Below, piece after piece: positions 1 through 64,000 of a stretch of DNA of 64,000 nt. The notes under the pieces are model-generated. The model was not told the DNA's origin. It was given only the letters and a program-made list of their open reading frames with translations, and ran no database searches. The position numbers were made by a program, and so were the translations under genes. The stretch comes from Halapricum salinum (lineage in GTDB: Archaea > Halobacteriota > Halobacteria > Halobacteriales > Haloarculaceae). Within the stretch, counting starts at the first letter, position 1, and each line of letters opens with the position of its first letter. The stretch spans positions 1,418,887-1,482,886 of the forward strand of contig NZ_CP031310.1 of NCBI RefSeq assembly GCF_004799665.1, written 5' to 3'.

Positions 1-413
1 CTGCCGGGACGATCGAGACCGACCTCCCGGAGTCGCTTCCGGTCACCGTGGGGCCACCGCTGGCCCGCGCGCTTGACAACCTCGTCGAGAACGCCTTGAC
101 CCACGCCGGCGACGAGCCGACGATCCTGGTCAGCGGCGAACGACGGCCCGACTCGAACCACCCGGCAACGGAGGCGACGATATCGGTTGTCGACGACGGC
201 GACGGGATACCGGCCACCGAACGAGCCACGATCTTCGAGGACGAGGATCCGACGAAGCTCGAGCACGGTTCCGGCCTCGGCCTGTGGCTGGTGAAGTGGA
301 TCGTCGAGTCGGCGGGCGGTCGCCTCGACTACGACCGGCGTGACGGCATGACTGTCGTCACGATGTGGCTCCCGGCCGCGACCGACCGGACGGCTGTCCC
401 AGCGGACGACTGA
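1..413 (+). CDS. Sensor histidine kinase, C-terminal part (cut by window edge)
   Basis: The open frame enters from the left edge, so the start is outside the window. The visible 136 residues form a HATPase_c domain. An N-box-like ENALTHA is followed by a G1 box VVDDGDGIP and a G2-type HGSGLGLWLVKWIVE, ending in a short beta strand typical of kinase C-termini. It would use ATP to phosphorylate a histidine in the missing dimerisation domain. The sensor domain and any cognate regulator cannot be seen. Confidence 0.88.
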   Translation, partial: AGTIETDLPESLPVTVGPPLARALDNLVENALTHAGDEPTILVSGERRPDSNHPATEATISVVDDGDGIPATERATIFEDEDPTKLEHGSGLGLWLVKWIVESAGGRLDYDRRDGMTVVTMWLPAATDRTAVPADD

Positions 414-481
414 TCGGATACACAACGCCAGCCCGACTGGGGGCCGGTACTGGTTTCCCGCTGACAGCAGACAGTCGATCT

Positions 482-757
482 ATGTCCTTGCACACGACGC
501 GACTGAAAGCGTACCTCGATCACTTCCTACCGCGTGAGGTCATCGGCCCCGTCATCATCGTCTTCTCCCTGGAGGGGGTGATCGACGGCATCTTCGGCCT
601 GTACGTCCCCGCGGAGTACGCCACACTAGGCTGGGGCGCTGTCTTCGTGCTCTCGCTCGCACTGGTCGCCTACTGGGGCTCTGTCGACGAACCCGCGCTC
701 GAAGAACTCCACGAACGCCTCGACGAACTCGAAGACGAACACGAAGAGAGTACCTGA
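482..757 (+). CDS. Small two-helix membrane protein, unknown function
   Basis: About 91 residues from the ATG at 482, the first ATG after the spacer; the frame stays open further upstream without a better start. An amphipathic N-terminus is followed by two hydrophobic stretches (roughly residues 20-40 and 48-65). The tail is very acidic (EELHERLDELEDEHEES) and probably a short cytoplasmic coiled coil. I recognise no family. It follows the kinase by 68 bp on the same strand and may be co-transcribed. Confidence 0.6.
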   Translation: MSLHTTRLKAYLDHFLPREVIGPVIIVFSLEGVIDGIFGLYVPAEYATLGWGAVFVLSLALVAYWGSVDEPALEELHERLDELEDEHEEST

Positions 758-840
758 GCGCCTCCTACACGATTTCTCCTCGGCGGCCGCCCGTCACTTT
801 CGAAGCCACAACAAATATATATGGCAATACCGAAGAAAAG

Positions 841-856
841 ATTAGGCACGTCTAAT
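841..856 (+). promoter_or_regulatory. DtxR/SirR-type metal-repressor operator
   Basis: The sequence ATTAGGCACGTCTAAT has perfect 5-bp inverted arms (ATTAG/CTAAT) around a 6-bp centre and resembles TTAGGC..CTAA sites attributed to haloarchaeal DtxR-family repressors. It lies 21 bp before the first ATG of the metal ABC operon. It partly overlaps a weak TATA-like TCTAATTTA at 851-859 (27 bp before that ATG) and is downstream of a stronger AAATATATA at 813-821. A repressor here would block transcription when the metal is plentiful. The site is seen; the bound regulator is inferred. Confidence 0.6.
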
Positions 857-877
857 TTAGGGATTTGGTAGATAACT

Positions 878-1951
878 ATGTCACGAGAACTACGCGATAA
901 CGGAGGGATGACGCGACGGGACGCGATTCGCGCAGGCTGTGGGGCGGCGATTGCGGGGCTGGCCGGCTGCGGTGCGCTCCCGAGTGCACCGGCGCGAGGC
1001 GACGATTCTGGGGGGGACGGACCGGTCGCGGTCGCGTCGTTCTTCAGTTTCTTCGACTTCGGCCGCGAGATTGCCGATGGAACGCCGCTGACGGTCGAGA
1101 ATCTGGTTCCAACGGGACTCCACGGCCACGGCTGGGAACCGAACGCGAGTATCACGCAGCGGATCATCGACGCAGACGCGTTCGTCCACGTCGGCGCGGA
1201 CTTCCAGCCCTGGGCCGACCGCGCGATCGACGTCCTCGAAGCCGACGACGTCGACACGGCGCTGATCAACGCCCGAGAGGGGGTCGAACTGGTGGACCTC
1301 GCTGCCTCGCTCGACCCCGACGAGGAGGGTGTCGGCTCCCAGCGCGGGAAGGACCCGCACTTCTGGCTCGACCCCCGGCGTGCAAAGCAGTCCGTCGACA
1401 ACATCGCCGACGGCTTTGCTGACCTTCTCCCCGAGCACGCCGACGCCTTCCGCGACAACGCCGCGACGTACAAGCGTGAGGTGCTCGACCGGATCGACGC
1501 CGATTACCAGGACATCTTCGACCGCGCCGATCGGGACATCGTCCAGCTGGCCGCCCACAACGCCTTCCAGTACATCGGCGTCCGCTACGGCGTGCGGATG
1601 CGACCGCTGGTCACCAATCTGGCGGCGAGCGGCGACGTCAAGCCCGCCGACATCCGCGAGGCGACCGAAGTCATCCGCGAGAACGACATCCGCTACATCG
1701 CCAACGGCGTCTTCGAGTCCCAGACGCCGGCCCAGCAACTCGTCCGCGAGACACAGGTCGAGGCGTACTTCCCCGTGACGCCGTACGCCGGCGTTCGTGA
1801 GGAATGGGTCGAACAGAACTGGGGCTACGAGGAGATCGCCGACAACATCAATATGCCCACCTTCGAGATCGTCCTCGGCAACGAGACGCCCGCCGAGGCC
1901 GCACCCTGGGACGGCTGGGTCGAGCAGTGGGAGAACTTCGAACCGATATGA
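878..1951 (+). CDS. Metal ABC transporter substrate-binding lipoprotein (ZnuA/MntC type)
   Basis: Captures zinc or manganese outside the cell for the ABC permease encoded next. The N-terminus has a twin-arginine signal (MTRRDAIRAG, from the internal ATG at 908) ending in lipobox LAGC, so it is a Tat-exported lipoprotein. Metal-site motifs include HGHGW near residue 82, DPHFWLDP near 159-166 and AAHNAF near 225. Length (357 aa) is normal for the family. Either ATG (878 or 908) could be used; 908 starts directly at the Tat motif. The stop overlaps the ATPase start (ATGA). A DtxR-type site precedes the gene. Metal specificity is not resolved. Confidence 0.88.
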   Translation: MSRELRDNGGMTRRDAIRAGCGAAIAGLAGCGALPSAPARGDDSGGDGPVAVASFFSFFDFGREIADGTPLTVENLVPTGLHGHGWEPNASITQRIIDADAFVHVGADFQPWADRAIDVLEADDVDTALINAREGVELVDLAASLDPDEEGVGSQRGKDPHFWLDPRRAKQSVDNIADGFADLLPEHADAFRDNAATYKREVLDRIDADYQDIFDRADRDIVQLAAHNAFQYIGVRYGVRMRPLVTNLAASGDVKPADIREATEVIRENDIRYIANGVFESQTPAQQLVRETQVEAYFPVTPYAGVREEWVEQNWGYEEIADNINMPTFEIVLGNETPAEAAPWDGWVEQWENFEPI

Positions 1952-2856
1952 GCACGACTGACTCCGACTCCACGGCGGACGGGACCGCACGGCAGGCCGC
2001 CAGCGACGCCGATTCGGGCACGGAGGTAACCGGCCCCGTCGTCGACCTCCAGGACGTGACCTTCGGCTACACGGCGACGCCCGTCATCGAGGACGTCTCG
2101 CTGACGATCGACTCGGGCGAGTACGTGGCAATGGTCGGGCCGAACGGCTCGGGCAAGTCCACGCTGATGCAGCTCCTCCTGGGACTGCTCGAACCCGACA
2201 CTGGATCGGCCCAGCTGTTCGGTGAGCGCGCCAGCCGCTTCGACGACGGCGAGCGGATCGGCTACGTCGCCCAGCACGCAAGCGCCGCCAAGGAGATGCC
2301 CATTACCGTCCGCGAAGTCGTGAAGATGGGCCGGTTCGCCCACCTCGATCTGGGCCGGGTCGGTGGTGGCGACCCGATCCTCGACGCGCTGCGCGAGAAA
2401 CCGCTCGCGACCGCGCGAGAGATCCTGAACACCGTCTTCGGCCGACTATCCGCCGCTGATTGGAACGCCGTCGACGACGCCCTGGAGACGGTCGGGATGA
2501 GCGCGTTCGTCGACCGCCGGATCACGCAGCTCTCGGGCGGCCAGCGCCAGCGAGCCTTCATCGCGCGAGCGCTCGCGAGCGAAGCCGACCTGCTCGTGCT
2601 CGACGAGCCGACAGTCGGGGTCGACGCCGAGTCGGTCGACGCCTTCTACGACCTGCTGGCGTCGCTCAACGCCCAGGGGATCACCGTCCTCCTCATCGAA
2701 CACGACCTCGGCGCGGTCGTCGAACACGCCGACCGCGTCGTCTGTCTGAATCGCGAGATCTACTTCGACGGCCCCACGGAGGAATTCGTCGAGAGCGACG
2801 CGCTCGCCCGCGCGTTCGGCACAGAGGCGCGCTTCCTCTCGGGGGTGGGCGAATGA
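1948..2856 (+). CDS. Metal ABC transporter ATP-binding protein (ZnuC type)
   Basis: Cytoplasmic ATPase that powers metal uptake. Walker A GPNGSGKST is at residues 64-72, the signature LSGGQ begins near 195, then Walker B LLVLDEPT and switch IEHD. The ATG at 1948 overlaps the upstream stop, so translation is probably coupled. About 35 extra residues with a VGGGDPILDAL core sit between the Q-loop region and the signature, which I infer contact the permease. An N-terminal extension of about 25 acidic, low-complexity residues precedes the ABC core. Confidence 0.93.
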   Translation: MSTTDSDSTADGTARQAASDADSGTEVTGPVVDLQDVTFGYTATPVIEDVSLTIDSGEYVAMVGPNGSGKSTLMQLLLGLLEPDTGSAQLFGERASRFDDGERIGYVAQHASAAKEMPITVREVVKMGRFAHLDLGRVGGGDPILDALREKPLATAREILNTVFGRLSAADWNAVDDALETVGMSAFVDRRITQLSGGQRQRAFIARALASEADLLVLDEPTVGVDAESVDAFYDLLASLNAQGITVLLIEHDLGAVVEHADRVVCLNREIYFDGPTEEFVESDALARAFGTEARFLSGVGE

Positions 2857-3938
2857 GCGCCGACGCCGTCGCCGCACTGCTGACGGGTGGCCCCGAAGTC
2901 GCCGACCTGTCTCTGGTACTCCCGCTCCAGTTCGGACTGGGTGTCGTCGGCGAGGTCGTCTTCGGCGTCCTCCTGTGGGTCCTCGACCAGTGGTACTGGC
3001 TGCTGGACTGGGTGTACTACTTCACGGGCGTGGAGATGCTGAACCCGGACTACCGGTACATGCAACGGGCGCTTCTGGTCGGCCTGTGTATCGGCGTGAT
3101 GGCGCCGCTCATCGGGACCTTCCTCGTCCACCGCCAGCTCGCACTGATCGGCGACGCGCTGGCCCACACTGCCTTCGCCGGCGTGGCCATCGGACTCTTC
3201 CTGAACAGCGTCATCGACCTGGGGGTATCGCCCTACCTCACTGCCGTCGTCGTCGCGATGATCGCGGCGTTGTTCATCGAGTTGATCTCGGAGGTCACCG
3301 ACGCCTACAACGACGTCTCGATGGCGATCGTCCTCTCGACGGGATTCGCGCTGGGGACGACGCTCATCAGCCTCAACGCTGGCGGACTCGCCGTCGGCGT
3401 CAATCAGTACCTCTTCGGCAACCTCGCCACGGTGTCGCCCCAGAGTGCGGCCATCCTGCTGGTACTGTTCGCCCTGATCGTCGTGACGGTGGTCTTCACC
3501 CGGAACCAGCTCCTGTTCGTCACCTTCGACGAGACGGCCGCCGCCGTCTCCGGGATCTCGGTCAACTGGTACAACCGGGTCGTGGTGATGTTGACGGCGA
3601 TGGTCGTCGTCGGCGCGATGCAGATCATGGGGGTCATCCTCGTCGCCGCGATGCTCGTGGTCCCGGTCGCGGGCGCGACGCAGGTCTCCCGGAGCTTTTC
3701 GGAGTCGCTCGTCCTCTCGGTCGTGCTCGCGGAACTGGCCGTCCTGCTGGGGATCGGCGTCGCCTACTACACCGGCGTCACGGCCGGCGGTATCATCGTC
3801 CTCGTCGCCGTCGGGATCTACGTCTGTACGGTCGTCTTGGGCAAGATCCAGTCGGCGCTCGGCGAGCAGACCACGCCCGACATGGGGAGCATCGACGCCG
3901 AGAGTACAGAGGTCGGCGCTGGCGTCGAGAGCGACTGA
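2853..3938 (+). CDS. Metal ABC transporter permease (ZnuB/MntB type)
   Basis: ABC-3-family membrane subunit of 361 aa with about eight hydrophobic segments. It contains family-like stretches LIGDALAHTAFAGVAIG and MGVILVAAMLVVPVAGA. The ATG at 2853 overlaps the ATPase stop by ATGA, completing a tightly coupled three-gene operon. About 70 residues precede the first conserved helix, including a Trp/Tyr-rich stretch not normally present. The C-terminus is acidic and cytoplasmic. Confidence 0.92.
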   Translation: MSADAVAALLTGGPEVADLSLVLPLQFGLGVVGEVVFGVLLWVLDQWYWLLDWVYYFTGVEMLNPDYRYMQRALLVGLCIGVMAPLIGTFLVHRQLALIGDALAHTAFAGVAIGLFLNSVIDLGVSPYLTAVVVAMIAALFIELISEVTDAYNDVSMAIVLSTGFALGTTLISLNAGGLAVGVNQYLFGNLATVSPQSAAILLVLFALIVVTVVFTRNQLLFVTFDETAAAVSGISVNWYNRVVVMLTAMVVVGAMQIMGVILVAAMLVVPVAGATQVSRSFSESLVLSVVLAELAVLLGIGVAYYTGVTAGGIIVLVAVGIYVCTVVLGKIQSALGEQTTPDMGSIDAESTEVGAGVESD

Positions 3939-3942
3939 TTTA

Positions 3943-4362
3943 TCACACTTCTCGCGGATCGATCCGGTCGACGATCCCGTCGAAGTCGTCGTCGAACGAG
4001 AGCACGTGGTCGATATCGCGCTCCTCGACCAGTGCGATCGTCGTCGCGTCGGTGAAACTCAGCCCGTGATCGTCGTAGCGTTCGAAGACGTCGACGGCCG
4101 CCTCGAACGACGCTCGATCGGTGACGAGCAGCCGAAAGAGATCCCGTTCGCGTAGCTGTTCGCCAACGAGTTGTGCGTCACTGTGCCGACCAGTTCGAGC
4201 GTGCGTGAGCGTCACCGTCTCGTCGTAGATGTGATCCGTGATCGACGGGCGGCCGTACGCGCCCCGGGCGACTGCTTCCATCGCCGTCTGCGCACTCTCG
4301 TGGCGGGAGGCGTCGCTGTCGTGCTGTGCATAGAGCACTCCCGTGTCGACGACGAGACTCAT
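3943..4362 (-). CDS. vapC: PIN-domain toxin, VapC-like
   Basis: 139-residue PIN-fold ribonuclease, the usual toxin size. Acidic catalytic candidates are the Asp in the opening MSLVVDTG, the Glu in IYDETVTL, the Asp in LSFTDATT and the Asp cluster LSFDDDFDG. These would coordinate Mg2+ to cut RNA (tRNA or rRNA in characterised VapCs). The start overlaps the stop of the upstream antitoxin gene (ATGA), typical of a toxin-antitoxin pair. It faces the metal-transport operon tail-to-tail with a 4-bp gap. Confidence 0.85.
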   Translation of the reverse strand: MSLVVDTGVLYAQHDSDASRHESAQTAMEAVARGAYGRPSITDHIYDETVTLTHARTGRHSDAQLVGEQLRERDLFRLLVTDRASFEAAVDVFERYDDHGLSFTDATTIALVEERDIDHVLSFDDDFDGIVDRIDPREV

Positions 4363-4652
4363 TCGTTGTACGCTTCCTCCTCGTAGAGGATCCGGTCGAT
4401 ATCGTCTTCCGTGGTTTCGACGCCCGAATCGAAGGTATTCGAGAGAAACGCCTCGATCTCCTCGTCGCTGAGGCCTTCGAAGTCGTCCGCGAACGAATCG
4501 AACAGCGCCTCCTTGGACTCGAACTCCCGACTGACGATCCGGTCGAGCAACTCCTGCTGGCTCACCTTCTGGCCCCGTTCGAGCCGCAACTCTGCCTGGA
4601 GTTGCTCCAGTTTGTCTTTCGCGTCTTCGCCCAGTTTCACCGACGTCGCCAT
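4359..4652 (-). CDS. vapB: VapB-like antitoxin
   Basis: 97-residue acidic protein. The N-terminus ATSVKLGEDAKDKLEQLQAEL fits a DNA-binding ribbon-helix-helix. The C-terminal half is strongly acidic and would wrap the toxin's active site. It ends in an ATGA overlap with the toxin gene. A perfect palindrome lies just upstream, as expected for an autoregulated pair. Confidence 0.8.
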   Translation of the reverse strand: MATSVKLGEDAKDKLEQLQAELRLERGQKVSQQELLDRIVSREFESKEALFDSFADDFEGLSDEEIEAFLSNTFDSGVETTEDDIDRILYEEEAYNE

Positions 4653-4661
4653 ACCCAGATA

Positions 4662-4673
4662 TAGTAGCTACTA
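4662..4673 (-). promoter_or_regulatory. Palindromic operator before vapBC
   Basis: TAGTAGCTACTA is a perfect 12-bp palindrome 9 bp upstream of the antitoxin start. On the minus strand the element TTGTAG occurs just beside it and again about 17 bp further upstream, flanking a TATTTT promoter-like box near 4677-4683. Binding of the VapB-VapC complex here would shut off its own promoter. That role is inferred from other vapBC loci. Confidence 0.5.
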
Positions 4674-4786
4674 CAAAATAGAACTTTCTACAACAATGCC
4701 GAAAACGAGAAACTTCGGGACAATTCTCGACAGCCGGCGCGGGTCCGGGGGAAGACTTAAGCGATTCCCAAATCCCATGTTAGTCC

Positions 4787-6850
4787 ATGACACTCCCGTT
4801 ACAGTCCCAGGAGGTGACGCGGCCGACGTTCTGGCAGATCAGCGACGTCGGCAAGGCCGTCTTCTACTACCTGGCAGCCGTCGCGATCCTCGTCCTGCTG
4901 TTCGGAATCTACGAGCGCGTGCGCCGCTACACTCGCGGCAGCGAGGACCCCTTCCCCCGACTCGACGACCTGCCCGGACGCGTCCTCTCGGCCACTCGAT
5001 CTATCGGGTCGAATCGGCCGCTGTTCGACCGCGACCTCGTCGGCGGCTTCATGCACGCCGCGGTCATGTGGGGCTTTCTGACGCTGCTGATGGCCACGAC
5101 GATCCTCGCGATCGACATGGACGGCTACCAGCTCATCTTCGGTGAGTCCTTTTTCGTCGGTGATTTCTACCTCTCCTATTCGCTCGTCGTCGACTTCATG
5201 GGCCTCGTCTTCGTGGTGGGCCTCGGGATCGCGCTCTGGCGGCGTTACGCTCGGCGGATGGACCGACTGCACGGGAAACACACCTCCCTGGAAGACGACC
5301 TCTTTCTGTGGACGCTCTTTCTCCTGGGCGTCGGCGGGTATCTCACCGAGGGCGTCCGCATCCTGGGGCAGAACTTCCCCGATCACGAGAGCGTGAGTTT
5401 CGCCGGCTGGTTCGTCGCCGACTCGCTCGCGTTCGCAGGGATGACACCCGCGATGGCCAAAGACTTCTACCCCGTGACTTGGTGGAGTCACGCGATTCTC
5501 GCGCTCGTGTTCGTCGCGGCGATCCCCTACGCCAAGCCGTTCCACATGCTCTCGTCGTTCGCCAACACCGTCGCCCACGACGAGCAGGCGGGCACGCGCC
5601 TCCCGCGGGTTCCCGAGGACCTCGAACCCGACGAGATCGGCGCCACGGATCTGGAATCGTTCTCGTGGAAACAACTCCTGGATCAGGACGCCTGCACCAA
5701 GTGCGGCCGCTGTTCGTCGGTCTGTCCCGCCAAAGCCTCGGGCCGGCCGCTCGATCCCCGTGACGTGATCCTCGACCTGAAATCCTACCGCGAACAGGTT
5801 GACGCCGGTGGCGATACGGTCGAGATCGTCGCCGACGGCGGCACCTCGGTGATCGATTCCAGCACGATGGAATCGTGCATGGCCTGCATGGCCTGCATGG
5901 ACGCCTGCCCGGTCGACATCGAGCACCTCACCCACTTCACGGACATGAACCGCCGCCTCACCGAGACGGGCCAGATGGACGAGCACGTCCAGGACGCCAT
6001 GATGAACGTCTTCCAGCACGGGAACACCTTCGGCGACCCCGAGCGCAAGCGCCCCGACTGGACCGACGATCTCGACTTCGAGGTGCCCGACGCTCGCGAC
6101 CAGTCAGTCGAGTACCTCTGGTACGTCGGCGACTACCCGAGTTACGACGAGCGCAACCAGAACGTCGCGAAAGCCCTGGCCACGCTCTTCGAGCGCGCGG
6201 GAATCGACTACGGCATCCTCTACGAGGCCGAGCAGACCGACGGCAACGACGTCCGCCGCGTCGGCGAGGAGGGCCTCTACGAGATGCTCGTCGAGGACAA
6301 CGCCGCCGCCATTCAGGACTGTGAGTTCGAACACATCGTCACGACCGACCCCCACAGCTACAACACCTTCAAGAACGAGTATCCGGAGTTCGAGGCCTGT
6401 GAGTGGGACGAATCGGACGTCAGCCACTACACGCAGGTCCTCGCCGATCTCGTCCAGCGCGGTGCGCTCTCGCCCCGCGGTCTCGACGGCACCGTCACGT
6501 ACCACGACCCCTGTCACCTCGGGCGGTACAACGGCGTCTTCGAGCCGCCCCGCGAACTGGTCGAGTCGACCGGGGTCGAACTGGTGGAGATGCCCCGGAA
6601 CCGATCGGATAGTTTCTGCTGTGGTGGCGGCGGCGGCGGCCTCTGGATGGATCTGGAGGAGGAATCAAAGCCGAGCGAAGAGCGCCTCCGGGAGGCGCTG
6701 GAAGACACGCCGAGCGAGACCGTCGATCGGTTCGTCGTCGCCTGTCCGATGTGCGTGACGATGTACGAGGACGGCCGCAAGACCGGCGGCTACGAGGACG
6801 AACTCGAAATTGTGGATCTGACCGAGTTGCTGGTCGAGGCGACCGAGTAA
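4787..6850 (+). CDS. Membrane-bound heterodisulfide-reductase-like iron-sulfur oxidoreductase
   Basis: 687 aa. An N-terminal NarI-like membrane domain has about five helices in residues 20-250 with several His, probably haem-binding. It is followed by two [4Fe-4S] motifs (CTKCGRCSSVCP near 303; CMACMACMDACP near 363). Two CCG-type domains end the protein, seen in YHDPCHLGRYNG near 571 and SFCCGGGGGG near 610. This HdrE-HdrD-like fusion resembles proteins proposed to pass electrons from electron-transfer flavoprotein to menaquinone. No hdrABC or etf genes adjoin. A CTTAAG element about 27 bp upstream of the ATG suggests a nearly leaderless transcript. Confidence 0.85.
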   Translation: MTLPLQSQEVTRPTFWQISDVGKAVFYYLAAVAILVLLFGIYERVRRYTRGSEDPFPRLDDLPGRVLSATRSIGSNRPLFDRDLVGGFMHAAVMWGFLTLLMATTILAIDMDGYQLIFGESFFVGDFYLSYSLVVDFMGLVFVVGLGIALWRRYARRMDRLHGKHTSLEDDLFLWTLFLLGVGGYLTEGVRILGQNFPDHESVSFAGWFVADSLAFAGMTPAMAKDFYPVTWWSHAILALVFVAAIPYAKPFHMLSSFANTVAHDEQAGTRLPRVPEDLEPDEIGATDLESFSWKQLLDQDACTKCGRCSSVCPAKASGRPLDPRDVILDLKSYREQVDAGGDTVEIVADGGTSVIDSSTMESCMACMACMDACPVDIEHLTHFTDMNRRLTETGQMDEHVQDAMMNVFQHGNTFGDPERKRPDWTDDLDFEVPDARDQSVEYLWYVGDYPSYDERNQNVAKALATLFERAGIDYGILYEAEQTDGNDVRRVGEEGLYEMLVEDNAAAIQDCEFEHIVTTDPHSYNTFKNEYPEFEACEWDESDVSHYTQVLADLVQRGALSPRGLDGTVTYHDPCHLGRYNGVFEPPRELVESTGVELVEMPRNRSDSFCCGGGGGGLWMDLEEESKPSEERLREALEDTPSETVDRFVVACPMCVTMYEDGRKTGGYEDELEIVDLTELLVEATE

Positions 6851-6854
6851 GGGC

Positions 6855-7394
6855 TCACGCGCCCGCTTCTTCGAACTCCTCGCGCAGCACGCCGAGATGG
6901 ACCATGTCGACGTACTCGCCGTCGACGGTCGCGGCCTCGCGAGCGACGGCCTCCTCGGTCATCCCGCAGTTTCGGAGGACGCCCAGTGAGGCTTCGTTGC
7001 TCGCGAGCGCTCGTCCGCGGACGCGGTGCAGACGCAACTCCTCGAAGGCGTAGGCGACCACGAGTCGGGCCGCCTCGGTCATGATCCCCTGCCCGTGTAC
7101 GTCGGGCGCGAGCCAGTAGCCGATCTCGGCGTGACCGGCCTGCTGGTCGAGATCGAACAACCAGATCAGCCCACGGATCTCACCGTCGATCGAGACCGCG
7201 AGGTCGACGGACTCCTCGTCCGAGAGGCGCTCCTCGAAGAACTCCTGCCACGACTCGGCGTTCTTCGGTTGGACCATCGTCAGCGGTCGGCGGACCTGCG
7301 GGTCGGCGAGGGTATCTCGAACGAACTCGAGGTCGTCCTCCTCGATAGTCCGCAACGCGACTCGCTCGCCACGCAGGAAGGCCCCGCCGGGCAT
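6855..7394 (-). CDS. GNAT family N-acetyltransferase (RimJ/RimL-like), copy 2
   Basis: 179 aa from the ATG at 7394, chosen because its MPGGAF start matches the upstream paralogue and overlaps that gene's stop in TAATG. It shows the RimJ/RimL pattern: an ALRTIEEDDLEFVRD opening, central AEIGYWLAPDVHGQGIMTEA with the acetyl-CoA loop, and RVRGRALASNEASLGVLRNCG. It would acetylate protein N-termini or a small amine; the substrate is unknown. Last gene of a two-gene operon. Confidence 0.88.
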   Translation of the reverse strand: MPGGAFLRGERVALRTIEEDDLEFVRDTLADPQVRRPLTMVQPKNAESWQEFFEERLSDEESVDLAVSIDGEIRGLIWLFDLDQQAGHAEIGYWLAPDVHGQGIMTEAARLVVAYAFEELRLHRVRGRALASNEASLGVLRNCGMTEEAVAREAATVDGEYVDMVHLGVLREEFEEAGA

Positions 7395-7933
7395 TAGAAC
7401 GCCTCCGAGCCGACCCACTCCTCGTCCAGCAGGCCGTAGAAGTGGGTGTCGACGTACTCGCCGCGGACGTACTTCTCGTCGCGCTGGACGCCCTCGTGGG
7501 TGAACCCCAGTTTCTCCAGCAGGCGCTGAGAGGCGGCGTTGGTGTCGAGTGCGCGGGCACGGATTCGGTGGAGCCGCCGCTCGTCGAAGGCGTAGTCGAG
7601 CAGCAGCGCGGCCATCTCCGTCCCGTAGCCCTCGCCCTGGGCCTCGGGGGCGAGCCAGTAGGCGATTTCGGCGTGGCCGGCAGACTCGTCGACGCGGAAC
7701 AGCATGGCGTAGCCGATCGGCTCGTCGTCGACACAGGCCAGGAGGCCGACGTCGTCGCCGTCGTACATGTCCTCGAAGCGCTCGCGCTGGGCTTCCAGGT
7801 TCGTGGGCCGGTCGAACGTCATCGGATGGCGGATCGCCGGGTCGTTGCTGTGATCGCGGAGGAATTCGAGATCGTCCTCTTCGACGGGTCGGAGGGCGAC
7901 GTCGTCGCCCACGAGGAACGCACCACCGGGCAT
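7394..7933 (-). CDS. GNAT family N-acetyltransferase (RimJ/RimL-like), copy 1
   Basis: 179 aa from the ATG at 7933 (an ATG at 7960 is also in frame). It is closely similar throughout to the next gene, including the MPGGAF start, VALRPVEEDDLEFLRD, AHAEIAYWLAPEAQGEGYGTEM and NAASQRLLEKLGF, so the two are a tandem duplication. Equal length and intact cores suggest both are active, perhaps on different substrates or as a heterodimer (inference). Confidence 0.88.
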   Translation of the reverse strand: MPGGAFLVGDDVALRPVEEDDLEFLRDHSNDPAIRHPMTFDRPTNLEAQRERFEDMYDGDDVGLLACVDDEPIGYAMLFRVDESAGHAEIAYWLAPEAQGEGYGTEMAALLLDYAFDERRLHRIRARALDTNAASQRLLEKLGFTHEGVQRDEKYVRGEYVDTHFYGLLDEEWVGSEAF

Positions 7934-8041
7934 AGCTACACCTGGCTCCGTGGCCGGCATATGTCTATCCCCTGCGTGGGAGGGACTGACAGTCCAGGAG
8001 CGAGCGTTACCGCTTTCCCCGCCAGAGCCGAAAGCCGAGAT

Positions 8042-9022
8042 ATGAACCTCACCGATCGCCCGCGACGACTCCGGCGAGACGGCGTCCGAGAGCTGGTCAG
8101 CGAGACCGACGTCTCAGCCAGCGATCTGATCGCACCCGTCTTCGTCGACGCGACGACCGACGAGCGCGTGCCTATCGAGACGATGCCCGGCCACGAGCGC
8201 GTGCCCATCGAGCAGGCTGTGGATCGGGTCGGGGAGATCCGCGAGACCGGCGTCGAGGCCGTCATCGTCTTCGGCGTCCCCGAGTCGAAGGATTCGGAGG
8301 GCTCCCGGGCCTGGGCCGCCGAGGGCGTCGTTCAGGAGGCCGTCCGCCGGATCTCGGCGGAGACCGACGCCTACGTCATCACCGACGTCTGTCTGTGTGA
8401 GTACACCGAGCACGGCCACTGTGGCCCGCTCGAACCCGACGCCCGCGAGGAACCCACCCTGACGGTGGACAACGACCGCACGCTCGACCTGCTCGGGGAG
8501 ATCGCCGTCTCCCACGCCGACGCCGGCGCGGACATGGTCGCGCCCTCGGGGATGATGGACGGGATGGTCGGCGCGATCCGGGAGAGCCTGGACGAGGTGG
8601 GCCACACCGAAGTGCCGATCATGAGCTACGCCGCGAAATACGAGTCGGCGTTCTACGGTCCGTTCCGGGACGCTGCGGATGGCGCGCCCGCGTTCGGCGA
8701 TCGGCGGCACTACCAGATGGACCCCGCCAACAGCCGCGAGGCCATGCGCGAGGTCGCGCTGGACGTCCGGCAGGGCGCGGACGTGCTGATGGTCAAGCCC
8801 GCGCTCCCGTACCTCGATATCGTGCGCGACCTCCGGGAGAACTTCGACCATCCCGTGGCTGCGTACAACGTCTCCGGGGAGTACGCGATGCTCCACGCCG
8901 CCGCAGAGAAGGGGTGGCTCGACCTCGACGCCGTGGCCTACGAGTCGCTGCTGTCGATCAAACGTGCCGGTGCGGACCTCATCCTGACGTACTTCGCCGA
9001 AGATATTGCAGATCGGCTGTAA
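8042..9022 (+). CDS. hemB: Delta-aminolevulinic acid dehydratase (porphobilinogen synthase)
   Basis: Condenses two 5-aminolevulinate molecules to porphobilinogen, an early step of haem and cobamide synthesis. 326 aa, normal length. The metal site DVCLCEYTEHGHCG (about residues 115-128) has the three cysteines of zinc-type enzymes. Schiff-base lysines lie in SYAAKYESAFYGPF (near 198) and MVKPALPYLD (near 250). The ATG at 8042 is used because the N-terminus then matches the family (RPRRLRRDGVRELV). No other haem gene adjoins. Confidence 0.96.
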   Translation: MNLTDRPRRLRRDGVRELVSETDVSASDLIAPVFVDATTDERVPIETMPGHERVPIEQAVDRVGEIRETGVEAVIVFGVPESKDSEGSRAWAAEGVVQEAVRRISAETDAYVITDVCLCEYTEHGHCGPLEPDAREEPTLTVDNDRTLDLLGEIAVSHADAGADMVAPSGMMDGMVGAIRESLDEVGHTEVPIMSYAAKYESAFYGPFRDAADGAPAFGDRRHYQMDPANSREAMREVALDVRQGADVLMVKPALPYLDIVRDLRENFDHPVAAYNVSGEYAMLHAAAEKGWLDLDAVAYESLLSIKRAGADLILTYFAEDIADRL

Positions 9023-9135
9023 TGCCGATCCTCCTTCCGGTGTGCTCGCAGCGTCCGCTGACCCGTCTTTCATCGCCCATTGCCGACAGCAGATAGACAC
9101 TTTCAAGGGTAATTCCACCGCCACAGACCACTGTG

Positions 9136-9795
9136 ATGCGTTCCCCGCCGCCCGCCGCCCTCGCAGCCGTACTTGCCGTCGTCGCCGTCGCGGCCGTTGC
9201 CGGCGCTCTCTCCGGTGCTGATCTCGGGGCTGGGCCGAGCCTCGGCGGCGACACACCACATGGAACACCGGGCAGCGGCAGCAGCAGTGGCTCAGCCGGT
9301 GCCAGTGGCGATGGCGCGCCCTCACTTCCTGCCGTCGAGTTCACTGCCCGGTCCCTGTTCGGAGCCCTGTCTGCGCCGCTCTCGCCGCCCACGATCGCAC
9401 TGGGTGTCGTCGTCATCGGCGCGATTGCCGTCGTCGCTCTCCGCGGTGACGGCGATCCTGACGGTAGTTCGACTCCCACGTCGGAGACGTCGCAGCCGTC
9501 CGATTCCGCTGCGGAGGGCCGCGATACGACCTCTGCCTCGACCTACGCCGGTCCGGACGACAGCGTCGCAGTCCGTGCCTTCGAGCGGCTCGCCGCTACC
9601 GTCGACCCATCGGACCGGGAGACGTGTACTCCTCGCGAACTCCAGCGTGAAGCCCTCGACCGCGGGTTCGATCCCGCGGCCGTGGGAACGATCATCACGG
9701 CGTTCGAACGCGCTCGCTACGGCTGCCACCCGGTGGACGCCGACGTCGAGGCGGCGCTGTCGACGCTCGGACTCGACGGGGGTGAACCACGCTGA
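9136..9795 (+). CDS. DUF4129-like secreted/membrane protein
   Basis: 219 aa. An N-terminal signal or anchor is followed by a Ser/Gly/Ala-rich extracellular linker and a second helix (residues ~75-95). After another Ser/Thr-rich linker comes a folded C-terminal domain, VAVRAFERLAATVDPSDRETCTPRELQREALDRG, typical of DUF4129. First of four overlapping genes ending in a DUF58 protein, an arrangement recurrent in haloarchaea. Function unknown. A GTG directly before the ATG is an alternative start. Confidence 0.72.
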   Translation: MRSPPPAALAAVLAVVAVAAVAGALSGADLGAGPSLGGDTPHGTPGSGSSSGSAGASGDGAPSLPAVEFTARSLFGALSAPLSPPTIALGVVVIGAIAVVALRGDGDPDGSSTPTSETSQPSDSAAEGRDTTSASTYAGPDDSVAVRAFERLAATVDPSDRETCTPRELQREALDRGFDPAAVGTIITAFERARYGCHPVDADVEAALSTLGLDGGEPR

Positions 9796-9821
9796 GCCGT
9801 CGTGTTCTCCAGTGGTTCGGA

Positions 9822-10355
9822 GTGGGGGCGACTGCTCTCGGTCTCCTCTTGTTGGTCGCTCCATCGGCGGGTCGGCTCGGTCCGCTCGCGCTCGTCGGCG
9901 TTCTCCTGTGTGCGCTCGCCGTGGGCGCGTACGCGCTCACCGACCGGCTCTCGACGTCTCGCGAGCGACCGACGCCCTCGCGTTCCGACGGCGGTGTCGA
10001 CGCTCGCGTCCCCGGCACGAAATTCGACCGCGAACTGGCGGCGATCCCCGGCTACAGCCAGCGCGGTGCCGACGATCGAGACGCCGTTCGTGACCGCCTC
10101 CGCGAACTCGCCGTCGCCCATCTCGTCCGGGAAACGGGCGCTTCGACCGCAGCGGCCCACGACCGTCTCGACGCGGGGACTTGGACCGACGACCCGGCCG
10201 CAGCCGCGCTGTTCACCGACGCCGACCCGCCCGTTCGCTCGCAAGTCCGGGCACTGCTCGGTGGCAAGTCGGCGTTTCACCGCCGCGTCGACCGCGTCGT
10301 CGCCGTGCTGGTAGAGGAAGCCGACGCGACTCCCGGGGAGGTTGCCGATGACTGA
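9822..10355 (+). CDS. Membrane-anchored protein of the DUF4129/DUF58 cluster
   Basis: 177 aa from the GTG at 9822. Two N-terminal hydrophobic helices are followed by a cytoplasmic domain with LRELAVAHLVRETGASTAAAHDRLDAGTWTDDP. The frame extends upstream to a CTG at 9792 that overlaps the previous stop (CTGA). This would add SRRVLQWF and complete the first helix, so a rare CTG start is possible. The 3' end overlaps the DUF58 gene. I know this only as a conserved neighbour family. Confidence 0.68.
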   Translation: MGATALGLLLLVAPSAGRLGPLALVGVLLCALAVGAYALTDRLSTSRERPTPSRSDGGVDARVPGTKFDRELAAIPGYSQRGADDRDAVRDRLRELAVAHLVRETGASTAAAHDRLDAGTWTDDPAAAALFTDADPPVRSQVRALLGGKSAFHRRVDRVVAVLVEEADATPGEVADD

Positions 10356-11640
10356 CCGCGAGGGATGGCCAGCTGTCGGAAACGTCGAGGTTCGGCGGCT
10401 CGGTCGCTGGGACGGCGTCGCCGGGCTGGCACTCGTCGGGTGTGCGGTCGGCGTCTTCTTGCGCTCGCCCGGGATCGTCCTCGCGGCGGCAGTCGGTCTC
10501 GCCCTGGCGGGCTACCAGCGACTCGCGACGCCACCACACCCGTCAGTATCGATCGAGCGCGGCGTGGACGACCGAACTGTCGAACCCGGCGATCCGGTTT
10601 CAGTCACGCTGACCGCCCACAACGATGGACAGCAGCGCCTCACCGATCTCCGGGTCGTCGACGGCGTCCCCGCGAGCGCGGTCGTCGTCGATGGAGCGCC
10701 AGCGTGTCGAACGTCGCTGGCCCCCGGCGACAGCACGACACAGACGTATTCGGTCGAAACCGACCGCGGTGCGGCCGCCTTCGAACCGCCGCTGGTAGCC
10801 ACGCGAGACGTCGGTGGCGTCGTCGAGCGAGCCGAGCGCGTCGCGGCGAGCGGCGACGCAGCTGTCGAGTGCGCGCCGGCGTTCGAGCCGGTCGATCACC
10901 TCCCGTTGCGGGCACAGACCGCGCTCGATGCGGGGCGGCGGACGACCGACGACTCGGGATCGGGCGTGGCTTTCCAGGTCGTTCGCGACCACCAGCCGGG
11001 CGATCCCCGATCGCGGATCGCCTGGCGACACTGGGCTCGTTCGGGCGAGCTTGCGACCGTCGAGTTTCAGCCTGAACGCGCCGCGACGGTCGTGCTGGTC
11101 GTCGATACCCGCCCCGAAGCGCAGGTCGCGCCGAACCCAGCCGAGCCGACGGCGATCCAGCGCAGTGTCGACGCTGCCGCCCGCCTGTTCGCGACGCTGG
11201 ACGCGGAGGGCTCTCGGATCGGGATCGCCACGCTGGACGACGAGCGGCGATGGCTCTCGCCCGGCCGCGGACGGTCACATCGCGCTCGCGCACACGACCT
11301 CCTGACCGACGAGTCGCTACTGTCGGGTAGCGGTGACTCGTTCGACCCCGTCGACAGCGCCGGCTGGCTGGTCGATCTCGCACCCACCCGGAGTCAGGTG
11401 ATCGTCCTGTCGCCGCTGGTCGAGGACGCCATCGAGCGCTTCTGCGTTCGACTGGAGTCGCTCGGCGTGCCCGTGACAGTCTGCAGCCCCGATCCGACGA
11501 CGACGGGATCGACTGGCTGCCGACTCGCCCGTCTCGAACGTGACCGGCGGCTGGATCGCCTCCGGGAGGCCGGTCTCGCGGTCGTCGACTGGCCGCGTGA
11601 CCAGCCCTTGCAGCGGGCTCTGCAGGAGGGAAAGCGATGA
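10348..11640 (+). CDS. DUF58 domain-containing protein
   Basis: 430 aa from the ATG at 10348, overlapping the previous gene by 8 bp. Two N-terminal membrane helices are followed by a beta-rich region (residues ~60-160) like a CARDB fold. Next is the DUF58 core around FQVVRDHQPGDPRSRIAWRHWARSGELA, and then a von Willebrand A-like fold with VVLVVDTRPEAQVAP. DUF58 proteins usually pair with a MoxR AAA+ ATPase, but none is in this operon. Confidence 0.85.
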   Translation: MTDREGWPAVGNVEVRRLGRWDGVAGLALVGCAVGVFLRSPGIVLAAAVGLALAGYQRLATPPHPSVSIERGVDDRTVEPGDPVSVTLTAHNDGQQRLTDLRVVDGVPASAVVVDGAPACRTSLAPGDSTTQTYSVETDRGAAAFEPPLVATRDVGGVVERAERVAASGDAAVECAPAFEPVDHLPLRAQTALDAGRRTTDDSGSGVAFQVVRDHQPGDPRSRIAWRHWARSGELATVEFQPERAATVVLVVDTRPEAQVAPNPAEPTAIQRSVDAAARLFATLDAEGSRIGIATLDDERRWLSPGRGRSHRARAHDLLTDESLLSGSGDSFDPVDSAGWLVDLAPTRSQVIVLSPLVEDAIERFCVRLESLGVPVTVCSPDPTTTGSTGCRLARLERDRRLDRLREAGLAVVDWPRDQPLQRALQEGKR

Positions 11641-12116
11641 ACCCGGGCCGTACGAGTGCGGCCCTGGCGCTGCTGGCGGCGGTCGCGTCGCTGATGGCGA
11701 CCGGCGTGACGACGTTCGCGACTGTCGCCGGTCTGCTCGGAGTGGCGAGTATAGCCGCCGCAGTCGTGTTCGATCGACCACTCGGCGTCCTCTGCGGGGC
11801 GCTCGCGCTCGCGGCTGCGATTCCGCTGGCGAGTCTCGGTGGTGCGAGCACGCCAGCGCTCGTCGTGGCAGGGGTGGCGACCGCGCTGGCGTACGATCTG
11901 GCCGACGCGGCGATCGAGTCGCGCCGGTCGTTCGATCCTCCCGCACGGACCGGCCGGGCCGAACTGGCTCACGCCCTCGGCGTCACTGTCCTGCTGGGAC
12001 TGGTCGGCGGCTCGGTCTATCTGGTGTACGCGGCGACTGCCGGCTCGGGATCACCGCTCGCGGTGGCGCTGCTGTTGCTCGGGGCGGTCTCGCTGACAGC
12101 TGCGACCCGTGTTTAG
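11637..12116 (+). CDS. Four-helix membrane protein, last gene of the DUF58 operon
   Basis: 159 aa, overlapping the DUF58 stop by ATGA. It is almost entirely hydrophobic, with helices at about 8-25, 30-50, 58-80 and 108-155. A charged loop (DAAIESRRSFDPPARTGRAE) lies between the third helix and the last pair. It occupies the place of the small membrane protein usually found at the end of haloarchaeal DUF58 operons. No catalytic motif is seen. Confidence 0.72.
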   Translation: MNPGRTSAALALLAAVASLMATGVTTFATVAGLLGVASIAAAVVFDRPLGVLCGALALAAAIPLASLGGASTPALVVAGVATALAYDLADAAIESRRSFDPPARTGRAELAHALGVTVLLGLVGGSVYLVYAATAGSGSPLAVALLLLGAVSLTAATRV

Positions 12117-12137
12117 GCAGGCGCGCAAAAGTCGGGG

Positions 12138-12317
12138 ATGAAAACTGCTGACGATTCGATCGAGTGCGTCGTCGCGGACGTGCCGAGCGAGGACGTCGTC
12201 GACGCTATCGCCGACGCGGCCTACACCGGCGAGAAGGGCGGCGGTAAGGTGTTCGTCTTGCCTGTCGAGAGCGCGACGCAGATCCGGACTGGTGAGACTC
12301 GGTCGGATGCGATCTGA
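12138..12317 (+). pseudogene. Half-length PII (GlnK) gene remnant or mini-protein
   Basis: A 59-codon open frame starting ATG at 12138. From residue 8 it matches the C-terminal half of the GlnK encoded at 14028 almost residue for residue ([35 protein letters not shown]..., then ESATQIRTG). The N-terminal half, with the first beta-alpha-beta unit and the signalling T-loop, is absent and replaced by MKTADDS. It is probably a decayed glnK duplicate. The clean start, stop and conserved ligand-binding C-terminus leave open an expressed fragment that could poison PII trimers. Followed by a terminator-like hairpin. Confidence 0.75.
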
Positions 12318-12392
12318 TCTCACTACTGTGATGCCAAACTGGATACCGTAAGTATTGCCGCACAGATTGTCTGCAGACGGTGCGCGCACCCC

Positions 12393-12419
12393 CGAAATCG
12401 GCCCGATTTCGTAATTTTT
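12393..12419 (+). terminator. Hairpin plus T-tract after the PII remnant
   Basis: Perfect 9-bp arms CGAAATCGG and CCGATTTCG are separated by one base and followed directly by TAATTTTT. This looks like an intrinsic terminator and isolates amt-glnK from upstream transcription. Confidence 0.6.
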
Positions 12420-12455
12420 GCCCCGATCCGGATTGACGAACGTCCAGATCCGAAG

Positions 12456-12513
12456 TCCATATTCCGTATGGATATTGACGACCGACAACCTTATATCCAT
12501 TATATTGTATGGA
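12456..12513 (+). promoter_or_regulatory. Twin inverted repeats upstream of amt
   Basis: Two copies of TCCAT-N(7 or 8)-ATGGA lie at 12456-12472 and 12496-12513. Their starts are 40 bp apart, close to four helical turns. The second overlaps an AT-rich promoter-like stretch TTATATCCATTATATTG. They sit in the 361-bp gap before the ammonium transporter and are candidates for a nitrogen-responsive regulator. The rest of the gap (12318-12678) holds the terminator and two short overlapping frames. Confidence 0.45.
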
Positions 12514-12678
12514 ACATTGGACACTTGTCTACAAACAACTCCATATCTTATCGATCATAAAGCCAATCCTTATGTAGGGGTGTTTCCATGAGACTCAACC
12601 GTGAACGGAGTTACAAACGTGGTCGAATCACGCGAGAAGTTGGACAAAGAACCATCAAAAATCGAGATCGAGTGAAAT

Positions 12679-14031
12679 ATGATCGAATCAATCGCACTAC
12701 AGTCGGTGGGTGAATTGGCGGATGGAATAAGCAACGTCTGGATACTGACCGTATCCTTCCTGATCTTCTTCATGCACGCAGGCTTCGCGATGCTGGAGGC
12801 GGGTCAGGTACGTGCGAAGAACGTCGCCAACCAGTTGACGAAGAACCTCCTGACCTGGAGTGTTGGTGTCGTGGTGTTCTTCCTGGTCGGGGTCGGGGTA
12901 TCCAACGCAGCAGCCGGCGCCGGTTTCGAGACGCCATTCATGGCCGAAGCCGACGCAGGCACTGCGGAGGTATACATCAACTGGCTGTACGGTGCAGTCT
13001 TCGCGATGACGGCGGCAACGATTGTCTCCGGGGCCGTCGCAGGGCGTGCGAGGCTCCGTGCCTACGTCACGTACACGATCGCGCTGGCCGCGGTGATCTA
13101 CCCGGTCGTCATCGCGATGACCTGGACCCCGGAGATCGGGCTCGTCCAAGAAATCACCGGCACGGGATTCACTGACTTCGCCGGCGGGATGATCGTCCAC
13201 GCGATGGGTGGTCTTGCCGGTCTCACTGCGGCGTGGATTCTCGGTCCGCGTATGGGCCGGTACAACGACGACGGTAGCGCGAACGTCATCCCCGGTCACT
13301 CGATGACCTTCGCCGTGCTCGGGACGCTCATGCTGGCCTTCGGCTGGTACGGCTTCAACGTCGGGACGGCAGGCGTCTTCACGTCCTCGGGCGCGTTCAA
13401 CGGTGCCGTGCTGGGCCGCGTCGCGGTGACGACGACCCTGGCGATGGCGATGGGTGCAGTCGGCGCTGGCCTGGTTGCCTGGGCCAAGACCGGGAAAGTC
13501 GACACGCTGTACGTCGCGAACGGTCTGCTCGCTGGCCTCGTCGGCATCACGGCGATCCCGCACATCGCGACGTGGTGGGGTGCGCTGGCCGTCGGCCTCC
13601 TCGCCGGTGCGCAGCTCCCCCTCGTCTTCAGCTTCGTCGAAAACACTCTCAAAATCGACGACGTGTGTGCAGTCTTCCCTGTCCACGGTAGCGCAGGGAT
13701 TCTCGGAGCGCTCGCGGCACCGTTCGTCCACCACAACCTCCAAGTCGGGATCCTCGATGCGTTCATCGCGCAGGTCGTCGGTGTCTCGGTCATCGCGGCC
13801 TGGACCGTGACGGCGACGGCAGTCGTCTGGTACGTCCTCAAGATGCTCGGCCAGGCACGCGTCACGCCCGAGCACGAGCAAGAGGGTCTGGACCTCTCCG
13901 AGCACGGCGTCGACACCTACCCTGAGTTCGGTGACGAGGACGGCGTCGTCGCCGACGGTGGGTTCGTGACTGACGGCAGTACCGTGCGAACGGACGGCAG
14001 CGTTGCGACCAACGACGGTGATTCCAAATGA
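12679..14031 (+). CDS. amt: Ammonium transporter Amt
   Basis: 450 aa with eleven predicted membrane helices. Typical stretches include [38 protein letters not shown] and [12 protein letters not shown]. The pore histidines are in IVHAMGG and FPVHGSAGI. It moves ammonium into the cell and is gated by GlnK, whose gene overlaps its stop by ATGA. The C-terminal tail is long, acidic and Gly/Asp/Thr-rich. A 24-codon frame (12601-12675, GTG start) ends 3 bp before this ATG. Confidence 0.96.
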
Positions 14032-14381
14032 GTAACTCAGGTATCAAGATGATCGTCGCAGTGATCCGCCCCGACAAGCTCGGGGACGTGAAACAGTCGC
14101 TGGCCGAAGCCGGCGCCCCCTCGCTGACAGTGACGAACGTCTCCGGGCGTGGCAGCCAGCCCGCCAAGAAAGGGCAATGGCGCGGCGAGGAATACGTCGT
14201 CGACCTCCATCAGAAAGTCAAGATCGAGTGCGTCGTCGCGGACATTCCCAGTGAGGACGTCGTCGAAGCGATCAAAGAGGGCGCACACACAGGCGAGAAG
14301 GGCGACGGCAAGATCTTCGTCCTCCCTGTCGAGAGCGCGACGCAGATCCGCACCGGCAAGGAAGGCGCAGAGGCCGTCTGA
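14028..14381 (+). CDS. glnK: Nitrogen regulatory protein PII
   Basis: 117-aa signal protein that binds ATP/ADP and 2-oxoglutarate and closes the Amt channel when nitrogen is ample. The T-loop runs about residues 38-60 with the conserved tyrosine at Y56 (RGEEYVVD). The nucleotide-binding [13 protein letters not shown] lies near the C-terminus. Coupled to amt by an ATGA overlap, the standard arrangement. Its C-terminal half is the source or sister of the fragment at 12138. Confidence 0.96.
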
Positions 14382-14441
14382 TCGCCAGGCAGATCCCGTT
14401 TCCGCTCGCGTAGCGGTCCCCCGATTCTACGCCCACCGACC

Positions 14442-14921
14442 ATGACACCTATCGATATCGAAGACGAACCGCCACTGGAACTGGCCGACGCCGACCGCGC
14501 AGTGTTGAACGCCCGGATCCGCGACGCTCGGACGAGCGTTCGGGACATCGCGACCGAGACTGGGATCGTCGCCAATCGCGTCGACGACCGACTCACACGA
14601 CTCGAGAACGCAGGCGTCATCCGCGGGTACACCGCTCGCGTCGACTACGACGCGCTGGGCTACGACGTGACGGCCATCCTCCGCCTGTCGACGACCGACG
14701 ACGCCGTCCTCGATCGTCTCCGCGAGGACCCCCAGTTCATCGCCGTCTACGCCGTGACCGGTCGTGACGACGTCGTCGCCGTCGGGAAGTTTCACGGTAC
14801 AGATCAGCTGAACAGTGCCGCCACGGAACTGCTGACCGCCGACGACGTGCAGACTGTCGACGCCAGCGTCGCGCTCGACGTCGTCCGCGAGTTCGAGCCG
14901 TTCGAACTCGACGCCGAGTAA
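14442..14921 (+). CDS. Lrp/AsnC family transcriptional regulator
   Basis: 159 aa. An AsnC-type winged helix (residues ~18-70: LNARIRDARTSVRDIATETG, VDDRLTRLENAGVIRGYTARVD) is followed by a RAM-like ligand domain. It starts 60 bp after glnK on the same strand, so it may sense an amino acid and tune nitrogen uptake. That role is inferred from context only. Confidence 0.88.
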   Translation: MTPIDIEDEPPLELADADRAVLNARIRDARTSVRDIATETGIVANRVDDRLTRLENAGVIRGYTARVDYDALGYDVTAILRLSTTDDAVLDRLREDPQFIAVYAVTGRDDVVAVGKFHGTDQLNSAATELLTADDVQTVDASVALDVVREFEPFELDAE

Positions 14922-15018
14922 CGACCGTCTCTTTTCCCTGCTCCCGACTCTCCTGCCCGCGTCGGTGACTCGACCGAAGCCGTCACAGTTTAGCTGCCGC
15001 CTTCCCTGCCGCCCATAT

Positions 15019-16155
15019 ATGGTCGAGGTATTGCTCGTCGTCGGACTCGCCGTCGCGGTGTTCGTCGGGTTCAACATCGGTGGCTCCTCGACCGGCGTCG
15101 CGTTCGGGCCTGCCGTCGGAAGCAAATCGATCTCGAAGATCGGCGCGGCAGCGCTGATGACCGCATTCGCGCTGCTCGGCGGGGCGACCGTCGGAACGGA
15201 GGTCGTCGAGACGATGGGTGGTGAGATCGTTCCCACCAGCGAGTTCACCCTGGCTGCGAGCGTGACGGTGCTGTTTTTCGTCGGCGCAGCGCTGCTCATC
15301 TCGAATCTCTTCGGCGTCCCGGCGTCGACGTCGATGACCGCTGTCGGTGCCATCGCGGGCCTGGGCGTCGCGACCGGATCGATCAGGTGGGATGTGATGG
15401 GCCAGATCGTCTCCTGGTGGCTCGTCGCACCGATCATCGCCTTCTGGGTCTGTGCGATGATCGGCCGCTACCTCTATCCCCATCTCGAAGCCAGGTTCAC
15501 CTTCGAGAGCCCGGGCGACGAACGGACGACCAAAGAACTCCTCGGACAGGTGCTCGTCGTCGTGATCGGCTGTTACATGGCCTTCTCTGCGGGCGCGTCC
15601 AACGTCGCCAACGCCGTCGCACCGCTGGTCGGTGCCGGGGCGATCGGGCTGTACCCCGGTGTCGTCCTCGCCGGCGGCGCGATCGGACTCGGCGCGTTCA
15701 CGATCGCCAGACGGACCCTCGACACTGTCGGAACTGGCCTGACCGACCTGCCGATCATGGCCGCGCTGATCGTCGAGGTCATCAGCGCGACCATCATCTC
15801 GTTGCTCTCGTGGGGTGGGATTCCTGCGAGTCTCGCTGTCAGCGCGACCATGTGTATCGTCGGCCTCGGCTGGGGGCGTGCGACGCGGACGACCACCATC
15901 TCCCAGGCCGCGACCGCCGCCGTCACGGGCGAGGCGACGTCGAGGACCGACGGGTCACTCTCTGTCGACGCACTCGCCGACTCCGAACCGGGTGGCGAGG
16001 TCCCGGGAATCGGCGAGGAAGACCGGGCCGAACTGACGGCCGGTGATCTGTTCGACCCGGCCGCGACTGGCCGTGTCATCACACTCTGGGTGCTGACGCC
16101 GACGTTCTCGGCGCTCGCGTCGTTTCTCGTCTTCGAGTTCGTTCCGATCGTGTGA
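15019..16155 (+). CDS. PiT family inorganic phosphate permease
   Basis: 378 aa from the ATG at 15019, which begins directly with the first helix. It has both PiT signature halves: GFNIGGSSTGVAFGPAVGS near residue 16 and CYMAFSAGASNVANAVAP near 185. About ten helices take up phosphate with a cation. A hydrophilic acidic loop (~residues 305-355) precedes the last helix. A second PiT gene lies at 32414. No PhoU-like partner adjoins. Confidence 0.92.
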   Translation: MVEVLLVVGLAVAVFVGFNIGGSSTGVAFGPAVGSKSISKIGAAALMTAFALLGGATVGTEVVETMGGEIVPTSEFTLAASVTVLFFVGAALLISNLFGVPASTSMTAVGAIAGLGVATGSIRWDVMGQIVSWWLVAPIIAFWVCAMIGRYLYPHLEARFTFESPGDERTTKELLGQVLVVVIGCYMAFSAGASNVANAVAPLVGAGAIGLYPGVVLAGGAIGLGAFTIARRTLDTVGTGLTDLPIMAALIVEVISATIISLLSWGGIPASLAVSATMCIVGLGWGRATRTTTISQAATAAVTGEATSRTDGSLSVDALADSEPGGEVPGIGEEDRAELTAGDLFDPAATGRVITLWVLTPTFSALASFLVFEFVPIV

Positions 16156-16212
16156 GTTTTCGGTGTGGAATGTACACAATCGACGATGCAGACTCGTGAG
16201 GAACAGCAAAGT

Positions 16213-16223
16213 CTAACCGTTAG
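16213..16223 (+). promoter_or_regulatory. Palindrome before the ferredoxin gene
   Basis: CTAACCGTTAG has 5-bp inverted arms around a single base, 20 bp upstream of the ferredoxin ATG and at the usual promoter position. The flank TTAGGC resembles half of the metal-regulator site at 841. Iron-dependent control is plausible but unproven. Confidence 0.35.
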
Positions 16224-16243
16224 GCGTCAGTACTACTCAGGTG

Positions 16244-16633
16244 ATGCCCACGGTAGAGTACCTCAATTACGAAGTAGTGGACGACCAAGGCTGGGACGTG
16301 TACGACGACGATCTCTTCGAGAAGGCCGGCGACGAAGGCCTCGACGCGGAGGACTACGGCGAGATCGACGTCGCCCAGGGCGAGTACATCCTCGAGGCCG
16401 CCGAGGCCCAGGGATACGACTGGCCGTTCTCGTGCCGTGCTGGTGCCTGCGCGAACTGTGCAGCCATCGTCACGGACGGTGAAGTCGAGATGGACATGCA
16501 GCAGATTCTCAGCGACGAAGAGGTCGAGGACAAGGGCGTTCGCCTGACCTGTGTCGGGACACCGGCCTCCGACGAGGTCAAGATCGTCTACAACGCGAAG
16601 CACCTCGACTACCTGCAGAACCGCGTCATCTGA
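16244..16633 (+). CDS. Plant-type [2Fe-2S] ferredoxin, haloarchaeal
   Basis: 129 aa. The cluster cysteines are C64, C69, C72 ([10 protein letters not shown]) and C103 (LTCVGT). An acidic insertion of about 30 residues after the first strand ([19 protein letters not shown]) is diagnostic of haloarchaeal ferredoxins. It is the one-electron carrier for pyruvate and 2-oxoglutarate:ferredoxin oxidoreductases. The second codon of a GTG-ATG pair is taken as start. Monocistronic. Confidence 0.96.
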
Positions 16634-16708
16634 ACGCGACAACCCCGATCCCGTTTTTTGATCGCTGTACCCGTAAGTGATAACTCCCTGCCTCCGAATC
16701 ACCCGACA

Positions 16709-17776
16709 GTGTACTCCGCGACGATCTCCGATCTGTTGCGCCTGCTCGTCGTCCCGGTGTTGGGGTGGGCGGCCGTCCGCGACGTCAAGACCCGCCGCGT
16801 CCCCAACGAGACGTGGCTGCCGCTGGCCGCGCTCGGCCTCATCCTGCTGTGCTGGGACGCCTGGGCCGTCTGGACGGAGACGGTCTGGACGCTCACCGTC
16901 GATGGCTTCGACATCGCGCTCGACACCCGCTTCCCGCGACAGACCGTCGACTCCTTTTTCGTCCGAACGGCCTTCAGCGTCGGCTTCCTGGTCCCCTTCG
17001 CCTACGGATTCTGGTGGTTCGGCGGCTTCGGCGGCGCGGACGCCAAGGCCCTGATGACGCTGGCGCTGGTCTTCCCGATCTTTCCTGTCTTCTACGGGCC
17101 CGGCTACACCCTCCCGTATCTGAACGAGACGACCCTGGGCGTGTTCTCGCTGACCATCCTCTCGAACACCGTGCTCGCGGGGGTGATCTACCCGCTCGCG
17201 CTCGCCGGGCGCAACCTGCTGGGCGGCGCGATATCCAAGATGATGTTCATCGGCCGGCCACTCCCCGTCGCGGACGCCCCCCGGCGCTACGGCCGCCTGC
17301 TCGAACGCCCCGACAGCTACACCCGCCGCGGGCTGGATCTGGACGTCCTCCGGATGTACCTCTCCTGGCGCGGCCTCGACCTCGACGACCTCCGGGCCAA
17401 CCCCGAGCGCTATCGCGACCCTGCGAGTCTCCCCGAGGAACCCAACGACCCCGGCGACGGCACGATCGACGACACCAGCGGCTCGCTCGCGCTCACCGAC
17501 GGCGGCGAGTCCGACGTCGACGGTGACGCGGCGGCCGAGCAGGACGCCGCCGACGAGTGGGGTGCTGACGCGTTCTTCGCGGACATCGGCGGGCCGATCT
17601 ACGGGACCGACGCCGAGGAACTCCGAAACGGCCTCGACGTGCTCACCGCCCAGAAGCGGGCCTGGTACACGCCCGGAATCCCGTTCATCGTTCCGATGTT
17701 CGGCGGCCTGCTGATCAGTCTCACCGTTGGAGACGTGCTGGTCTGGCTGCTGATCCAGATCGGGATCGGTGGCTAG
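16709..17776 (+). CDS. Prepilin peptidase, A24 family
   Basis: Membrane aspartyl protease that trims type IV pilin or archaellin leader peptides. 355 aa from the GTG at 16709, giving YSATISDLLRLLVVPVLGW as the first helix; a TTG at 16658 would add 17 poorly conserved residues. Catalytic aspartates are in AVRDVKTRRVPN (residue ~25) and GFGGADAKAL (~112). A long hydrophilic insertion with low-complexity acidic stretches (~205-320) precedes the final helix, unlike short bacterial enzymes. Confidence 0.87.
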   Translation: MYSATISDLLRLLVVPVLGWAAVRDVKTRRVPNETWLPLAALGLILLCWDAWAVWTETVWTLTVDGFDIALDTRFPRQTVDSFFVRTAFSVGFLVPFAYGFWWFGGFGGADAKALMTLALVFPIFPVFYGPGYTLPYLNETTLGVFSLTILSNTVLAGVIYPLALAGRNLLGGAISKMMFIGRPLPVADAPRRYGRLLERPDSYTRRGLDLDVLRMYLSWRGLDLDDLRANPERYRDPASLPEEPNDPGDGTIDDTSGSLALTDGGESDVDGDAAAEQDAADEWGADAFFADIGGPIYGTDAEELRNGLDVLTAQKRAWYTPGIPFIVPMFGGLLISLTVGDVLVWLLIQIGIGG

Positions 17777-17815
17777 ATCGGCAGGGCCAAATCCCGCGCC
17801 CGCCTCGTCTCGACC

Positions 17816-18715
17816 ATGGATGTCTTCGTCGCCGGCGGCTGTTCCTGGGACGCGATCGTCTACCTCGACGAGTTCCCGACTACCACGGAGACCCACTTCG
17901 CACGGGACTTTCAGGAGACGCTGGGCTCCAGCGGCTCCGGCAAGAGTCTCAATCTCGGACGGCTCGGCGTCGACACGCGATTCCACGCGATGATCGGCGA
18001 CGATCGCTTCGGCGATTCGATCCGCGAGCGCTTCGCGGCCGAGCCGATCGCCTTCGAATACGATCTCGACCCCAACGGCACGGAACGGCACGTCAACCTC
18101 ATGAACGACGCCGGCGAGCGCATCTCGATCTTCGTCGTCCTGCCGACACAGGAGCCCGACATCGACGACGAGCGCCTGGAGGCCTGGACCGCACAGGCCG
18201 ACGCGCTCGTGGTCAGCCCTGTCAACTACTCGCGATACCTCTTGCCCGCTGCCGAGGACGCTGGGACGTCAGTTTGGGCCGACGTCCACGCCTACGACGG
18301 CGAGGACAAGTATCACGAGGACTTCCTCGACGCGGCGGATTACCTGTTCATGAGCGAGGAGGGGATGGACGACCCGCGCGCGTTCATGCACGAGCAGGTC
18401 GATTCGGGTACCGCATTGGTCGTCTGCACGCACGGTGCGGACGGTGCGACCGCGCTCACCCCGGACGGATGGTTCGAGGTCCCGGCTCAGAACTTCGAGC
18501 CGGTCGACACCAACGGGGCCGGCGACGCCTTCTTCGCCGGCTTTCTCTACGGCCACAGGCAGGATCTCGACGTCGAGACCTGCCTCCGGCTCGGCACGCT
18601 CGCGGGCGGGCTGGCCGTCGAGTCGCGCGAGCTGGTTCATCCCGACCTCTCGGCGGATCGCCTCGCGGCCGAGTACGAGCGGTGCTACGACGAGTCGGTC
18701 GGGACGCGCTCGTGA
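17816..18715 (+). CDS. PfkB family sugar kinase
   Basis: 299 aa ribokinase-like enzyme that phosphorylates a sugar or nucleoside with ATP. An N-terminal substrate-side glycine motif (GSSGSGKSLNLGRLGVD) is followed by PfkB signature DTNGAGDAFFAGF near residue 225 with the catalytic Asp. The substrate cannot be assigned and neighbours are unrelated. Confidence 0.9.
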   Translation: MDVFVAGGCSWDAIVYLDEFPTTTETHFARDFQETLGSSGSGKSLNLGRLGVDTRFHAMIGDDRFGDSIRERFAAEPIAFEYDLDPNGTERHVNLMNDAGERISIFVVLPTQEPDIDDERLEAWTAQADALVVSPVNYSRYLLPAAEDAGTSVWADVHAYDGEDKYHEDFLDAADYLFMSEEGMDDPRAFMHEQVDSGTALVVCTHGADGATALTPDGWFEVPAQNFEPVDTNGAGDAFFAGFLYGHRQDLDVETCLRLGTLAGGLAVESRELVHPDLSADRLAAEYERCYDESVGTRS

Positions 18716-18742
18716 GGCGGGAGTGACCGCCCGCACCGATCG

Positions 18743-19147
18743 TCAGCACTCGATACGATCGTTCGGATCGTCGCTCGCGTCGACGAACGAACGGACGAGC
18801 TGTCGCTCGACGGCGCTGAGTCGCTGTGAAATCGCCGACTTCGACCGGTCGAACTCCGCCGCGATGTCGGCGAGGTGAGCGCGCCGCGGATCGTCGTAGT
18901 ACCCGCACGCGACCGCGTATCTGGCGGTCGCCTGCTGTGCCGCGGTGACGCTGTCGACGGGGACGACGTGGGGGCCCGAATCCGTCCAACTGACGGCGTC
19001 GATCGAGACCGACGCGTCGTCCATCGAGCGCCCGAGAAACAGGAGCAACTCGCGGGCCGCGTCCGGGTCCGAAAACGAGAGCGTCAGCCGGATTCCGGAG
19101 TTGTCGCTCTCGCCGACCGTCGCTGCTGTCGTCTCGTGCTGTGACAC
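18743..19147 (-). CDS. Bat-type helix-turn-helix regulator (HTH_10)
   Basis: 134 aa from a GTG start. A short ligand or scaffold region is followed by a C-terminal HTH_10 domain: ATARYAVACGYYDDPRRAHLADIAAEFDRSKSAISQRLSAVERQ. It begins 3 bp after the TorD-like gene and is the last gene of the molybdoenzyme operon, suggesting feedback control of the sulfur locus. A second HTH_10 regulator stands at the other end (25871). Confidence 0.8.
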   Translation of the reverse strand: MSQHETTAATVGESDNSGIRLTLSFSDPDAARELLLFLGRSMDDASVSIDAVSWTDSGPHVVPVDSVTAAQQATARYAVACGYYDDPRRAHLADIAAEFDRSKSAISQRLSAVERQLVRSFVDASDDPNDRIEC

Positions 19148-19150
19148 GCC

Positions 19151-19780
19151 CTATCCCTCCGCGTGTGTCCGTGCCCGGTCAGCCATCCGCTCGATTCGTT
19201 CGTGATCGGGGCCGGAAACGTCGAGTTCCTCGCGTACCCGCTCGATCGTGGCCACCAGCTGCTCGACGCACCACCGCTGGAGCGGCGCAGCTGCCGCCGC
19301 CTCCTCGACGAGGACGGCGAACGCGTCGATCCAGTCCAGGTCCGCCTCGACGAACGCCCCGAGTTCGTCCCACTCGCCCGCCTCCGCCAGCAGACTCGCG
19401 TACTCGAGCTGGAGTGCGACGTGATCGGGCGGGTACGCCGCCGGTACTGTCGCGTCGATCGCCTCGTACCGCCGGGCCATAGCCGAGGCCGGCGGCCCGC
19501 CCATCAACCCGTTGCGGTCGCCGTACCACTCCTTGTACGGCGAGGCCGCCGGCGGCGCGAACGGCGTCGCGAACGCGCCGAACAGGGCCTCGTAGTCCTC
19601 GGTCAGGTCGCGTCCGGAGACGGACACTGGGCCATCCGGCTCGACGCCGACCCGTTCCAGCAACTCGACGAGCGTCTCCGGGTCGTGTTCGAGGGCGTCG
19701 CGGACCTCCCTGTCCGGGTGCCGGAGGCAGTTCGACAGGCCGACGAGCGCGTCCGACCACGCGACGGTTCGTTCGACCAT
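19151..19780 (-). CDS. TorD/DmsD-like molybdoenzyme maturation chaperone
   Basis: 209-aa mostly helical protein starting at the ATG at 19780, 2 bp after the membrane-subunit stop. It has the TorD-family core EDYEALFGAFATPFAPPAASPYKEWYGD and a helical C-terminus. Such chaperones bind the Tat signal of the catalytic subunit until the molybdenum cofactor is inserted. Position at the end of psrABC-like genes supports this. Confidence 0.85.
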   Translation of the reverse strand: MVERTVAWSDALVGLSNCLRHPDREVRDALEHDPETLVELLERVGVEPDGPVSVSGRDLTEDYEALFGAFATPFAPPAASPYKEWYGDRNGLMGGPPASAMARRYEAIDATVPAAYPPDHVALQLEYASLLAEAGEWDELGAFVEADLDWIDAFAVLVEEAAAAAPLQRWCVEQLVATIERVREELDVSGPDHERIERMADRARTHAEG

Positions 19781-19782
19781 GG

Positions 19783-20925
19783 TCACAGCCCCGGGACGCC
19801 GAGTGGCGTCTTGACGGCGGCCATCAGGATCACGTACCGCAGCAGGAACCCGCCGAGGAGCACGAGCGTGTACTTCAGTGCGTAGCCACCGGTCAGCAGT
19901 CGCCTGCCCCACGGCGTCTCGCCGACGTCGGTGAACTGGTGGAGCATCGTCACCGTGATCGAGAGCGCGACTGGCAAGCCGGTCCCAAGGATCAACACGC
20001 CGCCGACGAACTCCAGCCCGTACGTGTCGAACAGCGCTGTCTCGGTCACGTTCGCGGCGACATCGGACGAGCTGCCCAGGAACGACACCAGCAGTCCGAT
20101 CGCCACCAGTTCCACGACGATGATCGCGTCGTCGGTCAGACAGAACCGGTGGTTGGTCCGCGTCAGTGCGCCGCCGCTGGCGACCGTTCCCAGAAGCGCC
20201 GCGGAGATCCCCGTCGAGACGCCGCTCAGCAAGAAGATAAAGGGCAGGTACGTCCGATTCCACAGCGGCACGACCGAGATGTCGCTCAACAGCATCGCCG
20301 TGTACGCGATGAGCAGCAGTGAGAGCGCACCGCCGACGAGCCGGATCGCACCGTGGGCCCGGCTCGGGGGCCGCGTCTTGTCGGCGACGGTATCGAGCAA
20401 CCACACGATCCCGCTGTCTGTCGACCACGGTCCCAGGCTGTCGATCCGGCCCAGGATCTTCCGGGGGAACAGGCTCAGACCGGACTCGGTCGCGACGGCG
20501 CTGCCGAAGTGCAGCCACAGCGTCTCCAGCGCCGCGACGATCGTGAACAGCACGATCACCCACGTCCCGATGGTCAGCCACGAGCCGAAGTTGGTGAACA
20601 GCACCGGGAACGTGAGCGCGCGAAGCGGCGCACCCAGGTGTGACAGCAGGGCGACCCCGCCGACGGCGATCGAGAGGACGCTGAGCACCGAGCCCCAGCG
20701 GGCGGTCTCCGCACACGAGTAGCGGTGCTCCTCGTCGTCCGTCCTGGCGAGCAGGATCTTGCCGAGCCAGCTGTCCGTGTCCATCAGACTCTTCATCAGG
20801 CTCGCCCACGAGGAGGTCACGTACGCCCCGCCGGCGGTGCCACCGAGGAAGAGATACAGCGCGATGAACTCCGCCCAGTGGACGTGGGGCAACCAGAGCC
20901 ACTCGGAGCCACCTGTGACACTCAT
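19783..20925 (-). CDS. NrfD/PsrC-type membrane subunit of the molybdoenzyme
   Basis: 380 aa with 8-10 membrane helices, starting MSVTGGSEWLWLPHVHWAEF at the ATG at 20925. The family motif LFLGGTAGGAYVTSS lies in the first helix. It anchors the complex and takes electrons from menaquinol. An internal extramembrane stretch (DTDSWLGKILLARTDDEEH) and an acidic C-terminal half are typical of haloarchaea. It follows the Fe-S subunit by 2 bp. Confidence 0.9.
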   Translation of the reverse strand: MSVTGGSEWLWLPHVHWAEFIALYLFLGGTAGGAYVTSSWASLMKSLMDTDSWLGKILLARTDDEEHRYSCAETARWGSVLSVLSIAVGGVALLSHLGAPLRALTFPVLFTNFGSWLTIGTWVIVLFTIVAALETLWLHFGSAVATESGLSLFPRKILGRIDSLGPWSTDSGIVWLLDTVADKTRPPSRAHGAIRLVGGALSLLLIAYTAMLLSDISVVPLWNRTYLPFIFLLSGVSTGISAALLGTVASGGALTRTNHRFCLTDDAIIVVELVAIGLLVSFLGSSSDVAANVTETALFDTYGLEFVGGVLILGTGLPVALSITVTMLHQFTDVGETPWGRRLLTGGYALKYTLVLLGGFLLRYVILMAAVKTPLGVPGL

Positions 20926-20927
20926 GA

Positions 20928-21563
20928 TTAGTCCCCTGCGTGCTCGGGCGTGGCGGCGTGTTCGACCATGTCGAGGTTCTCCTCGCCCCGGAACGGCTCG
21001 ACGACGACTCGCCCGTCGTTGGACTGGAACCGCTCTGCCGCCGCCTGTGACGCCTCTTTGATGATCTCTCGCTGCGGTCCTGCCTTGATCGCGTCGCCGA
21101 CGCAGTCGGAGACGCAGTTGGGCTGGATGGGATCGTCCTGCTCGTTTTTCGACTCCGCGCCCGCGCCGCTGCCCGGCCCCTGATCGAGACACATGTTACA
21201 CTTCGACATCAGGCCGTTGTCGCCGTAGGTCGGCGCGCCGAACGGGCAGGCCCACCCGCAGTACTTGCAGCCGATACAGACGTCCTGGTCGACAGTCACG
21301 ATCCCGTCGGAGTCGCGCTTTTCGATCGCTTCCGTCGGGCACACCTCCGCACACGGGGCGTCGTGACAGTGCATACACGACATCGAGACCGGCACCTCGG
21401 CGACCTCGGGGTACTCGCCCTTCTCGTGGTGGGTGACGGTCCGCCAGTCGTCGGCGTCGGCGTCGCGGCCGTGGAACTGCTTGCACGAGATCGAGCACGC
21501 GTGACAGCCGATACACCGGTTCGGGTCGAAGTAGAAGACCCAGTGGTCTTCCTCGACTGCCAT
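20928..21563 (-). CDS. [4Fe-4S] electron-transfer subunit (PsrB/DmsB type)
   Basis: 211 aa carrying four cysteine clusters: CIGCHACSISCK, CMHCHDAPCAEVCP, CIGCKYCGWACP and CNMC...CVSDCVGDA. These hold the chain of [4Fe-4S] centres that passes electrons from the membrane subunit to the molybdenum site. No signal peptide is present; it is probably exported with the catalytic subunit. The start is 2 bp from the preceding gene's stop. Confidence 0.93.
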   Translation of the reverse strand: MAVEEDHWVFYFDPNRCIGCHACSISCKQFHGRDADADDWRTVTHHEKGEYPEVAEVPVSMSCMHCHDAPCAEVCPTEAIEKRDSDGIVTVDQDVCIGCKYCGWACPFGAPTYGDNGLMSKCNMCLDQGPGSGAGAESKNEQDDPIQPNCVSDCVGDAIKAGPQREIIKEASQAAAERFQSNDGRVVVEPFRGEENLDMVEHAATPEHAGD

Positions 21564-21565
21564 GG

Positions 21566-23887
21566 TCAGTCACCCCCCGCCGGGGCCACGTCGACCGCGA
21601 TGTGTCTGTCTACCTGTCCGGTGATCGGATCCATCTGCATGTCGTGAAGCATCATCGTGTTCATCCCGTCCGCCGATTTCTCGCGGGCGTCCTCGCCCGT
21701 AGTGATCGCCGAGGTCTGTCCGAACCCGTACTCGGCGGTGACGAAGCCGGGCCGGGCGCGCTGGGTGACGACGGCCATCAGTTCGCCGCTCCCGGTCTTC
21801 GATTCGATCGCGACCATGTCGCCGGTCTCGATGCCGCGCTCGGCGGCGTCCTCGGGGTTGAGATAGAGGTAGTTCCCCCGGTAGTCCTCCCCGCTGAGCC
21901 GGTTTCGCTTGGCGAACTGGTCCCGCAGGCGCTCGTGGGGCTGGTTGCTCCCGTGGGAGAAAAACACCGAGCGAACGTCAGTGAACTCCAGGGGGTACTC
22001 CTCGGTGGTCTCGTCGCCGTAGGTTCCGGGGGGGATCCACTCCGGAGCCGTGTCCATCCCGGCCTCCTCGGCGGCCTTCGCGAAGGAGTCGATCTGGTCG
22101 AGATCGAACCGGAAGGTGAAGCCGTCGTCGTCTCTCCACTGCTCGTAGTCGTACTCCTCGACGAGTTCGTAGTTCGTCTCCCCGCTGTCTAGCTCTTCGA
22201 GAGTCAGATCCAGCGTCGAGAGCTGGTCGTCGATGAACTCCTCGTGGGAGTCCCACTGCTGGAAGATCGTCCAGTCGTCGTTGCCCGTCTCCCCGGCCAT
22301 CGCGTCGGCGATCCCGGTCAGGATGTCGAAGTCCGGCAACGTGTTCCACTGGGGCTCGACGGCGGCCTTCGCGCCGGTGACCCACTTGTGGTTGGGGTAG
22401 GCGCTCCAGTTGCCGGTACCGAGCGTGTCTTTCTCCAGCTGGGTCGCCTCCGGCAGGACGACGTCCGCCCGCCGGGAGACGCCGTTCCAGTAGGCGTCGA
22501 TCGAGATGACCAGATCCATCGCCTCGACCGCCTCGATCCAGGCCTCTGCGTTACCGTCTTTCAGCGGATCGTCGTGGTGACAGACGATCCCGTTGACGTG
22601 ACCGTTCTCGACCATCTCGGGCACCAGGTTGTGCGCGATGCCCTCGATGTGACGGACCGGGTAGTCGCTGTACTCGTCGTACTTTTTGAGCGCCGGCTCC
22701 TTGTACTCGGCGCGGTTCGTGTAGTCCTGCTCGCAGACCTCGCCGAACGACGCCGTCGCGGGGTACTTCCAGAGACGCAGGCCGCCGGGCCGGTCGACGT
22801 TGCCGACCAGCCCGTTGAGCGCGGTGATGTTCTGGGTCGCCTTCCAGCCGTTGCCGGCCTGTGCGGTCCCCGTCCATACGGAGATGCCCGCCTGAGGGGC
22901 CGCCTCGGCGAACCCGCGTGCCACTCGCCGGATCTGGTCGGCGTCCAGACCCGTGATCTCGGCCGCCCGCTCGGGCGGCATCTCGGCGGCGGCCTCCCGG
23001 TAGGCCTCGAAGCCGTAGGTGTGGTTCTCGACGAAATCGGCGTCGTAGCGCTCCTCCTCGATGATGACGTTGGCCATCGCGAGCGCCAGCGCGCCGTCCG
23101 TCCGGGGTTCGATCGGCATCCACTCCTCGGACTTCTGGGCCGTGATCGTGTGCTGGGGATCGATCGTGACCAGCGTCGCGCCGTTGTTCTCGATCGCTTC
23201 GAGGACGCCCTTGGCCTCGAACTGCCCGGCGAAGGAGTTCAGGACGTTCCGGCCCCAGGCGATGATGTACTCGGAGTTCTGGTAGTCCGGGACCCGGTTG
23301 TTCGAGCCGACGCCCATCATCCCGCCGGTGACGAAGGTGGGGCCGGCACAGACGTGGATCCCGCGGCTGATCCGCTCGGGCGAGCCGTAGAGGTCCCGCC
23401 AGATCGTCCGGAAGATCGACGTCTCGGCCCAGCTGGTGGCGTCGAGGAACGTCTCCGCGCCGTTGTTCTCGTCGAACTCGACCAGCCGCTCGGCGGTGTA
23501 CTGGAACGCCTCGTCCCAGCTCACTTTCTGTAGGTTCCCGTCCTCGTCTCGGATATGGGGTTCCTTGATCCGTTTCGGATCGTGGGTCTTGTCCAGCTGG
23601 GCCAATCCTTTCGGACAGAGCGTCCCCTCGGTGTCCGGCCCGGCACTCCCACGCGGGTGGCCGTCGACGCCCGTGAGATTGACGACGGTTCCGTCCCGGA
23701 CGGAGGCTTTCTGCCCGCAGTTGTGGCTGCACATCCAGCAGTTGCCGAAGGCCGTCGAGAGCTCTCCGGACGGTGAGTCGTCCGTCCCGTCCCCGGTGAG
23801 ACAGCCACCGAGTGCGGCCGCTCCGGCAGCCGACCCGGCCGTCTTCAGCAGGTTTCGGCGGGTGAGCGTCCCGACGCGCTCACTCAT
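21566..23887 (-). CDS. Molybdopterin oxidoreductase catalytic subunit (polysulfide/thiosulfate-reductase-like)
   Basis: 773 aa from the ATG at 23887 (a GTG at 23896 is also in frame). The Tat signal LTRRNLLKTAG ends in a lipobox-like LGGC. The [4Fe-4S] site is C50-x2-C53-x3-C57-x33-C91. The residue at the molybdenum-ligand position is cysteine (C180 in GIHVCAGPT), as in PsrA/PhsA/ArrA, not the serine of DmsA. It would reduce an external sulfur compound, probably polysulfide or thiosulfate, on the outer cell face. Arsenate or tetrathionate cannot be excluded. It heads an operon with the Fe-S, membrane and chaperone genes. Confidence 0.88.
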   Translation of the reverse strand: MSERVGTLTRRNLLKTAGSAAGAAALGGCLTGDGTDDSPSGELSTAFGNCWMCSHNCGQKASVRDGTVVNLTGVDGHPRGSAGPDTEGTLCPKGLAQLDKTHDPKRIKEPHIRDEDGNLQKVSWDEAFQYTAERLVEFDENNGAETFLDATSWAETSIFRTIWRDLYGSPERISRGIHVCAGPTFVTGGMMGVGSNNRVPDYQNSEYIIAWGRNVLNSFAGQFEAKGVLEAIENNGATLVTIDPQHTITAQKSEEWMPIEPRTDGALALAMANVIIEEERYDADFVENHTYGFEAYREAAAEMPPERAAEITGLDADQIRRVARGFAEAAPQAGISVWTGTAQAGNGWKATQNITALNGLVGNVDRPGGLRLWKYPATASFGEVCEQDYTNRAEYKEPALKKYDEYSDYPVRHIEGIAHNLVPEMVENGHVNGIVCHHDDPLKDGNAEAWIEAVEAMDLVISIDAYWNGVSRRADVVLPEATQLEKDTLGTGNWSAYPNHKWVTGAKAAVEPQWNTLPDFDILTGIADAMAGETGNDDWTIFQQWDSHEEFIDDQLSTLDLTLEELDSGETNYELVEEYDYEQWRDDDGFTFRFDLDQIDSFAKAAEEAGMDTAPEWIPPGTYGDETTEEYPLEFTDVRSVFFSHGSNQPHERLRDQFAKRNRLSGEDYRGNYLYLNPEDAAERGIETGDMVAIESKTGSGELMAVVTQRARPGFVTAEYGFGQTSAITTGEDAREKSADGMNTMMLHDMQMDPITGQVDRHIAVDVAPAGGD

Positions 23888-23984
23888 CGGGACCACTCCA
23901 GAACACGCCGAGCGGGCTCGGTCGAGTACCGTACTCCTCGCACCGTTCGAAGTCCGCTGTCGATATCTGCGTCGCCACGATCAT
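23880..23984 (-). CDS. Possible 34-residue leader ORF overlapping the molybdoenzyme start
   Basis: A frame starting ATG at 23984 (MIVATQISTADFERCEEYGT...) ends with TGA at 23880-23882, overlapping the catalytic gene's first codons. Its own ATG overlaps the stop of an even shorter frame (MGES, ATG at 23995). The chain suggests translational coupling or a leader-peptide control. Coding evidence is only positional. Confidence 0.3.
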   Translation of the reverse strand: MIVATQISTADFERCEEYGTRPSPLGVFWSGPDE

Positions 23985-23994
23985 GACTCTCCCA

Positions 23995-24056
23995 TACCTC
24001 TAGAGAGGACTCGGACCGGCAAAGCCCACACTCGGTATTAATTAAGCCTTTATATA
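23995..24056 (-). promoter_or_regulatory. Promoter and leader of the molybdoenzyme operon (copy 1 of a shared element)
   Basis: On the minus strand a TATATAAA box (24049-24056) is followed by GGCTTAATTAATACC. A leader then ends in CTCTAGAGGTATGG, whose ATG is at 23995. The same layout, with identical 54-bp spacing and much shared sequence, precedes the rhodanese gene at 25756. Both are therefore likely recognised by the same regulator. Confidence 0.65.
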
Positions 24057-24152
24057 CCCCAGGTCGGGGACGCCACACAGTCTTGTTTGATAAATCCAAG
24101 AATAAACAATAACACTTTGTACCGTGCGATGCAAGTTCGGCCGTGGGACAAC

Positions 24153-24413
24153 ATGGCAACTGAACCGTCAAATTCGCTCGACACGCTGGTAGGTGTCGCA
24201 GAAGGCGAAGAAGACCTCACCAAAGAGGAGTTCGAACGGATCGTCGACTCGATGGAGACGCGAAAGAAGTACAGCGTCGCGTCGTACAACATGCTCTGCA
24301 CGTCGGCGGATGTGGTAGTCGTCTGTGACATGGACACCCAGGAGTTCATCCAGATCGAGATTCCACGGGACGCAGCGCCCGAGGACGACGTTATCGTGAC
24401 GCGGGACGTCTGA
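24153..24413 (+). CDS. Small acidic protein of unknown function
   Basis: 86 aa from the ATG at 24153; in-frame ATGs at 24087 and 24129 are alternatives, and an AATAAAC box about 27 bp before 24129 favours that one if leaderless. Features are LTKEEFERIVDSMETRKKYSVASYNMLCTSADVVVVCDMDTQEFI, a compact alpha-beta fold. It is the only plus-strand gene inside the minus-strand sulfur locus and is divergent from the molybdoenzyme operon. No family recognised. Confidence 0.62.
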   Translation: MATEPSNSLDTLVGVAEGEEDLTKEEFERIVDSMETRKKYSVASYNMLCTSADVVVVCDMDTQEFIQIEIPRDAAPEDDVIVTRDV

Positions 24414-24490
24414 TCGCTACCGATAGCGCGCCTCGCGAAAGAACAGTTCTTTCGATCGCCGTCGTGACGCGATTTCGTTCGACGCCGAAT

Positions 24491-25756
24491 CTACGACCCG
24501 CAACCGAATCCGCCACCGCCGGTGTCGGCACCCATGTACTCGATGTCGTTTTTCTTGACCTGATTCGCGTCGAGCTGTGCGAGCTCGGTCAGTTCCTCGT
24601 TGAGCTCCGGATCGATCGAGACCTGCTCGGTCGCCGTGATCTCGCCTTCGGTCCGGCCCTCGATATCCGTTCGCCAGGTGTCGTTCGGCACCGGGTCCTG
24701 CTCGCCGTTGTACTGCTTCCACTGGAACTTCCAGGACCCGTCGTAGAGCGCGACGTCGTCGTACCCGAGGATGCCATCGAGCGCGAAGAACGCGAGCGTC
24801 CCCTTGAAGCCGCTGTGACACAGCGTGACGATCTGATCGCCGTCTTCGACGTCGTCGTAGCCGAAGACGTGGTCCTCGATCTCGCCGGCGGACTTCCACG
24901 GGACGGATTCGGTGAACATCCCGTCCGTGTAGCTCGCCGGCGGGTCGAGGACGCTGCCCGCGATCTTCGCGTCCTGGTCCGGGCCGCGAAGGTCGAGGAT
25001 CGACGCGTCGCTCTCGCCGGCGTTCCTGGCGTCGACCAGCTGGATCATCTCGTTGAGGCCCTTCCGCAGCTCGTAGTTGGGCGTCTCGAAGTCCTCGACG
25101 GGATAGTTGCTCTCGGGGACCTCGGGCGTCTCGTAGACCAGCTTGTCCGCCTCCTCGTAGGCGGTCGGACCACCGTCCAGCACTTTCACCCGTTCGCGGG
25201 GGAAGCCCCAGTACCGGAGCGTCCAGTACGCCCGGGCGTTGTACATCGGAATGTCCCCGGAGAGCACGACCACAGTGTTCGGACCGACGCCCGCGCTCTG
25301 GATGACCTCGTCGATGACCGACCCGGACGGGACGAGCTTCTGGGCTTCGCCGAGGCCGTCGACGCGAGTCTCCGTGAGCGTGGCCGGCCCCTCGCTGTCC
25401 TCGGTAGACCACTTGACTGCACCGGGGACGTGCCCGCCATCGTAGTTGCTCGCGTCGACTCTGAGCACGACGGCGCGATCCTCGTAGACGTCGTCCGTGT
25501 TGACGATCCCGGCGTCCACCCACTCCTTCAGGGTCGCGGGCTGGATCAGCGCGCTCTCGGTGTCGGTCGGATCGGGTCGGTCGAGCGACGGTTCGGTCGT
25601 CTGTTGCGGTTCGGTCGTGGTCGTCGACGTCGTCGTGGTGTCCTGTGGGTCGGTGGTCGCGTCGCCATCGCCGCCGCCACCACAGCCAGCGATCGCGGCG
25701 ACACCTGCAGCACTGGACAGCGCGAGGAACTTTCGACGGTCGAGCGTTCGTTCCAT
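24491..25756 (-). CDS. Secreted rhodanese-type sulfurtransferase (Tat lipoprotein) with Gly-Cys tail
   Basis: 421 aa. The Tat signal LDRRKFLALS ends in lipobox AIAGC (C25) and is followed by a Thr-rich linker. Two rhodanese domains follow; the second has the active-site loop LCHSGFKG with the catalytic Cys near residue 313. The protein ends in GGGGFGCGS, a flexible glycine tail with a lone cysteine. It would move sulfane sulfur outside the membrane, perhaps to or from the PsrA-like enzyme encoded next. Its promoter is nearly duplicated from that operon. Confidence 0.9.
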   Translation of the reverse strand: MERTLDRRKFLALSSAAGVAAIAGCGGGGDGDATTDPQDTTTTSTTTTEPQQTTEPSLDRPDPTDTESALIQPATLKEWVDAGIVNTDDVYEDRAVVLRVDASNYDGGHVPGAVKWSTEDSEGPATLTETRVDGLGEAQKLVPSGSVIDEVIQSAGVGPNTVVVLSGDIPMYNARAYWTLRYWGFPRERVKVLDGGPTAYEEADKLVYETPEVPESNYPVEDFETPNYELRKGLNEMIQLVDARNAGESDASILDLRGPDQDAKIAGSVLDPPASYTDGMFTESVPWKSAGEIEDHVFGYDDVEDGDQIVTLCHSGFKGTLAFFALDGILGYDDVALYDGSWKFQWKQYNGEQDPVPNDTWRTDIEGRTEGEITATEQVSIDPELNEELTELAQLDANQVKKNDIEYMGADTGGGGFGCGS

Positions 25757-25817
25757 ACCTGTAGAGAACGGCTCGGACGGGATTGACCTACCTCTGGATA
25801 AATTCAGGCTTTATATA
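25756..25817 (-). promoter_or_regulatory. Promoter and leader of the rhodanese gene (copy 2 of a shared element)
   Basis: The minus-strand TATATAAA box (25810-25817) followed by GCCTGAATTTATCC, and a leader containing GTCCGAG and CTCTACAGGTATGG, match the element before the molybdoenzyme operon. Box-to-ATG distance is 54 bp in both. The predicted 5' leader is about 30 nt. Confidence 0.65.
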
Positions 25818-25870
25818 CTCCGGACGTCCGACTCCGAAGGTTCGAAGGAAGCGATCGCAAGAGAAACCGA

Positions 25871-26530
25871 TCACTCGACGTTGTCCCAGCAATCACACTC
25901 GACAGAAAGCTGCCGGAGGACGTTCCCTTCCGCCCGTCGGAGACGCTGTGACAGCGCCGAGGTGGAGATACCGATCCGATCGGCCAGTTCGGCCAGCGAC
26001 ACGTCGGCGTCCGGGTCGTAATACCCCATCTCCTGGGCATGATAGACGGCCTCGCGCTGCTTTCGGGTGAGCGCGGAGATATCGACCGAGCAGTCCTCGT
26101 TGAACTCCGACCGCTCTGTCGAGACGATACTCTTGAGTGATACGTTGTCACAGATCGACTGGATATCGCTCACGAGATCGGCGACAGCCTGGGTGTCGGC
26201 GACGTAGGTCTCGACGACGAACGATCCCTCGTTGATCTCCCTGTAGCGCGGGAGACAGCCGTGTTTGCTGAACACCTTTCCGGGGCAGTGTTCACAGAGG
26301 TGGTTTTCGAAGTACTGGGTCGCGATCCCTTCGTCCGCTGGATCGCGCACCACTGCGTCGACGTTACAGGCCTCCTCGTCGAGGCGCACGTCGATCCCGA
26401 TGACCTCACCGTCCATGTGGTCTAGCCGGCAAGGGCCGCCGCGCTCGATCTCCATGACGACCCGCATCTCCCGGTCTTCGACTGGCGGGTCTATCTGAGC
26501 GTTTTCCTTCCCGATCCGGTTGAGCGCCAT
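25871..26530 (-). CDS. Bat/DmsR-like regulator with Cys-rich sensor region
   Basis: 219 aa from the ATG at 26530 (an ATG at 26467 would start at MRVVMEIE). The N-terminal half carries several cysteines ([28 protein letters not shown]) that could hold a metal or Fe-S cluster. The C-terminal HTH_10 reads [39 protein letters not shown]. Similar haloarchaeal proteins control DMSO reductase operons. It lies just upstream of the rhodanese gene, so it is the leading candidate for the shared promoter element. A TATTTGA box about 27 bp before the start suggests a leaderless mRNA. Confidence 0.82.
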
Positions 26531-26645
26531 GTTCGCTCTTTCGGGTTCGCCACTCAAATAGTTCGACTCGTTTCTCACCGAATGGAAACATCGACAGGGC
26601 GACTCGACCGAGATGTTTTCGTAGGCGACGCGAGAACGCCGGGGT

Positions 26646-26996
26646 ATGAATCGCAACGGTATCCTCGCCGGCGTCGTCCTCGCGGCGCTGGCCGGCGGCG
26701 GGACGTACGCTCTCGGCGCGAATCTGCTCACTGTGGGTGCACTCGCGTTCGTCGCGGTCATCGCGGGCGTGCTGACCGTCGAGTTCCGTCATCAATTGCC
26801 GGGTCGTGGGACCAGTTCACGCGCTTCGTGGTGGAACAGCGGCTGGACGGCGACGACCATTCTGGCGGTGTTTTTCGGCGTCAACACGACGTTGCCACTC
26901 GCGCTGGACACGCGACTCGCCCTCCAGTTGCTCGTGCTCGGCGTCGGCTGGAACGGGCTCATGTTCGGGCTCGCGATCGCCGACGCCCAATCGTAG
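26646..26996 (+). CDS. Four-helix membrane protein, unknown function
   Basis: 116 aa with hydrophobic segments at ~6-25, 28-45, 68-85 and 90-112 and a short basic loop [20 protein letters not shown]. No motif suggests a function. It sits 54 bp before hisI on the same strand. Confidence 0.65.
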
Positions 26997-27049
26997 TCTC
27001 GACTTCTCGACGCAAAAGGCCTATGCGGGGCTGTGCCGACGGTAGTCAT

Positions 27050-27424
27050 ATGAGCGACGACGTCCCCGACCTCGCCTTCGACGAGACCGATCGCCTCCCC
27101 GCGATCGCACAGGACGCCGACTCGGGCGAGGTACTCATGCTCGCGTACGTCACGCCCGAGGCCGTCGAGCGGACTCGCGAGACCGGCCGAGCGCACTATT
27201 ACTCCCGGAGCCGAGAGGAGCTGTGGGAGAAGGGCGCGACCAGCGGCCACGTCCAGCACGTCCGGGAGATCCGAGTCGACTGTGACGGCGACACCTTGCT
27301 GTACCTGGTCGACCAGGAGGGTGGGGCCTGTCACACCGGCTACGAGAGCTGTTTCTACCGGACGATCGACGGCGAGGTCGTCGGCGAGCAGGTGTTCGAC
27401 CCCGAGGCCGTCTACGATGAGTAA
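27050..27424 (+). CDS. hisI: Phosphoribosyl-AMP cyclohydrolase
   Basis: Opens the adenine ring of phosphoribosyl-AMP in histidine synthesis. 124 aa, the usual single-domain archaeal length. It contains [41 protein letters not shown] and the zinc ligands VDCDGDTLL and [14 protein letters not shown]. The ATG at 27050 gives the standard N-terminus. The next gene overlaps its stop. Other his genes are not nearby. Confidence 0.96.
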
Positions 27425-28571
27425 GTCGGCTGCCGACAGCGAGGTCGAAGACCTCGTGCGGACCCTCCAGCGCCGCGCCAGCGCCTACGAGGAGGCCTGC
27501 GACCGCGTCGAAGAAGCCGGCGAGCAACGCCTGCAGCGCCTGCAGGAACACTACGAGGAAATCACGGGGTTGTTCAGCACGTACGAGTCCCGGATCGTCA
27601 GCGACGGCGAGGGAGAGGTCGACATGGAGGCGTTCATCGAGTACCAGGACGAACTGGCGCACTTCTTCGATCACCTGCCCGAGGACCTGCCCCACCGCGA
27701 GGACTTCGAGGCCGTCGACGAGATGATGCACGAGCGCTATCTCAAGACGACCGACTTCGAGGCCGCCCGCGATTCGCTCTCGGAGGTCGCGGCACTGGTC
27801 GAACGCCTCGACGAACGCGAGCGGACCCGCGAGCGACTTCGCGAGGTCCGCCGGGATATCGAACTCGAATTGAAGGAGATCGACGACCGGATCGACCACC
27901 ACGAGCGACTGGTCGAACTCGGCGCGGCCGATCTGGACGCCCCGGTCGAGCAGTTGCGCGACCCCATCGAGACCTACGACGACGCCGTCTCGGCGGCCTT
28001 CGAGACGTTCACCAGCGAGTCCAGCACCCGCGAAGTGCTCGCGTTCGTCGAATCGACCGCCGCCTTCCCACTCGTCACGTATCGCCAGCCGCCCGCGGAC
28101 CTCGCGGCGTACGTCGACTCGGCCGACGCCGGCGCGGAGACGATCTCGAAATTGCTCGAATACGCCGACTACTCGGCCTCGAAACTCGACCACTACGTCG
28201 ACGACGCCCGCGAACTCAAGCGCAACGTCGCGACCCACCGCACCTACCTCAAACGGCTGGACGTCGACCCCTTGACGATCGGCTGGCCACCGCCGACCGC
28301 CGAGGCACTCCGCTTTCGCTGTCGCGAACTCCTCTCGGTCGTCGCCCGCTTCGACCCCGACGAGTCGGTGCTCGCGGCGCTTCGGACGGTTCGCGAAGCG
28401 ACGCGACGCGAGGACTACGAACGGCTGCGCGACAGCGCCGTCGCTCGCGAGCGACTCGACGCCGACGAACGAGAACGCCTCAAAAACGGTGAGGTCGAGC
28501 GGGAACTACAGGACCTTCGCGAGCGGCGCGACCGCCTCGCCGAGGCGCTCGAAGAACACGATCCGGTCTGA
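27417..28571 (+). CDS. Coiled-coil protein of unknown function (DUF7118-like)
   Basis: 384 aa, starting ATG at 27417 and overlapping hisI by 8 bp. Rich in Glu/Arg/Leu with long heptad-like stretches (residues ~5-60, 115-170, 345-384) around a globular middle with [24 protein letters not shown]. Cytoplasmic, no signal or enzyme motif. The coil layout resembles SMC-like or scaffold proteins but no ATPase is present. The family name is from memory and uncertain. Confidence 0.72.
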
Positions 28572-28586
28572 GCTGCCGCTCCAGTA

Positions 28587-29966
28587 TTATCGCGTCGCCT
28601 CGGCCGCGGCCGTGACGGACTCTTCCATCAGCGCGGCGAGTTCTTCGGCTCGCTCGCGACTGCGGGCCTCGGCGTAGACCCTGATGAGGGGTTCGGTCCC
28701 GCTGGGGCGGGCCAGCACCCAGCCGTCGTCGAACTCCAGGCGGTAGCCGTCGGTGGTGTTCAGCCCGGCCTCTGACTCGTGAGCGACGGTCTCGATGGCG
28801 TCGATCATCGCCGCGCGCTCGGCTTCGTCGTCGTAGGTGACGTTCACCCGAACGTTGTAGTAGTCGTCGAATAGGGCGGCGACCTCGCTGGCGGACCGGT
28901 CGACGAGTAACTCACAGAACCGCGCCGCGGTGTAGGCCCCGTCCCGGATCGCCCGGTACTCGGGGAAGATGATCCCGCCGTTGCCCTCGCCAGCGATGGG
29001 GACGTCCGTCCCCTCGCGCTGCAGGTCCCTGATCTTGGTCACGATGTGACTGGACCCGATCTGGGTGAGGTAGATCTCCGCGCCGGCTCGCCCCGCGACG
29101 TCGACCAGCCGCTGGGAGGTACTGACAGCCGAGACGACGCCGTCGTTGACGTCGAGTTCGGCCGCCGCCAGCGCCGCCAGCGCCGCGTCGCCCTCGATGA
29201 ACTCACCCTTCTCGTCGACGAAGATCGCCCGATCGGCGTCGCCGTCGTGGGCGATTCCCAGGTCGGCCTCGCTGGTCTCGACCAGCCGCTGCAGATCGCC
29301 GAGGTTGTCCGCGACGGGCTCGGGTTTCCGGCCGGGGAAGTGACCGTCGGGCTGGGCGTTGATCGTCAGGACGTGACAGCCCAGCCGCCGGAAGAACTCC
29401 GGACTCGTGAGCGAGCCTGCACCGTGGCCGGGGTCGATCGCGACAGTGAGATCGGCGGCGGCGATGGTCTCCCGGTCGACGCTGTCGAGGAGCTGCTGGA
29501 CGTAGTCCTCGCGCGCGCCGTCGACCGTCCGGGACTGGCCGATCTCGTTCCACTCACCACGTTCGAATCGCTCGCCGAGCAGGCGCTGTTCGACCCGTTC
29601 GAGCTGGTCGACCGAGAGTTCGATCCCGTCGGGACCGACGAGCTTGATCCCGTTGTGCTGTGGCGGGTTGTGCGAGGCCGTCACGACGAGTGCGGGGATA
29701 GACTCGTCGTCGGCGTAGGCCTGCGCGCCCGGGGTGGGGATCGTCCCGAGGTAGTCGACGTCGAGGCCCACACTCGCGAGGCCGCTCTGTGCGGCGTCGG
29801 CGATCATCCCGCCACTGGTGCGGGTGTCGTGAGCGACCGCGACCCGCGTCGGGCCGTACTCGCTTCGCCAGACTGATCCGGCCGCCATCGCGACCTGCAG
29901 CGCGTACTCGGGGGTCAACGTCTCGTTGACGACCCCGCGAACACCGCTGGACCCGAATACCTTCAT
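28587..29966 (-). CDS. glmM: Phosphoglucosamine mutase / phosphohexomutase
   Basis: 459 aa alpha-D-phosphohexomutase that interconverts sugar 6- and 1-phosphates, supplying UDP-GlcNAc for glycan and S-layer glycosylation. The phosphoserine loop is TASHNPPQHNGIK, the metal loop DGDADRAI, the sugar loop GEGNGG and the phosphate loop RPSGTEPLIRVYAEA. Start MKVFGSSGVRG is canonical. glmM versus phosphomannomutase cannot be settled by eye. Confidence 0.9.
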   Translation of the reverse strand: MKVFGSSGVRGVVNETLTPEYALQVAMAAGSVWRSEYGPTRVAVAHDTRTSGGMIADAAQSGLASVGLDVDYLGTIPTPGAQAYADDESIPALVVTASHNPPQHNGIKLVGPDGIELSVDQLERVEQRLLGERFERGEWNEIGQSRTVDGAREDYVQQLLDSVDRETIAAADLTVAIDPGHGAGSLTSPEFFRRLGCHVLTINAQPDGHFPGRKPEPVADNLGDLQRLVETSEADLGIAHDGDADRAIFVDEKGEFIEGDAALAALAAAELDVNDGVVSAVSTSQRLVDVAGRAGAEIYLTQIGSSHIVTKIRDLQREGTDVPIAGEGNGGIIFPEYRAIRDGAYTAARFCELLVDRSASEVAALFDDYYNVRVNVTYDDEAERAAMIDAIETVAHESEAGLNTTDGYRLEFDDGWVLARPSGTEPLIRVYAEARSRERAEELAALMEESVTAAAEATR

Positions 29967-30041
29967 CTGGTCGGTGCTCGAACGCGCGGGAGCATTAGGA
30001 TTCCGGAGTGCTACCGATCACTATCGAGACCGACTCGCGAT

Positions 30042-30554
30042 TCAAATGTCCCGCGCCGCCGCTTCCAGCTCGTCGTAGTCCGGGAATGCGGGCCACTCGC
30101 CGGCCACCCAGGCGTACTCGATCGTGCGATCGGTGTCGACGACGAATGCCGCCGGTCGCGGTTCGGCGACCCCTTCCATCCCGTCGAGGTCGTGGGCGAT
30201 GCCGAACTGCTCGGCGACGCCGTTGCCGGGGTCGGAGTAGAGCCGATACTCGCCGCCGAGGTCGCGCTCTTCGATCAGGCGCTTGTGGGCGTAGGGCGTC
30301 GCGATCGAGCAGCCGACGACCTGACAGTCGCCCCACTCCCGGCCCGGAAGCTCCTTCCAGACGTACGTCGCCGGGAACGATCCCGCCATGGGATGGAAGA
30401 CCAGGACGACCGGCCTCTCTTCGAGCAGATCCGAGAGCGCGACGCCCTCCCAGTACTCGCTGTTCACGAGCGGGCGCGTGAACTCGGGTACGGTGTCGCC
30501 CGCCTCGACGTGGTCGGTCGATCCGAGGTCGACGACGTCGAATCCGAGGTCCAT
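30042..30554 (-). CDS. Redoxin-domain protein lacking the peroxidatic cysteine
   Basis: 170 aa with an AhpC/TSA thioredoxin fold (VALSDLLEERPVVLVFHPMAGSFPATYVWKEL, then SIATPYAHKRLIEERDLGGEYRLYSDPG). At the loop where peroxiredoxins carry the peroxidatic Cys this protein reads PMAGSFPATYVW with no cysteine. The only two Cys lie in WGDCQVVGCSI. It is therefore probably not a normal peroxidase and may be a thiol-exchange or binding protein. Its ATG overlaps the stop of the adjacent glutaredoxin-like gene. Confidence 0.8.
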   Translation of the reverse strand: MDLGFDVVDLGSTDHVEAGDTVPEFTRPLVNSEYWEGVALSDLLEERPVVLVFHPMAGSFPATYVWKELPGREWGDCQVVGCSIATPYAHKRLIEERDLGGEYRLYSDPGNGVAEQFGIAHDLDGMEGVAEPRPAAFVVDTDRTIEYAWVAGEWPAFPDYDELEAAARDI

Positions 30555-30835
30555 CAGTCGTCACCCCCTGCCTGTGCGCCGTCGCCGTACGTCGACTGGA
30601 TGTACTCGACGATGGCGGCGCTCTCGGACATCGTCACACCCGTGTTCTCGTCGACGATCGCTGGCACTGTTCGCTTGCCTGTGAGGCGCTTGACGACGTT
30701 CCGGTCGGAGTGCATCGGCTCGACGAATCGCGAGCGATAGTCGAGGCCAAGGTCGTCCAGTGTTCGGACGACCCGTTCACAGAACGGACACGCCTGGAGC
30801 CGATACAGCGTGATCGAGGGATTCGAGGATGGCAT
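30554..30835 (-). CDS. Glutaredoxin / GST N-terminal domain protein
   Basis: 93 aa thioredoxin-fold protein with active site ACPFCERV, the cis-proline segment KRTVPAIVDEN, and SESAAIVEYI typical of the GST N-domain subgroup. Probably a disulfide or thiol reductant. Overlaps the redoxin gene by one base, so the pair is co-translated and may form one redox system. A paralogue is at 63608. Confidence 0.88.
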   Translation of the reverse strand: MPSSNPSITLYRLQACPFCERVVRTLDDLGLDYRSRFVEPMHSDRNVVKRLTGKRTVPAIVDENTGVTMSESAAIVEYIQSTYGDGAQAGGDD

Positions 30836-30964
30836 CGACGGTCGTTGGAGTCGCGGGCGGCTAAGTGTGTCGCCGAAATACGGCTATCGTTCGTCACAGA
30901 CTGACCGTCTGCCCGGTCTGCGCACAAAAGAGTTAATTTTACCCCACTGGAACAACCGGTGTTG

Positions 30965-32401
30965 ATGGGTATACCTGTGCTCTCGATAGCGTCACTGGCC
31001 GTTCCGGACGTGGGGTTAGGCGTCGCCTCGACTGCGGCGGCCGAGACGGTGCTCTACACCGTCCCGTTCGTCGGCGTCGAGGTCAACCGGGCGACGGTCG
31101 CGATCCTCGGGACAGTCACGATCCTCGTGCTCATCGGATTATCGGCGTTTTTCTCCTCCTCGGAGATCGCCATGTTCTCGCTGGCGAAACACCGCGTCGA
31201 GTCGATGGTCGAGGAAGGACGGCCCGGCGCTCGGCGGATCAAACACCTCAAAGACGATCCCCACCGGCTGCTGGTGACGATCCTCGTCGGCAACAACCTC
31301 GTCAATATCGCGATGTCCTCGATCGCGACGGGGCTGTTCGGGCTGTATCTCAGCCAGGGCCAGGCCGTCATCGCGGCGACATTCGGGATCACCGCGCTCG
31401 TCCTCCTCTTCGGGGAGAGCGCGCCCAAGTCCTACGCGGTCGAGAACACCGAGTCGTGGGCGCTGTCGATCGCCCGGCCGCTGCAGTGGTCCGAGAAACT
31501 CCTGTTGCCGCTGATCGTCCTGTTCGATTACCTGACACGGATCGTCAACAAGGTGACCGGTGGCCGCTCGGCCATCGAGAGCACCTACGTCACGCGCGAC
31601 GAGATCCGCAACATGATCAAGACCGGCGAGCGCGAGGGCGTCCTCGACGAGGAGGAACGCGAGATGCTCCAGCGCACCCTCCGGTTCAACAAGACCATCG
31701 CCAAGGAGGTCATGACGCCGCGCCTGGACATGACCGCCGTCTCGAAAGACGCCGACATCGCGGAAGCCATCGAGACGTGTATCCAGAGCGGGCACGCCCG
31801 TCTGCCAGTCTACGAGAGTAGTCTGGACAACATCATCGGCGTCGTCCACATCCGCGACCTCGTGCGTGATCTCAACTACGGCGAGAACGAGGAACTCGAA
31901 CTCGAAGACCTGATCGAGCCGACGCTACACGTTCCCGAGAGCAAGAACGTCGACGAACTGCTCGCGGAGATGCGCGAGAACCGCATGCACATGGTGATCG
32001 TCATCGACGAGTTCGGGACGACCGAGGGGCTCGTGACGATGGAAGACCTGACCGAGGAGATCGTCGGCGAGATCCTGGAGGGCGGCGAGGAAGAGCCGAT
32101 CGAGTTCCTCGACGAGGACACCGCCTCGGTCAAAGGCGAGGTCAACATCGAAGAGGTCAACGAGGCCCTTGGGATCGACATCCCCGAGGGCGAGGAGTTC
32201 GAGACGCTCGCCGGCTTCATCTTCAACCGGGTCGGCCGGCTGGTCGAGGAGGGCGAAGTCATCGAGTACGACGACGTCGAGATCCGGGTCGAACAGGTCG
32301 AGAACACCCGTATCATGAAGGCCCGGATCACGCGCCTCCACGAGGACGAAGACGAACCGGAGACGCTCGACACAGAAGAGCAAGATGCGACGACGGAATG
32401 A
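30965..32401 (+). CDS. CNNM/CorC-type transporter (HlyC/CorC family) with CBS domains
   Basis: 478 aa from the ATG at 30965; an AATTTTA box about 27 bp upstream supports a leaderless start. An N-terminal DUF21 membrane domain (GLSAFFSSSEIAMFSLAKHRVE) is followed by two CBS domains (MTPRLDMTAVSKDADIAEAI; FLDE/TTEGLVTMEDLTEEIVGEI) and a CorC_HlyC C-terminal domain. Such proteins bind Mg-ATP and move Mg2+ or related ions. Confidence 0.92.
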   Translation: MGIPVLSIASLAVPDVGLGVASTAAAETVLYTVPFVGVEVNRATVAILGTVTILVLIGLSAFFSSSEIAMFSLAKHRVESMVEEGRPGARRIKHLKDDPHRLLVTILVGNNLVNIAMSSIATGLFGLYLSQGQAVIAATFGITALVLLFGESAPKSYAVENTESWALSIARPLQWSEKLLLPLIVLFDYLTRIVNKVTGGRSAIESTYVTRDEIRNMIKTGEREGVLDEEEREMLQRTLRFNKTIAKEVMTPRLDMTAVSKDADIAEAIETCIQSGHARLPVYESSLDNIIGVVHIRDLVRDLNYGENEELELEDLIEPTLHVPESKNVDELLAEMRENRMHMVIVIDEFGTTEGLVTMEDLTEEIVGEILEGGEEEPIEFLDEDTASVKGEVNIEEVNEALGIDIPEGEEFETLAGFIFNRVGRLVEEGEVIEYDDVEIRVEQVENTRIMKARITRLHEDEDEPETLDTEEQDATTE

Positions 32402-32413
32402 CCCGTCGGCGGA

Positions 32414-33610
32414 TCATCCCAGAACTGTCGTCCAGACCGTGAACAGTCCGTAGCCCAGTCCCAGCGCGATCGCCAGCGAGGCGATCCACGCCAGCACCGT
32501 CTTGCCCATCTTCTCGCCGCTGACTTCCCCATCGCCAGCGGCCGCGCCGCTCCCGATGATCGCACTGACGATGATCTCGTTGAACGAGACGGGAATCCCC
32601 AGGAAGACGGCCGTCTGGGCGATGGCGAAACTGGGGATGAGCGCGGCGATCGACCGCCGGGGGCCGAGCGAGGAGTAGTCCTGGGCCAGCGCCTTGATCA
32701 TCCGCGGTGCGCCCGTCCACGAGCCCGCGAGCAGACCGATCCCGCCGAAGACGAGCACGAGTTCCAGCGCGACTTCGACGCCCGTGTCGGGGCCGAGCAG
32801 TGGCAAGAGGGGGCCGATCGCCAGTCCGACCTGACTGCCGCCGGCCGAGAAGGCGACCAGTCCGCCGAGCGCGAGCAGGAAGTGTCGCTGCCCTGCGTCG
32901 GGATCGCCGCTGAGGTCGTAGTAGAGCAGTCCGGCGACCAGTGTCGCGAGAACGAGTGAGACGCCGAGCTGGCCGGCGATCCCCGGCGATCCCACGGCTC
33001 CGGCGATCTCGGCGGCGATCGAGGCCTGCTCGCCGGGATCTCCCAGCAGAACGAACCGGACGTTCGCCAGCAACAGGCCGACGAGCCCCGCGAGCACGGG
33101 GACCGCGACGGTCTCGGGGACGCGTTCGTCCCGAAGGGTCTTTGCGACGCCGTAGGCGATCCCGCCGCCCACGAACGGGACGGCGACCCACAGGGCGACG
33201 ATCTCCTGGTACTTCGCCCAGGCGGGCGCGCCACCGGCTGCCAGCCCGACGCCGACGACCGCGCCCGTGACGGTGAACGCAGTCGCGATCGGATAGCCGG
33301 CGAAGACGCCGATGGCGACCAGCCCGGCCGCCAGCAAGAGCGCGAGCGTCGCGCCCACTGGCGAGAGCGTGACGCCGCCGGCGATGAGTTCCTGACCGAC
33401 GGCTTCCGAGACGTTCGCGCCCTGGAGGACCGCGCCCGCGAATCCGAGAATCCCGACCAGAAAGCCGGCCCGCATGACCGAAATCGCGTTCGCCCCCACG
33501 GCTGGGGCGAAGGGTGTCGACCCAGAGGAGCCCGCGCCGATCGCCCACGCCATGAACAGACTCGCCAGTGCTGCGACGAGCAGCGTCGCCAGCAGCGTCG
33601 CCTCAACCAT
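32414..33610 (-). CDS. PiT family inorganic phosphate permease, second copy
   Basis: 398 aa with about ten helices. Signature halves read AWAIGAGSSGSTPFAPAVGA near residue 22 and LVAFSAGGSQVGLAIGPLLP near 245. It differs from the gene at 15019: G-S instead of N in parts of the signature and a long central linker. It may therefore prefer another oxyanion such as sulfate (inference). Faces the CNNM gene tail-to-tail. Confidence 0.88.
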   Translation of the reverse strand: MVEATLLATLLVAALASLFMAWAIGAGSSGSTPFAPAVGANAISVMRAGFLVGILGFAGAVLQGANVSEAVGQELIAGGVTLSPVGATLALLLAAGLVAIGVFAGYPIATAFTVTGAVVGVGLAAGGAPAWAKYQEIVALWVAVPFVGGGIAYGVAKTLRDERVPETVAVPVLAGLVGLLLANVRFVLLGDPGEQASIAAEIAGAVGSPGIAGQLGVSLVLATLVAGLLYYDLSGDPDAGQRHFLLALGGLVAFSAGGSQVGLAIGPLLPLLGPDTGVEVALELVLVFGGIGLLAGSWTGAPRMIKALAQDYSSLGPRRSIAALIPSFAIAQTAVFLGIPVSFNEIIVSAIIGSGAAAGDGEVSGEKMGKTVLAWIASLAIALGLGYGLFTVWTTVLG

Positions 33611-33704
33611 CTGCTCGACTCTTGTGTGTGGGTGGTGAATAGCCTACCGACTGGCAGCCATACTTTTTTATTCGAACACAACTACTGAAACAACTGGGGG
33701 AGAT

Positions 33705-33860
33705 ATGGGAATCATTCAGGGGATTCGACGCCATCTCAGGGGGTCGGACGACGCCGAGGGCGAGTACGAGTGTCGCAACTGCGGGGCACGCTACGAGCGA
33801 CGGCGACAGGTCTGTCCGGCGTGTGAGAGCTATCGGATCGAACGGAGCGAATGGCGGTGA
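33705..33860 (+). CDS. 51-residue zinc-ribbon protein
   Basis: Starts ATG at 33705. MGIIQGIRRHLRGSDDAEG is followed by one treble-clef or rubredoxin-like knuckle pair ECRNCGARYERRRQVCPACES. Haloarchaea encode many such zinc-finger micro-proteins, some shown elsewhere to affect stress tolerance or biofilm. A TTTTTTATT element near 33663 is the likely promoter. Divergent from the PiT gene. Confidence 0.75.
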   Translation: MGIIQGIRRHLRGSDDAEGEYECRNCGARYERRRQVCPACESYRIERSEWR

Positions 33861-33870
33861 TCGCGGCCCG

Positions 33871-34563
33871 TCAATTGGTCTTGGCGTCGGCGTCGCCGTT
33901 GGTCGGTTCGGGGGCTTCGACGCCTTCCGCGGCCTCGGGCACGTCGGTCTCTTTCTCGGTGTCGATGTGCCAGCGCTCGACCGACTGTTCGTAGTCGGCG
34001 AGTTTGTTCGAGACTTTGATCTTGAGGTCGTCGTCGTTGACGTTGACCTCGAAGACGTACTCGGGGTCCTCGCCGTCGACGCGCTTGAGATTCGCGCTGA
34101 CAAGTTCGTTGTCGAAGTAGTAGGGCGCGATCTGGGTCATCACGTTCTTGTAGACCGTGTCTTCGACCTTCCGGATGGCCTTCCGACCCGCCGAGTCTGC
34201 TGCGCGGGCGACGTAGTCGATCGATTCGCCCCACTTGTCGACGGCCTCGTCGGGTTCGTCTAACTTCTCGTAGGACTCGGCGAGTTTCTCACCTGCTTTC
34301 TGGAGGTCCTCGTCGGGATCCTTCCCCTTCTTTTCGCCCTCGCCCTCTTCGACGCTGGCCTGTTCGGCCGTCTTCTCGTTGACGTCCTCGTCCAGCCGTT
34401 CGTGGCTCTTTGGTCGCCACTCGTCGAACTCTTCGAGGGCTTGCTCGTCGACGTCGTCTTCGATCTCCTTCAGCGCTCGCGTGATTCGCTCGCCGTGTTC
34501 GACGGTATCGGCCCAGCCACCCTGGCGTTTGAATCCGGAGACGCTCTCTTCCATCTCAGACAT
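33871..34563 (-). CDS. Acidic conserved haloarchaeal protein (DUF5828-like)
   Basis: 230 aa, no signal or membrane segment. The N-terminal helical region (SVSGFKRQGGWADTVEHGERI) is followed by a Glu/Lys-rich coil with low-complexity EEGEGEKKGKDPDEDL. A C-terminal alpha-beta domain contains YKNVMTQIAPYYFDNELVSA and a beta ladder YVFEVNVNDDDLKIKVSN. I recognise it only as a recurrent haloarchaeal family; function unknown. Confidence 0.75.
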   Translation of the reverse strand: MSEMEESVSGFKRQGGWADTVEHGERITRALKEIEDDVDEQALEEFDEWRPKSHERLDEDVNEKTAEQASVEEGEGEKKGKDPDEDLQKAGEKLAESYEKLDEPDEAVDKWGESIDYVARAADSAGRKAIRKVEDTVYKNVMTQIAPYYFDNELVSANLKRVDGEDPEYVFEVNVNDDDLKIKVSNKLADYEQSVERWHIDTEKETDVPEAAEGVEAPEPTNGDADAKTN

Positions 34564-34692
34564 AGTGATTCGATCGTCGGTCGCTCGTCTCGGCGCGGCT
34601 ACGCCGTGAAACGTCCATCGTGGAACGACTGTTGGGCGTCAGTGACGTTAAGCGTTTCCGCCGTTCGCGGTCTCAAGTCGGATTTGGGATCA

Positions 34693-35286
34693 TCACTCTG
34701 AACCGTGGTCGCTGACCGTCAGGTCGGCGTCACAGGCGACGAGCGTCGACATCGTCTCCCTCTCGAACTCCCCGCCGCGACTGATCGAAATCGTCGTCCC
34801 GTAACTGTTGCACGTATCGAACACGCCTTCGTCGATCGTCTCGACGGTCTCGATCCCTTCCGCGGGGACGGCGACCCGGATCTCGTAGTCTGTGGGTGAT
34901 CGGAGCTCGCCCCGCAGTTCACTCGAGACGTCGAACGTCTTCTCGACCAGTACTGCTTCCGCCTGGGTGTCGGTAATCTCCAGGCGAACCGTCCGCTCGT
35001 CGGGGCCGTCGTTGTCGATAGCCAGCCCCATCGGGTTGAACTCGCCGACGCGTTCGCCGACCGCGAACGCGCCGTCTCTCGTCTCTCGGGGACCGTCTGC
35101 GGGCGTCTCTCGATCGCCGGATCCGGGTGGTGGATCGGTCCGGGGCTGCTCGGTCGTCGTTTCGTCGATCGACGGTGGCGTCGCTGGCGTCACGTCGTCG
35201 TCGGTTTCGGGTACCGATCCTTCCGTCGCACAGCCTGCGAGCGCGAGACTCGCTCCGACCGCCGCGACGAAGCGTCGTCGGTTCAT
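34693..35286 (-). CDS. Secreted lipoprotein of unknown function
   Basis: 197 aa from the ATG at 35286, which places MNRRRFVAAVGASLALAGC at the N-terminus: a Tat signal with lipobox ALAGC. A disordered Thr/Pro/Asp linker (~residues 22-75) precedes a beta-sandwich-like domain (RVGEFNPMGLAIDNDGPDERTV...) with two cysteines (DTCNSYG, LVACDAD) that could form a disulfide. No family recognised. Confidence 0.7.
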   Translation of the reverse strand: MNRRRFVAAVGASLALAGCATEGSVPETDDDVTPATPPSIDETTTEQPRTDPPPGSGDRETPADGPRETRDGAFAVGERVGEFNPMGLAIDNDGPDERTVRLEITDTQAEAVLVEKTFDVSSELRGELRSPTDYEIRVAVPAEGIETVETIDEGVFDTCNSYGTTISISRGGEFERETMSTLVACDADLTVSDHGSE

Positions 35287-35412
35287 ACCATCCTGTAGAC
35301 AGAACGTCCCCATAAGTCTCCAGAATACTCAAACGTCCGTTTCACACTCCAGTTCTTCCTGTCACGCGTCGGGCCCGGCAGTATTTCGGGCTCGCGCCCC
35401 TACGTTCAGGTG

Positions 35413-36156
35413 ATGTCATCCGCACTGTTCATCGTCAGCGAACACGGCTACTGGGGCGAGGAGTGTATCGAACCGCTCACGACGCTCGACGACGCCGGCG
35501 TCGACGTGACTGTCGCGACGCCGTCGGGCGGTCCCGCGGTGCTGGACGAACGCTCGATCGACCCCGAAGAGGTCGACGAGGAGACCGCCGCGATGGTCGA
35601 GGAGGTCCACGAGACCGACGACCGTCTGAACGACCCCGAGCCGCTGGCCGCCGTCGACCCGAGCGAGTTCGATGCGGTCGTCTTCCCCGGCGGCCACGGG
35701 ACCGAGTGGGACGTCAACCAGGATCGACACGCCCGCGCCGCGCTGCGGGAGGCCGTCGACGGCGACGACGGCAAAGCGATGGTCGTCTGTCACGCCGTCG
35801 GGATTCTGGCCTGGACCAGGGATAGCGAGGCGCTACGGGCCTCGGAAGACGCGAGCGGTGACGAACCGCGAGCGAGCGACGGCGAGTTCCTGGTCGCGGG
35901 CCGCTCGGTCACAGGCTTTCCCAACGAGTGGGAGGAAGGGATCGTCGACGAGTACGATCGGATGCCCGACGGCCGGAAGTTGCCCTACTGGGTCGAAGAC
36001 GAAGTGAAAGCCGCCGGTGCGGAGTGGGACGCCGAACTCGATTCGGAGACGAGCGTTACCGTCGACGGCGATCTGGTGACCGGCCGGGGACCGCCCTCGT
36101 CTGCTCGTGCGGCCCGGACGCTGCTCGCGGAGCTGGGTGTCGAGTACGAGGGTTGA
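35413..36156 (+). CDS. DJ-1/PfpI family protein (class I glutamine-amidotransferase-like)
   Basis: 247 aa, ATG at 35413. It has the Hsp31-like DJ-1 arrangement: opening ALFIVSEHGYWGEECIEPL, FDAVVFPGGHGTEWDV, nucleophile elbow MVVCHAVGIL with the catalytic Cys, and late VTGFPNEWEE. Members act as glyoxalase III or deglycase-type stress enzymes. The reaction here is inferred. Next gene on the strand is upp. Confidence 0.86.
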   Translation: MSSALFIVSEHGYWGEECIEPLTTLDDAGVDVTVATPSGGPAVLDERSIDPEEVDEETAAMVEEVHETDDRLNDPEPLAAVDPSEFDAVVFPGGHGTEWDVNQDRHARAALREAVDGDDGKAMVVCHAVGILAWTRDSEALRASEDASGDEPRASDGEFLVAGRSVTGFPNEWEEGIVDEYDRMPDGRKLPYWVEDEVKAAGAEWDAELDSETSVTVDGDLVTGRGPPSSARAARTLLAELGVEYEG

Positions 36157-36213
36157 GGACTTCTTCGGCGGCGTCTCGTCAGCTATTTGCCCGTCCCGCC
36201 GGGACTGGCTGGT

Positions 36214-36888
36214 ATGACCATCGAGGATCGCGGAGAGGCTAAACTCCTCACCCACGCGCTGGCCCGGCACACCCTGACCGACCTCCGCAGCGTCGAGACC
36301 GAACAGGTCGCCTTCCGGAAAGGGCTCGTGAAACTGGGCCGGATCTGTGGCTACGAGATCATCGACGGCATCATGGAGACCGCCTACGAGACCGTCCAGA
36401 CGCCCCTGACCGAGACCACCGGCGAGCGCGTCGTCGGCATGGACGACGTCGTCATCATCAACGTCCTCCGGGCCGCCACGCCCTTCGTCGAGGGCCTGTT
36501 GAAAGCGTTCCCCCGCGCCCGCCAGGGCGTGATCTCGGCGAGCCGTGACGAGGAGGGTGGCATGGACGAAGAGGGCGCGTTCGACATCGAGGTCGACTAC
36601 GTCAAGCTGCCGGAGATCACGCCCGAAGACACCGTCATCATCGCCGATCCCATGCTCGCGACCGGCTCGACGATGGCGACCGTCCTGGAGTACGTCCGGG
36701 AGATGGGCGATCCCGCGCGGTTGCTGGTGCTTTCGGCCGTGAGCGCGCCCGAGGGGATCGTCCGCCTGGACGAGCAGTTCCCCGACGTGGACGTCCTTAC
36801 TGTCGCCATCGACGACCATCTGGACGACGATGGATATATCGTTCCTGGGCTGGGCGACGCCGGTGATCGGGCGTTTCGGACTACCTAG
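36214..36888 (+). CDS. upp: Uracil phosphoribosyltransferase
   Basis: Salvages uracil to UMP using PRPP. 224 aa. The start [21 protein letters not shown] matches archaeal enzymes. The PRPP loop is [19 protein letters not shown], the uracil pocket [18 protein letters not shown] and the flexible loop [10 protein letters not shown]. Followed by a repeat-containing spacer of 360 bp. Confidence 0.96.
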
Positions 36889-36924
36889 GCGATTTACCTT
36901 CTGCTGGCACTTCGTGAATGGCGC

Positions 36925-37220
36925 GTGCTGTCGGGGGCTTTCTACGACTGCTCCGCCGAGAACAGCCAGAAAGCCCCTGGTTTCTCGGGTCGAGGGCACC
37001 GAAAGACTCGCTTCGCTCGTCTTTCGTACTCACGCTCGCGTTGCTCGCGTGAGCTTCGCTGCGCTCCAGTGGGTGCTTGCCGCAGCCGTCTTCCCCGAGA
37101 AACCAGCCCCTTTCAGTCCACCCGAAGCACAGCACCGAAGCCACACCCTCCCCAGCCGATTCGCTCAGTCGCTCCGCTCCCTCGCTCATCCCTCGCACGG
37201 CATCGGCTCACCACGAGGGT
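36925..37220 (+). repeat. Dispersed palindromic repeat, copy A (fills the 36889-37248 spacer)
   Basis: No gene in this 360-bp gap. It contains a stem-loop GGGGCTTTCT (36934-36943)/AGAAAGCCCC (36968-36977) and GCCCCTTTCAGTC near 37107. The core CCACACCCTCCCCAGCCGAT begins at 37141, followed by CTCATCCCTCGCAC, and the element ends CAGCGCGCGCC. The same ordered blocks recur at 40120-40720 and in part at 50800-50985. Confidence 0.72.
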
Positions 37221-37248
37221 TCGCCAGCGCGCGCCACCACCCAGAATC

Positions 37249-37851
37249 TCAGATATCAGAAATATCGGCACGACCGCTCGTCGCACTCCGAATCCGATCA
37301 CGCAGTTGCGTAGCGTCGGCCTCGGGCACGCGAACCTCGAACTCGACCACTTCCTCGTACTCCGCGTCGAACTCGACGTCTTCGCTCTCCAGAATTCCCC
37401 GGACGGTCCCGCTGTCGTCGTATTGGGTCTCGATCCCGAAACGTTCGTGGGGGCGTTCGGTGACGACACCGGCGTCGTCGACGGCCTCCTTGACGGCCTG
37501 TGAGTACGAGCGTGCGAGCCCGCCGACACCGAGGTTCGTTCCGCCGTAGTAACGTGTCACGACGGCGACGACGTTCTCGATCTCGCGCTGCTGGAGGACG
37601 TTCAGCGCGGGCTTGCCCGAACTCCCCGAGGGCTCGCCGTCGTCGCTGGCGTATTCACGAAGGGGGTCGGCCCGCACCCGGTAGGCGGGAACGTTGTGGG
37701 TCGCGTCGGCGTACTCCGATTCGATCGCGTCGACGAACGCTTCAGCGGCCTCCACTGTCGCGGCAGGGGCGACGTGACCGATGAACTCCGAGCCCCGGAC
37801 TTCGAACCGGATCTGCCCGCGGCCGGCGACGGTGCGGTAGGTGTCGGTCAC
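37249..37851 (-). CDS. IMPACT/YigZ family protein
   Basis: 200 aa from a GTG start that overlaps the ferredoxin stop (GTGA). N-terminal UPF0029/IMPACT domain (GSEFIGHVAPAATVEAAEAFV, ATHNVPAYRV, DDGEPSGSSGKPAL, VVTRYYGGTNLGVGGLARSY) and a C-terminal DUF1949-like ferredoxin-fold domain. Eukaryotic IMPACT regulates Gcn2; the prokaryotic role is poorly known. Third gene of a coupled three-gene set. Confidence 0.9.
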   Translation of the reverse strand: MTDTYRTVAGRGQIRFEVRGSEFIGHVAPAATVEAAEAFVDAIESEYADATHNVPAYRVRADPLREYASDDGEPSGSSGKPALNVLQQREIENVVAVVTRYYGGTNLGVGGLARSYSQAVKEAVDDAGVVTERPHERFGIETQYDDSGTVRGILESEDVEFDAEYEEVVEFEVRVPEADATQLRDRIRSATSGRADISDI

Positions 37852-38177
37852 TCCCGGTCACCCCACACGCGCTTGTCGGGAATCACGACCGTACAGTCCT
37901 CGGTGAGTTCGAGCTGGCACGAGAGTCGGGGATACCCGAAGCGATCGGCCAGCCGGTCGTGCCAGTGCTCGGGAGCGGGGTCGTCAGTCTCGAAGCGGAC
38001 GCCACAGGTCGCACACAGCCCTCGGCCGCCGCAGTTGGCTCGCCGAGCGTAGCGACCGTGGGGCGAGAGACCGCGTTCGAGCAGGACCTCCCGGAGGATC
38101 GAGCCGCGAGGCGCGTCGAGCACGTGGGTCTCACCAGTCGCCGCGACGCGGACCTGGAGAGAGACGGCCTCGGTCAT
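37848..38177 (-). CDS. [2Fe-2S] ferredoxin-domain protein
   Basis: 109 aa. Cluster motif RRANCGGRGLCATCGVRF plus a fourth Cys in LSCQLELTED, the 2Fe-2S plant/adrenodoxin-type fold. A His/Trp insertion DPAPEHWHDRLADRFGYPR lies between. Start ATG at 38177 overlaps the ACT-domain gene's stop. It lacks the acidic insertion of the major ferredoxin at 16244, so it probably serves a dedicated partner. Confidence 0.88.
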   Translation of the reverse strand: MTEAVSLQVRVAATGETHVLDAPRGSILREVLLERGLSPHGRYARRANCGGRGLCATCGVRFETDDPAPEHWHDRLADRFGYPRLSCQLELTEDCTVVIPDKRVWGDRE

Positions 38178-38677
38178 TCGAGTTCGATCTTGCGGACGAA
38201 CGCCATCGCCCGGATCTCGTTGATCAGGTCGCCCGGCAGTTCCTCGGCGGTGATGACGTAGAGCTTGGCCTCGTCGGAAAATTCGGGATCGTCGCTGATG
38301 ACCTGCCGGATCGTGATCCCGTGGTCGGCGATGGATTGGGTGACCCTGGCGACGATCCCCGAGGCTTCGGCGTCGTCGACCGTCACCGTGAGCACCGTGA
38401 GATCCAGCACTGGCGCGAGATCCATCAGGCTCGGGATGGCCGAGATGTTCTGGAAGATCCGCCGCAACTCGGGGTCGTCGAGGATCGCGTCGGTGGTGGC
38501 GTCGACGACTCGTCGGTCGACGTCGATCTCGCGGGCGATCCCGGTGTTGGGGATCTCGATCCCGCCCGAGACCACCCGACCCTCGTCGCTGACGGAGAAG
38601 CCCCGTTCGAGCAGCAGGCGGATCACCTGCTGCTGGCTCGGGCTGTCGGCGAACTTCTCCATGATTTCGTCGAACAT
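38174..38677 (-). CDS. ACT-domain regulator of amino-acid metabolism (COG1707-like)
   Basis: 167 aa. N-terminal MFDEIMEKFADSPSQQQVIRLLLERGFSV looks like a helical DNA- or partner-binding part. Residues ~95-165 form an ACT fold (LTVLTVTVDDAEASGIVARVTQSIADHGITIRQV). Likely binds an amino acid. First gene of the ACT-ferredoxin-IMPACT operon, joined by 4-bp overlaps. Confidence 0.84.
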   Translation of the reverse strand: MFDEIMEKFADSPSQQQVIRLLLERGFSVSDEGRVVSGGIEIPNTGIAREIDVDRRVVDATTDAILDDPELRRIFQNISAIPSLMDLAPVLDLTVLTVTVDDAEASGIVARVTQSIADHGITIRQVISDDPEFSDEAKLYVITAEELPGDLINEIRAMAFVRKIELE

Positions 38678-38765
38678 GCCGAAACAGGCGACGGCCAGGG
38701 ACTTTAGTGGCCCGCCTGGGCGTCGCCCCCAACGCTCATTCGGCCCCCACGCCAACCCTCGCGGC

Positions 38766-39740
38766 ATGGAGTACACGACCCTCGGCAGCACGGGCATGAC
38801 TGTGAGCAAGATCTGTCTCGGGTGCATGAGCTTCGGCACTGGCGAATCCTGGATGCTCGACGGCCAGGAAGCCGAGGCCCTCATCGAACGCGCGATCGAC
38901 CTCGGTGTGAACTTCTTCGACACCGCCAACGTCTACTCCAATGGCGAGAGCGAGGCGATTCTGGGGAACGTCTTGAGCGAGTACGACCGCGACGAACAGG
39001 TCGTCGCCACGAAGGTCCGGTTTTCCTACGGTGACGCACACGTCAACGCCGACGGCCTCTCGCGCAAGACCATCGAGCAGGAACTCGAACACTCCCTGGA
39101 CCGGCTCGGCCTGGACACCGTCGACCTCTATCAGACCCACCGGGTCGACCCCGAGACACCGATCGAAACCACCCTGCGCGCGCTCGACGATGTCGTCTCC
39201 CGCGGGAAAGTCCGCCACGTCGGGACGTCTTCGATGTGGGCCCACCAGCTGGCCGAGCGCCTCCATACTGCAAAGCGACTCGACCTCCCGCGATTCGAGA
39301 CCATGCAGAACCACTACCACCCAGCCTATCGCGAGGACGAACGCGATCTGCTGCCGATCTGCGACCGCGAGAACATGGGCGTCATCCCGTGGGGACCGCT
39401 CGGCCAGGGCTTTCTCGCCCGGCCGTTCGACCAGCTGACGGCCACGGAACGGGGCGATCCCGAGAACTACCACAACCCCTCACGGGAGTACGTCGAGGGC
39501 GGCGGCGAGGAGATCAATTCGCGGGTGCAAGAACTCGCCACAGAGAAGGGCGTCACGATGGCCCAGATCGCACTCGCCTGGCAGTTCGAAAACGACCACG
39601 TCACCGCTCCCATCGTCGGCACCACGAGTATCGAACACCTCGAAGAAGCCGTCGAGGCACTCGAGATCGACCTCACCGACTCGGAGATGGATTACCTCGA
39701 AGCCCCCTACGAACCCCAGCCCGTGATGGCGATCGAGTAA
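38766..39740 (+). CDS. Aldo/keto reductase
   Basis: 324 aa (beta/alpha)8 NADPH-dependent oxidoreductase. The catalytic tetrad is visible: Asp and Tyr in FFDTANVYSNGESE, Lys in VVATKVRF, His in YQTHRVDPETPIE. Cofactor end VGTTSIEHLEEAVEAL. Belongs to the YajO/Tas-like branch acting on aldehydes, ketones or sugars. Physiological substrate unknown. Divergent from the ACT operon. Confidence 0.93.
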   Translation: MEYTTLGSTGMTVSKICLGCMSFGTGESWMLDGQEAEALIERAIDLGVNFFDTANVYSNGESEAILGNVLSEYDRDEQVVATKVRFSYGDAHVNADGLSRKTIEQELEHSLDRLGLDTVDLYQTHRVDPETPIETTLRALDDVVSRGKVRHVGTSSMWAHQLAERLHTAKRLDLPRFETMQNHYHPAYREDERDLLPICDRENMGVIPWGPLGQGFLARPFDQLTATERGDPENYHNPSREYVEGGGEEINSRVQELATEKGVTMAQIALAWQFENDHVTAPIVGTTSIEHLEEAVEALEIDLTDSEMDYLEAPYEPQPVMAIE

Positions 39741-39931
39741 GCACTCTCGTGGGGCGAGCACGTCCAGAAACTCTCCACGATCTCGGCCGTTCCACTCGAA
39801 GCGAAGGAGTCTGACCATCCATACTGTCGAAAATCGACGACTGATTTCGACGATCGCCAACTCCGCCGTGTGTGCATGGCTACCAAATAACCACGAACAA
39901 TTATTATGGATGCCGACTAACGTCTTCGTGT

Positions 39932-40051
39932 ATGGCGACACGCCAGCAATCCCAGACGGGGTATCACACGTGCACATGCGGTGAAGAGTTCGAGAGCACG
40001 GACGATCTCCTCGAACACGCCCGAGAGTCGCACGGGCTCGGCGTATACTGA
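39932..40051 (+). CDS. 39-residue C2H2-type zinc-finger micro-protein
   Basis: ATG at 39932. YHTCTCGEEFESTDDLLEHARESHG is a C-x-C...H-x4-H finger, essentially the whole protein. An ATTATTATG promoter-like box lies about 27 bp upstream, so the mRNA is probably leaderless. Related in style to the finger at the start of the 47701 protein. Function unknown. Confidence 0.75.
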   Translation: MATRQQSQTGYHTCTCGEEFESTDDLLEHARESHGLGVY

Positions 40052-40119
40052 CGCTGGCGGTTCCGATTTTTTGGTGTGCGGTCACTGGTCGTGAGTGACT
40101 TCGCTGTTCTGGATTCGTT

Positions 40120-40720
40120 TGGGAGTTGGCGCGCGCCGAGCGACGCGAGGGCGACCATCGGAAGCCCTCGAAGCGGAACGGCGAGTGTAGCGAGCCGTGG
40201 AGCGACCGCGGTGTCGCGAGCAAGCGCGAGGGACGAACGACGAACGGAGTGAGGGAGTGAGTCGGTTGGGGAGGGTGTGGTGCTGTCGTTGTGTGGTGGG
40301 TGGGACTGAGCCGAACGAAGTGAGGCGAGGGTCGAAAGACGAGCGTAGCGAGTCTTTCGGGACTGAAAGGGGCCGGGCGCTGGCGCTTGCCTGCTCGTCT
40401 CAGCGGCCTCTATTCGAGCGAACGAAGTGAGCGAGAATATGCCGCTGATCGAGCGCCAGCGTCCGGGGGCTTTCTGTGACGTCTCGTCTGCGCACACCCA
40501 GAAAGCCCCCGGACGCTGGAGTCGAGCGACTCGCTGCGGTCCTCACTGCGTTGCGGTCCTTGCGTCGTCGGTCTTCCTCCAGCGCCCGGCCCCTTTCAGT
40601 CCCACCCGAATTCGCCCACACCCACCCCAGCCGATTCAACCGCTCCCTGCGGTCGCGGTCTCATCCCTCGCACGAAAATTGCTCGCGATGAAACGCGAGC
40701 CAGCGCGCGCCAAACTGTCC
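40120..40720. repeat. Dispersed palindromic repeat, copies B- and B+ (giant inverted repeat)
   Basis: The 851-bp gap 40052-40902 has no gene. It holds two head-to-head copies of the element at 36925. An outer perfect 25-bp inverted repeat (left arm 40359-40383, containing GGACTGAAAGGGGCC; mate near 40578-40602) encloses a perfect 21-bp inverted repeat (40456-40476/40499-40519, containing GGGGGCTTTCTG) with a 22-nt loop. Outer blocks (CCAACCGACTCACTCCCTC, CTCATCCCTCGCACG, GCGCGCGCC) are also mirrored. 40780-40900 is low-complexity, rich in short inverted repeats. Confidence 0.75.
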
Positions 40721-40902
40721 CAAATCAACGTAGCCACTCGCGAGCAGTACGACACGCCAAAAAACGAATGGCGATAGTTAGAACGACTTACTCGCCTTTC
40801 TCCGCGGGTCGCTACGCTCGCGGCTACGCCGCTCGCATTCGAGACCTTCACTTCGCTCAGGTCTCGCTCTCCCCGCTTCGATTCGACGAAGCTTCGCTCC
40901 GC

Positions 40903-41763
40903 TCAGCTTCCGTCGCCCTTCTCGATCGGCACACCAACCAGATTGCCCCACTCGGTCCAGGAGCCGTCGTAGTTGATGGTGTCCTCGTAGCCCAGCAGCT
41001 CGTGCAGGGCGAACCAGGCGACCGAGGATCGCTCGCCGATCCGGCAGTAGGCGACGGTCGTGCCTTCGCCGTCGATGCCGTGCTCGGCGTAGAGCGCTTC
41101 GAGTTCCTCGGGCGTCTTGAACGTGCCGTCGTCGTTCGTGACTGCGGCCCAGGAGATGTTCTTCGCGCCGGGGATGTGGCCGCCGCGCTGGGCGGTCTCC
41201 TGCAGGCCCGGGGGCGCGAGGATCTCGCCGGAGTACTCTTCGGGCGAGCGAACGTCGACCAGCGGCAGGCCGCGGTCGATCGCGTTTTCGACGTCCTCTC
41301 GGTAGGCACGAATACTCTCGCGCGGGCCGGAGGCCTCGTAGTCGACGGCCGAGAAGTTCGGCTCCTCGTCGGTCGTCGGGTAGTCGTTCTCGATCCAGTA
41401 CTCACGGCCGCCGTCGAGCAGCTTCACGTCGTCGTGACCGTAGTACTTGAACTGCCAGTAGGTGTAGGCCGCGAACCAGTTGGAGTTGTCACCGTACAGG
41501 ACCACGGTCGAATCCTCGCTGATCCCGTGGGACCCGAGCAGGTCCTCGAAGTCCGCCTTGGTCAGGATGTCTCGTGTGGTCTGATCCTGGAGCTGTGTCT
41601 CCCAGTTGAAGCCGATCGCACCGGGCGCGTGGGCCTCGTCGTAGGCCTCGGTGTCGACGTCGACCTCCACCAGTCGGTAGTCAGAATCGTCACTCTGGAA
41701 CGCGTCGAGGTTGTCCTCGACCCAATCCGCCGAAACGAGAACGTCTTTTGCGTAGTCGCTCAT
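40903..41763 (-). CDS. tssA: Thiosulfate sulfurtransferase (two-domain rhodanese)
   Basis: 286 aa, cytoplasmic. Two tandem rhodanese domains; the C-terminal one carries the active loop VAYCRIGERSSVAWF with the catalytic Cys (~residue 236). It transfers sulfane sulfur from thiosulfate to cyanide or a cellular thiol acceptor. Divergent from a second rhodanese gene at 42019 across a 255-bp spacer, the paired arrangement known in haloarchaea. Confidence 0.93.
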   Translation of the reverse strand: MSDYAKDVLVSADWVEDNLDAFQSDDSDYRLVEVDVDTEAYDEAHAPGAIGFNWETQLQDQTTRDILTKADFEDLLGSHGISEDSTVVLYGDNSNWFAAYTYWQFKYYGHDDVKLLDGGREYWIENDYPTTDEEPNFSAVDYEASGPRESIRAYREDVENAIDRGLPLVDVRSPEEYSGEILAPPGLQETAQRGGHIPGAKNISWAAVTNDDGTFKTPEELEALYAEHGIDGEGTTVAYCRIGERSSVAWFALHELLGYEDTINYDGSWTEWGNLVGVPIEKGDGS

Positions 41764-42018
41764 TGCATCCCTCACTACACACACCACCCATAAAGGCCCT
41801 CCACTCCGGGCATGTTCCGCCACTCATTCGCCGTGGCGGCAGATATTGCCGCTTTCTCGTCAGCACCCGCCGTTCCGCCCGAGTACGCGTCGCTGCCACC
41901 GCTTTCGCGCGGGTGTGTCGCCCACGAGAGGCGGCAATAAAATCCTAAATCTGTGAGAAGTGACGGGTACAGATGGGATACCACACGTTCAAGCGCCGGG
42001 GTCGGCAACCAGCGAGTA

Positions 42019-42813
42019 ATGACTGGGTTCGTTACACAGGAGTGGCTCGCCGACCGCCTCGGCAAGGTCGTCGTGGTCGACGTCCGGGACGGCTGGGAGT
42101 ACGACGGCATCGGCCACCTCCCGACCGCGGTGTCGATCCCCTTCGACGAGTTCCGGGCCGACGAGCACGCAGCGCGCGCGGACGGACAGGGCCAAGGAAT
42201 GCTCCCGGGCGAGGAGACGTGGGAGTCCCTCCTCGGCGAAGCCGGCATCGCCCCCGAGGACGACATCGTCGCCTACGACGACACCCACGGCGTCTTCGCC
42301 GCTCGGTTTCTCGTCACCGCCGAATTATACGGCCACGATCCCGAGAAACTGCACCTGCTCGACGGCGACTTCAGTGCCTGGCAGCGCGAACGCGAGGTCT
42401 CCCGAGACGCGCCCGTCGTCGAGTCGACGACCTACGACGTTTCCCCGCCCACGGAGACCCCGCTGGTCGACATGGAGACGGTCGCCGCGGCCGTCGACGG
42501 CGACGCCGTCCTCGTCGACACCCGGGATGATCGGGAGTTCGAGGCGGGCCACATCCCCGGCGCGGTCCAGTTCGACTGGCGCGAGGTCGTCGAGGAGGAC
42601 TCGCGGGGCCTGAAACCCCTCGACGAGATCGAGACCATGCTGGCCGACCGCGGGATCACCCCCGACAAACGGCTCGTCCTCTACTGTAACACCGCCCGGC
42701 GGATCAGTCACACTTACGTCGTCCTCCGGCATCTCGGCTACGAACGCCTCGAATTCTACGAGGGGAGCCTCTCCGAGTGGGAGGCCGCGGGCCGCCCGCT
42801 CGAAACCGTCTGA
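42019..42813 (+). CDS. tssB: Thiosulfate sulfurtransferase (two-domain rhodanese)
   Basis: 264 aa from the ATG at 42019. N-terminal rhodanese domain VVVVDVRDGWEYDGIGHLP (inactive, no Cys in its loop) and C-terminal domain with LYCNTARRISHTYVVLRHLGY, catalytic Cys ~224. The loop Cys-Asn-Thr-Ala-Arg-Arg departs from the usual CxxGxR, so acceptor preference may differ from its divergent partner. Confidence 0.92.
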   Translation: MTGFVTQEWLADRLGKVVVVDVRDGWEYDGIGHLPTAVSIPFDEFRADEHAARADGQGQGMLPGEETWESLLGEAGIAPEDDIVAYDDTHGVFAARFLVTAELYGHDPEKLHLLDGDFSAWQREREVSRDAPVVESTTYDVSPPTETPLVDMETVAAAVDGDAVLVDTRDDREFEAGHIPGAVQFDWREVVEEDSRGLKPLDEIETMLADRGITPDKRLVLYCNTARRISHTYVVLRHLGYERLEFYEGSLSEWEAAGRPLETV

Positions 42814-42825
42814 TCGACACTCCCG

Positions 42826-43824
42826 CTAATCGGCTCTCGGGTGGGGCTTGCGTTCGTCGGCGAGTAACTCACCGACTTCGGCGAGCAGGCCGACCAGCAC
42901 GGGTCCGGCGATGACGCCGACGACGCCGACCGAGAGGACGCCGCCGACGAATCCGATGAAGTAGAGGCTGCCGGGCATCTTCGCGGTGAGCGACGCCAGC
43001 TGTGGCCGAATGAGCGCGTCGGGCAAGAAGCCGACGAAGAACAGCCCGAGCCCGCCGACCAGTATCGCCTGCGTGGTGTTCTCGTTGATGAAGACCTCGA
43101 AGCCACCGATCCCCAGCACGAGCACGCTCGGGCCGATGACCGGGATGAACTGGAGGATTCCGCTGACGACCGCGAACGAGAACGCAGTGTCGTATCCCAG
43201 CAGCCAGAAGAAAAGATATGCGATCAGGAAGGTGCCGAACGCCGTCGCCGCCTGCAGCACGTAGATCGCATAGAGCGTCGACCGCAGGCGCTCGTGCAGC
43301 GACATCACGATGTCGTAGTACTCCCGGGGTACTGGCCGGAGCAACGCACTGCTGACGTCGCCCGGGCGCAACAATAGCGCGTAGACCAGCAGGACGAACA
43401 AAAAGAGCTTGAATCCCAGGGCAGGTGCCGCCCGGGCGGTCGACAGCGCCAGTGATTCGGCGAGGCCGCTCACCTGGGTAGTCACGTCGGCCAACTCGAC
43501 GACGTAACGCATCCCGCCGAGTTCGACGACAGTCTGGTCTGGCAACTCCCCCAGGAGAGCAACCAGATCGCCCCGTCTGAGATACAGCACGATCCCCAGT
43601 GGCAGGATCACCAGGATGACGATGATGAATGCCAGCGCCGTACTCACTCCGGCGGCGAGCCGCGGCCCGAGCCCGCGGCCGACCAACCACCGCCGCACCG
43701 GCAACAGCACGTACGCGACCGTGATCGCGAAGAAGATCGTCCCGAACACCTCCCGCAAGATGAACACCGACAGCACCCCGAGCGTGACGAGCAGCCCCGC
43801 CAACACAGTGACGCGTCGAACCAT
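42826..43824 (-). CDS. AI-2E family (PerM/YdiK-like) membrane transporter
   Basis: 332 aa from the ATG at 43824 (a GTG two codons upstream is possible). Eight helices with the family pattern: two N-terminal helices, a soluble loop (residues ~85-135), then GFLPDALIRPQLASLTAKMPGSLYFIGFVGGVLSVGVVG. Members export small molecules or exchange Na+/H+. Substrate unknown here. Confidence 0.9.
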   Translation of the reverse strand: MVRRVTVLAGLLVTLGVLSVFILREVFGTIFFAITVAYVLLPVRRWLVGRGLGPRLAAGVSTALAFIIVILVILPLGIVLYLRRGDLVALLGELPDQTVVELGGMRYVVELADVTTQVSGLAESLALSTARAAPALGFKLFLFVLLVYALLLRPGDVSSALLRPVPREYYDIVMSLHERLRSTLYAIYVLQAATAFGTFLIAYLFFWLLGYDTAFSFAVVSGILQFIPVIGPSVLVLGIGGFEVFINENTTQAILVGGLGLFFVGFLPDALIRPQLASLTAKMPGSLYFIGFVGGVLSVGVVGVIAGPVLVGLLAEVGELLADERKPHPRAD

Positions 43825-43893
43825 TGTCACCCTATTCGACGGACGCTGTCAAAATCGTTTTCACTGCCTTCGCCCGCGTCGCTCCCGCCCATC

Positions 43894-45945
43894 TCATCCA
43901 TGTCCGGGATAGTCCCGTTCGAACCGATCGGCGATCTCGTCGGTATCGATCTCGATCAACACCGGCCGCCCGTGCGGGCAGGCATAGGGATTGTCACAGT
44001 CGGCAAGCGCCTCCAGCAACGACAGGATCGACCCGTCCGTCAGCGACGTGTTCGCCGTCACGGAGGGATAACAGGCCAGATCCGCCAGCAACTCGTCGGC
44101 GACGGCCTCGACGGTCTCGGCGGCCGCCCCCTCGTGAGAGACGAACGACGAGAGGACGTCCCGGACGAGTTCGGGTCCGCCGGACTCGGCCAGCAACGCC
44201 GGGACCGTCCGCACTTCGACCGTGCGCTCGTCGATCCGATCCGCCTGAAAGCCCAGCCGCGAAAGAGCGTCGGTGAACCGCTCGAACAGCGCCGACTCTC
44301 TGGCCGTGAGTTCGATCTCGACCGCTTCGGCGAGCACCTGCGTCGTCGTCTCGCCCAGGAACCGCTCCCGGAGTCGTTCGTAGTTGATCCGCTCGTCGGC
44401 GGCGTGCTGGTCGAGCAACACCAGCCCGTCGTCGGTCTCGGCCACGACGTACGTCTCCTGGAACTGCCCGAGCACGCGCATCGACGGCAACGACCCGAAC
44501 TCCCGCACCGTGGGATCGTCCTCGCCGAAGTGTTGCTGGTCGGTCGCGGTCATCGACGGTGACTGCCGTGAGTCCCGATCACTCCCCGACGACCCCCGTC
44601 GACCGGAAACAGGGGGGTCATCTCCGACGCCCTCGCCTTCCTCGCTGGCCCCCGTCTCGCTCGCGGACGACCCAACCGATCTCGGCGACGCTGACGCGCT
44701 CGACGAGTCTGCCGTTGCCTCACCGCTGGACTGGGACCGAGTCGATTCGTGACCGGCCGCCGTCTCTCCATCACCGTGGGCTGCTGGCCCCTGTGTCTCT
44801 CTGGTCGCATCCGCGTTCGTGGTCTCGCCGGTCGAGGGTAGACCGTCGCTTCCACTCGAACTCTCCTCGCGCTCGCCGGGGTTAATCTCGGTCTGTTCGG
44901 GGGCTGACCGGCCCCGCGGCGCGGTCGATCGTAGCAATCCCTCTCGCTTCAGTGCGTCCGCGACGGCGACGGTGATCTGCTCGCGAACTCTCTCGTCGTC
45001 GGCGAAGCGAATGTCCATCTTTCTGGGGTGGACGTTGACGTCCACGTCGCTCGGATCGATCTCGACGAACAGCACGGCAAAGGGATACCGATCGCTCGCG
45101 AGCTGGGTCTCGTAGGCTTCCATGACGGCCTCGCGGACGGCGTCGGCGGTGACGTACCGCCCGTTGACGTACGTCGAGAGGTACTCTCGACTCGCGCGGT
45201 TGGTCTCGGGATGGCTGACCAGCCCGGACACCGACTCCAGGGGCCCTTCAGGTACTGCCTCATCGTCGAGTTCGATCATCGCCTGGGCCACCTCCCGGCC
45301 GTAGACATCCATGACCGTCTCCCGGAGACCGCCCTGGCCGGTCGTCGCGAACGTCTCCCGGCCGTCGTGTTCCAGTTCGAAGGCGATGTCGGGGTTCGCC
45401 AGCGCGTAGGCGGTCACGACGCTGTTGACGTGGGCGAACTCGGTGGCGTCCTGACTGAGGTACTTCCGACGGGCGGGCACGTTGTAGAACAGGTCCTCGA
45501 CTTCGATCGTGGTGCCCTCGGGACAGCCCGCCGGCCGCACACGCTCGACGTCACCGCCTTCGACGAGGAGTTCCGTCCCCCGGTCGCCGCCCTGCGGTCG
45601 CGAGGTGATCGTCAGTCGCGAGACCGCGCCGATGGCGTGCAGCGCCTCCCCACGAAATCCGAGCGTCGCCAGTCCGCCCTCCAGATCGTCGATGTTTCGG
45701 ATTTTGGAGGTCGTGTGCTTCTCGACTGCCCGGCGGAGGGACTGTTCGTCCATCCCGATCCCGTCGTCGCTGACCCGGATCGACTCCGTGCCGCCGCTCT
45801 CGACCGCGACGCGTACTCTGGAGGCGTCGGCGTCGAGGCTGTTCTCGACCAGCTCCTTGACGACCGAGGCCGGCCGCTCGACGACTTCGCCGGCCGCGAT
45901 CCGTTCGACCGTCGTCGGATCGAGTTCCCGTATCTCCGGGGCCAT
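43894..45945 (-). CDS. mutL: DNA mismatch repair protein MutL
   Basis: 683 aa. N-terminal GHKL ATPase (AAGEVVERPASVVKELVENSLDA, VSDDGIGMD, TLGFRGEAL) and a C-terminal domain with endonuclease motif DQHAADERINYE and zinc-site ACPHGRP, so it should nick DNA. A ~150-residue disordered Ser/Glu/Gly linker (about 345-510) joins them. mutS, usually next to mutL, is not in this window. Confidence 0.96.
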   Translation of the reverse strand: MAPEIRELDPTTVERIAAGEVVERPASVVKELVENSLDADASRVRVAVESGGTESIRVSDDGIGMDEQSLRRAVEKHTTSKIRNIDDLEGGLATLGFRGEALHAIGAVSRLTITSRPQGGDRGTELLVEGGDVERVRPAGCPEGTTIEVEDLFYNVPARRKYLSQDATEFAHVNSVVTAYALANPDIAFELEHDGRETFATTGQGGLRETVMDVYGREVAQAMIELDDEAVPEGPLESVSGLVSHPETNRASREYLSTYVNGRYVTADAVREAVMEAYETQLASDRYPFAVLFVEIDPSDVDVNVHPRKMDIRFADDERVREQITVAVADALKREGLLRSTAPRGRSAPEQTEINPGEREESSSGSDGLPSTGETTNADATRETQGPAAHGDGETAAGHESTRSQSSGEATADSSSASASPRSVGSSASETGASEEGEGVGDDPPVSGRRGSSGSDRDSRQSPSMTATDQQHFGEDDPTVREFGSLPSMRVLGQFQETYVVAETDDGLVLLDQHAADERINYERLRERFLGETTTQVLAEAVEIELTARESALFERFTDALSRLGFQADRIDERTVEVRTVPALLAESGGPELVRDVLSSFVSHEGAAAETVEAVADELLADLACYPSVTANTSLTDGSILSLLEALADCDNPYACPHGRPVLIEIDTDEIADRFERDYPGHG

Positions 45946-46098
45946 TCGTTGCCTGGGATTGTGGGGGGACCGCCTTGAGTGTGTCCTCTACACGGTCGGG
46001 GCTACTGACTGGAGCTTCGCGAGAACGCCTCACGGTCCGGGGTCGCTCACCGTTTTTCGTCGTCGCTATCGCTCCTCCGTCGATGTGGTCGCGAGAAG

Positions 46099-46170
46099 AG
46101 CCTAGGCCGGGAGTTGAACCCGGGCTCTCGTCCTTACCAAGGACGCGCTTTACCGCTAAGCTACCCAGGC
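46099..46170 (-). tRNA. tRNA-Thr (anticodon GGT)
   Basis: 72 nt on the minus strand. Acceptor GCCTGGG/CCTAGGC (one G-T wobble), anticodon arm CGTCC-TTGGTAA-GGACG, T-arm CCGGG-TTCAACT-CCCGG. No CCA encoded, no intron. Confidence 0.95.
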
Positions 46171-46237
46171 GCGCACCTGTTGGTAACCCCGAGTTGTCTT
46201 TAGGCGTTTCGATTCGCCCCCGTCGTGGCGGGCGATA

Positions 46238-46900
46238 TCAGTGGTCTGCGGAGGTACGGACGCCCTCGTTGCCGGCCGAATCGACGCTCACGACAGCGGT
46301 CAGCTGTTCGTCGACGTCCTCGGGCAGGGTCGCTTCGGGCGTGCCGTTGCCGAGTTCGGCCGCGAGTTCGCGGAGCTGTGGGGTGGGCGTCGTTCCGGCA
46401 GCGGTCGTTCCGGCGACGGCTGCGAGCTCGAAGACGTCGCGTTCGAGGTTGGAATCGAGCGTCTTGTCGGTTTCGCGAGCCACAGTTTGATCGCGGCCGA
46501 ACGCGCGGACGACCTCGACGGCGGCGCTGCTGGCTTCGGTTCGGGCCAGCAGGTAGAACCCGCGGGCGACGAGGATGTCGGCGACGAGAATGTCCAGATC
46601 AGCCTCGTCGGCGTCGCCCTCGGCCCAGGGGTTCTCGTGGGCGAGCCGTCGCGTCTGGGCCAGCCCCTCGTAGATCAACTGGACGCCGGCCGCTCGTTCG
46701 GCGATCGCGTCCTCGGCGCTGAGGTCGTCGAGGCTCCGGCCGGCATGTTCGAGGGTCGTCCTCGCACACGCGACGGTGAACACGCCCGGGGCCATCGAGC
46801 CTGCATCTACCAGTGCCGAGATCCGGTCTGTGACCTGCTGAGGGTCGACGTCGTCGACGGCGTCCAACGCGGCTGCTCGGACCGCCGCGGCTTCCTGCAT
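46238..46900 (-). CDS. Helical haloarchaeal protein of unknown function (DUF7114-like)
   Basis: 220 aa, all-helical by composition, soluble. DPQQVTDRISALVDAGSMAPGVFTV and DEADLDILVADILVARGFYLLARTEAS recall the helical scaffold of polyprenyl synthases, but no DDxxD motif is present. It could be a non-catalytic partner (inference). The family name is from memory. Confidence 0.68.
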   Translation of the reverse strand: MQEAAAVRAAALDAVDDVDPQQVTDRISALVDAGSMAPGVFTVACARTTLEHAGRSLDDLSAEDAIAERAAGVQLIYEGLAQTRRLAHENPWAEGDADEADLDILVADILVARGFYLLARTEASSAAVEVVRAFGRDQTVARETDKTLDSNLERDVFELAAVAGTTAAGTTPTPQLRELAAELGNGTPEATLPEDVDEQLTAVVSVDSAGNEGVRTSADH

Positions 46901-46960
46901 CGTGCAAATCTAGCGGTGGGATAGGCAAAGACCTTTGGAAACCACAACCGTCCTTTCGGT

Positions 46961-47644
46961 GTGATCCGAACGCAGACGGCCGACGACATCTGCACGGTCA
47001 CGCTCGACCGCCCGGCCTGCCGGAACGCGCTCACACCCGACGCACTCGAAGCCCTCCGAAACGCAGTCGAGACGACCGACGCGTCGGTCGTCTACCTCCA
47101 CGGCGCGGGCGAGGCCTTCTGTGCCGGAGCCGACCTCGACGTCGTCGCCGACCTCGACGACGAGAGTGTCGAGGCGTTCGTCCGTGCTGGCCAGCGAGCC
47201 GCGACTGCACTCGCAGAGACCGATGTGGTCACGGTCGCCGGAATCGACGGCCCAGCCCGAGGCGGCGGGGTCGAACTGGCGCTGGGCTGTGACCTTCGTG
47301 TCGCCACTCCGGCGGCGACGTTCGCCGAGTCGGGCGTCTCGCTGGGGCTGTTCGGTGCGTGGGGTGGGACGGCTAGGCTCCCACGGATCGTCGGGCTGGG
47401 TGAGGCGATGGATCTCGCACTCACGGGCAGGGTGATCGACGCCGACGCGGCGCTCCGGATGGGACTGGTCTCGCGCGTCGTCGAGGAGCCAAGAGAGATC
47501 GCCGAGACGATCGCTGCCCACGACCCTCGGGCACTCCAGACGATCAAGACCCGACTTCGAGACACGGCGTCTCGGGCAGATCAGGAAGATCGAGAGGTCG
47601 AGGCGTTCGCCAGCCTGCTCAAAACAGCGTCATTCGACGACTAG
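46961..47644 (+). CDS. Enoyl-CoA hydratase/isomerase family protein
   Basis: 227 aa from a GTG start. Crotonase fold: CRNALTPDALEAL, oxyanion-hole GAGEAFCAGADLDVV and GIDGPARGGGVELALGCDLRVA, then FAESGVSLGLFGAWGGTARLPRIVGLGEAMDLALTG. The C-terminal helix region is shorter than in 250-260-residue relatives. Acyl-CoA substrate unknown. Divergent from the 46238 gene. Confidence 0.9.
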   Translation: MIRTQTADDICTVTLDRPACRNALTPDALEALRNAVETTDASVVYLHGAGEAFCAGADLDVVADLDDESVEAFVRAGQRAATALAETDVVTVAGIDGPARGGGVELALGCDLRVATPAATFAESGVSLGLFGAWGGTARLPRIVGLGEAMDLALTGRVIDADAALRMGLVSRVVEEPREIAETIAAHDPRALQTIKTRLRDTASRADQEDREVEAFASLLKTASFDD

Positions 47645-47700
47645 ACGTGAGCCGTCCGGACCGAAACCGTTGTGTCGGCTGACCGACTACGAGGGGGCAC

Positions 47701-48378
47701 ATGCCGGACTGTGAGTACTGTTCGGCGTCGTTCGACGACGAGGATTCCTACTACGCTCACCTCGGCGACGAACACGCCGCCGAACTGGGGCCGATCGACC
47801 AGCGCCGCGTCGACCAACACACCGGAGGAAGCGGCGACGAGGGAATCCCGGCCGGGCCGGTCGTCCTCGTGGGCGTTATCGGGTTCGCACTCGCGGTCGT
47901 CGTTTACGTTGTGTTCTTCTTCGGTGGGGGATCGGCTGCCTCCGAGGCGGGGCCGCCGGCGACCATCAACGGAATCAACGTATCGAAAACGCCGGTGAAC
48001 GTCGGCGAATCGGACTTCCACGGGGCGATCAACGTCACGATCGACGGCGAGCGGCTCGACTTTAGCCGGGAACGCTTCCAGTTACAAGACTCGGCGTTCC
48101 ACTTCGAGAACGGCAACGGCGCTGTCTGGCACGGGCACGCGGACGCTTTGACGCTTCGGTACGCGATGGCGACGCTCGGACTCAACGTTACCGATTCGAC
48201 CGTCACGTACGACGGCACGACCTACCGGGACAGCGATCCCGACACGACGGTCCGCGTTCGGATCGACGGCGAAGACGCCGACCCGTCGAACGCGACGCTC
48301 GATGGCGTTCGTAGCGTCTCCAATGCCGACGCTGGTGACTTTATCCACATCGTCGTGACGACGAACGAGTCTACCTAG
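47701..48378 (+). CDS. Zinc-finger-anchored membrane protein with extracellular domain
   Basis: 225 aa. An N-terminal C2H2 finger (DCEYCSASFDDEDSYYAHLGDEH) faces the cytoplasm. One membrane helix (GPVVLVGVIGFALAVVVYVV, residues ~58-80) is followed by a ~140-residue beta-rich outer domain. A finger fused to a membrane anchor suggests a sensor or tether. No known family named. Confidence 0.75.
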   Translation: MPDCEYCSASFDDEDSYYAHLGDEHAAELGPIDQRRVDQHTGGSGDEGIPAGPVVLVGVIGFALAVVVYVVFFFGGGSAASEAGPPATINGINVSKTPVNVGESDFHGAINVTIDGERLDFSRERFQLQDSAFHFENGNGAVWHGHADALTLRYAMATLGLNVTDSTVTYDGTTYRDSDPDTTVRVRIDGEDADPSNATLDGVRSVSNADAGDFIHIVVTTNEST

Positions 48379-49205
48379 TAGGGCTCCTCGGGCCCTGGCG
48401 GGACGCGCCGTTTGTGCGTGCTCCCCTCATATAGCGCTCGAACGCGTTCGACGACGTTCGCTTCGACGCCAATCTCACGAGCGGTCGCGCTCGCCGGGAC
48501 GCCACCCTCGACGTGCAGCGCGAGAATCGAATCGAGCGTATCGTACTCGATCCCCAGCTCTTCCTCGTCGGTCTGGCCGACCCACATCCCGGCAGTGGGT
48601 GTCCGTGAGGCGACCGACTCGGGGACCCCCACCGCGCGTGCGAGCTGGCGGACCTGTTGTTTGTAGAGATTCGCGATCGGATGGCAGTCGACCGCCCCGT
48701 CGCCGTACTTCGTGAAGTAGCCGATCAGCGCTTCCGTGCGGTTGCCAGTTCCCAGGACGAGTGCGTCCTCGGTGTTGGCGACGAGATAGTTGAGGACCGC
48801 GCGAGTGCGTACGCGGAGGTTCCCGGCAGCCATCCGATTGTCCTGTGCTTCGGGATAGGCGTCGAGGAAGGCCTCGACGATCGGTTCGATCTCGATCACG
48901 TCGTATGGCACTTCGAACCTCTGGGCGACCCGCTCGGCGTCGCTCATCGTCTTCTCGTCGTTCATCGTGCTTGGCATTATCAGCCCGTGAACGTTCTCGG
49001 GCCCCAGCGCCTCGGCAGCGAGCCCGGTGACGAGCCCGCTGTCGACGCCGCCGGAGATTCCCAGGACCGTCTGGTCCACACCTGCGGCTGCGGTCTGCGT
49101 TTGGATGAACTCGACGAGGTGGGTGCGCCGCTGTTCGACCTCTGCGTCGCTCAGCGTGAGATCGAGTGGATCGCCTGCGGTCGCGATCGTCTCGGAATCG
49201 GACAT
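48375..49205 (-). CDS. nadE: NAD+ synthase (NH3-dependent)
   Basis: 276 aa. Completes NAD+ by amidating deamido-NAD+. ATP-pyrophosphatase P-loop GISGGVDSGLVTGLAAE, then STMNDEKTMSDAERVAQ, VLGTGNRTEALIGYFTKYGDG and the C-terminal STHKRRVPP. No glutaminase domain, so it uses free ammonia. Overlaps the 47701 gene's 3' end by 4 bp on opposite strands. Confidence 0.95.
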   Translation of the reverse strand: MSDSETIATAGDPLDLTLSDAEVEQRRTHLVEFIQTQTAAAGVDQTVLGISGGVDSGLVTGLAAEALGPENVHGLIMPSTMNDEKTMSDAERVAQRFEVPYDVIEIEPIVEAFLDAYPEAQDNRMAAGNLRVRTRAVLNYLVANTEDALVLGTGNRTEALIGYFTKYGDGAVDCHPIANLYKQQVRQLARAVGVPESVASRTPTAGMWVGQTDEEELGIEYDTLDSILALHVEGGVPASATAREIGVEANVVERVRALYEGSTHKRRVPPGPEEPY

Positions 49206-49305
49206 GTTATCGGCTGTTCGGCCTGGAGTGACTAATAGTCACGCGATACTAGGTATCGGTGGACGTCCGTTCGCGAGTGCGCGACCGATATCGGATTGCC
49301 AATCG

Positions 49306-50103
49306 TCACTGGATCTCGATCTGGAGTTCGTACTCGTTTGTCGCCCCGTTGTATCCGTATGGGTTGATGTAGTACGTGCCGGGCTGGGACGCAATCAGGT
49401 CGGCGCTCTCGTCGTCGGTCGTCGAATAGCCACCGGTCAATTCCATTTGATCGGGGCCGTGGATATCCAGATCGAGGTCGCCCTGGCTGCTGTGGTCGAA
49501 TCCGATCGTCGCGGTAAGTTCTTCTCCCTGTTCGAGGTCGACTGCGAAGTAGTGGTCCTCGCCGTTTTCGATCCGGTAGGGTCCGTGCGTTCCCGCGGAC
49601 ACGGACGGTGCGTCGGAGAACGACCCACCCGGGATCTCGGGCGACCCACCCGGGCTCTCGGGCGACCCACTGGAGTCCTCACGCAGGAAGAAGTACCAGC
49701 CACCTGCACCTGCCGCAGCGAGCACGCCACCGCCGGCCAGCAGCTCGCGCCGACCGATTCCGTCGTCGTCTCGGGGCGGCTGCCCTCCCTGGTACTGCCC
49801 CTGCGGTGGTTGTCCTTGCGGCGGTTGCCCCTGTTGATACTGACCCTGCGGTGGCTGGCCCTGCTGGTACTGACCCTGGCCTTGCTGGTACTGACCCTGG
49901 TCTTGCTGATATTGCCCCTGCGGCGGTTGCCCCTGCTGGCCCTGCGGCGATTGCCCCTGTCCCTGTTGCGGTGGGTTCTGAGACTGGTGGTCCTGCTGGG
50001 GTGACGGCTGCTCTTCCCCTGCGTTCGTGAGTGATCCGTTGCAGTTCCAGCACTCGGTCGCCTCCGGCCCAACGTCTGCCCCACAATGTGGACACTGTGT
50101 CAT
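49306..50103 (-). CDS. Zinc-ribbon protein with Gln/Pro/Gly repeats, membrane anchor and PPC-like domain
   Basis: 265 aa. N-terminal zinc ribbon CPHCGADVGPEATECWNC, then ~80 residues of PPQGQYQQGQ-type repeats, then an RR-containing membrane segment (IGRRELLAGGGVLAAAGAGG, ~residues 117-140). A Ser/Pro linker precedes a C-terminal PPC-like beta sandwich (EDHYFAVDLEQGEELTATIGF...SQPGTYYINPYG). The repeat should be flexible or phase-separating on the cytoplasmic side. Function unknown. Confidence 0.78.
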   Translation of the reverse strand: MTQCPHCGADVGPEATECWNCNGSLTNAGEEQPSPQQDHQSQNPPQQGQGQSPQGQQGQPPQGQYQQDQGQYQQGQGQYQQGQPPQGQYQQGQPPQGQPPQGQYQGGQPPRDDDGIGRRELLAGGGVLAAAGAGGWYFFLREDSSGSPESPGGSPEIPGGSFSDAPSVSAGTHGPYRIENGEDHYFAVDLEQGEELTATIGFDHSSQGDLDLDIHGPDQMELTGGYSTTDDESADLIASQPGTYYINPYGYNGATNEYELQIEIQ

Positions 50104-50328
50104 ATGTCATCCATCAATAATCGATACTATAAAAGTATTCATTAGGATGGCACGTCCCCTACTCGGTCGCAATCCGGGGACTTATGTCGCTTTGGGTTCT
50201 CAACTCGCAGTGAACGCCAGTGTCTTGCAAGTGACGCAAGGCGCGGGGCGCGAGCGACCGAAGCGAGTGCAGTGCGCCGGTGGTGAGCGATTCCGTCGGA
50301 ATCGCGATCCTCGGCGCGAACGAAGTGA

Positions 50329-50399
50329 GCGCCGGTGGTCCAGTGGTAGGACATTAGCTTCCCAAGCTAATAGCCCGGGTTCAATTCCCGGCCGGCGCA
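50329..50399 (+). tRNA. tRNA-Gly (anticodon CCC)
   Basis: 71 nt. Acceptor GCGCCGG/CCGGCGC, anticodon arm TTAGC-TTCCCAA-GCTAA, T-arm CCGGG-TTCAATT-CCCGG, discriminator A. Pieces of its 3' end recur 170-225 bp downstream. Confidence 0.95.
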
Positions 50400-50547
50400 T
50401 AGCGAGGTCGAACGAAGTGAGACCTCGGACAGTGAGCGGGGAACGCAGTGACCCGCGAGCATTTCTGGATTCGAACAACTCGTGAGCGGCAAATGCAACT
50501 TTGCGGGAATTGAATTACGGCAGACCGACCGTAGTGAGGTCTGGCAT

Positions 50548-50623
50548 CGGGTTCAATTTCCGAGTGACACGGTCACTCGGTGTTCGCGATCGCACCGGTG
50601 ATCGCTCACTCCCGGCCGGCGCA
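50548..50623 (+). repeat. Interrupted duplicate of the tRNA-Gly 3' half
   Basis: CGGGTTCAATTTCC (50548-50561) matches the T-arm of tRNA-Gly. After about 48 bp of short palindromes TCCCGGCCGGCGCA (50610-50623) is identical to its last 14 bases. Direct repeats of a tRNA 3' end are the usual trace of integrase-mediated insertion. Confidence 0.5.
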
Positions 50624-50747
50624 CTACCACTTTTTACTTCGTCGGGTTTCCTCGGCTGCCTTTGGCAGCCTGCGGGAACCTCTCTCTGCTCACGGCGGCT
50701 TCGCCGCCGTCCGCATGGTCAGCGGGACCGACGGTCCCGCTCGACTT

Positions 50748-50770
50748 GCAAAAACGTGGGGAAAAACACC
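50748..50770 (+). repeat. GCAAAAAC-type dispersed repeat, copy 1
   Basis: GCAAAAACGTGGGGAAAAA followed by CACC; a near-identical copy lies at 63566-63588. Both are intergenic and each is preceded by short TTCGCT-rich palindromes. Confidence 0.5.
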
Positions 50771-50799
50771 CTTCTCGCTCAGCCTTCGGCTTCGCGAGA

Positions 50800-50985
50800 A
50801 GTGAAACGGCTCCCTTCGGTCGCCGTATGCTGCAATCCTTCCGCAACCGCACAGCACCGCAACCGCCACACACCTCCCCAACCGATTCTCTCAGTCGCTT
50901 CGCTCCTTCAGTCATCCCTCACACAGAATCGTCGCGCACAAGGCGCGACCGCGTGCGCATCCTGCGCGCGCTGGACGAACGGCCG
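50800..50985 (+). repeat. Dispersed palindromic repeat, copy C (partial)
   Basis: Shares with copy A the blocks ACAGCACCG, CCTCCCCAACCGATTCTCTC, TCATCCCTCACAC and a GCGCGCG-rich end. The hairpin half seen in copies A and B is missing. Confidence 0.6.
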
Positions 50986-51166
50986 CGCAACCCCAACAGC
51001 TGGCCGAGAACCTCGACCTCAACTACGATACCGTCCGCCACCACCTCGACGTCCTCTCGGTGTGGTTCAGCAATAGCGTTTCCAACTCTGCCTGGCAGGC
51101 GATGTCGGTGTTCCACGTCCTCGAATCCCCGCCATCGCGTTCCTGCTCTGGGCGACGCTCGACTGA
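50939..51166 (+). pseudogene. Broken winged-helix regulator with membrane tail
   Basis: One frame reads RRDRVRILRALDERPRNPN. After a frameshift the next reads QLAENLDLNYDTVRHHLDVL, together a typical haloarchaeal winged helix. A third frame ends RIPAIAFLLWATLD before TGA at 51164-51166, a hydrophobic tail as in membrane-attached regulators. At least two frameshifts and an internal deletion disable it. Confidence 0.65.
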
Positions 51167-51662
51167 CTGACGCACTCTCTTTCTGGCTGTTCTCCCGATT
51201 CGCCCGCCACGGCTCGATCTGCCCATTCGATATCGTCGTAATTGATTTACGACCGCTCCTCGGCCGAATGGCTGTCTGAACCCTGGAGAGCGGTGCCTCG
51301 CGCTTCTCTCGCGCTCTCGATCCTGCTGACTGTTTCTATCGCGTGCCACCGAGTCGGCTGCGTCCTGATCCAGCGCTTCCGCCCTGATCTTGCTGGTATC
51401 GGATGGGTACTCGACCCCCGTGACTCGCGTCTTCCCGTTCACTCGATGATCGGCATTCGAGGGGGCTCCACTGCCCGCCTCGATTTGCTTCGGGCCCGTG
51501 GCGAACGACGTCCGCTCTCTGACGGCGCTGCAGACCTGCTCTGTCTTGATCTGTGAACTCACGCTTTCCGACGATATATCTATCTCTGCTATATCGAATC
51601 TCACGATGTCGGTCTGCGGACAGACGATTTATCCCGGCGGGTGGCTAGTAGAGAGGTAGCGA

Positions 51663-54020
51663 ATGACTAGCGGATCGTTGCGCGTGCTCGTGGCTTCGCC
51701 GTCGGCGTCGGACGCCGAGACGACGGCACGCGCCCTCGAAACGGCGGCGGGATCGATCGACCGGACAGTGACGGCAGTACCGACCGACGACCCCGGCGCT
51801 GTGTCGGAGTCGTTCGACTGTCTGGTCTGGGACGCGGCCGAGCAGCCGGGCGAACGGATCGACGCGTTCGAGGGTGTTCCACTCGTCTGGTACGTCGGCG
51901 CCACAGGGCTCGCGAGCGAACACGTCGAGTCGGCCGTGGTTGACGACGTCGTTCAGCGTGCGGATGAGTCGAGCCCCCTCGTGCTTCTCCATCGGATTCG
52001 AGCGCTCGTTCGCACGTCGTCAGCGGGCCGCGCGCAGGTCGCTAGCGTCATCGATCACGTCGACGAGGCTGTCTTCGCGCTCGACAACGACTGGGCGTTC
52101 ACCTACGTCAATAAGAAGGCCGCCCAACTGCTCGAACGCGAGCGGCGCGACCTTCTCGGCGACTCAGTCTGGGAGATTTTCCAGGCCGCCGTCGGCTCGA
52201 CGTTCTACGACGAGTACCACCGGGCCAATCGAACTGGGGAGCCGACGACCTTCGAAGAGTATCACGCGCCGCTCGACCGACACTTCCAGGTCGCGGCCTA
52301 TCCGAGCGACGGCGGACTCGTCGTTCACTTTCGGGACGTCACCGACTGGAAGCGCCAGGAGCAGGCGCTCTCGGGCGTCCTGGAGACGACACGAGCGCTC
52401 ATGCAGGCGCGTACACGCGAGGAAGTTGCGAAACTGCTCGCTCGCGCGGCCGAGAACACGCTCGGGTTCGAGTACAACGTCGTCCGCCTGTACGACGCCG
52501 AGAGTGAGACGCTCGTCCCGGAAGGGATCACCGACGCAGCCGAGGCAGCCATGGCAGACCGCCCCGTCTACGGGATCGACGAGGGCGTTCCAGGTGAAGT
52601 GTTTCGAACCGGGGAAGTCAGGCGCTACGCCGACGTCACTGACGTCGACACCGCCTCGGACGTGCTAGCCTCGGCGATGTACTTCCCGATCGGCGTCCAC
52701 GGGACGATCTCGATCGGCTCGACCGAACCGGGCGCCTTCGACGAGACCGACCAACAGATCGCCGAGATCCTCGCAACCAACGCCGCGGTTGCGTTCAGTC
52801 GCGCCAAGCGCGAGCAAGAGGCCCGAGAGGCCCGTACACGCGTCGAGGTTCTCCTCGAACGGATCAACGGCCTCGTTCGCGAGGTCCTCGAAGTGCTCGT
52901 CCAGGCGACGACGCGCGAGGAGATCGAGACCGGCGTCTGTCGACAATTCACGGCCGCTGCACCCTATTCGTTCGCTTGGCTGGGGACCGCCGACGTGGCA
53001 GGTGAGATACTTTCTGCGACGGCGTGGGCGGGTGGTACCGATCTGGGTATCGTCGACTACGAGTGTGATCTCGCTGCCGAGGACTCGCTCGATCCCAGTG
53101 CGAAGGCACTTCAGACCCGCGACAGCGTCGTCGTGAGCGATCTCGCCGTTCATGACTCCTCCTGGGCGCGCGACGCAGCCGACGCCGGATTGGGATCGCT
53201 GTGTGCGGTTCCGCTCAAGTACCGGGAGACGGTTTACGGGGTCGTGACGGTCTATGCCGACCAGCCCGACGCGTTCGACGACCGCGAGCGAGTCGTCCTG
53301 GAAGCGCTCGGTCGGGCGATCGCGGACGCGATCAACGCTGTCGAACGCGGTCGAATCCTCTCGACGAACCGCGTCGTCGAGATGGAACTGGCCAGCCGCG
53401 ATCCAGAGTTGCTGTTCTCGCGACTCTCGGCGCGCGCCGACTGCCGTGTCGAGTCGGCCGGGGCGCTCTATCAGTCCGACGGCTCATTACAGCTGTATCT
53501 CCGCGCCGAGACCGCCGACGCCGACGCTATCGCGTCACTGCTGTCCGAGGACCCGTCCGTCGTCGACGCCACACACGTTGTTTCTCACGACGGAAACTCG
53601 CTGTTCGACGTCACAGCGACCGAGTCAGTCGTCGAGACGCTCGCGGAGTTTGGGGCGGTGACACAGCGGTTGACGGGTGAAGACGGAATGACCCGACTCA
53701 CGATCGAACTCCCTCACGAGACCGAAGCCAGGGACGTCTACGACCTGCTGGCCGACCGCTACGACGATCTCGAACTGGTCGGCTATCACGAGCACGACCG
53801 CCCGGTCCAGACCCGTCAGGAGTTCCGTGCCACGCTGCGAGAACGCTTTACTGACCGCCAGGAGACAGCGCTCAGAAGCGCCTATCTCGGCGGATTCTTC
53901 GAGTGGCCCCGGGAGGTCGACGGTGACGATCTGGCACAGTCGATGGGGATCACGCGTCCGACCTACCACCAGCACCTGCGCGCAGCGGAACGAAAAGTGT
54001 TCGAAGAAATGTTCGAGTAG
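51663..54020 (+). CDS. Bat-like multidomain sensor-regulator (REC-like, PAS, GAF, GAF, HTH_10)
   Basis: 785 aa. A receiver-like N-terminus (~1-115; the central acidic residue is in CLVWDAAEQ) is followed by PAS (~120-225: VDEAVFALDNDWAFTYVNKKAAQLL). Two GAF domains come next (~240-385 and ~410-565, LGSLCAVPLKYRETVYGVVTVYA), then a BAT-type linker and a C-terminal HTH_10 (TDRQETALRSAYLGGFFEWPREVDGDDLAQSMGITRPTYHQHLRAAERK). Likely a one-component light, redox or ligand sensor controlling unlinked genes. Target unknown. Confidence 0.88.
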   Translation: MTSGSLRVLVASPSASDAETTARALETAAGSIDRTVTAVPTDDPGAVSESFDCLVWDAAEQPGERIDAFEGVPLVWYVGATGLASEHVESAVVDDVVQRADESSPLVLLHRIRALVRTSSAGRAQVASVIDHVDEAVFALDNDWAFTYVNKKAAQLLERERRDLLGDSVWEIFQAAVGSTFYDEYHRANRTGEPTTFEEYHAPLDRHFQVAAYPSDGGLVVHFRDVTDWKRQEQALSGVLETTRALMQARTREEVAKLLARAAENTLGFEYNVVRLYDAESETLVPEGITDAAEAAMADRPVYGIDEGVPGEVFRTGEVRRYADVTDVDTASDVLASAMYFPIGVHGTISIGSTEPGAFDETDQQIAEILATNAAVAFSRAKREQEAREARTRVEVLLERINGLVREVLEVLVQATTREEIETGVCRQFTAAAPYSFAWLGTADVAGEILSATAWAGGTDLGIVDYECDLAAEDSLDPSAKALQTRDSVVVSDLAVHDSSWARDAADAGLGSLCAVPLKYRETVYGVVTVYADQPDAFDDRERVVLEALGRAIADAINAVERGRILSTNRVVEMELASRDPELLFSRLSARADCRVESAGALYQSDGSLQLYLRAETADADAIASLLSEDPSVVDATHVVSHDGNSLFDVTATESVVETLAEFGAVTQRLTGEDGMTRLTIELPHETEARDVYDLLADRYDDLELVGYHEHDRPVQTRQEFRATLRERFTDRQETALRSAYLGGFFEWPREVDGDDLAQSMGITRPTYHQHLRAAERKVFEEMFE

Positions 54021-54021
54021 C

Positions 54022-55074
54022 CTATAGATCTGCCCCGACGGCCTCGCTGACGTGGTCGAAACCATCCCGTTCGAGCAGCGTCAACAGCCCACGGTTGATC
54101 GAGCGAGCGATCGTCGGTCCCCGGTAGACGAAGCCCGTGTACAACTGGACGAGGCTCGCGCCCGCCCGGATCTTCCGATAGGCGTCGGCTGCGGTGAAGA
54201 CACCGCCAACCCCGACGACGGGTGCGTCCGTCCGCCGTGCGACGAACCGAACCATCTTCGTCGCCTCGCTCTCGATCGGCTTGCCCGAGAGGCCGCCCTC
54301 TTCGACGCGACTCGGACTCCCCAGGGACGCGGGCCGGTCGGTCGTCGTGTTGGTCGCGATCACGCCGTCGAGATCGTACTTCTCGACTACTTCCAGCGTC
54401 TCCTCGATCGCCGGCTCAGGCAGATCGGGTGACAGCTTGACCAACAAGGGGGCTGCACCTGCGTCGGTCAGTTCTCCTAAAATACCTTCGAGGGTATCCC
54501 TGTTCTGGAGGTCACGGAATCCCTCCGAATTGGGGCAGGAGACGTTGACGACGAAGAAGTCGCCCCCCTCGGCCACGCGCTCGTAGGTGTACCGGTAGTC
54601 GGCCGGTGCCGCTTCCGTGGGCGTCGACTCGCTCTTTGCGAGGTTGACGCCGACAGGGAAGGGGACGTCACTGCTGGCGAGCCGTCTGCCGACGATGTCT
54701 GCCCCGTCGTTGTTCAGGCCCATCCGGTTGACGAGTCCTTGATCCTCGACGAGACGAAAGAGGCGCGGACGCGGGTTCCCTTCCTGTGGCTCTGCAGTGA
54801 CGCCACCGACCTCGACGTGGCCGAATCCGAGGCCATACAGCGCGCTCGGCACCTCGGCGTTCTTGTCGAAGCCCGCCGCGACGCCGACCGGGTTGGGGAA
54901 CGTCTGCCCGAACGCGCTCACTTCGAGGCGATCGTCTTCGACGGCCAACCCGCGCCGACAGAGCGAGGGCAGCGGCGTCCCGTCGACTGCTTTCAGGCCA
55001 GTGTGGACGATCGAGTGTGCCGTCTCCGGGGGCACTCGAAACAACAGCGGACGCAGGATTTCATAGAGGCTCAT
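54022..55074 (-). CDS. pyrD: Dihydroorotate dehydrogenase (class 2, quinone-dependent)
   Basis: Oxidises dihydroorotate to orotate in pyrimidine synthesis, passing electrons to menaquinone. 350 aa from the ATG at 55074. The N-terminal membrane-association helices (MSLYEILRPLLFRVPPETAH) mark class 2. FMN site VGVAAGFDKNAEV, catalytic Ser loop NVSCPNSEG, Lys in LVKLSPDLP, phosphate site IRAGASLVQLYTGFVYRGP. Tail-to-tail with the Bat-like gene, 1-bp gap. Confidence 0.95.
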   Translation of the reverse strand: MSLYEILRPLLFRVPPETAHSIVHTGLKAVDGTPLPSLCRRGLAVEDDRLEVSAFGQTFPNPVGVAAGFDKNAEVPSALYGLGFGHVEVGGVTAEPQEGNPRPRLFRLVEDQGLVNRMGLNNDGADIVGRRLASSDVPFPVGVNLAKSESTPTEAAPADYRYTYERVAEGGDFFVVNVSCPNSEGFRDLQNRDTLEGILGELTDAGAAPLLVKLSPDLPEPAIEETLEVVEKYDLDGVIATNTTTDRPASLGSPSRVEEGGLSGKPIESEATKMVRFVARRTDAPVVGVGGVFTAADAYRKIRAGASLVQLYTGFVYRGPTIARSINRGLLTLLERDGFDHVSEAVGADL

Positions 55075-55105
55075 TGTGGATGCGCTGACAGCGCGAATCA
55101 CCGTC

Positions 55106-55303
55106 TCAAAATTCGTGTTCGACGTCCTCCGGGTCGGCCTTCTGGATGATGATCTTGTTGTCCCGTACCCTGACGAAGACCTCGTCGCCGATCTCCATGC
55201 CTGCGACGGCGAGCTCGTCCTCGTGGAGGTTGATATGGACGTTGTGATATTCTCCGTCCTCGTCTTTGGCACCACTCGGGCTGAGCTTCTTCTTTCGCAC
55301 CAT
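55106..55303 (-). CDS. Small AbrB/SpoVT-like protein
   Basis: 65 aa. A basic start MVRKKKLSP is followed by a swapped-hairpin beta fold (ELAVAGMEIGDEVFVRVRDNKIIIQKAD) of the AbrB type. Probably a dimeric DNA-binding protein or orphan antitoxin-like regulator. A minus-strand AAGTATATCC box lies near 55332-55340. 31 bp upstream of pyrD and may be co-transcribed. Confidence 0.72.
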   Translation of the reverse strand: MVRKKKLSPSGAKDEDGEYHNVHINLHEDELAVAGMEIGDEVFVRVRDNKIIIQKADPEDVEHEF

Positions 55304-55480
55304 CGCGCTATCTTATCACGTGCTTCGCCACAGGATATACTTAAGTCTACCGTGCGCGCGTTCGGCCCGGTTATCACCGAAACCGACTGTTCCCGGCGCG
55401 CGCGAGATTCAGACCCCTCCGTTTCCGGTCGATTTCCCCCCGTTTCCGCTCGATTCCTCCCGTCCTCAGGTGCTGTTCGA

Positions 55481-55535
55481 TGGGGGATTTATAAACGAAC
55501 CCCCAGACGGAGACCGAATTTAGGGGTATATTTAT
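55481..55535 (+). promoter_or_regulatory. Promoter region of the MC1 gene with G5/C5 palindrome
   Basis: TGGGGG (55481-55486) and CCCCCA (55500-55505) form an inverted repeat that encloses a TTTATAAA box. A second box GTATATTTATT (55527-55537) gives the likely transcript, with a GGAG ribosome-binding site at 55561. A factor on the palindrome could block the distal box. Confidence 0.45.
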
Positions 55536-55574
55536 TATGAGGCATGTGCTGACTTCACACGGAGTGGTCAAACC

Positions 55575-55886
55575 ATGGCACGCGACCAAGAAAAGCGGAA
55601 CTTCGCGCTCCGCGACGACGACGGCACAGAATCGAGCGTCTTCTCGGGTAGCACCCCTCGCCAGGCAGCGCTGAAGGCGGCACGACGACTCGACCCTGCT
55701 CCGAGTGAGGACGCAGCCAACCCGGAGCAACTCCGGCTACGGGAGAAAGGGACGAAGAAAGTCCACATCTACGAGGGCTGGGCTTGGGAGGAGTCGGCCC
55801 CCGAAGACAAACCGGACTGGATGCCCGGCGACATCACGAAGGGCAACGTCTCCAAAGAGGGCGTCGAGCACCTCGACGAGATCTAA
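55575..55886 (+). CDS. MC1-family chromosomal protein
   Basis: 103 aa archaeal architectural DNA-binding protein. RNFALRDDDGTESSVFSG, TPRQAALKAARRLDP, LRLREKGTKKVHIYEGWAWEE and DKPDWMPGDITKGNVSKEGVEHL follow methanogen MC1 closely. It bends and wraps DNA as a monomer. More acidic than methanogen homologues, as expected in high salt. Confidence 0.93.
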   Translation: MARDQEKRNFALRDDDGTESSVFSGSTPRQAALKAARRLDPAPSEDAANPEQLRLREKGTKKVHIYEGWAWEESAPEDKPDWMPGDITKGNVSKEGVEHLDEI

Positions 55887-56154
55887 TCGCCCGTAGACCC
55901 AACCCGATCAATTTTCGGCGGGGACGCGAGCGCACACGAACAAACTAGAGTATCGAGAAATCTCAATTGTCCTGTAGGGTCCTTCACGCATGTTGTGTTC
56001 CGGCAGCGGAGTCGACGACAGCTGTTCCCGCCTCGAACTGGATCCCCTCAGGGTATCGGTCCGGAACAGCTATTCACCAGTTCTCGTGTGGGCGACTAAC
56101 AGGGGGGTTCTTCATACAGTTGGGCTGTGTAATCGCATGACGAAGTGCCTCTGG

Positions 56155-56511
56155 TTCGACGGCCTTAAGTGCAACACTCTCCTCGGAACAAATGCGACGT
56201 GGCGCAGGGCGGACGCCCGCCCCGCTGGGCCACACGGCATCCGACGCCCTTAAGCGTACCAGGGCATTCGGGTGTGAACACACGCGTTCCACTCCGGGCC
56301 GATCCGGCTCGGAGCGATCCGACGCCCTTAAGTGTAACAGGGCGTTCGGATGTGATGCGAACGCCCTCACGCCGGTCGGTTCCGGCGAGGGGCAATCCGA
56401 CGCCCTTAAGTGTAACAGGGTGTTCGGATTGAATGCAAACGTGGCCTGGCCGGGGCCGTCAAACGCCCGGCCACATCGGACCTCGAACAAACCTGGTTCG
56501 AAGGGCTTAAG
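56155..56511 (+). promoter_or_regulatory. Tandem rRNA promoters P1-P5
   Basis: Five boxes of the haloarchaeal rRNA promoter type: TTCGACGGCCTTAAGT (56155-56170), CCGACGCCCTTAAGCGTACC (56241-56260), CCGACGCCCTTAAGTGTAAC (56319-56338 and 56397-56416) and TTCGAAGGGCTTAAG (56497-56511). Tandem promoters allow heavy, growth-rate-dependent rRNA transcription. The gap 55887-56154 holds nothing else recognised. Confidence 0.9.
56241..56418 (+). repeat. 78-bp tandem promoter repeat
   Basis: The GACGCCCTTAAG boxes of P2, P3 and P4 are exactly 78 bp apart (56243, 56321, 56399). Downstream of each, AGGG..TTCGG is conserved while the rest drifts. This shows amplification of a single promoter unit. Confidence 0.8.
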
Positions 56512-56587
56512 ACCCTTCCTGGGTAACGTTCGGGTCCGGAGGAAATGAGGATTCCACCCCTGCGGTCCGCCGTACAGATGGGATCTG

Positions 56588-56607
56588 ATGTTAGCCCTGG
56601 TAGTTCG
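56588..56607 (+). other. 16S pre-rRNA processing stem, 5' arm
   Basis: ATGTTAGCCCTGGTAGTTCG pairs with the arm at 58258-58277 (one G-T-like mismatch). The long helix brackets 16S. Splicing-endonuclease cleavage at its bulge-helix-bulge would excise pre-16S. Confidence 0.8.
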
Positions 56608-56714
56608 GTGACACCCGATCGGGGGTGTCGTCGAACTCGACTCAAGACGATAGCGATCACGTCCACGGGTAACAGTGGACGTGTTCCCGCCTAACCCCCC
56701 TGCTCTGCAGGGGA

Positions 56715-58187
<1,473 letters not shown>

Positions 58188-58257
58188 AACGATCGGGATC
58201 GGGGCGTTGCCCCGACCCACCTCGAGTCGGTTCGCGACACGCCCGTTCGGGCACCTA

Positions 58258-58277
58258 CGAACTATCAGGGCTAACAT
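58258..58277 (+). other. 16S pre-rRNA processing stem, 3' arm
   Basis: CGAACTATCAGGGCTAACAT is the complement of 56588-56607 and ends 6 bp before tRNA-Ala. Confidence 0.8.
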
Positions 58278-58283
58278 TTCGCC

Positions 58284-58355
58284 GGGCCCATAGCTCAGTG
58301 GCAGAGCGCCGCCTTTGCAAGGCGGAGGCCCTGGGTTCAAATCCCAGTGGGTCCA
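58284..58355 (+). tRNA. tRNA-Ala (anticodon TGC) in the 16S-23S spacer
   Basis: 72 nt. Acceptor GGGCCCA/TGGGTCC, anticodon arm CCGCC-TTTGCAA-GGCGG, T-arm CTGGG-TTCAAAT-CCCAG. The usual spacer tRNA of euryarchaeal rRNA operons. Confidence 0.97.
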
Positions 58356-58376
58356 TGTCTCGTGGCCATCTCGAAC

Positions 58377-58410
58377 CGGTCCCCTTAAGTGTGGGACGGC
58401 GTTCGGATGG
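58377..58410 (+). promoter_or_regulatory. Internal spacer promoter before 23S
   Basis: CCGGTCCCCTTAAGTGTGGG followed by ACGGCGTTCGG resembles the upstream rRNA promoters and lies between tRNA-Ala and 23S, where internal promoters are known in haloarchaea. A hairpin CCACCCCGCG/CGCGGGTGG follows near 58431-58454. Confidence 0.65.
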
Positions 58411-58504
58411 TACACGAACGACCGATGCACCACCCCGCGGCAAGCGCGGGTGGGAAGGGTTGATGCACGCACCGTCTTACCACCTCGGGCGTGTATATGA
58501 CACC

Positions 58505-58556
58505 GTGTGTACGTGCGATCCAGGCGTCCACTGGACTCGTTCATCGAGTTACAGTG
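58505..58556 (+). other. 23S pre-rRNA processing stem, 5' arm
   Basis: Blocks GTGTACGTGCGATCCAG, TGGACTCGTTCA and ACAGTG are complementary in order to 61613-61664 beyond 23S. The unpaired CGTCCAC-type interruption is consistent with a bulge-helix-bulge cut site. Confidence 0.78.
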
Positions 58557-58561
58557 ACGTT

Positions 58562-58685
58562 GCATCTGCTTAGCAGATGCGAACGTTGCAACCGTTTCGA
58601 CGGTTGCACATCGTCGCAACTACATCCGTAGTTGCACCCGCAACTCTTACGAGTTGCAAACATCGCAACTGCATTCCGCAGTTGC
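58562..58685 (+). repeat. Array of five tandem stem-loops before 23S
   Basis: Arms/loops: GCATCTGC-TTA-GCAGATGC (58562-58580); TGCAACCGT-TTCG-ACGGTTGCA (58587-58608); GCAACTAC-ATCC-GTAGTTGC (58616-58635); GCAACTC-TTAC-GAGTTGC (58640-58657); GCAACTGC-ATTCC-GCAGTTGC (58665-58685). Arms share GCAAC/GTTGC in four of five and differ only in paired positions. They lie between the 23S processing stem and the 23S 5' end. Function unknown. Confidence 0.85.
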
Positions 58686-58692
58686 ACACAAG

Positions 58693-61606
<2,914 letters not shown>

Positions 61607-61612
61607 ATACCG

Positions 61613-61664
61613 CACTGTGACTCTTTGAACGAGTCCAGGCGCTATCTGGATCGCACGTACACAC
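61613..61664 (+). other. 23S pre-rRNA processing stem, 3' arm
   Basis: CACTGTGACTC, TGAACGAGTCCA and CTGGATCGCACGTACAC pair with 58505-58556, closing a helix around the five-hairpin array and 23S. Confidence 0.78.
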
Positions 61665-61676
61665 GGTGGTAACCAA

Positions 61677-61720
61677 CCGACGCATGGTGCATCGTCGCGG
61701 TTCGAGTCCGCGAGTCGGCG
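61677..61720 (+). other. tRNA-like element just before 5S rRNA
   Basis: A T-arm TCGCGG-TTCGAGT-CCGCGA is followed by GTCGG, which pairs with CCGAC upstream (acceptor-like). No D or anticodon arm exists. A similar tRNA-like fold precedes 5S in Haloferax volcanii, where tRNase Z cuts to form the 5S 5' end. The same role is inferred. Confidence 0.65.
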
Positions 61721-61842
61721 TTAAGGCGGCCATAGCGGCGGGGCAACTCCCGTACCCATCCCGAACACGGAAGATAAGCCCGCCTGCGTTCCGGTGAGTA
61801 CTGGAGTGCGCGAGCCTCTGGGAAACTCGGTTCGCCGCCTAC
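61721..61842 (+). rRNA. rrf: 5S ribosomal RNA
   Basis: About 122 nt, starting TTAAGGCGGCCATAGCGG, with CCCATCCCGAACACGGAAG and GGTTCGCCGCC at the closing stem. 3' end approximate to two bases. Confidence 0.96.
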
Positions 61843-61862
61843 TATTCATACCGTATTCAAAC

Positions 61863-61893
61863 CTCGCACAGCCATTGCGCTGTGCGGGGTTTT
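61863..61893 (+). terminator. Hairpin with T-run after 5S
   Basis: 10-bp arms CTCGCACAGC and GCTGTGCGGG (one G-T pair) with loop CATTGC, followed by GTTTT. Likely terminator of the rRNA operon. The following 61894-62020 holds only the CTTAAAC box before the tRNA-Cys copy. Confidence 0.65.
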
Positions 61894-62022
61894 CGTCATT
61901 TATACAGTCACGAGTGGCGACGCTATCTTTCGTAGTGCCATCGCCGTCGGGACCGCGTGATCGGCGAGAGGGAAGTACGAGACCGCTACGCTTAAACGCG
62001 AAAGCCGGGTAGATAGAGGTGC

Positions 62023-62137
62023 GCCAAGGTGGCAGAGTCCGGCCGAACGCAGCGGCCTGCAGTACCTGCAGACTCGCTTCGCTCGCCTGCCGATGTCGAC
62101 CACTCGTTCCTCGCGGTCGACAGCCGCCCATCGCCGG
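62023..62137 (+). pseudogene. Interrupted, 3'-truncated tRNA-Cys copy
   Basis: 62021-62062 is identical over 42 bp to the start of the intact tRNA-Cys gene, up to the base after the anticodon. A 59-bp insertion (62063-62121) follows. 62122-62137 then continues the tRNA exactly from position 38 through the 5' T-stem, after which similarity ends, so T-loop and acceptor 3' strand are lost. The insertion sits at 37/38, the canonical archaeal intron site, but I see no bulge-helix-bulge. A CTTAAAC box ~30 bp upstream could still drive it. Confidence 0.75.
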
Positions 62138-62199
62138 CACGATCGGCGTGTCGGCCAGAACATAATCCCTATATCCTTCGGACGAGGAACTTCATACGC

Positions 62200-62275
62200 G
62201 CCAAGGTGGCAGAGTCCGGCCGAACGCAGCGGCCTGCAGAGCCGCCCATCGCCGGTTCAAATCCGGCCCTTGGCT
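62200..62275 (+). tRNA. tRNA-Cys (anticodon GCA)
   Basis: 76 nt. Acceptor GCCAAGG/CCTTGGC, anticodon arm GCGGC-CTGCAGA-GCCGC, T-arm GCCGG-TTCAAAT-CCGGC. A CTATATCC box about 27 bp upstream is its promoter. Position after 5S is usual for haloarchaea. Confidence 0.95.
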
Positions 62276-62317
62276 TGTTTTGCGAGTGACAATTCGTCGC
62301 GAGCAATTGCCAAACGA

Positions 62318-62368
62318 GGATTTGACCCTGCCGCGAGCGTTAGCGAAGCGGCTCTGGTTCAAATCCTG
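62318..62368 (+). other. Long imperfect hairpin after tRNA-Cys
   Basis: AGGATTTGACC (62318-62328) pairs with GGTTCAAATCCT (62357-62368), with an inner CCGC/GCGG pair. Part of the 3' arm looks like a tRNA T-loop (GGTTCAAATCC). It may end tRNA transcription or be a further tRNA relic. Confidence 0.4.
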
Positions 62369-62385
62369 CCCGCCATGTTTGATGT

Positions 62386-63066
62386 TCAGGGCGCGACGCC
62401 GACAGTCAGCAGGGTCCCGTATTCGCGGTAGTGTTCGACCATGGCTTCCCGGGAGTTCCAGTCGTCGGTGGGGAACTCGCTCGCAGGTGGGATCTCGACC
62501 TCGCGATCGGGGATAGCCTGCTGCTCGGCGACGTGGAAGCCAGCCTCGCGGAAGCGCTGGTGGTAGTCGTCGCGCGACCAGCGGGACATCTCGATATCGA
62601 CGTACTCAGTCCATGCGGCGGTGTGGGGATTGTCGGCGTAGAAGTCGACCGCACAGTAGAACGTGCCGCCGGGTCGAAGGACGCGGAGGAGCTCCTCGAG
62701 CGCGGCCATCGGATCGCTGGCGTAGTAGAACGCCTCCATCGAGAAGACGTGGTCGATGGAATCGTCCTCGAAGGGAAGGTGCTCGAAGTCACCGACCAAG
62801 AATCCCACTGCGGGGTCGTCGGTGTAGCTGCGGGCGTTGCGCACCATCTCGGGGGCCCCGTCGAGACCGTAGGCGCGTGCTGCGCCGCCGGCTGCTCGCA
62901 TGGCGCGCGCGGCGTAGCCGCTCCCACAGCCGAGGTCCAGAACAGTATCGTCGTCTTCGATCGGCATGCGGGCGAGTGCGTGCTTGGCGGTGTGCCAGTG
63001 GCGTTCTTCCATGCCTCTGTCGCGGCCTTCGGCTGCCCAGTCGTCGAATTCCTCGCGGACACTCAT
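62386..63066 (-). CDS. Class I SAM-dependent methyltransferase
   Basis: 226 aa. Motif I VLDLGCGSGYAARAMRAAG, motif post-I acidic GLDGAPEMV, motif II FLVGDFEHLPFEDDSIDHVFSMEAFYY and motif III LRVLRPGGTFYCAVDFY. UbiE/Methyltransf_11-like; substrate unknown. A His/Trp-rich N-terminus (EERHWHTAKHALARM) is distinctive. The minisatellite lies immediately upstream of its start. Confidence 0.9.
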   Translation of the reverse strand: MSVREEFDDWAAEGRDRGMEERHWHTAKHALARMPIEDDDTVLDLGCGSGYAARAMRAAGGAARAYGLDGAPEMVRNARSYTDDPAVGFLVGDFEHLPFEDDSIDHVFSMEAFYYASDPMAALEELLRVLRPGGTFYCAVDFYADNPHTAAWTEYVDIEMSRWSRDDYHQRFREAGFHVAEQQAIPDREVEIPPASEFPTDDWNSREAMVEHYREYGTLLTVGVAP

Positions 63067-63101
63067 GTCTCAGTCGAGGACTGGCGGCGTGAAAACGGAT
63101 T

Positions 63102-63235
63102 CGACTACTTACTCGCCGGCTGACCTGCCGGCTCGACTACTTACTCGCCGGCTGACCTGCCGGCTCGACTACTTACTCGCCGGCTGACCTGCCGGCTCGA
63201 CTACTTACTCGCCGGCTGACCTGCCGGCTCGACTA
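63102..63235. repeat. 32-bp minisatellite, four units plus a partial fifth
   Basis: Units start at 63102, 63134, 63166, 63198 and 63230 (partial) and are identical. Each holds CGACTACTTACTCGCC followed by GGCTGACCTGCCGGCT, in which GCCGGC-TGACCT-GCCGGC can fold. No spacers, so not CRISPR. It lies between two minus-strand genes, upstream of the methyltransferase. Confidence 0.92.
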
Positions 63236-63433
63236 TTGCCACATCCGAGGGGCGTACCCGAGCCACCGCACGGCCATGAAGTAGACCGTCGCGACGACGA
63301 TGGCGATCACGGCCTCGATCGCGAAGCCGACGTCTCCGAAGAGAATGTTAACGAGTCCGAGCGCGCCGAACATCAACAGGATTGCCGCGGCGTAGTGCGG
63401 GAGCGCTTCCTTGTACTGGGATCGGTCGGCCAT
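63233..63433 (-). CDS. Small two-helix membrane protein
   Basis: 66 aa from the ATG at 63433, MADRSQYKEALPHY, then two helices (AAAILLMFGALGLVNILFG; GFAIEAVIAIVVATVYFMAV) and a short basic end RWLGYAPRMWQ. An upstream in-frame start at 63448 is less likely. Its stop touches the minisatellite. No family recognised. Confidence 0.68.
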   Translation of the reverse strand: MADRSQYKEALPHYAAAILLMFGALGLVNILFGDVGFAIEAVIAIVVATVYFMAVRWLGYAPRMWQ

Positions 63434-63565
63434 ACCTGGGTGTGGCACGCGCTGGAGAAAAAACAGTGGTGTCTCCCTGGTCGCGAGTGCGTCGCTCGAA
63501 GTCGGGCTACGCGCCGGAGCCGTCGGTCTCTACGACCACTTTTTCCTCGTTCGCTTCGCTCACTC

Positions 63566-63588
63566 GCAAAAACATGGGGAAAAAGACC
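63566..63588 (+). repeat. GCAAAAAC-type dispersed repeat, copy 2
   Basis: GCAAAAACATGGGGAAAAA followed by GACC, matching 50748-50770 with two changes. Nearby, 63511-63536 duplicates the 3' end of the adjacent glutaredoxin gene (CGCCGGAGCCGT-GGTCTCT). Confidence 0.5.
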
Positions 63589-63607
63589 GCGACCGCACGC
63601 TCGTCAC

Positions 63608-63865
63608 TTAGGCTGCGCCGGAGCCGTAGGTCTCTTCGAGGTAGGCAACGATATCGTCGCTCTCGGGCATCCCGTCGACGCCGTGTTCAGTGTCGACGAG
63701 GACAGGCACGCCGGTCTGGCCCGAGATATCCTTGACTTCGGTGCGCTCGCTGTGGCTCCGGGGGACCTTGTGGGACTCGTAGTCGAGGCCGAGCTCGTCG
63801 AGTTTCTTCGTGACTTTCGCGCAGTACGGACAGCCGTCGAGTTCGTAGAGTTCGAGGGTTGGCAT
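63608..63865 (-). CDS. Glutaredoxin family protein
   Basis: 85 aa thioredoxin fold with active site DGCPYCAKVTKKLDELGLDY, cis-Pro segment TGVPVLVDTEHGVDGMPESDDIVAYLEETYG. Close in plan to the 30554 protein (CPFC). Likely a thiol-disulfide reductant. Confidence 0.9.
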   Translation of the reverse strand: MPTLELYELDGCPYCAKVTKKLDELGLDYESHKVPRSHSERTEVKDISGQTGVPVLVDTEHGVDGMPESDDIVAYLEETYGSGAA

Positions 63866-63935
63866 CGAACAGGGGTAGGAATCGAAGGCAAAAGAGGTCA
63901 GCGGTCGTGTGCGCGGTGAGGTCCCAGCTGGATGT

Positions 63936-64000
63936 TTACGCGAGCGTGTTGGTTCGAACGACGTAATAGACGACGAAGGCGCCTGCCATGATCCACTGTG
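63936..64000 (-). CDS. C-terminal end of a membrane protein (cut by window edge)
   Basis: The last 21 codons read QWIMAGAFVVYYVVRTNTLA before TAA at 63936-63938. This looks like the end of a final membrane helix. The rest lies beyond the window, so no family can be given. Confidence 0.5.
   Translation of the reverse strand, partial: QWIMAGAFVVYYVVRTNTLA

Follow-up and report, generated by a model that had tools for sequence, protein, structure and literature searches.

The analyzed window is a 64,000-nt stretch (1418887–1482886) of the 3.45-Mb genome of the haloarchaeon Halapricum salinum, in which the minus strand carries, in this order, genes for an HTH_10 regulator, a rhodanese, PsrA, PsrB, PsrC (NrfD), PsrD (TorD-like), and a short HTH_10 protein. 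The first of these (25871..26530) encodes a DmsR-type regulator of 219 aa, referred to here as PsrR, whose C-terminal HTH_10 domain scored 65.7 bits in Pfam (cut-off: 23.1) and whose DmsR_N match scored 31.5 bits (cut-off: 27) while covering only profile positions 79–141 of 143. The rhodanese-like protein (24491..25756; 421 aa) has a Tat-type lipoprotein signal and is ExtH-like, with 227.3 bits against NF040901 (above the cut-off of 200), a match to PF00581, and rhodanese relatives in the PDB. Between this gene and psrA, an 86-aa gene lies on the (+) strand (24153–24413); it occupies the same place in three congeners (85–88% identity), and its product had no match in the Pfam search. In another genome, G396, the rhodanese consists of two tandem copies within a single 812-aa reading frame (L067:8467–10722).

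The psr genes comprise psrA (21566..23887; molybdopterin catalytic subunit with a Tat signal, by Pfam and PDB), psrB (20928..21563; 4Fe-4S ferredoxin subunit, by domain searches), psrC (19783..20925; NrfD-type membrane anchor, PF03916 at 71.2 bits), and psrD (19151..19780; TorD/NarJ-like chaperone, PF02613 at 48.8 bits), and the operon ends with the second, short HTH_10 regulator (18743..19147; HTH_10 at 49.4 bits). All the expected members of a PsrABC system are thus present, namely the molybdopterin subunit, the 4Fe-4S subunit, the NrfD anchor, and the chaperone. The top PDB match of PsrA by E-value is 2vpw (E = 2.3e-47), which is filed as a thiosulfate reductase, and its top-scoring NCBIfam model is PhsA, at 280.8 bits far below the cut-off of 694. 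We regard psr as a putative polysulfide reductase, polysulfide being the presumed substrate in preference to thiosulfate or other compounds.

The initial annotation took the ATG at 23995 as the start of the molybdoenzyme, but this codon opens a 4-codon ORF (MGES*; 23981..23995, minus strand, from the ORF listing), and the true psrA start is at 23887, behind a small overlapping ORF. The latter is a 34-codon leader ORF (23880..23984, minus strand; ORF listing and congener comparison) that overlaps the psrA start by 8 nt. In 23 of the 26 loci with a recognized psrA start (two more loci are without one), a small ORF extends 4 or 8 nt into psrA, and in G176 and the metagenome-assembled genome (MAG) locus L049 it matches Ferredoxin_N. 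In the genus of the window, the leader ORF is exactly 34 codons long in four species, with no third-codon-position bias among the substitutions between them. Because the length is kept without such a bias, the leader ORF appears to serve translational coupling rather than to encode a selected peptide.

Two copies of a 38-bp element are present on the minus strand, copy A in the rhodanese promoter (25780..25817; model R1, E = 5.1e-6 in its own genome) and copy B in the psr promoter (24019..24056; E = 2.3e-6). Both copies are composed of a TATA box (positions 1–8), a conserved core (positions 9–26), and a start-site region (positions 27–38). The same box had been proposed to lie at both promoters, and this was borne out, with TATATAAAGCCTGAATTTATCC beginning at 25817 and TATATAAAGGCTTAATTAATAC at 24056. 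In a pairwise alignment and a motif search, both suggested with the proposal, the two regions are identical at 37 of 59 ungapped positions, compared with 30/59 and 29/59 for the runner-up 59-mers within the window, and the pattern TATATAAAGNCTNAATNNATNC, allowing two or fewer mismatches, occurs at only two sites in the entire 3.45 Mb, copies A and B, while the reversed-pattern control at the same tolerance had 0 matches in the whole genome. Within positions 9–26, 13 of 18 bases are identical versus 4.6 expected (0 of 5,000 shuffles).

From the start of the box, the ATG considered is 61 nt away at both promoters, the rhodanese ATG included, so the equal spacing noted in the initial annotation holds, but its figure of 54 applies only if the box is taken to end after TATATAA (52 after a 9-nt box). 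The two leaders of this genome both contain GTCCGAG, offset by one base, but the motif is absent from the orthologous leaders of three congeners, and CTCTA-AGGTATGG is present here at the start codon, but the block varies in orthologs. In this genome, leader positions 39–61 match at 13 of 23 (p = 0.0028), and no sequence 5′ of the TATA box is shared between the two promoters, either here or in an alignment of 13 loci. At its core, the observation is real and goes further than first noticed; the two promoters share the TATA box and ~18 bp after it.

Close relatives of the rhodanese (E ≤ 1e-25) were found in 14 of 391 Halobacteria genomes, and the loci of all 14, together with two MAG loci, formed a set of 16. 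A search of genome contigs yielded three loci, from which L051 (a bacterial MAG) was left out; L050 and L109 (G470), judged by length and sites, are one 25,158-bp contig and were counted once. No rhodanese relative was found in the viral contigs searched. Each of the 16 rhodanese/psr loci carries the element at the rhodanese as well as the psr promoter. Specifically, a matrix built from 16 sites of two families (f1 and f2) recovered 29 of the 32 expected promoters at >12 bits in the 16 loci and nothing else. At >8 bits in the same loci, a matrix from 15 rhodanese sites gave 31 matches, including 16/16 psr sites, and a matrix from 14 psr sites gave 32 matches (16/16 rhodanese and 16/16 psr), with no match of either matrix outside these promoters. 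At the held-out loci of G474, G475, and G477, six of six sites were recovered with a 29-site matrix and five of six with the f1+f2 matrix.

In an alignment of 47 sites, most of the information lies at positions 3–8, 11–12, 14–15, 20, 24–26, and 35, with the TATA box evident at ~2 bits for each of positions 3–8, while a BRE (CGAAA) 5′ of the TATA box is absent (≤0.2 bit per position from −6 to −1). Across 13 loci, which are not independent of each other, the mean identity between the rhodanese and psr copies was 0.88 in the TATA box and 0.74 at positions 9–26 (null: 0.26), dropping to 0.40 at positions 27–38 and 0.41 in the leader (null: 0.26), and it was about at chance 5′ of the TATA box (0.22 and 0.31; null: 0.26 and 0.28). 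The likeness had been described as continuous from the promoter to the ATG and as a duplicated segment of that extent; neither description is supported, as only the TATA box and about 18–30 bp after it are conserved and the DNA further upstream is unrelated. We also considered the leader as part of the shared unit and rejected it, because orthologs conserve neither GTCCGAG nor CTCTA.

The rhodanese and psr copies of one genome are closer to each other than copies from different genera (positions 1–38, permutation p = 0.003, ten lineages). By the same kind of test, likeness within a genome is also in excess in the leader (p = 0.012), and there is no excess 5′ of the TATA box (p = 0.81). The correlation for single genomes is modest, with G371 as a discordant case at positions 9–26 (0.33). 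As we read the alignment, the weak leader likeness falls in part where psr has a ribosome-binding-like stretch and rhodanese has its start codon, an overlap that would account for it only partly. At 38 bp, the element is too short to decide between an origin by duplication and convergence on one binding site.

The specificity of the element was analyzed with a sequence-only model from 29 sites run on the 391 Halobacteria genomes. At E < 1e-3, it returned 34 sites in 23 genomes, spanning 13 genera and five families, and all 34 are psr or rhodanese promoters. Training sites had come from 14 of these genomes; in the other nine, a site was found immediately 5′ of psr in 9/9. The genomes encoding PsrA at E ≤ 1e-279 (≥57% identity) are precisely these 23 of the 391. 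Among more distant PsrA relatives (15 matches at 47–53% identity), 14 of 15 upstream regions score ≤8.2, and the one in G343 scores 28.0, near the weakest accepted sites, so the equality of 23 and 23 is valid at the stated cut-offs, with G343 as a weaker 24th case. In G343, the element (L187:1191/L211:3141) precedes the gene of a PsrA relative (49% identity), next to which a PsrR relative (36%) is encoded, and faint look-alikes of the element occur at other PsrA paralogs. The co-regulation of sulfur transfer and reduction suggested at the outset is hence strongly supported by a paired element found in five families of Halobacteria and confined to this pathway.

Between E = 1e-3 and 0.2, the 391 genomes contain nine weaker sites, of which two are known rhodanese/psr sites and one is the HTH_10 site of G396; those in G120, G053, and G190 had no recognizable relevant gene nearby, and the remaining three are in G438, G210, and G093. 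In a scan of 15 genomes at E ≤ 1, 26 of 29 matches are rhodanese/psr sites, the other three being in G396 (HTH_10), G371 (hydrogenase), and G433 (no recognizable relevant gene). The site in G371 (L114:5054–5091; 27.7 bits) is 205 nt upstream of the gene for a [NiFe]-hydrogenase small subunit and may represent a possible third target on the electron-donor side. In addition, three f4-type loci have a third element-like site, at L209:7256 on the (−) strand (G266), L210:1295 on the (+) strand (G304), and L049:1610 on the (+) strand (MAG), which precedes a divergent operon of a ~140-aa gene followed by a P-loop ATPase that, judging from its sequence, we take to be Mrp/ApbC-like. We treat these three sites as leads only.

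Of the 391 genomes, 19 encode a PsrR ortholog (E ≤ 1e-45), and all 19 are among the 23 that bear the element. The four element-bearing genomes without a close ortholog are G221 and G419, which have strong elements and only a 36–38% PsrR relative beside the rhodanese, and G304 and G266, which have 46% and 41% PsrR relatives about 5–6 kb from psr. In two genomes, PsrR is encoded well away from psr, with an element-like site downstream of its gene: in G396 (L113:4672–4709), the site is 27 nt past the stop codon and an HTH_10 gene comes next, and in G431 (L151:2150), it is 37 nt past the stop codon. Cysteines C34, C55, C79, and C82 are invariant among 22 PsrR sequences, and C92 is present in ≥90% of them. 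The AlphaFold model of PsrR has a mean pLDDT of 73.8, and its comparison with the PDB gave no informative fold match (best E = 1.1e-3; TM of about 0.2). Both HTH_10 regulators bracketing the locus had been named as candidates; PsrR (25871) appears the better one owing to its co-occurrence, its adjacency, and the relocated copies in G396 and G431, and the 18743 regulator the weaker, with its counterpart missing in several loci. Neighborhood and co-occurrence fit PsrR and any other factor of the same locus alike.

PsrR resembles DmsR/NarO/Bat-type proteins in having HTH_10 and DmsR_N-like domains and in adjoining a molybdoenzyme respiratory operon. In the accessible portions of the relevant reports, DmsR and NarO are regulators of DMSO and nitrate respiration (PMC11218638) and are described as activators (PMC11218638, PMC10062603), and the denitrification motif is given as CGAAYATDKTYG (PMC10062603, PMC11218638). 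This NarO-type motif was not found in the psr/rhodanese promoters, where the best matches had 2–4 mismatches (18 of the 49 listed sites checked, from 8 genomes), so the present system differs from the denitrification regulon, with a shared element that follows the TATA box. Haloarchaeal promoters usually carry a CGAAA-type BRE, according to the available text of PMC4983044. Promoters without a recognizable BRE would need help, as described for TFB-RF1, an activator of weak-BRE promoters (PMC5937170), but TFB-RF1 is a different kind of protein from PsrR, and recruitment of TFB by PsrR is not indicated by the present data.

Taken together, we consider it probable that PsrR reads an operator that switches the rhodanese and psrABCD promoters together. 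The shared sequence would serve both promoters as a dedicated operator, downstream of the TATA box and upstream of the transcription start, and PsrR, encoded just upstream (25871–26530), would be the candidate that binds it. The element, its position and pairing, its conservation across families, its restriction to one pathway, and its co-occurrence with PsrR can be read from the genomes; binding by PsrR is what we infer from them. Through its five conserved cysteines, PsrR would probably sense the redox or sulfur state and switch both transcripts, which would make the sulfur carrier available at the same time as the polysulfide reductase. Transcription would start near position 30–35 of the element, and if the start is indeed ~30–35 bp from the start of the box, the core sits between the TATA box and the start. 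A protein bound there can block or help polymerase, and a site in this position is more typical of archaeal repressors. The absent BRE fits a promoter in need of an activator, while the operator-like position fits a repressor as well; with no BRE consensus and a family whose members DmsR and NarO are described as activators, we lean slightly toward activation. The net effect would be induction without oxygen. Control of this anaerobic respiratory operon by PsrR is putative and is suggested by adjacency and co-occurrence.

That the element is instead bound by the HTH_10 protein at 18743–19147, or by both HTH_10 proteins in cooperation, is a reading we consider unlikely. The 18743 gene is inside the psr operon in the genus of the window, similar proteins follow psrD in many f3/f4 loci, and in G396 an HTH_10 gene of the 18743 type itself has an element-like site. 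Nevertheless, no separate match to the 18743 protein was found at the locus in G176, G259, G326, G266, and G304, and f2 loci have a 29% DmsR-type protein in its place, yet all of these keep the element. It is quite unlikely, too, that the element is a special core promoter (a TATA downstream flank with an initiator) served by an alternative TBP/TFB pair and no dedicated regulator: although its distance to the directly adjoining TATA box is fixed and the place of the BRE carries no information, general factors serve many genes, whereas all 34 strong matches are confined to one pathway, and the element tracks PsrR across genomes.

An element acting in RNA, as a leader that controls translation, would be in keeping with the small ORFs that run into psrA in 23 of 26 loci, but it is very improbable, since the core at positions 9–26 would lie upstream of the transcript given a normal TATA-to-start distance and a small ORF of this kind is missing from the rhodanese leader. 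The leader match in this genome and the equal spacing to the ATG would suit a mostly recent duplication of promoter and leader without regulatory meaning. Against this, the DNA 5′ of the TATA box is unrelated between the promoters, and both copies persist across families while the leader matches do not; this cross-family conservation already contradicts such an origin, which we hold to be extremely improbable.

The gene cluster to which the proposed operator belongs has already been published (PMC6176080). The Psr clusters with a rhodanese that Sorokin et al. (2017, 2018) described for sulfur-respiring haloarchaea have the same content (psrA–D, rhodanese, sulfurtransferases, and bacterioopsin-activator-family genes; PMC6176080), with no promoter element or regulator assignment in the accessible sections of those reports. 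In strain HTSR1, the rhodanese was called cotranscribed with psrA, whereas in the present genome the two have separate promoters, both with the element. According to the same accessible sections, PsrA and rhodanese are induced or abundant in sulfur-grown cells (PMC5437934), and Psr of strain AArc1 was seen only in anaerobic cultures with sulfur (PMC6176080), while the polysulfide reductases of Halodesulfurarchaeum were called constitutive (PMC5437934), a difference implying that the signal may vary by lineage.

Knowledge of haloarchaeal sulfur respiration comes from genomes and proteomes, and within the open-access literature available to us, a scope that takes in few subscription papers, we found no report of the element or of a haloarchaeal psr regulator. 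The element provides a handle: it names a candidate regulator, shows which bases to mutate, and is of use for the sequence-based prediction of sulfur respiration. More speculatively, and with considerable doubt on our part, HTH_10/DmsR-type regulators may generally act between the TATA box and the start in place of the BRE, each respiratory molybdoenzyme having its own co-diverged regulator–element pair, an idea prompted by hints from the G343 element and the faint look-alikes at PsrA paralogs. If such pairs exist, the psr element would belong to a whole family of elements. Should the site of action indeed lie between the TATA box and the start, the haloarchaeal HTH_10 family would gain an additional promoter layout. 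The paired element points to one dedicated on/off switch for the genes of sulfur respiration.

Follow-up and report, generated by a model that had tools for sequence, protein, structure and literature searches.

The rRNA operon and the predicted pre-23S leader

The window, i.e. the whole 64-kb stretch of DNA analysed here, carries the only rRNA operon found in the source Halapricum genome. The operon and the elements bearing on 23S processing were located as follows.

56716-58187: 16S rRNA (Rfam)
58284-58355: tRNA-Ala (ARAGORN/Rfam placement)
58505-58556, plus strand: 5′ strand of the 23S processing stem (GCGU at 58524-58527, bulge CCA at 58528-58530, inner stem at 58531-58556)
58530-58692, plus strand: predicted excised pre-23S 5′ leader (from BHB geometry with the inferred cut and mature end)
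58687-61607, plus strand: 23S rRNA (Rfam RF02540, 2893 bits)
61613-61664, plus strand: 3′ strand of the 23S processing stem (bulge UAU at 61643-61645, predicted cut between 61644 and 61645)
61722-61843: 5S rRNA (Rfam)
62200-62275: tRNA-Cys (ARAGORN/Rfam placement)

Folded together, 58505-58556 and 61613-61664 paired at -97.4 kcal/mol and formed a canonical 3-4-3 BHB, with a 4-bp helix (GCGU/GCGC) between the 3-nt bulges CCA and UAU. EndA cuts at a BHB by a known rule, which was used to place the cuts, and on this model pre-23S cleavage would be expected between 58529 and 58530 and between 61644 and 61645. The mature 5′ end of 23S rRNA, which we take from known haloarchaeal 23S starts, presumably lies near 58693 (UUGGCUACUAUG); the Rfam 23S model begins at 58687. 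The 5′ leader predicted in this way is ~163 nt long, and most of it is filled by an array of hairpins. Haloferax volcanii requires this stem and its BHB to make circular pre-23S as well as mature 23S (PMC7038931, PMC7714728), and EndA cleavage with ligation into circ-pre-23S is shown for both H. volcanii and Halobacterium salinarum (PMC12558985).

Other repeats were noticed in the window. The 16S leader (56650-56716) contains two hairpins, CACGTCCAC/GTGGACGTG and CCCCTGC/GCAGGGG, the second of which stops 3 nt short of the Rfam 16S start; both recur in relatives with altered arms, mostly with a conserved TTCCCGCC between them. The 5′ half of tRNA-Cys (GCGCCAAGGTGGCAGAGTCCGGCCGAACGCAGCGGCCTGCAG) has a partial second copy upstream of the intact gene (62022-62068 and 62196-62240), and an apparent decayed copy of the 3′ end of tRNA-Gly, GGTTCAATTTCCG...CCGGCCGGCGCA, with hairpins close by, lies at 50540-50625, downstream of tRNA-Gly itself (50329-50399).

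The hairpin array in the window and its counterparts in haloarchaea

Five perfect hairpins stand in tandem at 58562-58685 in the 23S leader of this Halapricum-type haloarchaeon (Haloarculaceae), as the initial annotation had described, with the inner strand of the canonical BHB processing stem upstream and mature 23S rRNA downstream.

58562-58580, plus strand: hairpin 1, GCATCTGC(TTA)GCAGATGC, 8 bp, loop TTA (equal to arms of 9 with a 1-nt loop)
58587-58608, plus strand: hairpin 2, TGCAACCGT(TTCG)ACGGTTGCA, 9 bp, loop of 4
58616-58635, plus strand: hairpin 3, GCAACTAC(ATCC)GTAGTTGC, 8 bp, loop of 4
58640-58657, plus strand: hairpin 4, GCAACTC(TTAC)GAGTTGC, 7 bp, loop of 4
58665-58685, plus strand: hairpin 5, GCAACTGC(ATTCC)GCAGTTGC, 8 bp, loop of 5

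The arms of 7-9 bp and loops of 3-5 nt given in that annotation apply to these hairpins. Likewise, the stem base GCAAC/GTTGC attributed to four of the hairpins is common to hairpins 2-5, hairpin 1 having GCA/TGC only, and the canonical BHB co-fold confirms the long 23S processing helix inside which the array had been placed.

The segment 58557-58690 folded at -65.8 kcal/mol, compared with -33.1 ± 3.7 kcal/mol for 200 dinucleotide shuffles, none of which was equally stable (z = -8.9). Perfect hairpins with at least 7 bp and a loop of 3-5 nt numbered 48 in the 64-kb window; five of them fell within a single 135-nt stretch, the array, and the maximum per 135 nt in 20 block-shuffled 64-kb windows was two. 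These comparisons rule out a chance origin of the cluster. A known RNA family was rejected, as Rfam gave no family at gathering score over 58557-58690. No copies of the array were found elsewhere in the genome, and the stem-base pattern GCAACT...AGTTGC had three matches in the array and one in a hairpin elsewhere; dispersed palindromic repeats (REP/MITE type) or a mobile element were ruled out by the uniqueness of the array. Intrinsic terminators were rejected by eye, there being no T-runs after the hairpins.

The homologous leader segment was then taken from whole genomes across the order and from named contigs, giving 166 distinct sequences, the shortest 26 nt and the longest 270 nt. Every leader that reached about 85 nt contained at least two tandem hairpins (6-15 bp, loops of 3-8 nt, spacers of 0-10 nt), compared with a mean below 0.7 in shuffles of the same segments, and short leaders were mostly hairpin-free. 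At this site, arrays with unrelated arms occur in 13 genera belonging to four families, the number of hairpins per leader ranging from 0 to about 7: Salinibaculum has 2-3, Halosimplex 3, Halorientalis 2-5 and Halapricum 4-5, and all 12 Halobacterium species compared carry an array, of about 6-7 hairpins when imperfect ones are included. The genus Halobacterium was recognised by exact plasmid matches in two of these genomes (H. noricense and Halobacterium sp. DL1), and a stretch of pNRC200, tried on nine Halobacterium genomes, did not reveal H. salinarum among them. Genomes of one family (f5) mostly have a single hypervariable hairpin, at times two or none, and the same conserved flanks, GGGTCAC and GATCCGA, lie on either side whether or not a hairpin is present. 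Since many haloarchaea lack any hairpin at this site, the array is not a required pre-rRNA assembly platform, a role that had been suggested for it, and a universal maturation element was rejected for the same reason.

Four other Halapricum genomes have a divergent second rRNA operon (L008-L014), whose 23S leader contains a single unrelated hairpin and whose 16S-23S spacer contains a sequence resembling a tRNA, perhaps a degenerate one, in which the anticodon arm is odd. In one genome of the Halobacterium group (G146), a second 23S leader on a 5-kb contig (L197/L255) resembles one from another family (L184), reflecting either contamination or transfer.

A more restricted role in maturation would have the 23S-adjacent hairpin position a nuclease for the mature end or for opening of circ-pre-23S, the other copies being duplicates. 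The last hairpin ends ~7 nt upstream of the mature 23S end, and the 16S leader of all operons compared also has a hairpin ending ~3 nt before 16S; however, many species with the same operon have a hairpin-free 23S leader, and both the distance and the sequence are variable. We consider such a signal improbable.

Compensatory changes and the level of constraint

Arms resemble each other within an array, common motifs being GCAAC in the window and GTGAG, GGAGGTCC and GAGAC in other arrays. They are more alike than arms of different genera: the mean longest shared word was 4.03 within arrays versus 2.87 in permutations, and 0 of 5000 permutations reached the observed value. Close species differ by whole hairpins, missing or extra: one Halobacterium (G139) shows the exact deletion of one hairpin with its spacer, hairpin 5 of the window is absent from the other four Halapricum species compared, which have four hairpins each, and Halorientalis varies from 2 to 5. 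These unit-wise changes are counted as differences between species.

Among the 12 Halobacterium species, 12 base pairs were altered on both sides, and the covariation score exceeded that of each of the 500 shuffles and of every slid control. One-sided changes there nearly always leave a G.U pair, except in one hairpin, for which seven species have a shorter alternative form. Five double-changed pairs were found among the five Halapricum species, hairpin 2 of the window having three compensatory pairs in the other species. Alignment of the spacers of relatives, a check proposed with the initial annotation, thus showed that pairing is kept, that arms covary and that copy number varies. As judged from these comparisons, evolution preserves the fold of these leaders rather than their sequence.

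Covariation had initially been read as a sign of selected RNA structure. Replication template switching, however, has been proposed to create and maintain perfect RNA hairpins together with multi-base compensatory changes (PMC8794818), so that covariation within an array does not by itself prove selection on the RNA. The arrays could then be a mutational by-product, palindromes being made and re-corrected in an otherwise neutral stretch that is tolerated since it is removed, with no selection on the RNA. The rapid turnover of copy number and sequence is in keeping with this, as is the largely Watson-Crick pairing (97-98%) of the stems, in which G.U intermediates are scarce (G.U makes up about 1.6% of all pairs) despite many double changes; the rarity of G.U would also be expected from palindrome correction at the DNA level.

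Because template switching can yield compensatory change, G.U and A.C mismatches were compared on the transcript strand, where a constraint on the DNA palindrome only would make G.T and A.C equal. Under the stricter detection settings G.U exceeded A.C by 16 to 3 (one-sided binomial p = 0.002), and with looser definitions of a hairpin p rose to 0.012 and 0.058, these counts being small and phylogenetically non-independent. The unpaired positions are also strand-biased, the 62 distinct spacers containing 29 G versus 126 C. The mismatch bias and the G-poor spacers favour selection on the transcript, so that the constraint probably acts on RNA rather than on the DNA palindrome alone; the earlier reading of the covariation is strengthened in this respect. 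In addition, the stem-base pattern occurs only once outside the array in the genome. The arrays share with template-switch hairpins the perfect stems, the compensatory multi-base changes and the appearance of hairpins as units, but differ in having many tandem copies at one site, across families, with a strand-specific mismatch bias. A by-product without RNA selection is rather unlikely in our estimation. Both processes may be at work, with template switching as the source and RNA folding as the filter.

Proposed insulation and the probable fate of the removed leader

Eighteen arrays were folded with their native flanks (the 5′ strand of the stem and 150 nt of 23S), with 25 shuffles each. In 17 of them the array was predicted to pair with its flanks less than the mean of its shuffles, and in nine less than any of the 25; cross-pairing of the window array was 9.1 versus 31.4 ± 8.4, and one leader (L223) showed no insulation. 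Cross-pairing is low because the hairpins are perfect, and these folding models thus show what the arrangement would achieve, not that insulation was selected for.

The explanation that we favour, with a probability of roughly 0.6, is that the array is a modular self-folding insert of the pre-23S leader, an insulating filler removed with the leader. Flanked by the BHB processing stem and by 23S helix 1, it occupies a site where length and sequence are nearly free and the contents self-pair as short perfect hairpins with G-poor joints. Local copying, replication template switching or both would generate new hairpins, and only copies that fold back on themselves would be retained, since a leader that had paired with the 23S 5′ domain, or with the 5′ stem strand while this awaits its partner, would impede closure of the stem, cleavage by EndA or folding of 23S. 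The array would then be removed together with the leader at maturation of the 23S 5′ end. Several points count against insulation as the reason. Many haloarchaea are hairpin-free, so insulation would be needed only where extra sequence is present; interference by the leader may be slight, given the strength of the stem (-97 kcal/mol); and a purely neutral filler makes much the same prediction.

The array can be set beside known systems. The operon and the canonical BHB stem are the same as in the EndA-dependent circ-pre-23S pathway of H. volcanii with RtcB-type ligation, and circ-pre-23S is predicted to include the stretch that holds the array; hairpins are not mentioned in the available text of those reports (PMC7038931, PMC7714728), relative to which the arrays appear as an additional variable element. 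Like rRNA expansion segments and intervening sequences, such as archaeal 5S expansions (PMC7812874), the arrays are lineage-specific self-folding insertions in a ribosomal transcript, but they sit in transcribed spacer that is removed and not in mature rRNA.

Small circular RNAs that extend from the BHB site almost as far as the 23S start have been reported from H. salinarum, in a paper whose available text does not describe a hairpin array (PMC12558985). This span is the position of the array in all 12 Halobacterium species compared, and the circles therefore most likely correspond to the array segment, as judged from other Halobacterium leaders. The removed leader of Halobacterium is thus probably the source of these circles, and excised leader RNA probably accumulates in this relative; such circles would imply that some of the leader RNA is set free ahead of its joining to the 3′ trailer. 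The same circles could point to a stable, perhaps circular, small RNA or protein sponge acting in trans. Against this, no conserved sequence and no loop motif common to different genera was found, copy number ranges from 0 to 7, and small-RNA enrichment in the H. salinarum data may inflate by-products; we regard a functional excised RNA as highly improbable. There is likewise only a slight chance that the array, once excised, builds up as a circular RNA of several hairpins and plays a part of its own, such as holding back a protein that binds double strands or assembles ribosomes, and that this role is tuned between species by the number of hairpins.

No earlier description of such arrays was found in the literature searched; older papers on halobacterial rRNA operons and spacers may mention the Halobacterium hairpins. 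The element is best read as a real, recurrent and selected-looking part of haloarchaeal pre-23S leaders. It offers a natural series, from no hairpin up to about 7, at a single fixed site in four families, in which sequence is nearly free and self-pairing is kept. The constraints on archaeal pre-rRNA leaders thereby become testable, as does the choice between selection and replication template switching as the process that maintains perfect RNA hairpins, and the array suggests a concrete source for the small circular RNAs already seen in Halobacterium.
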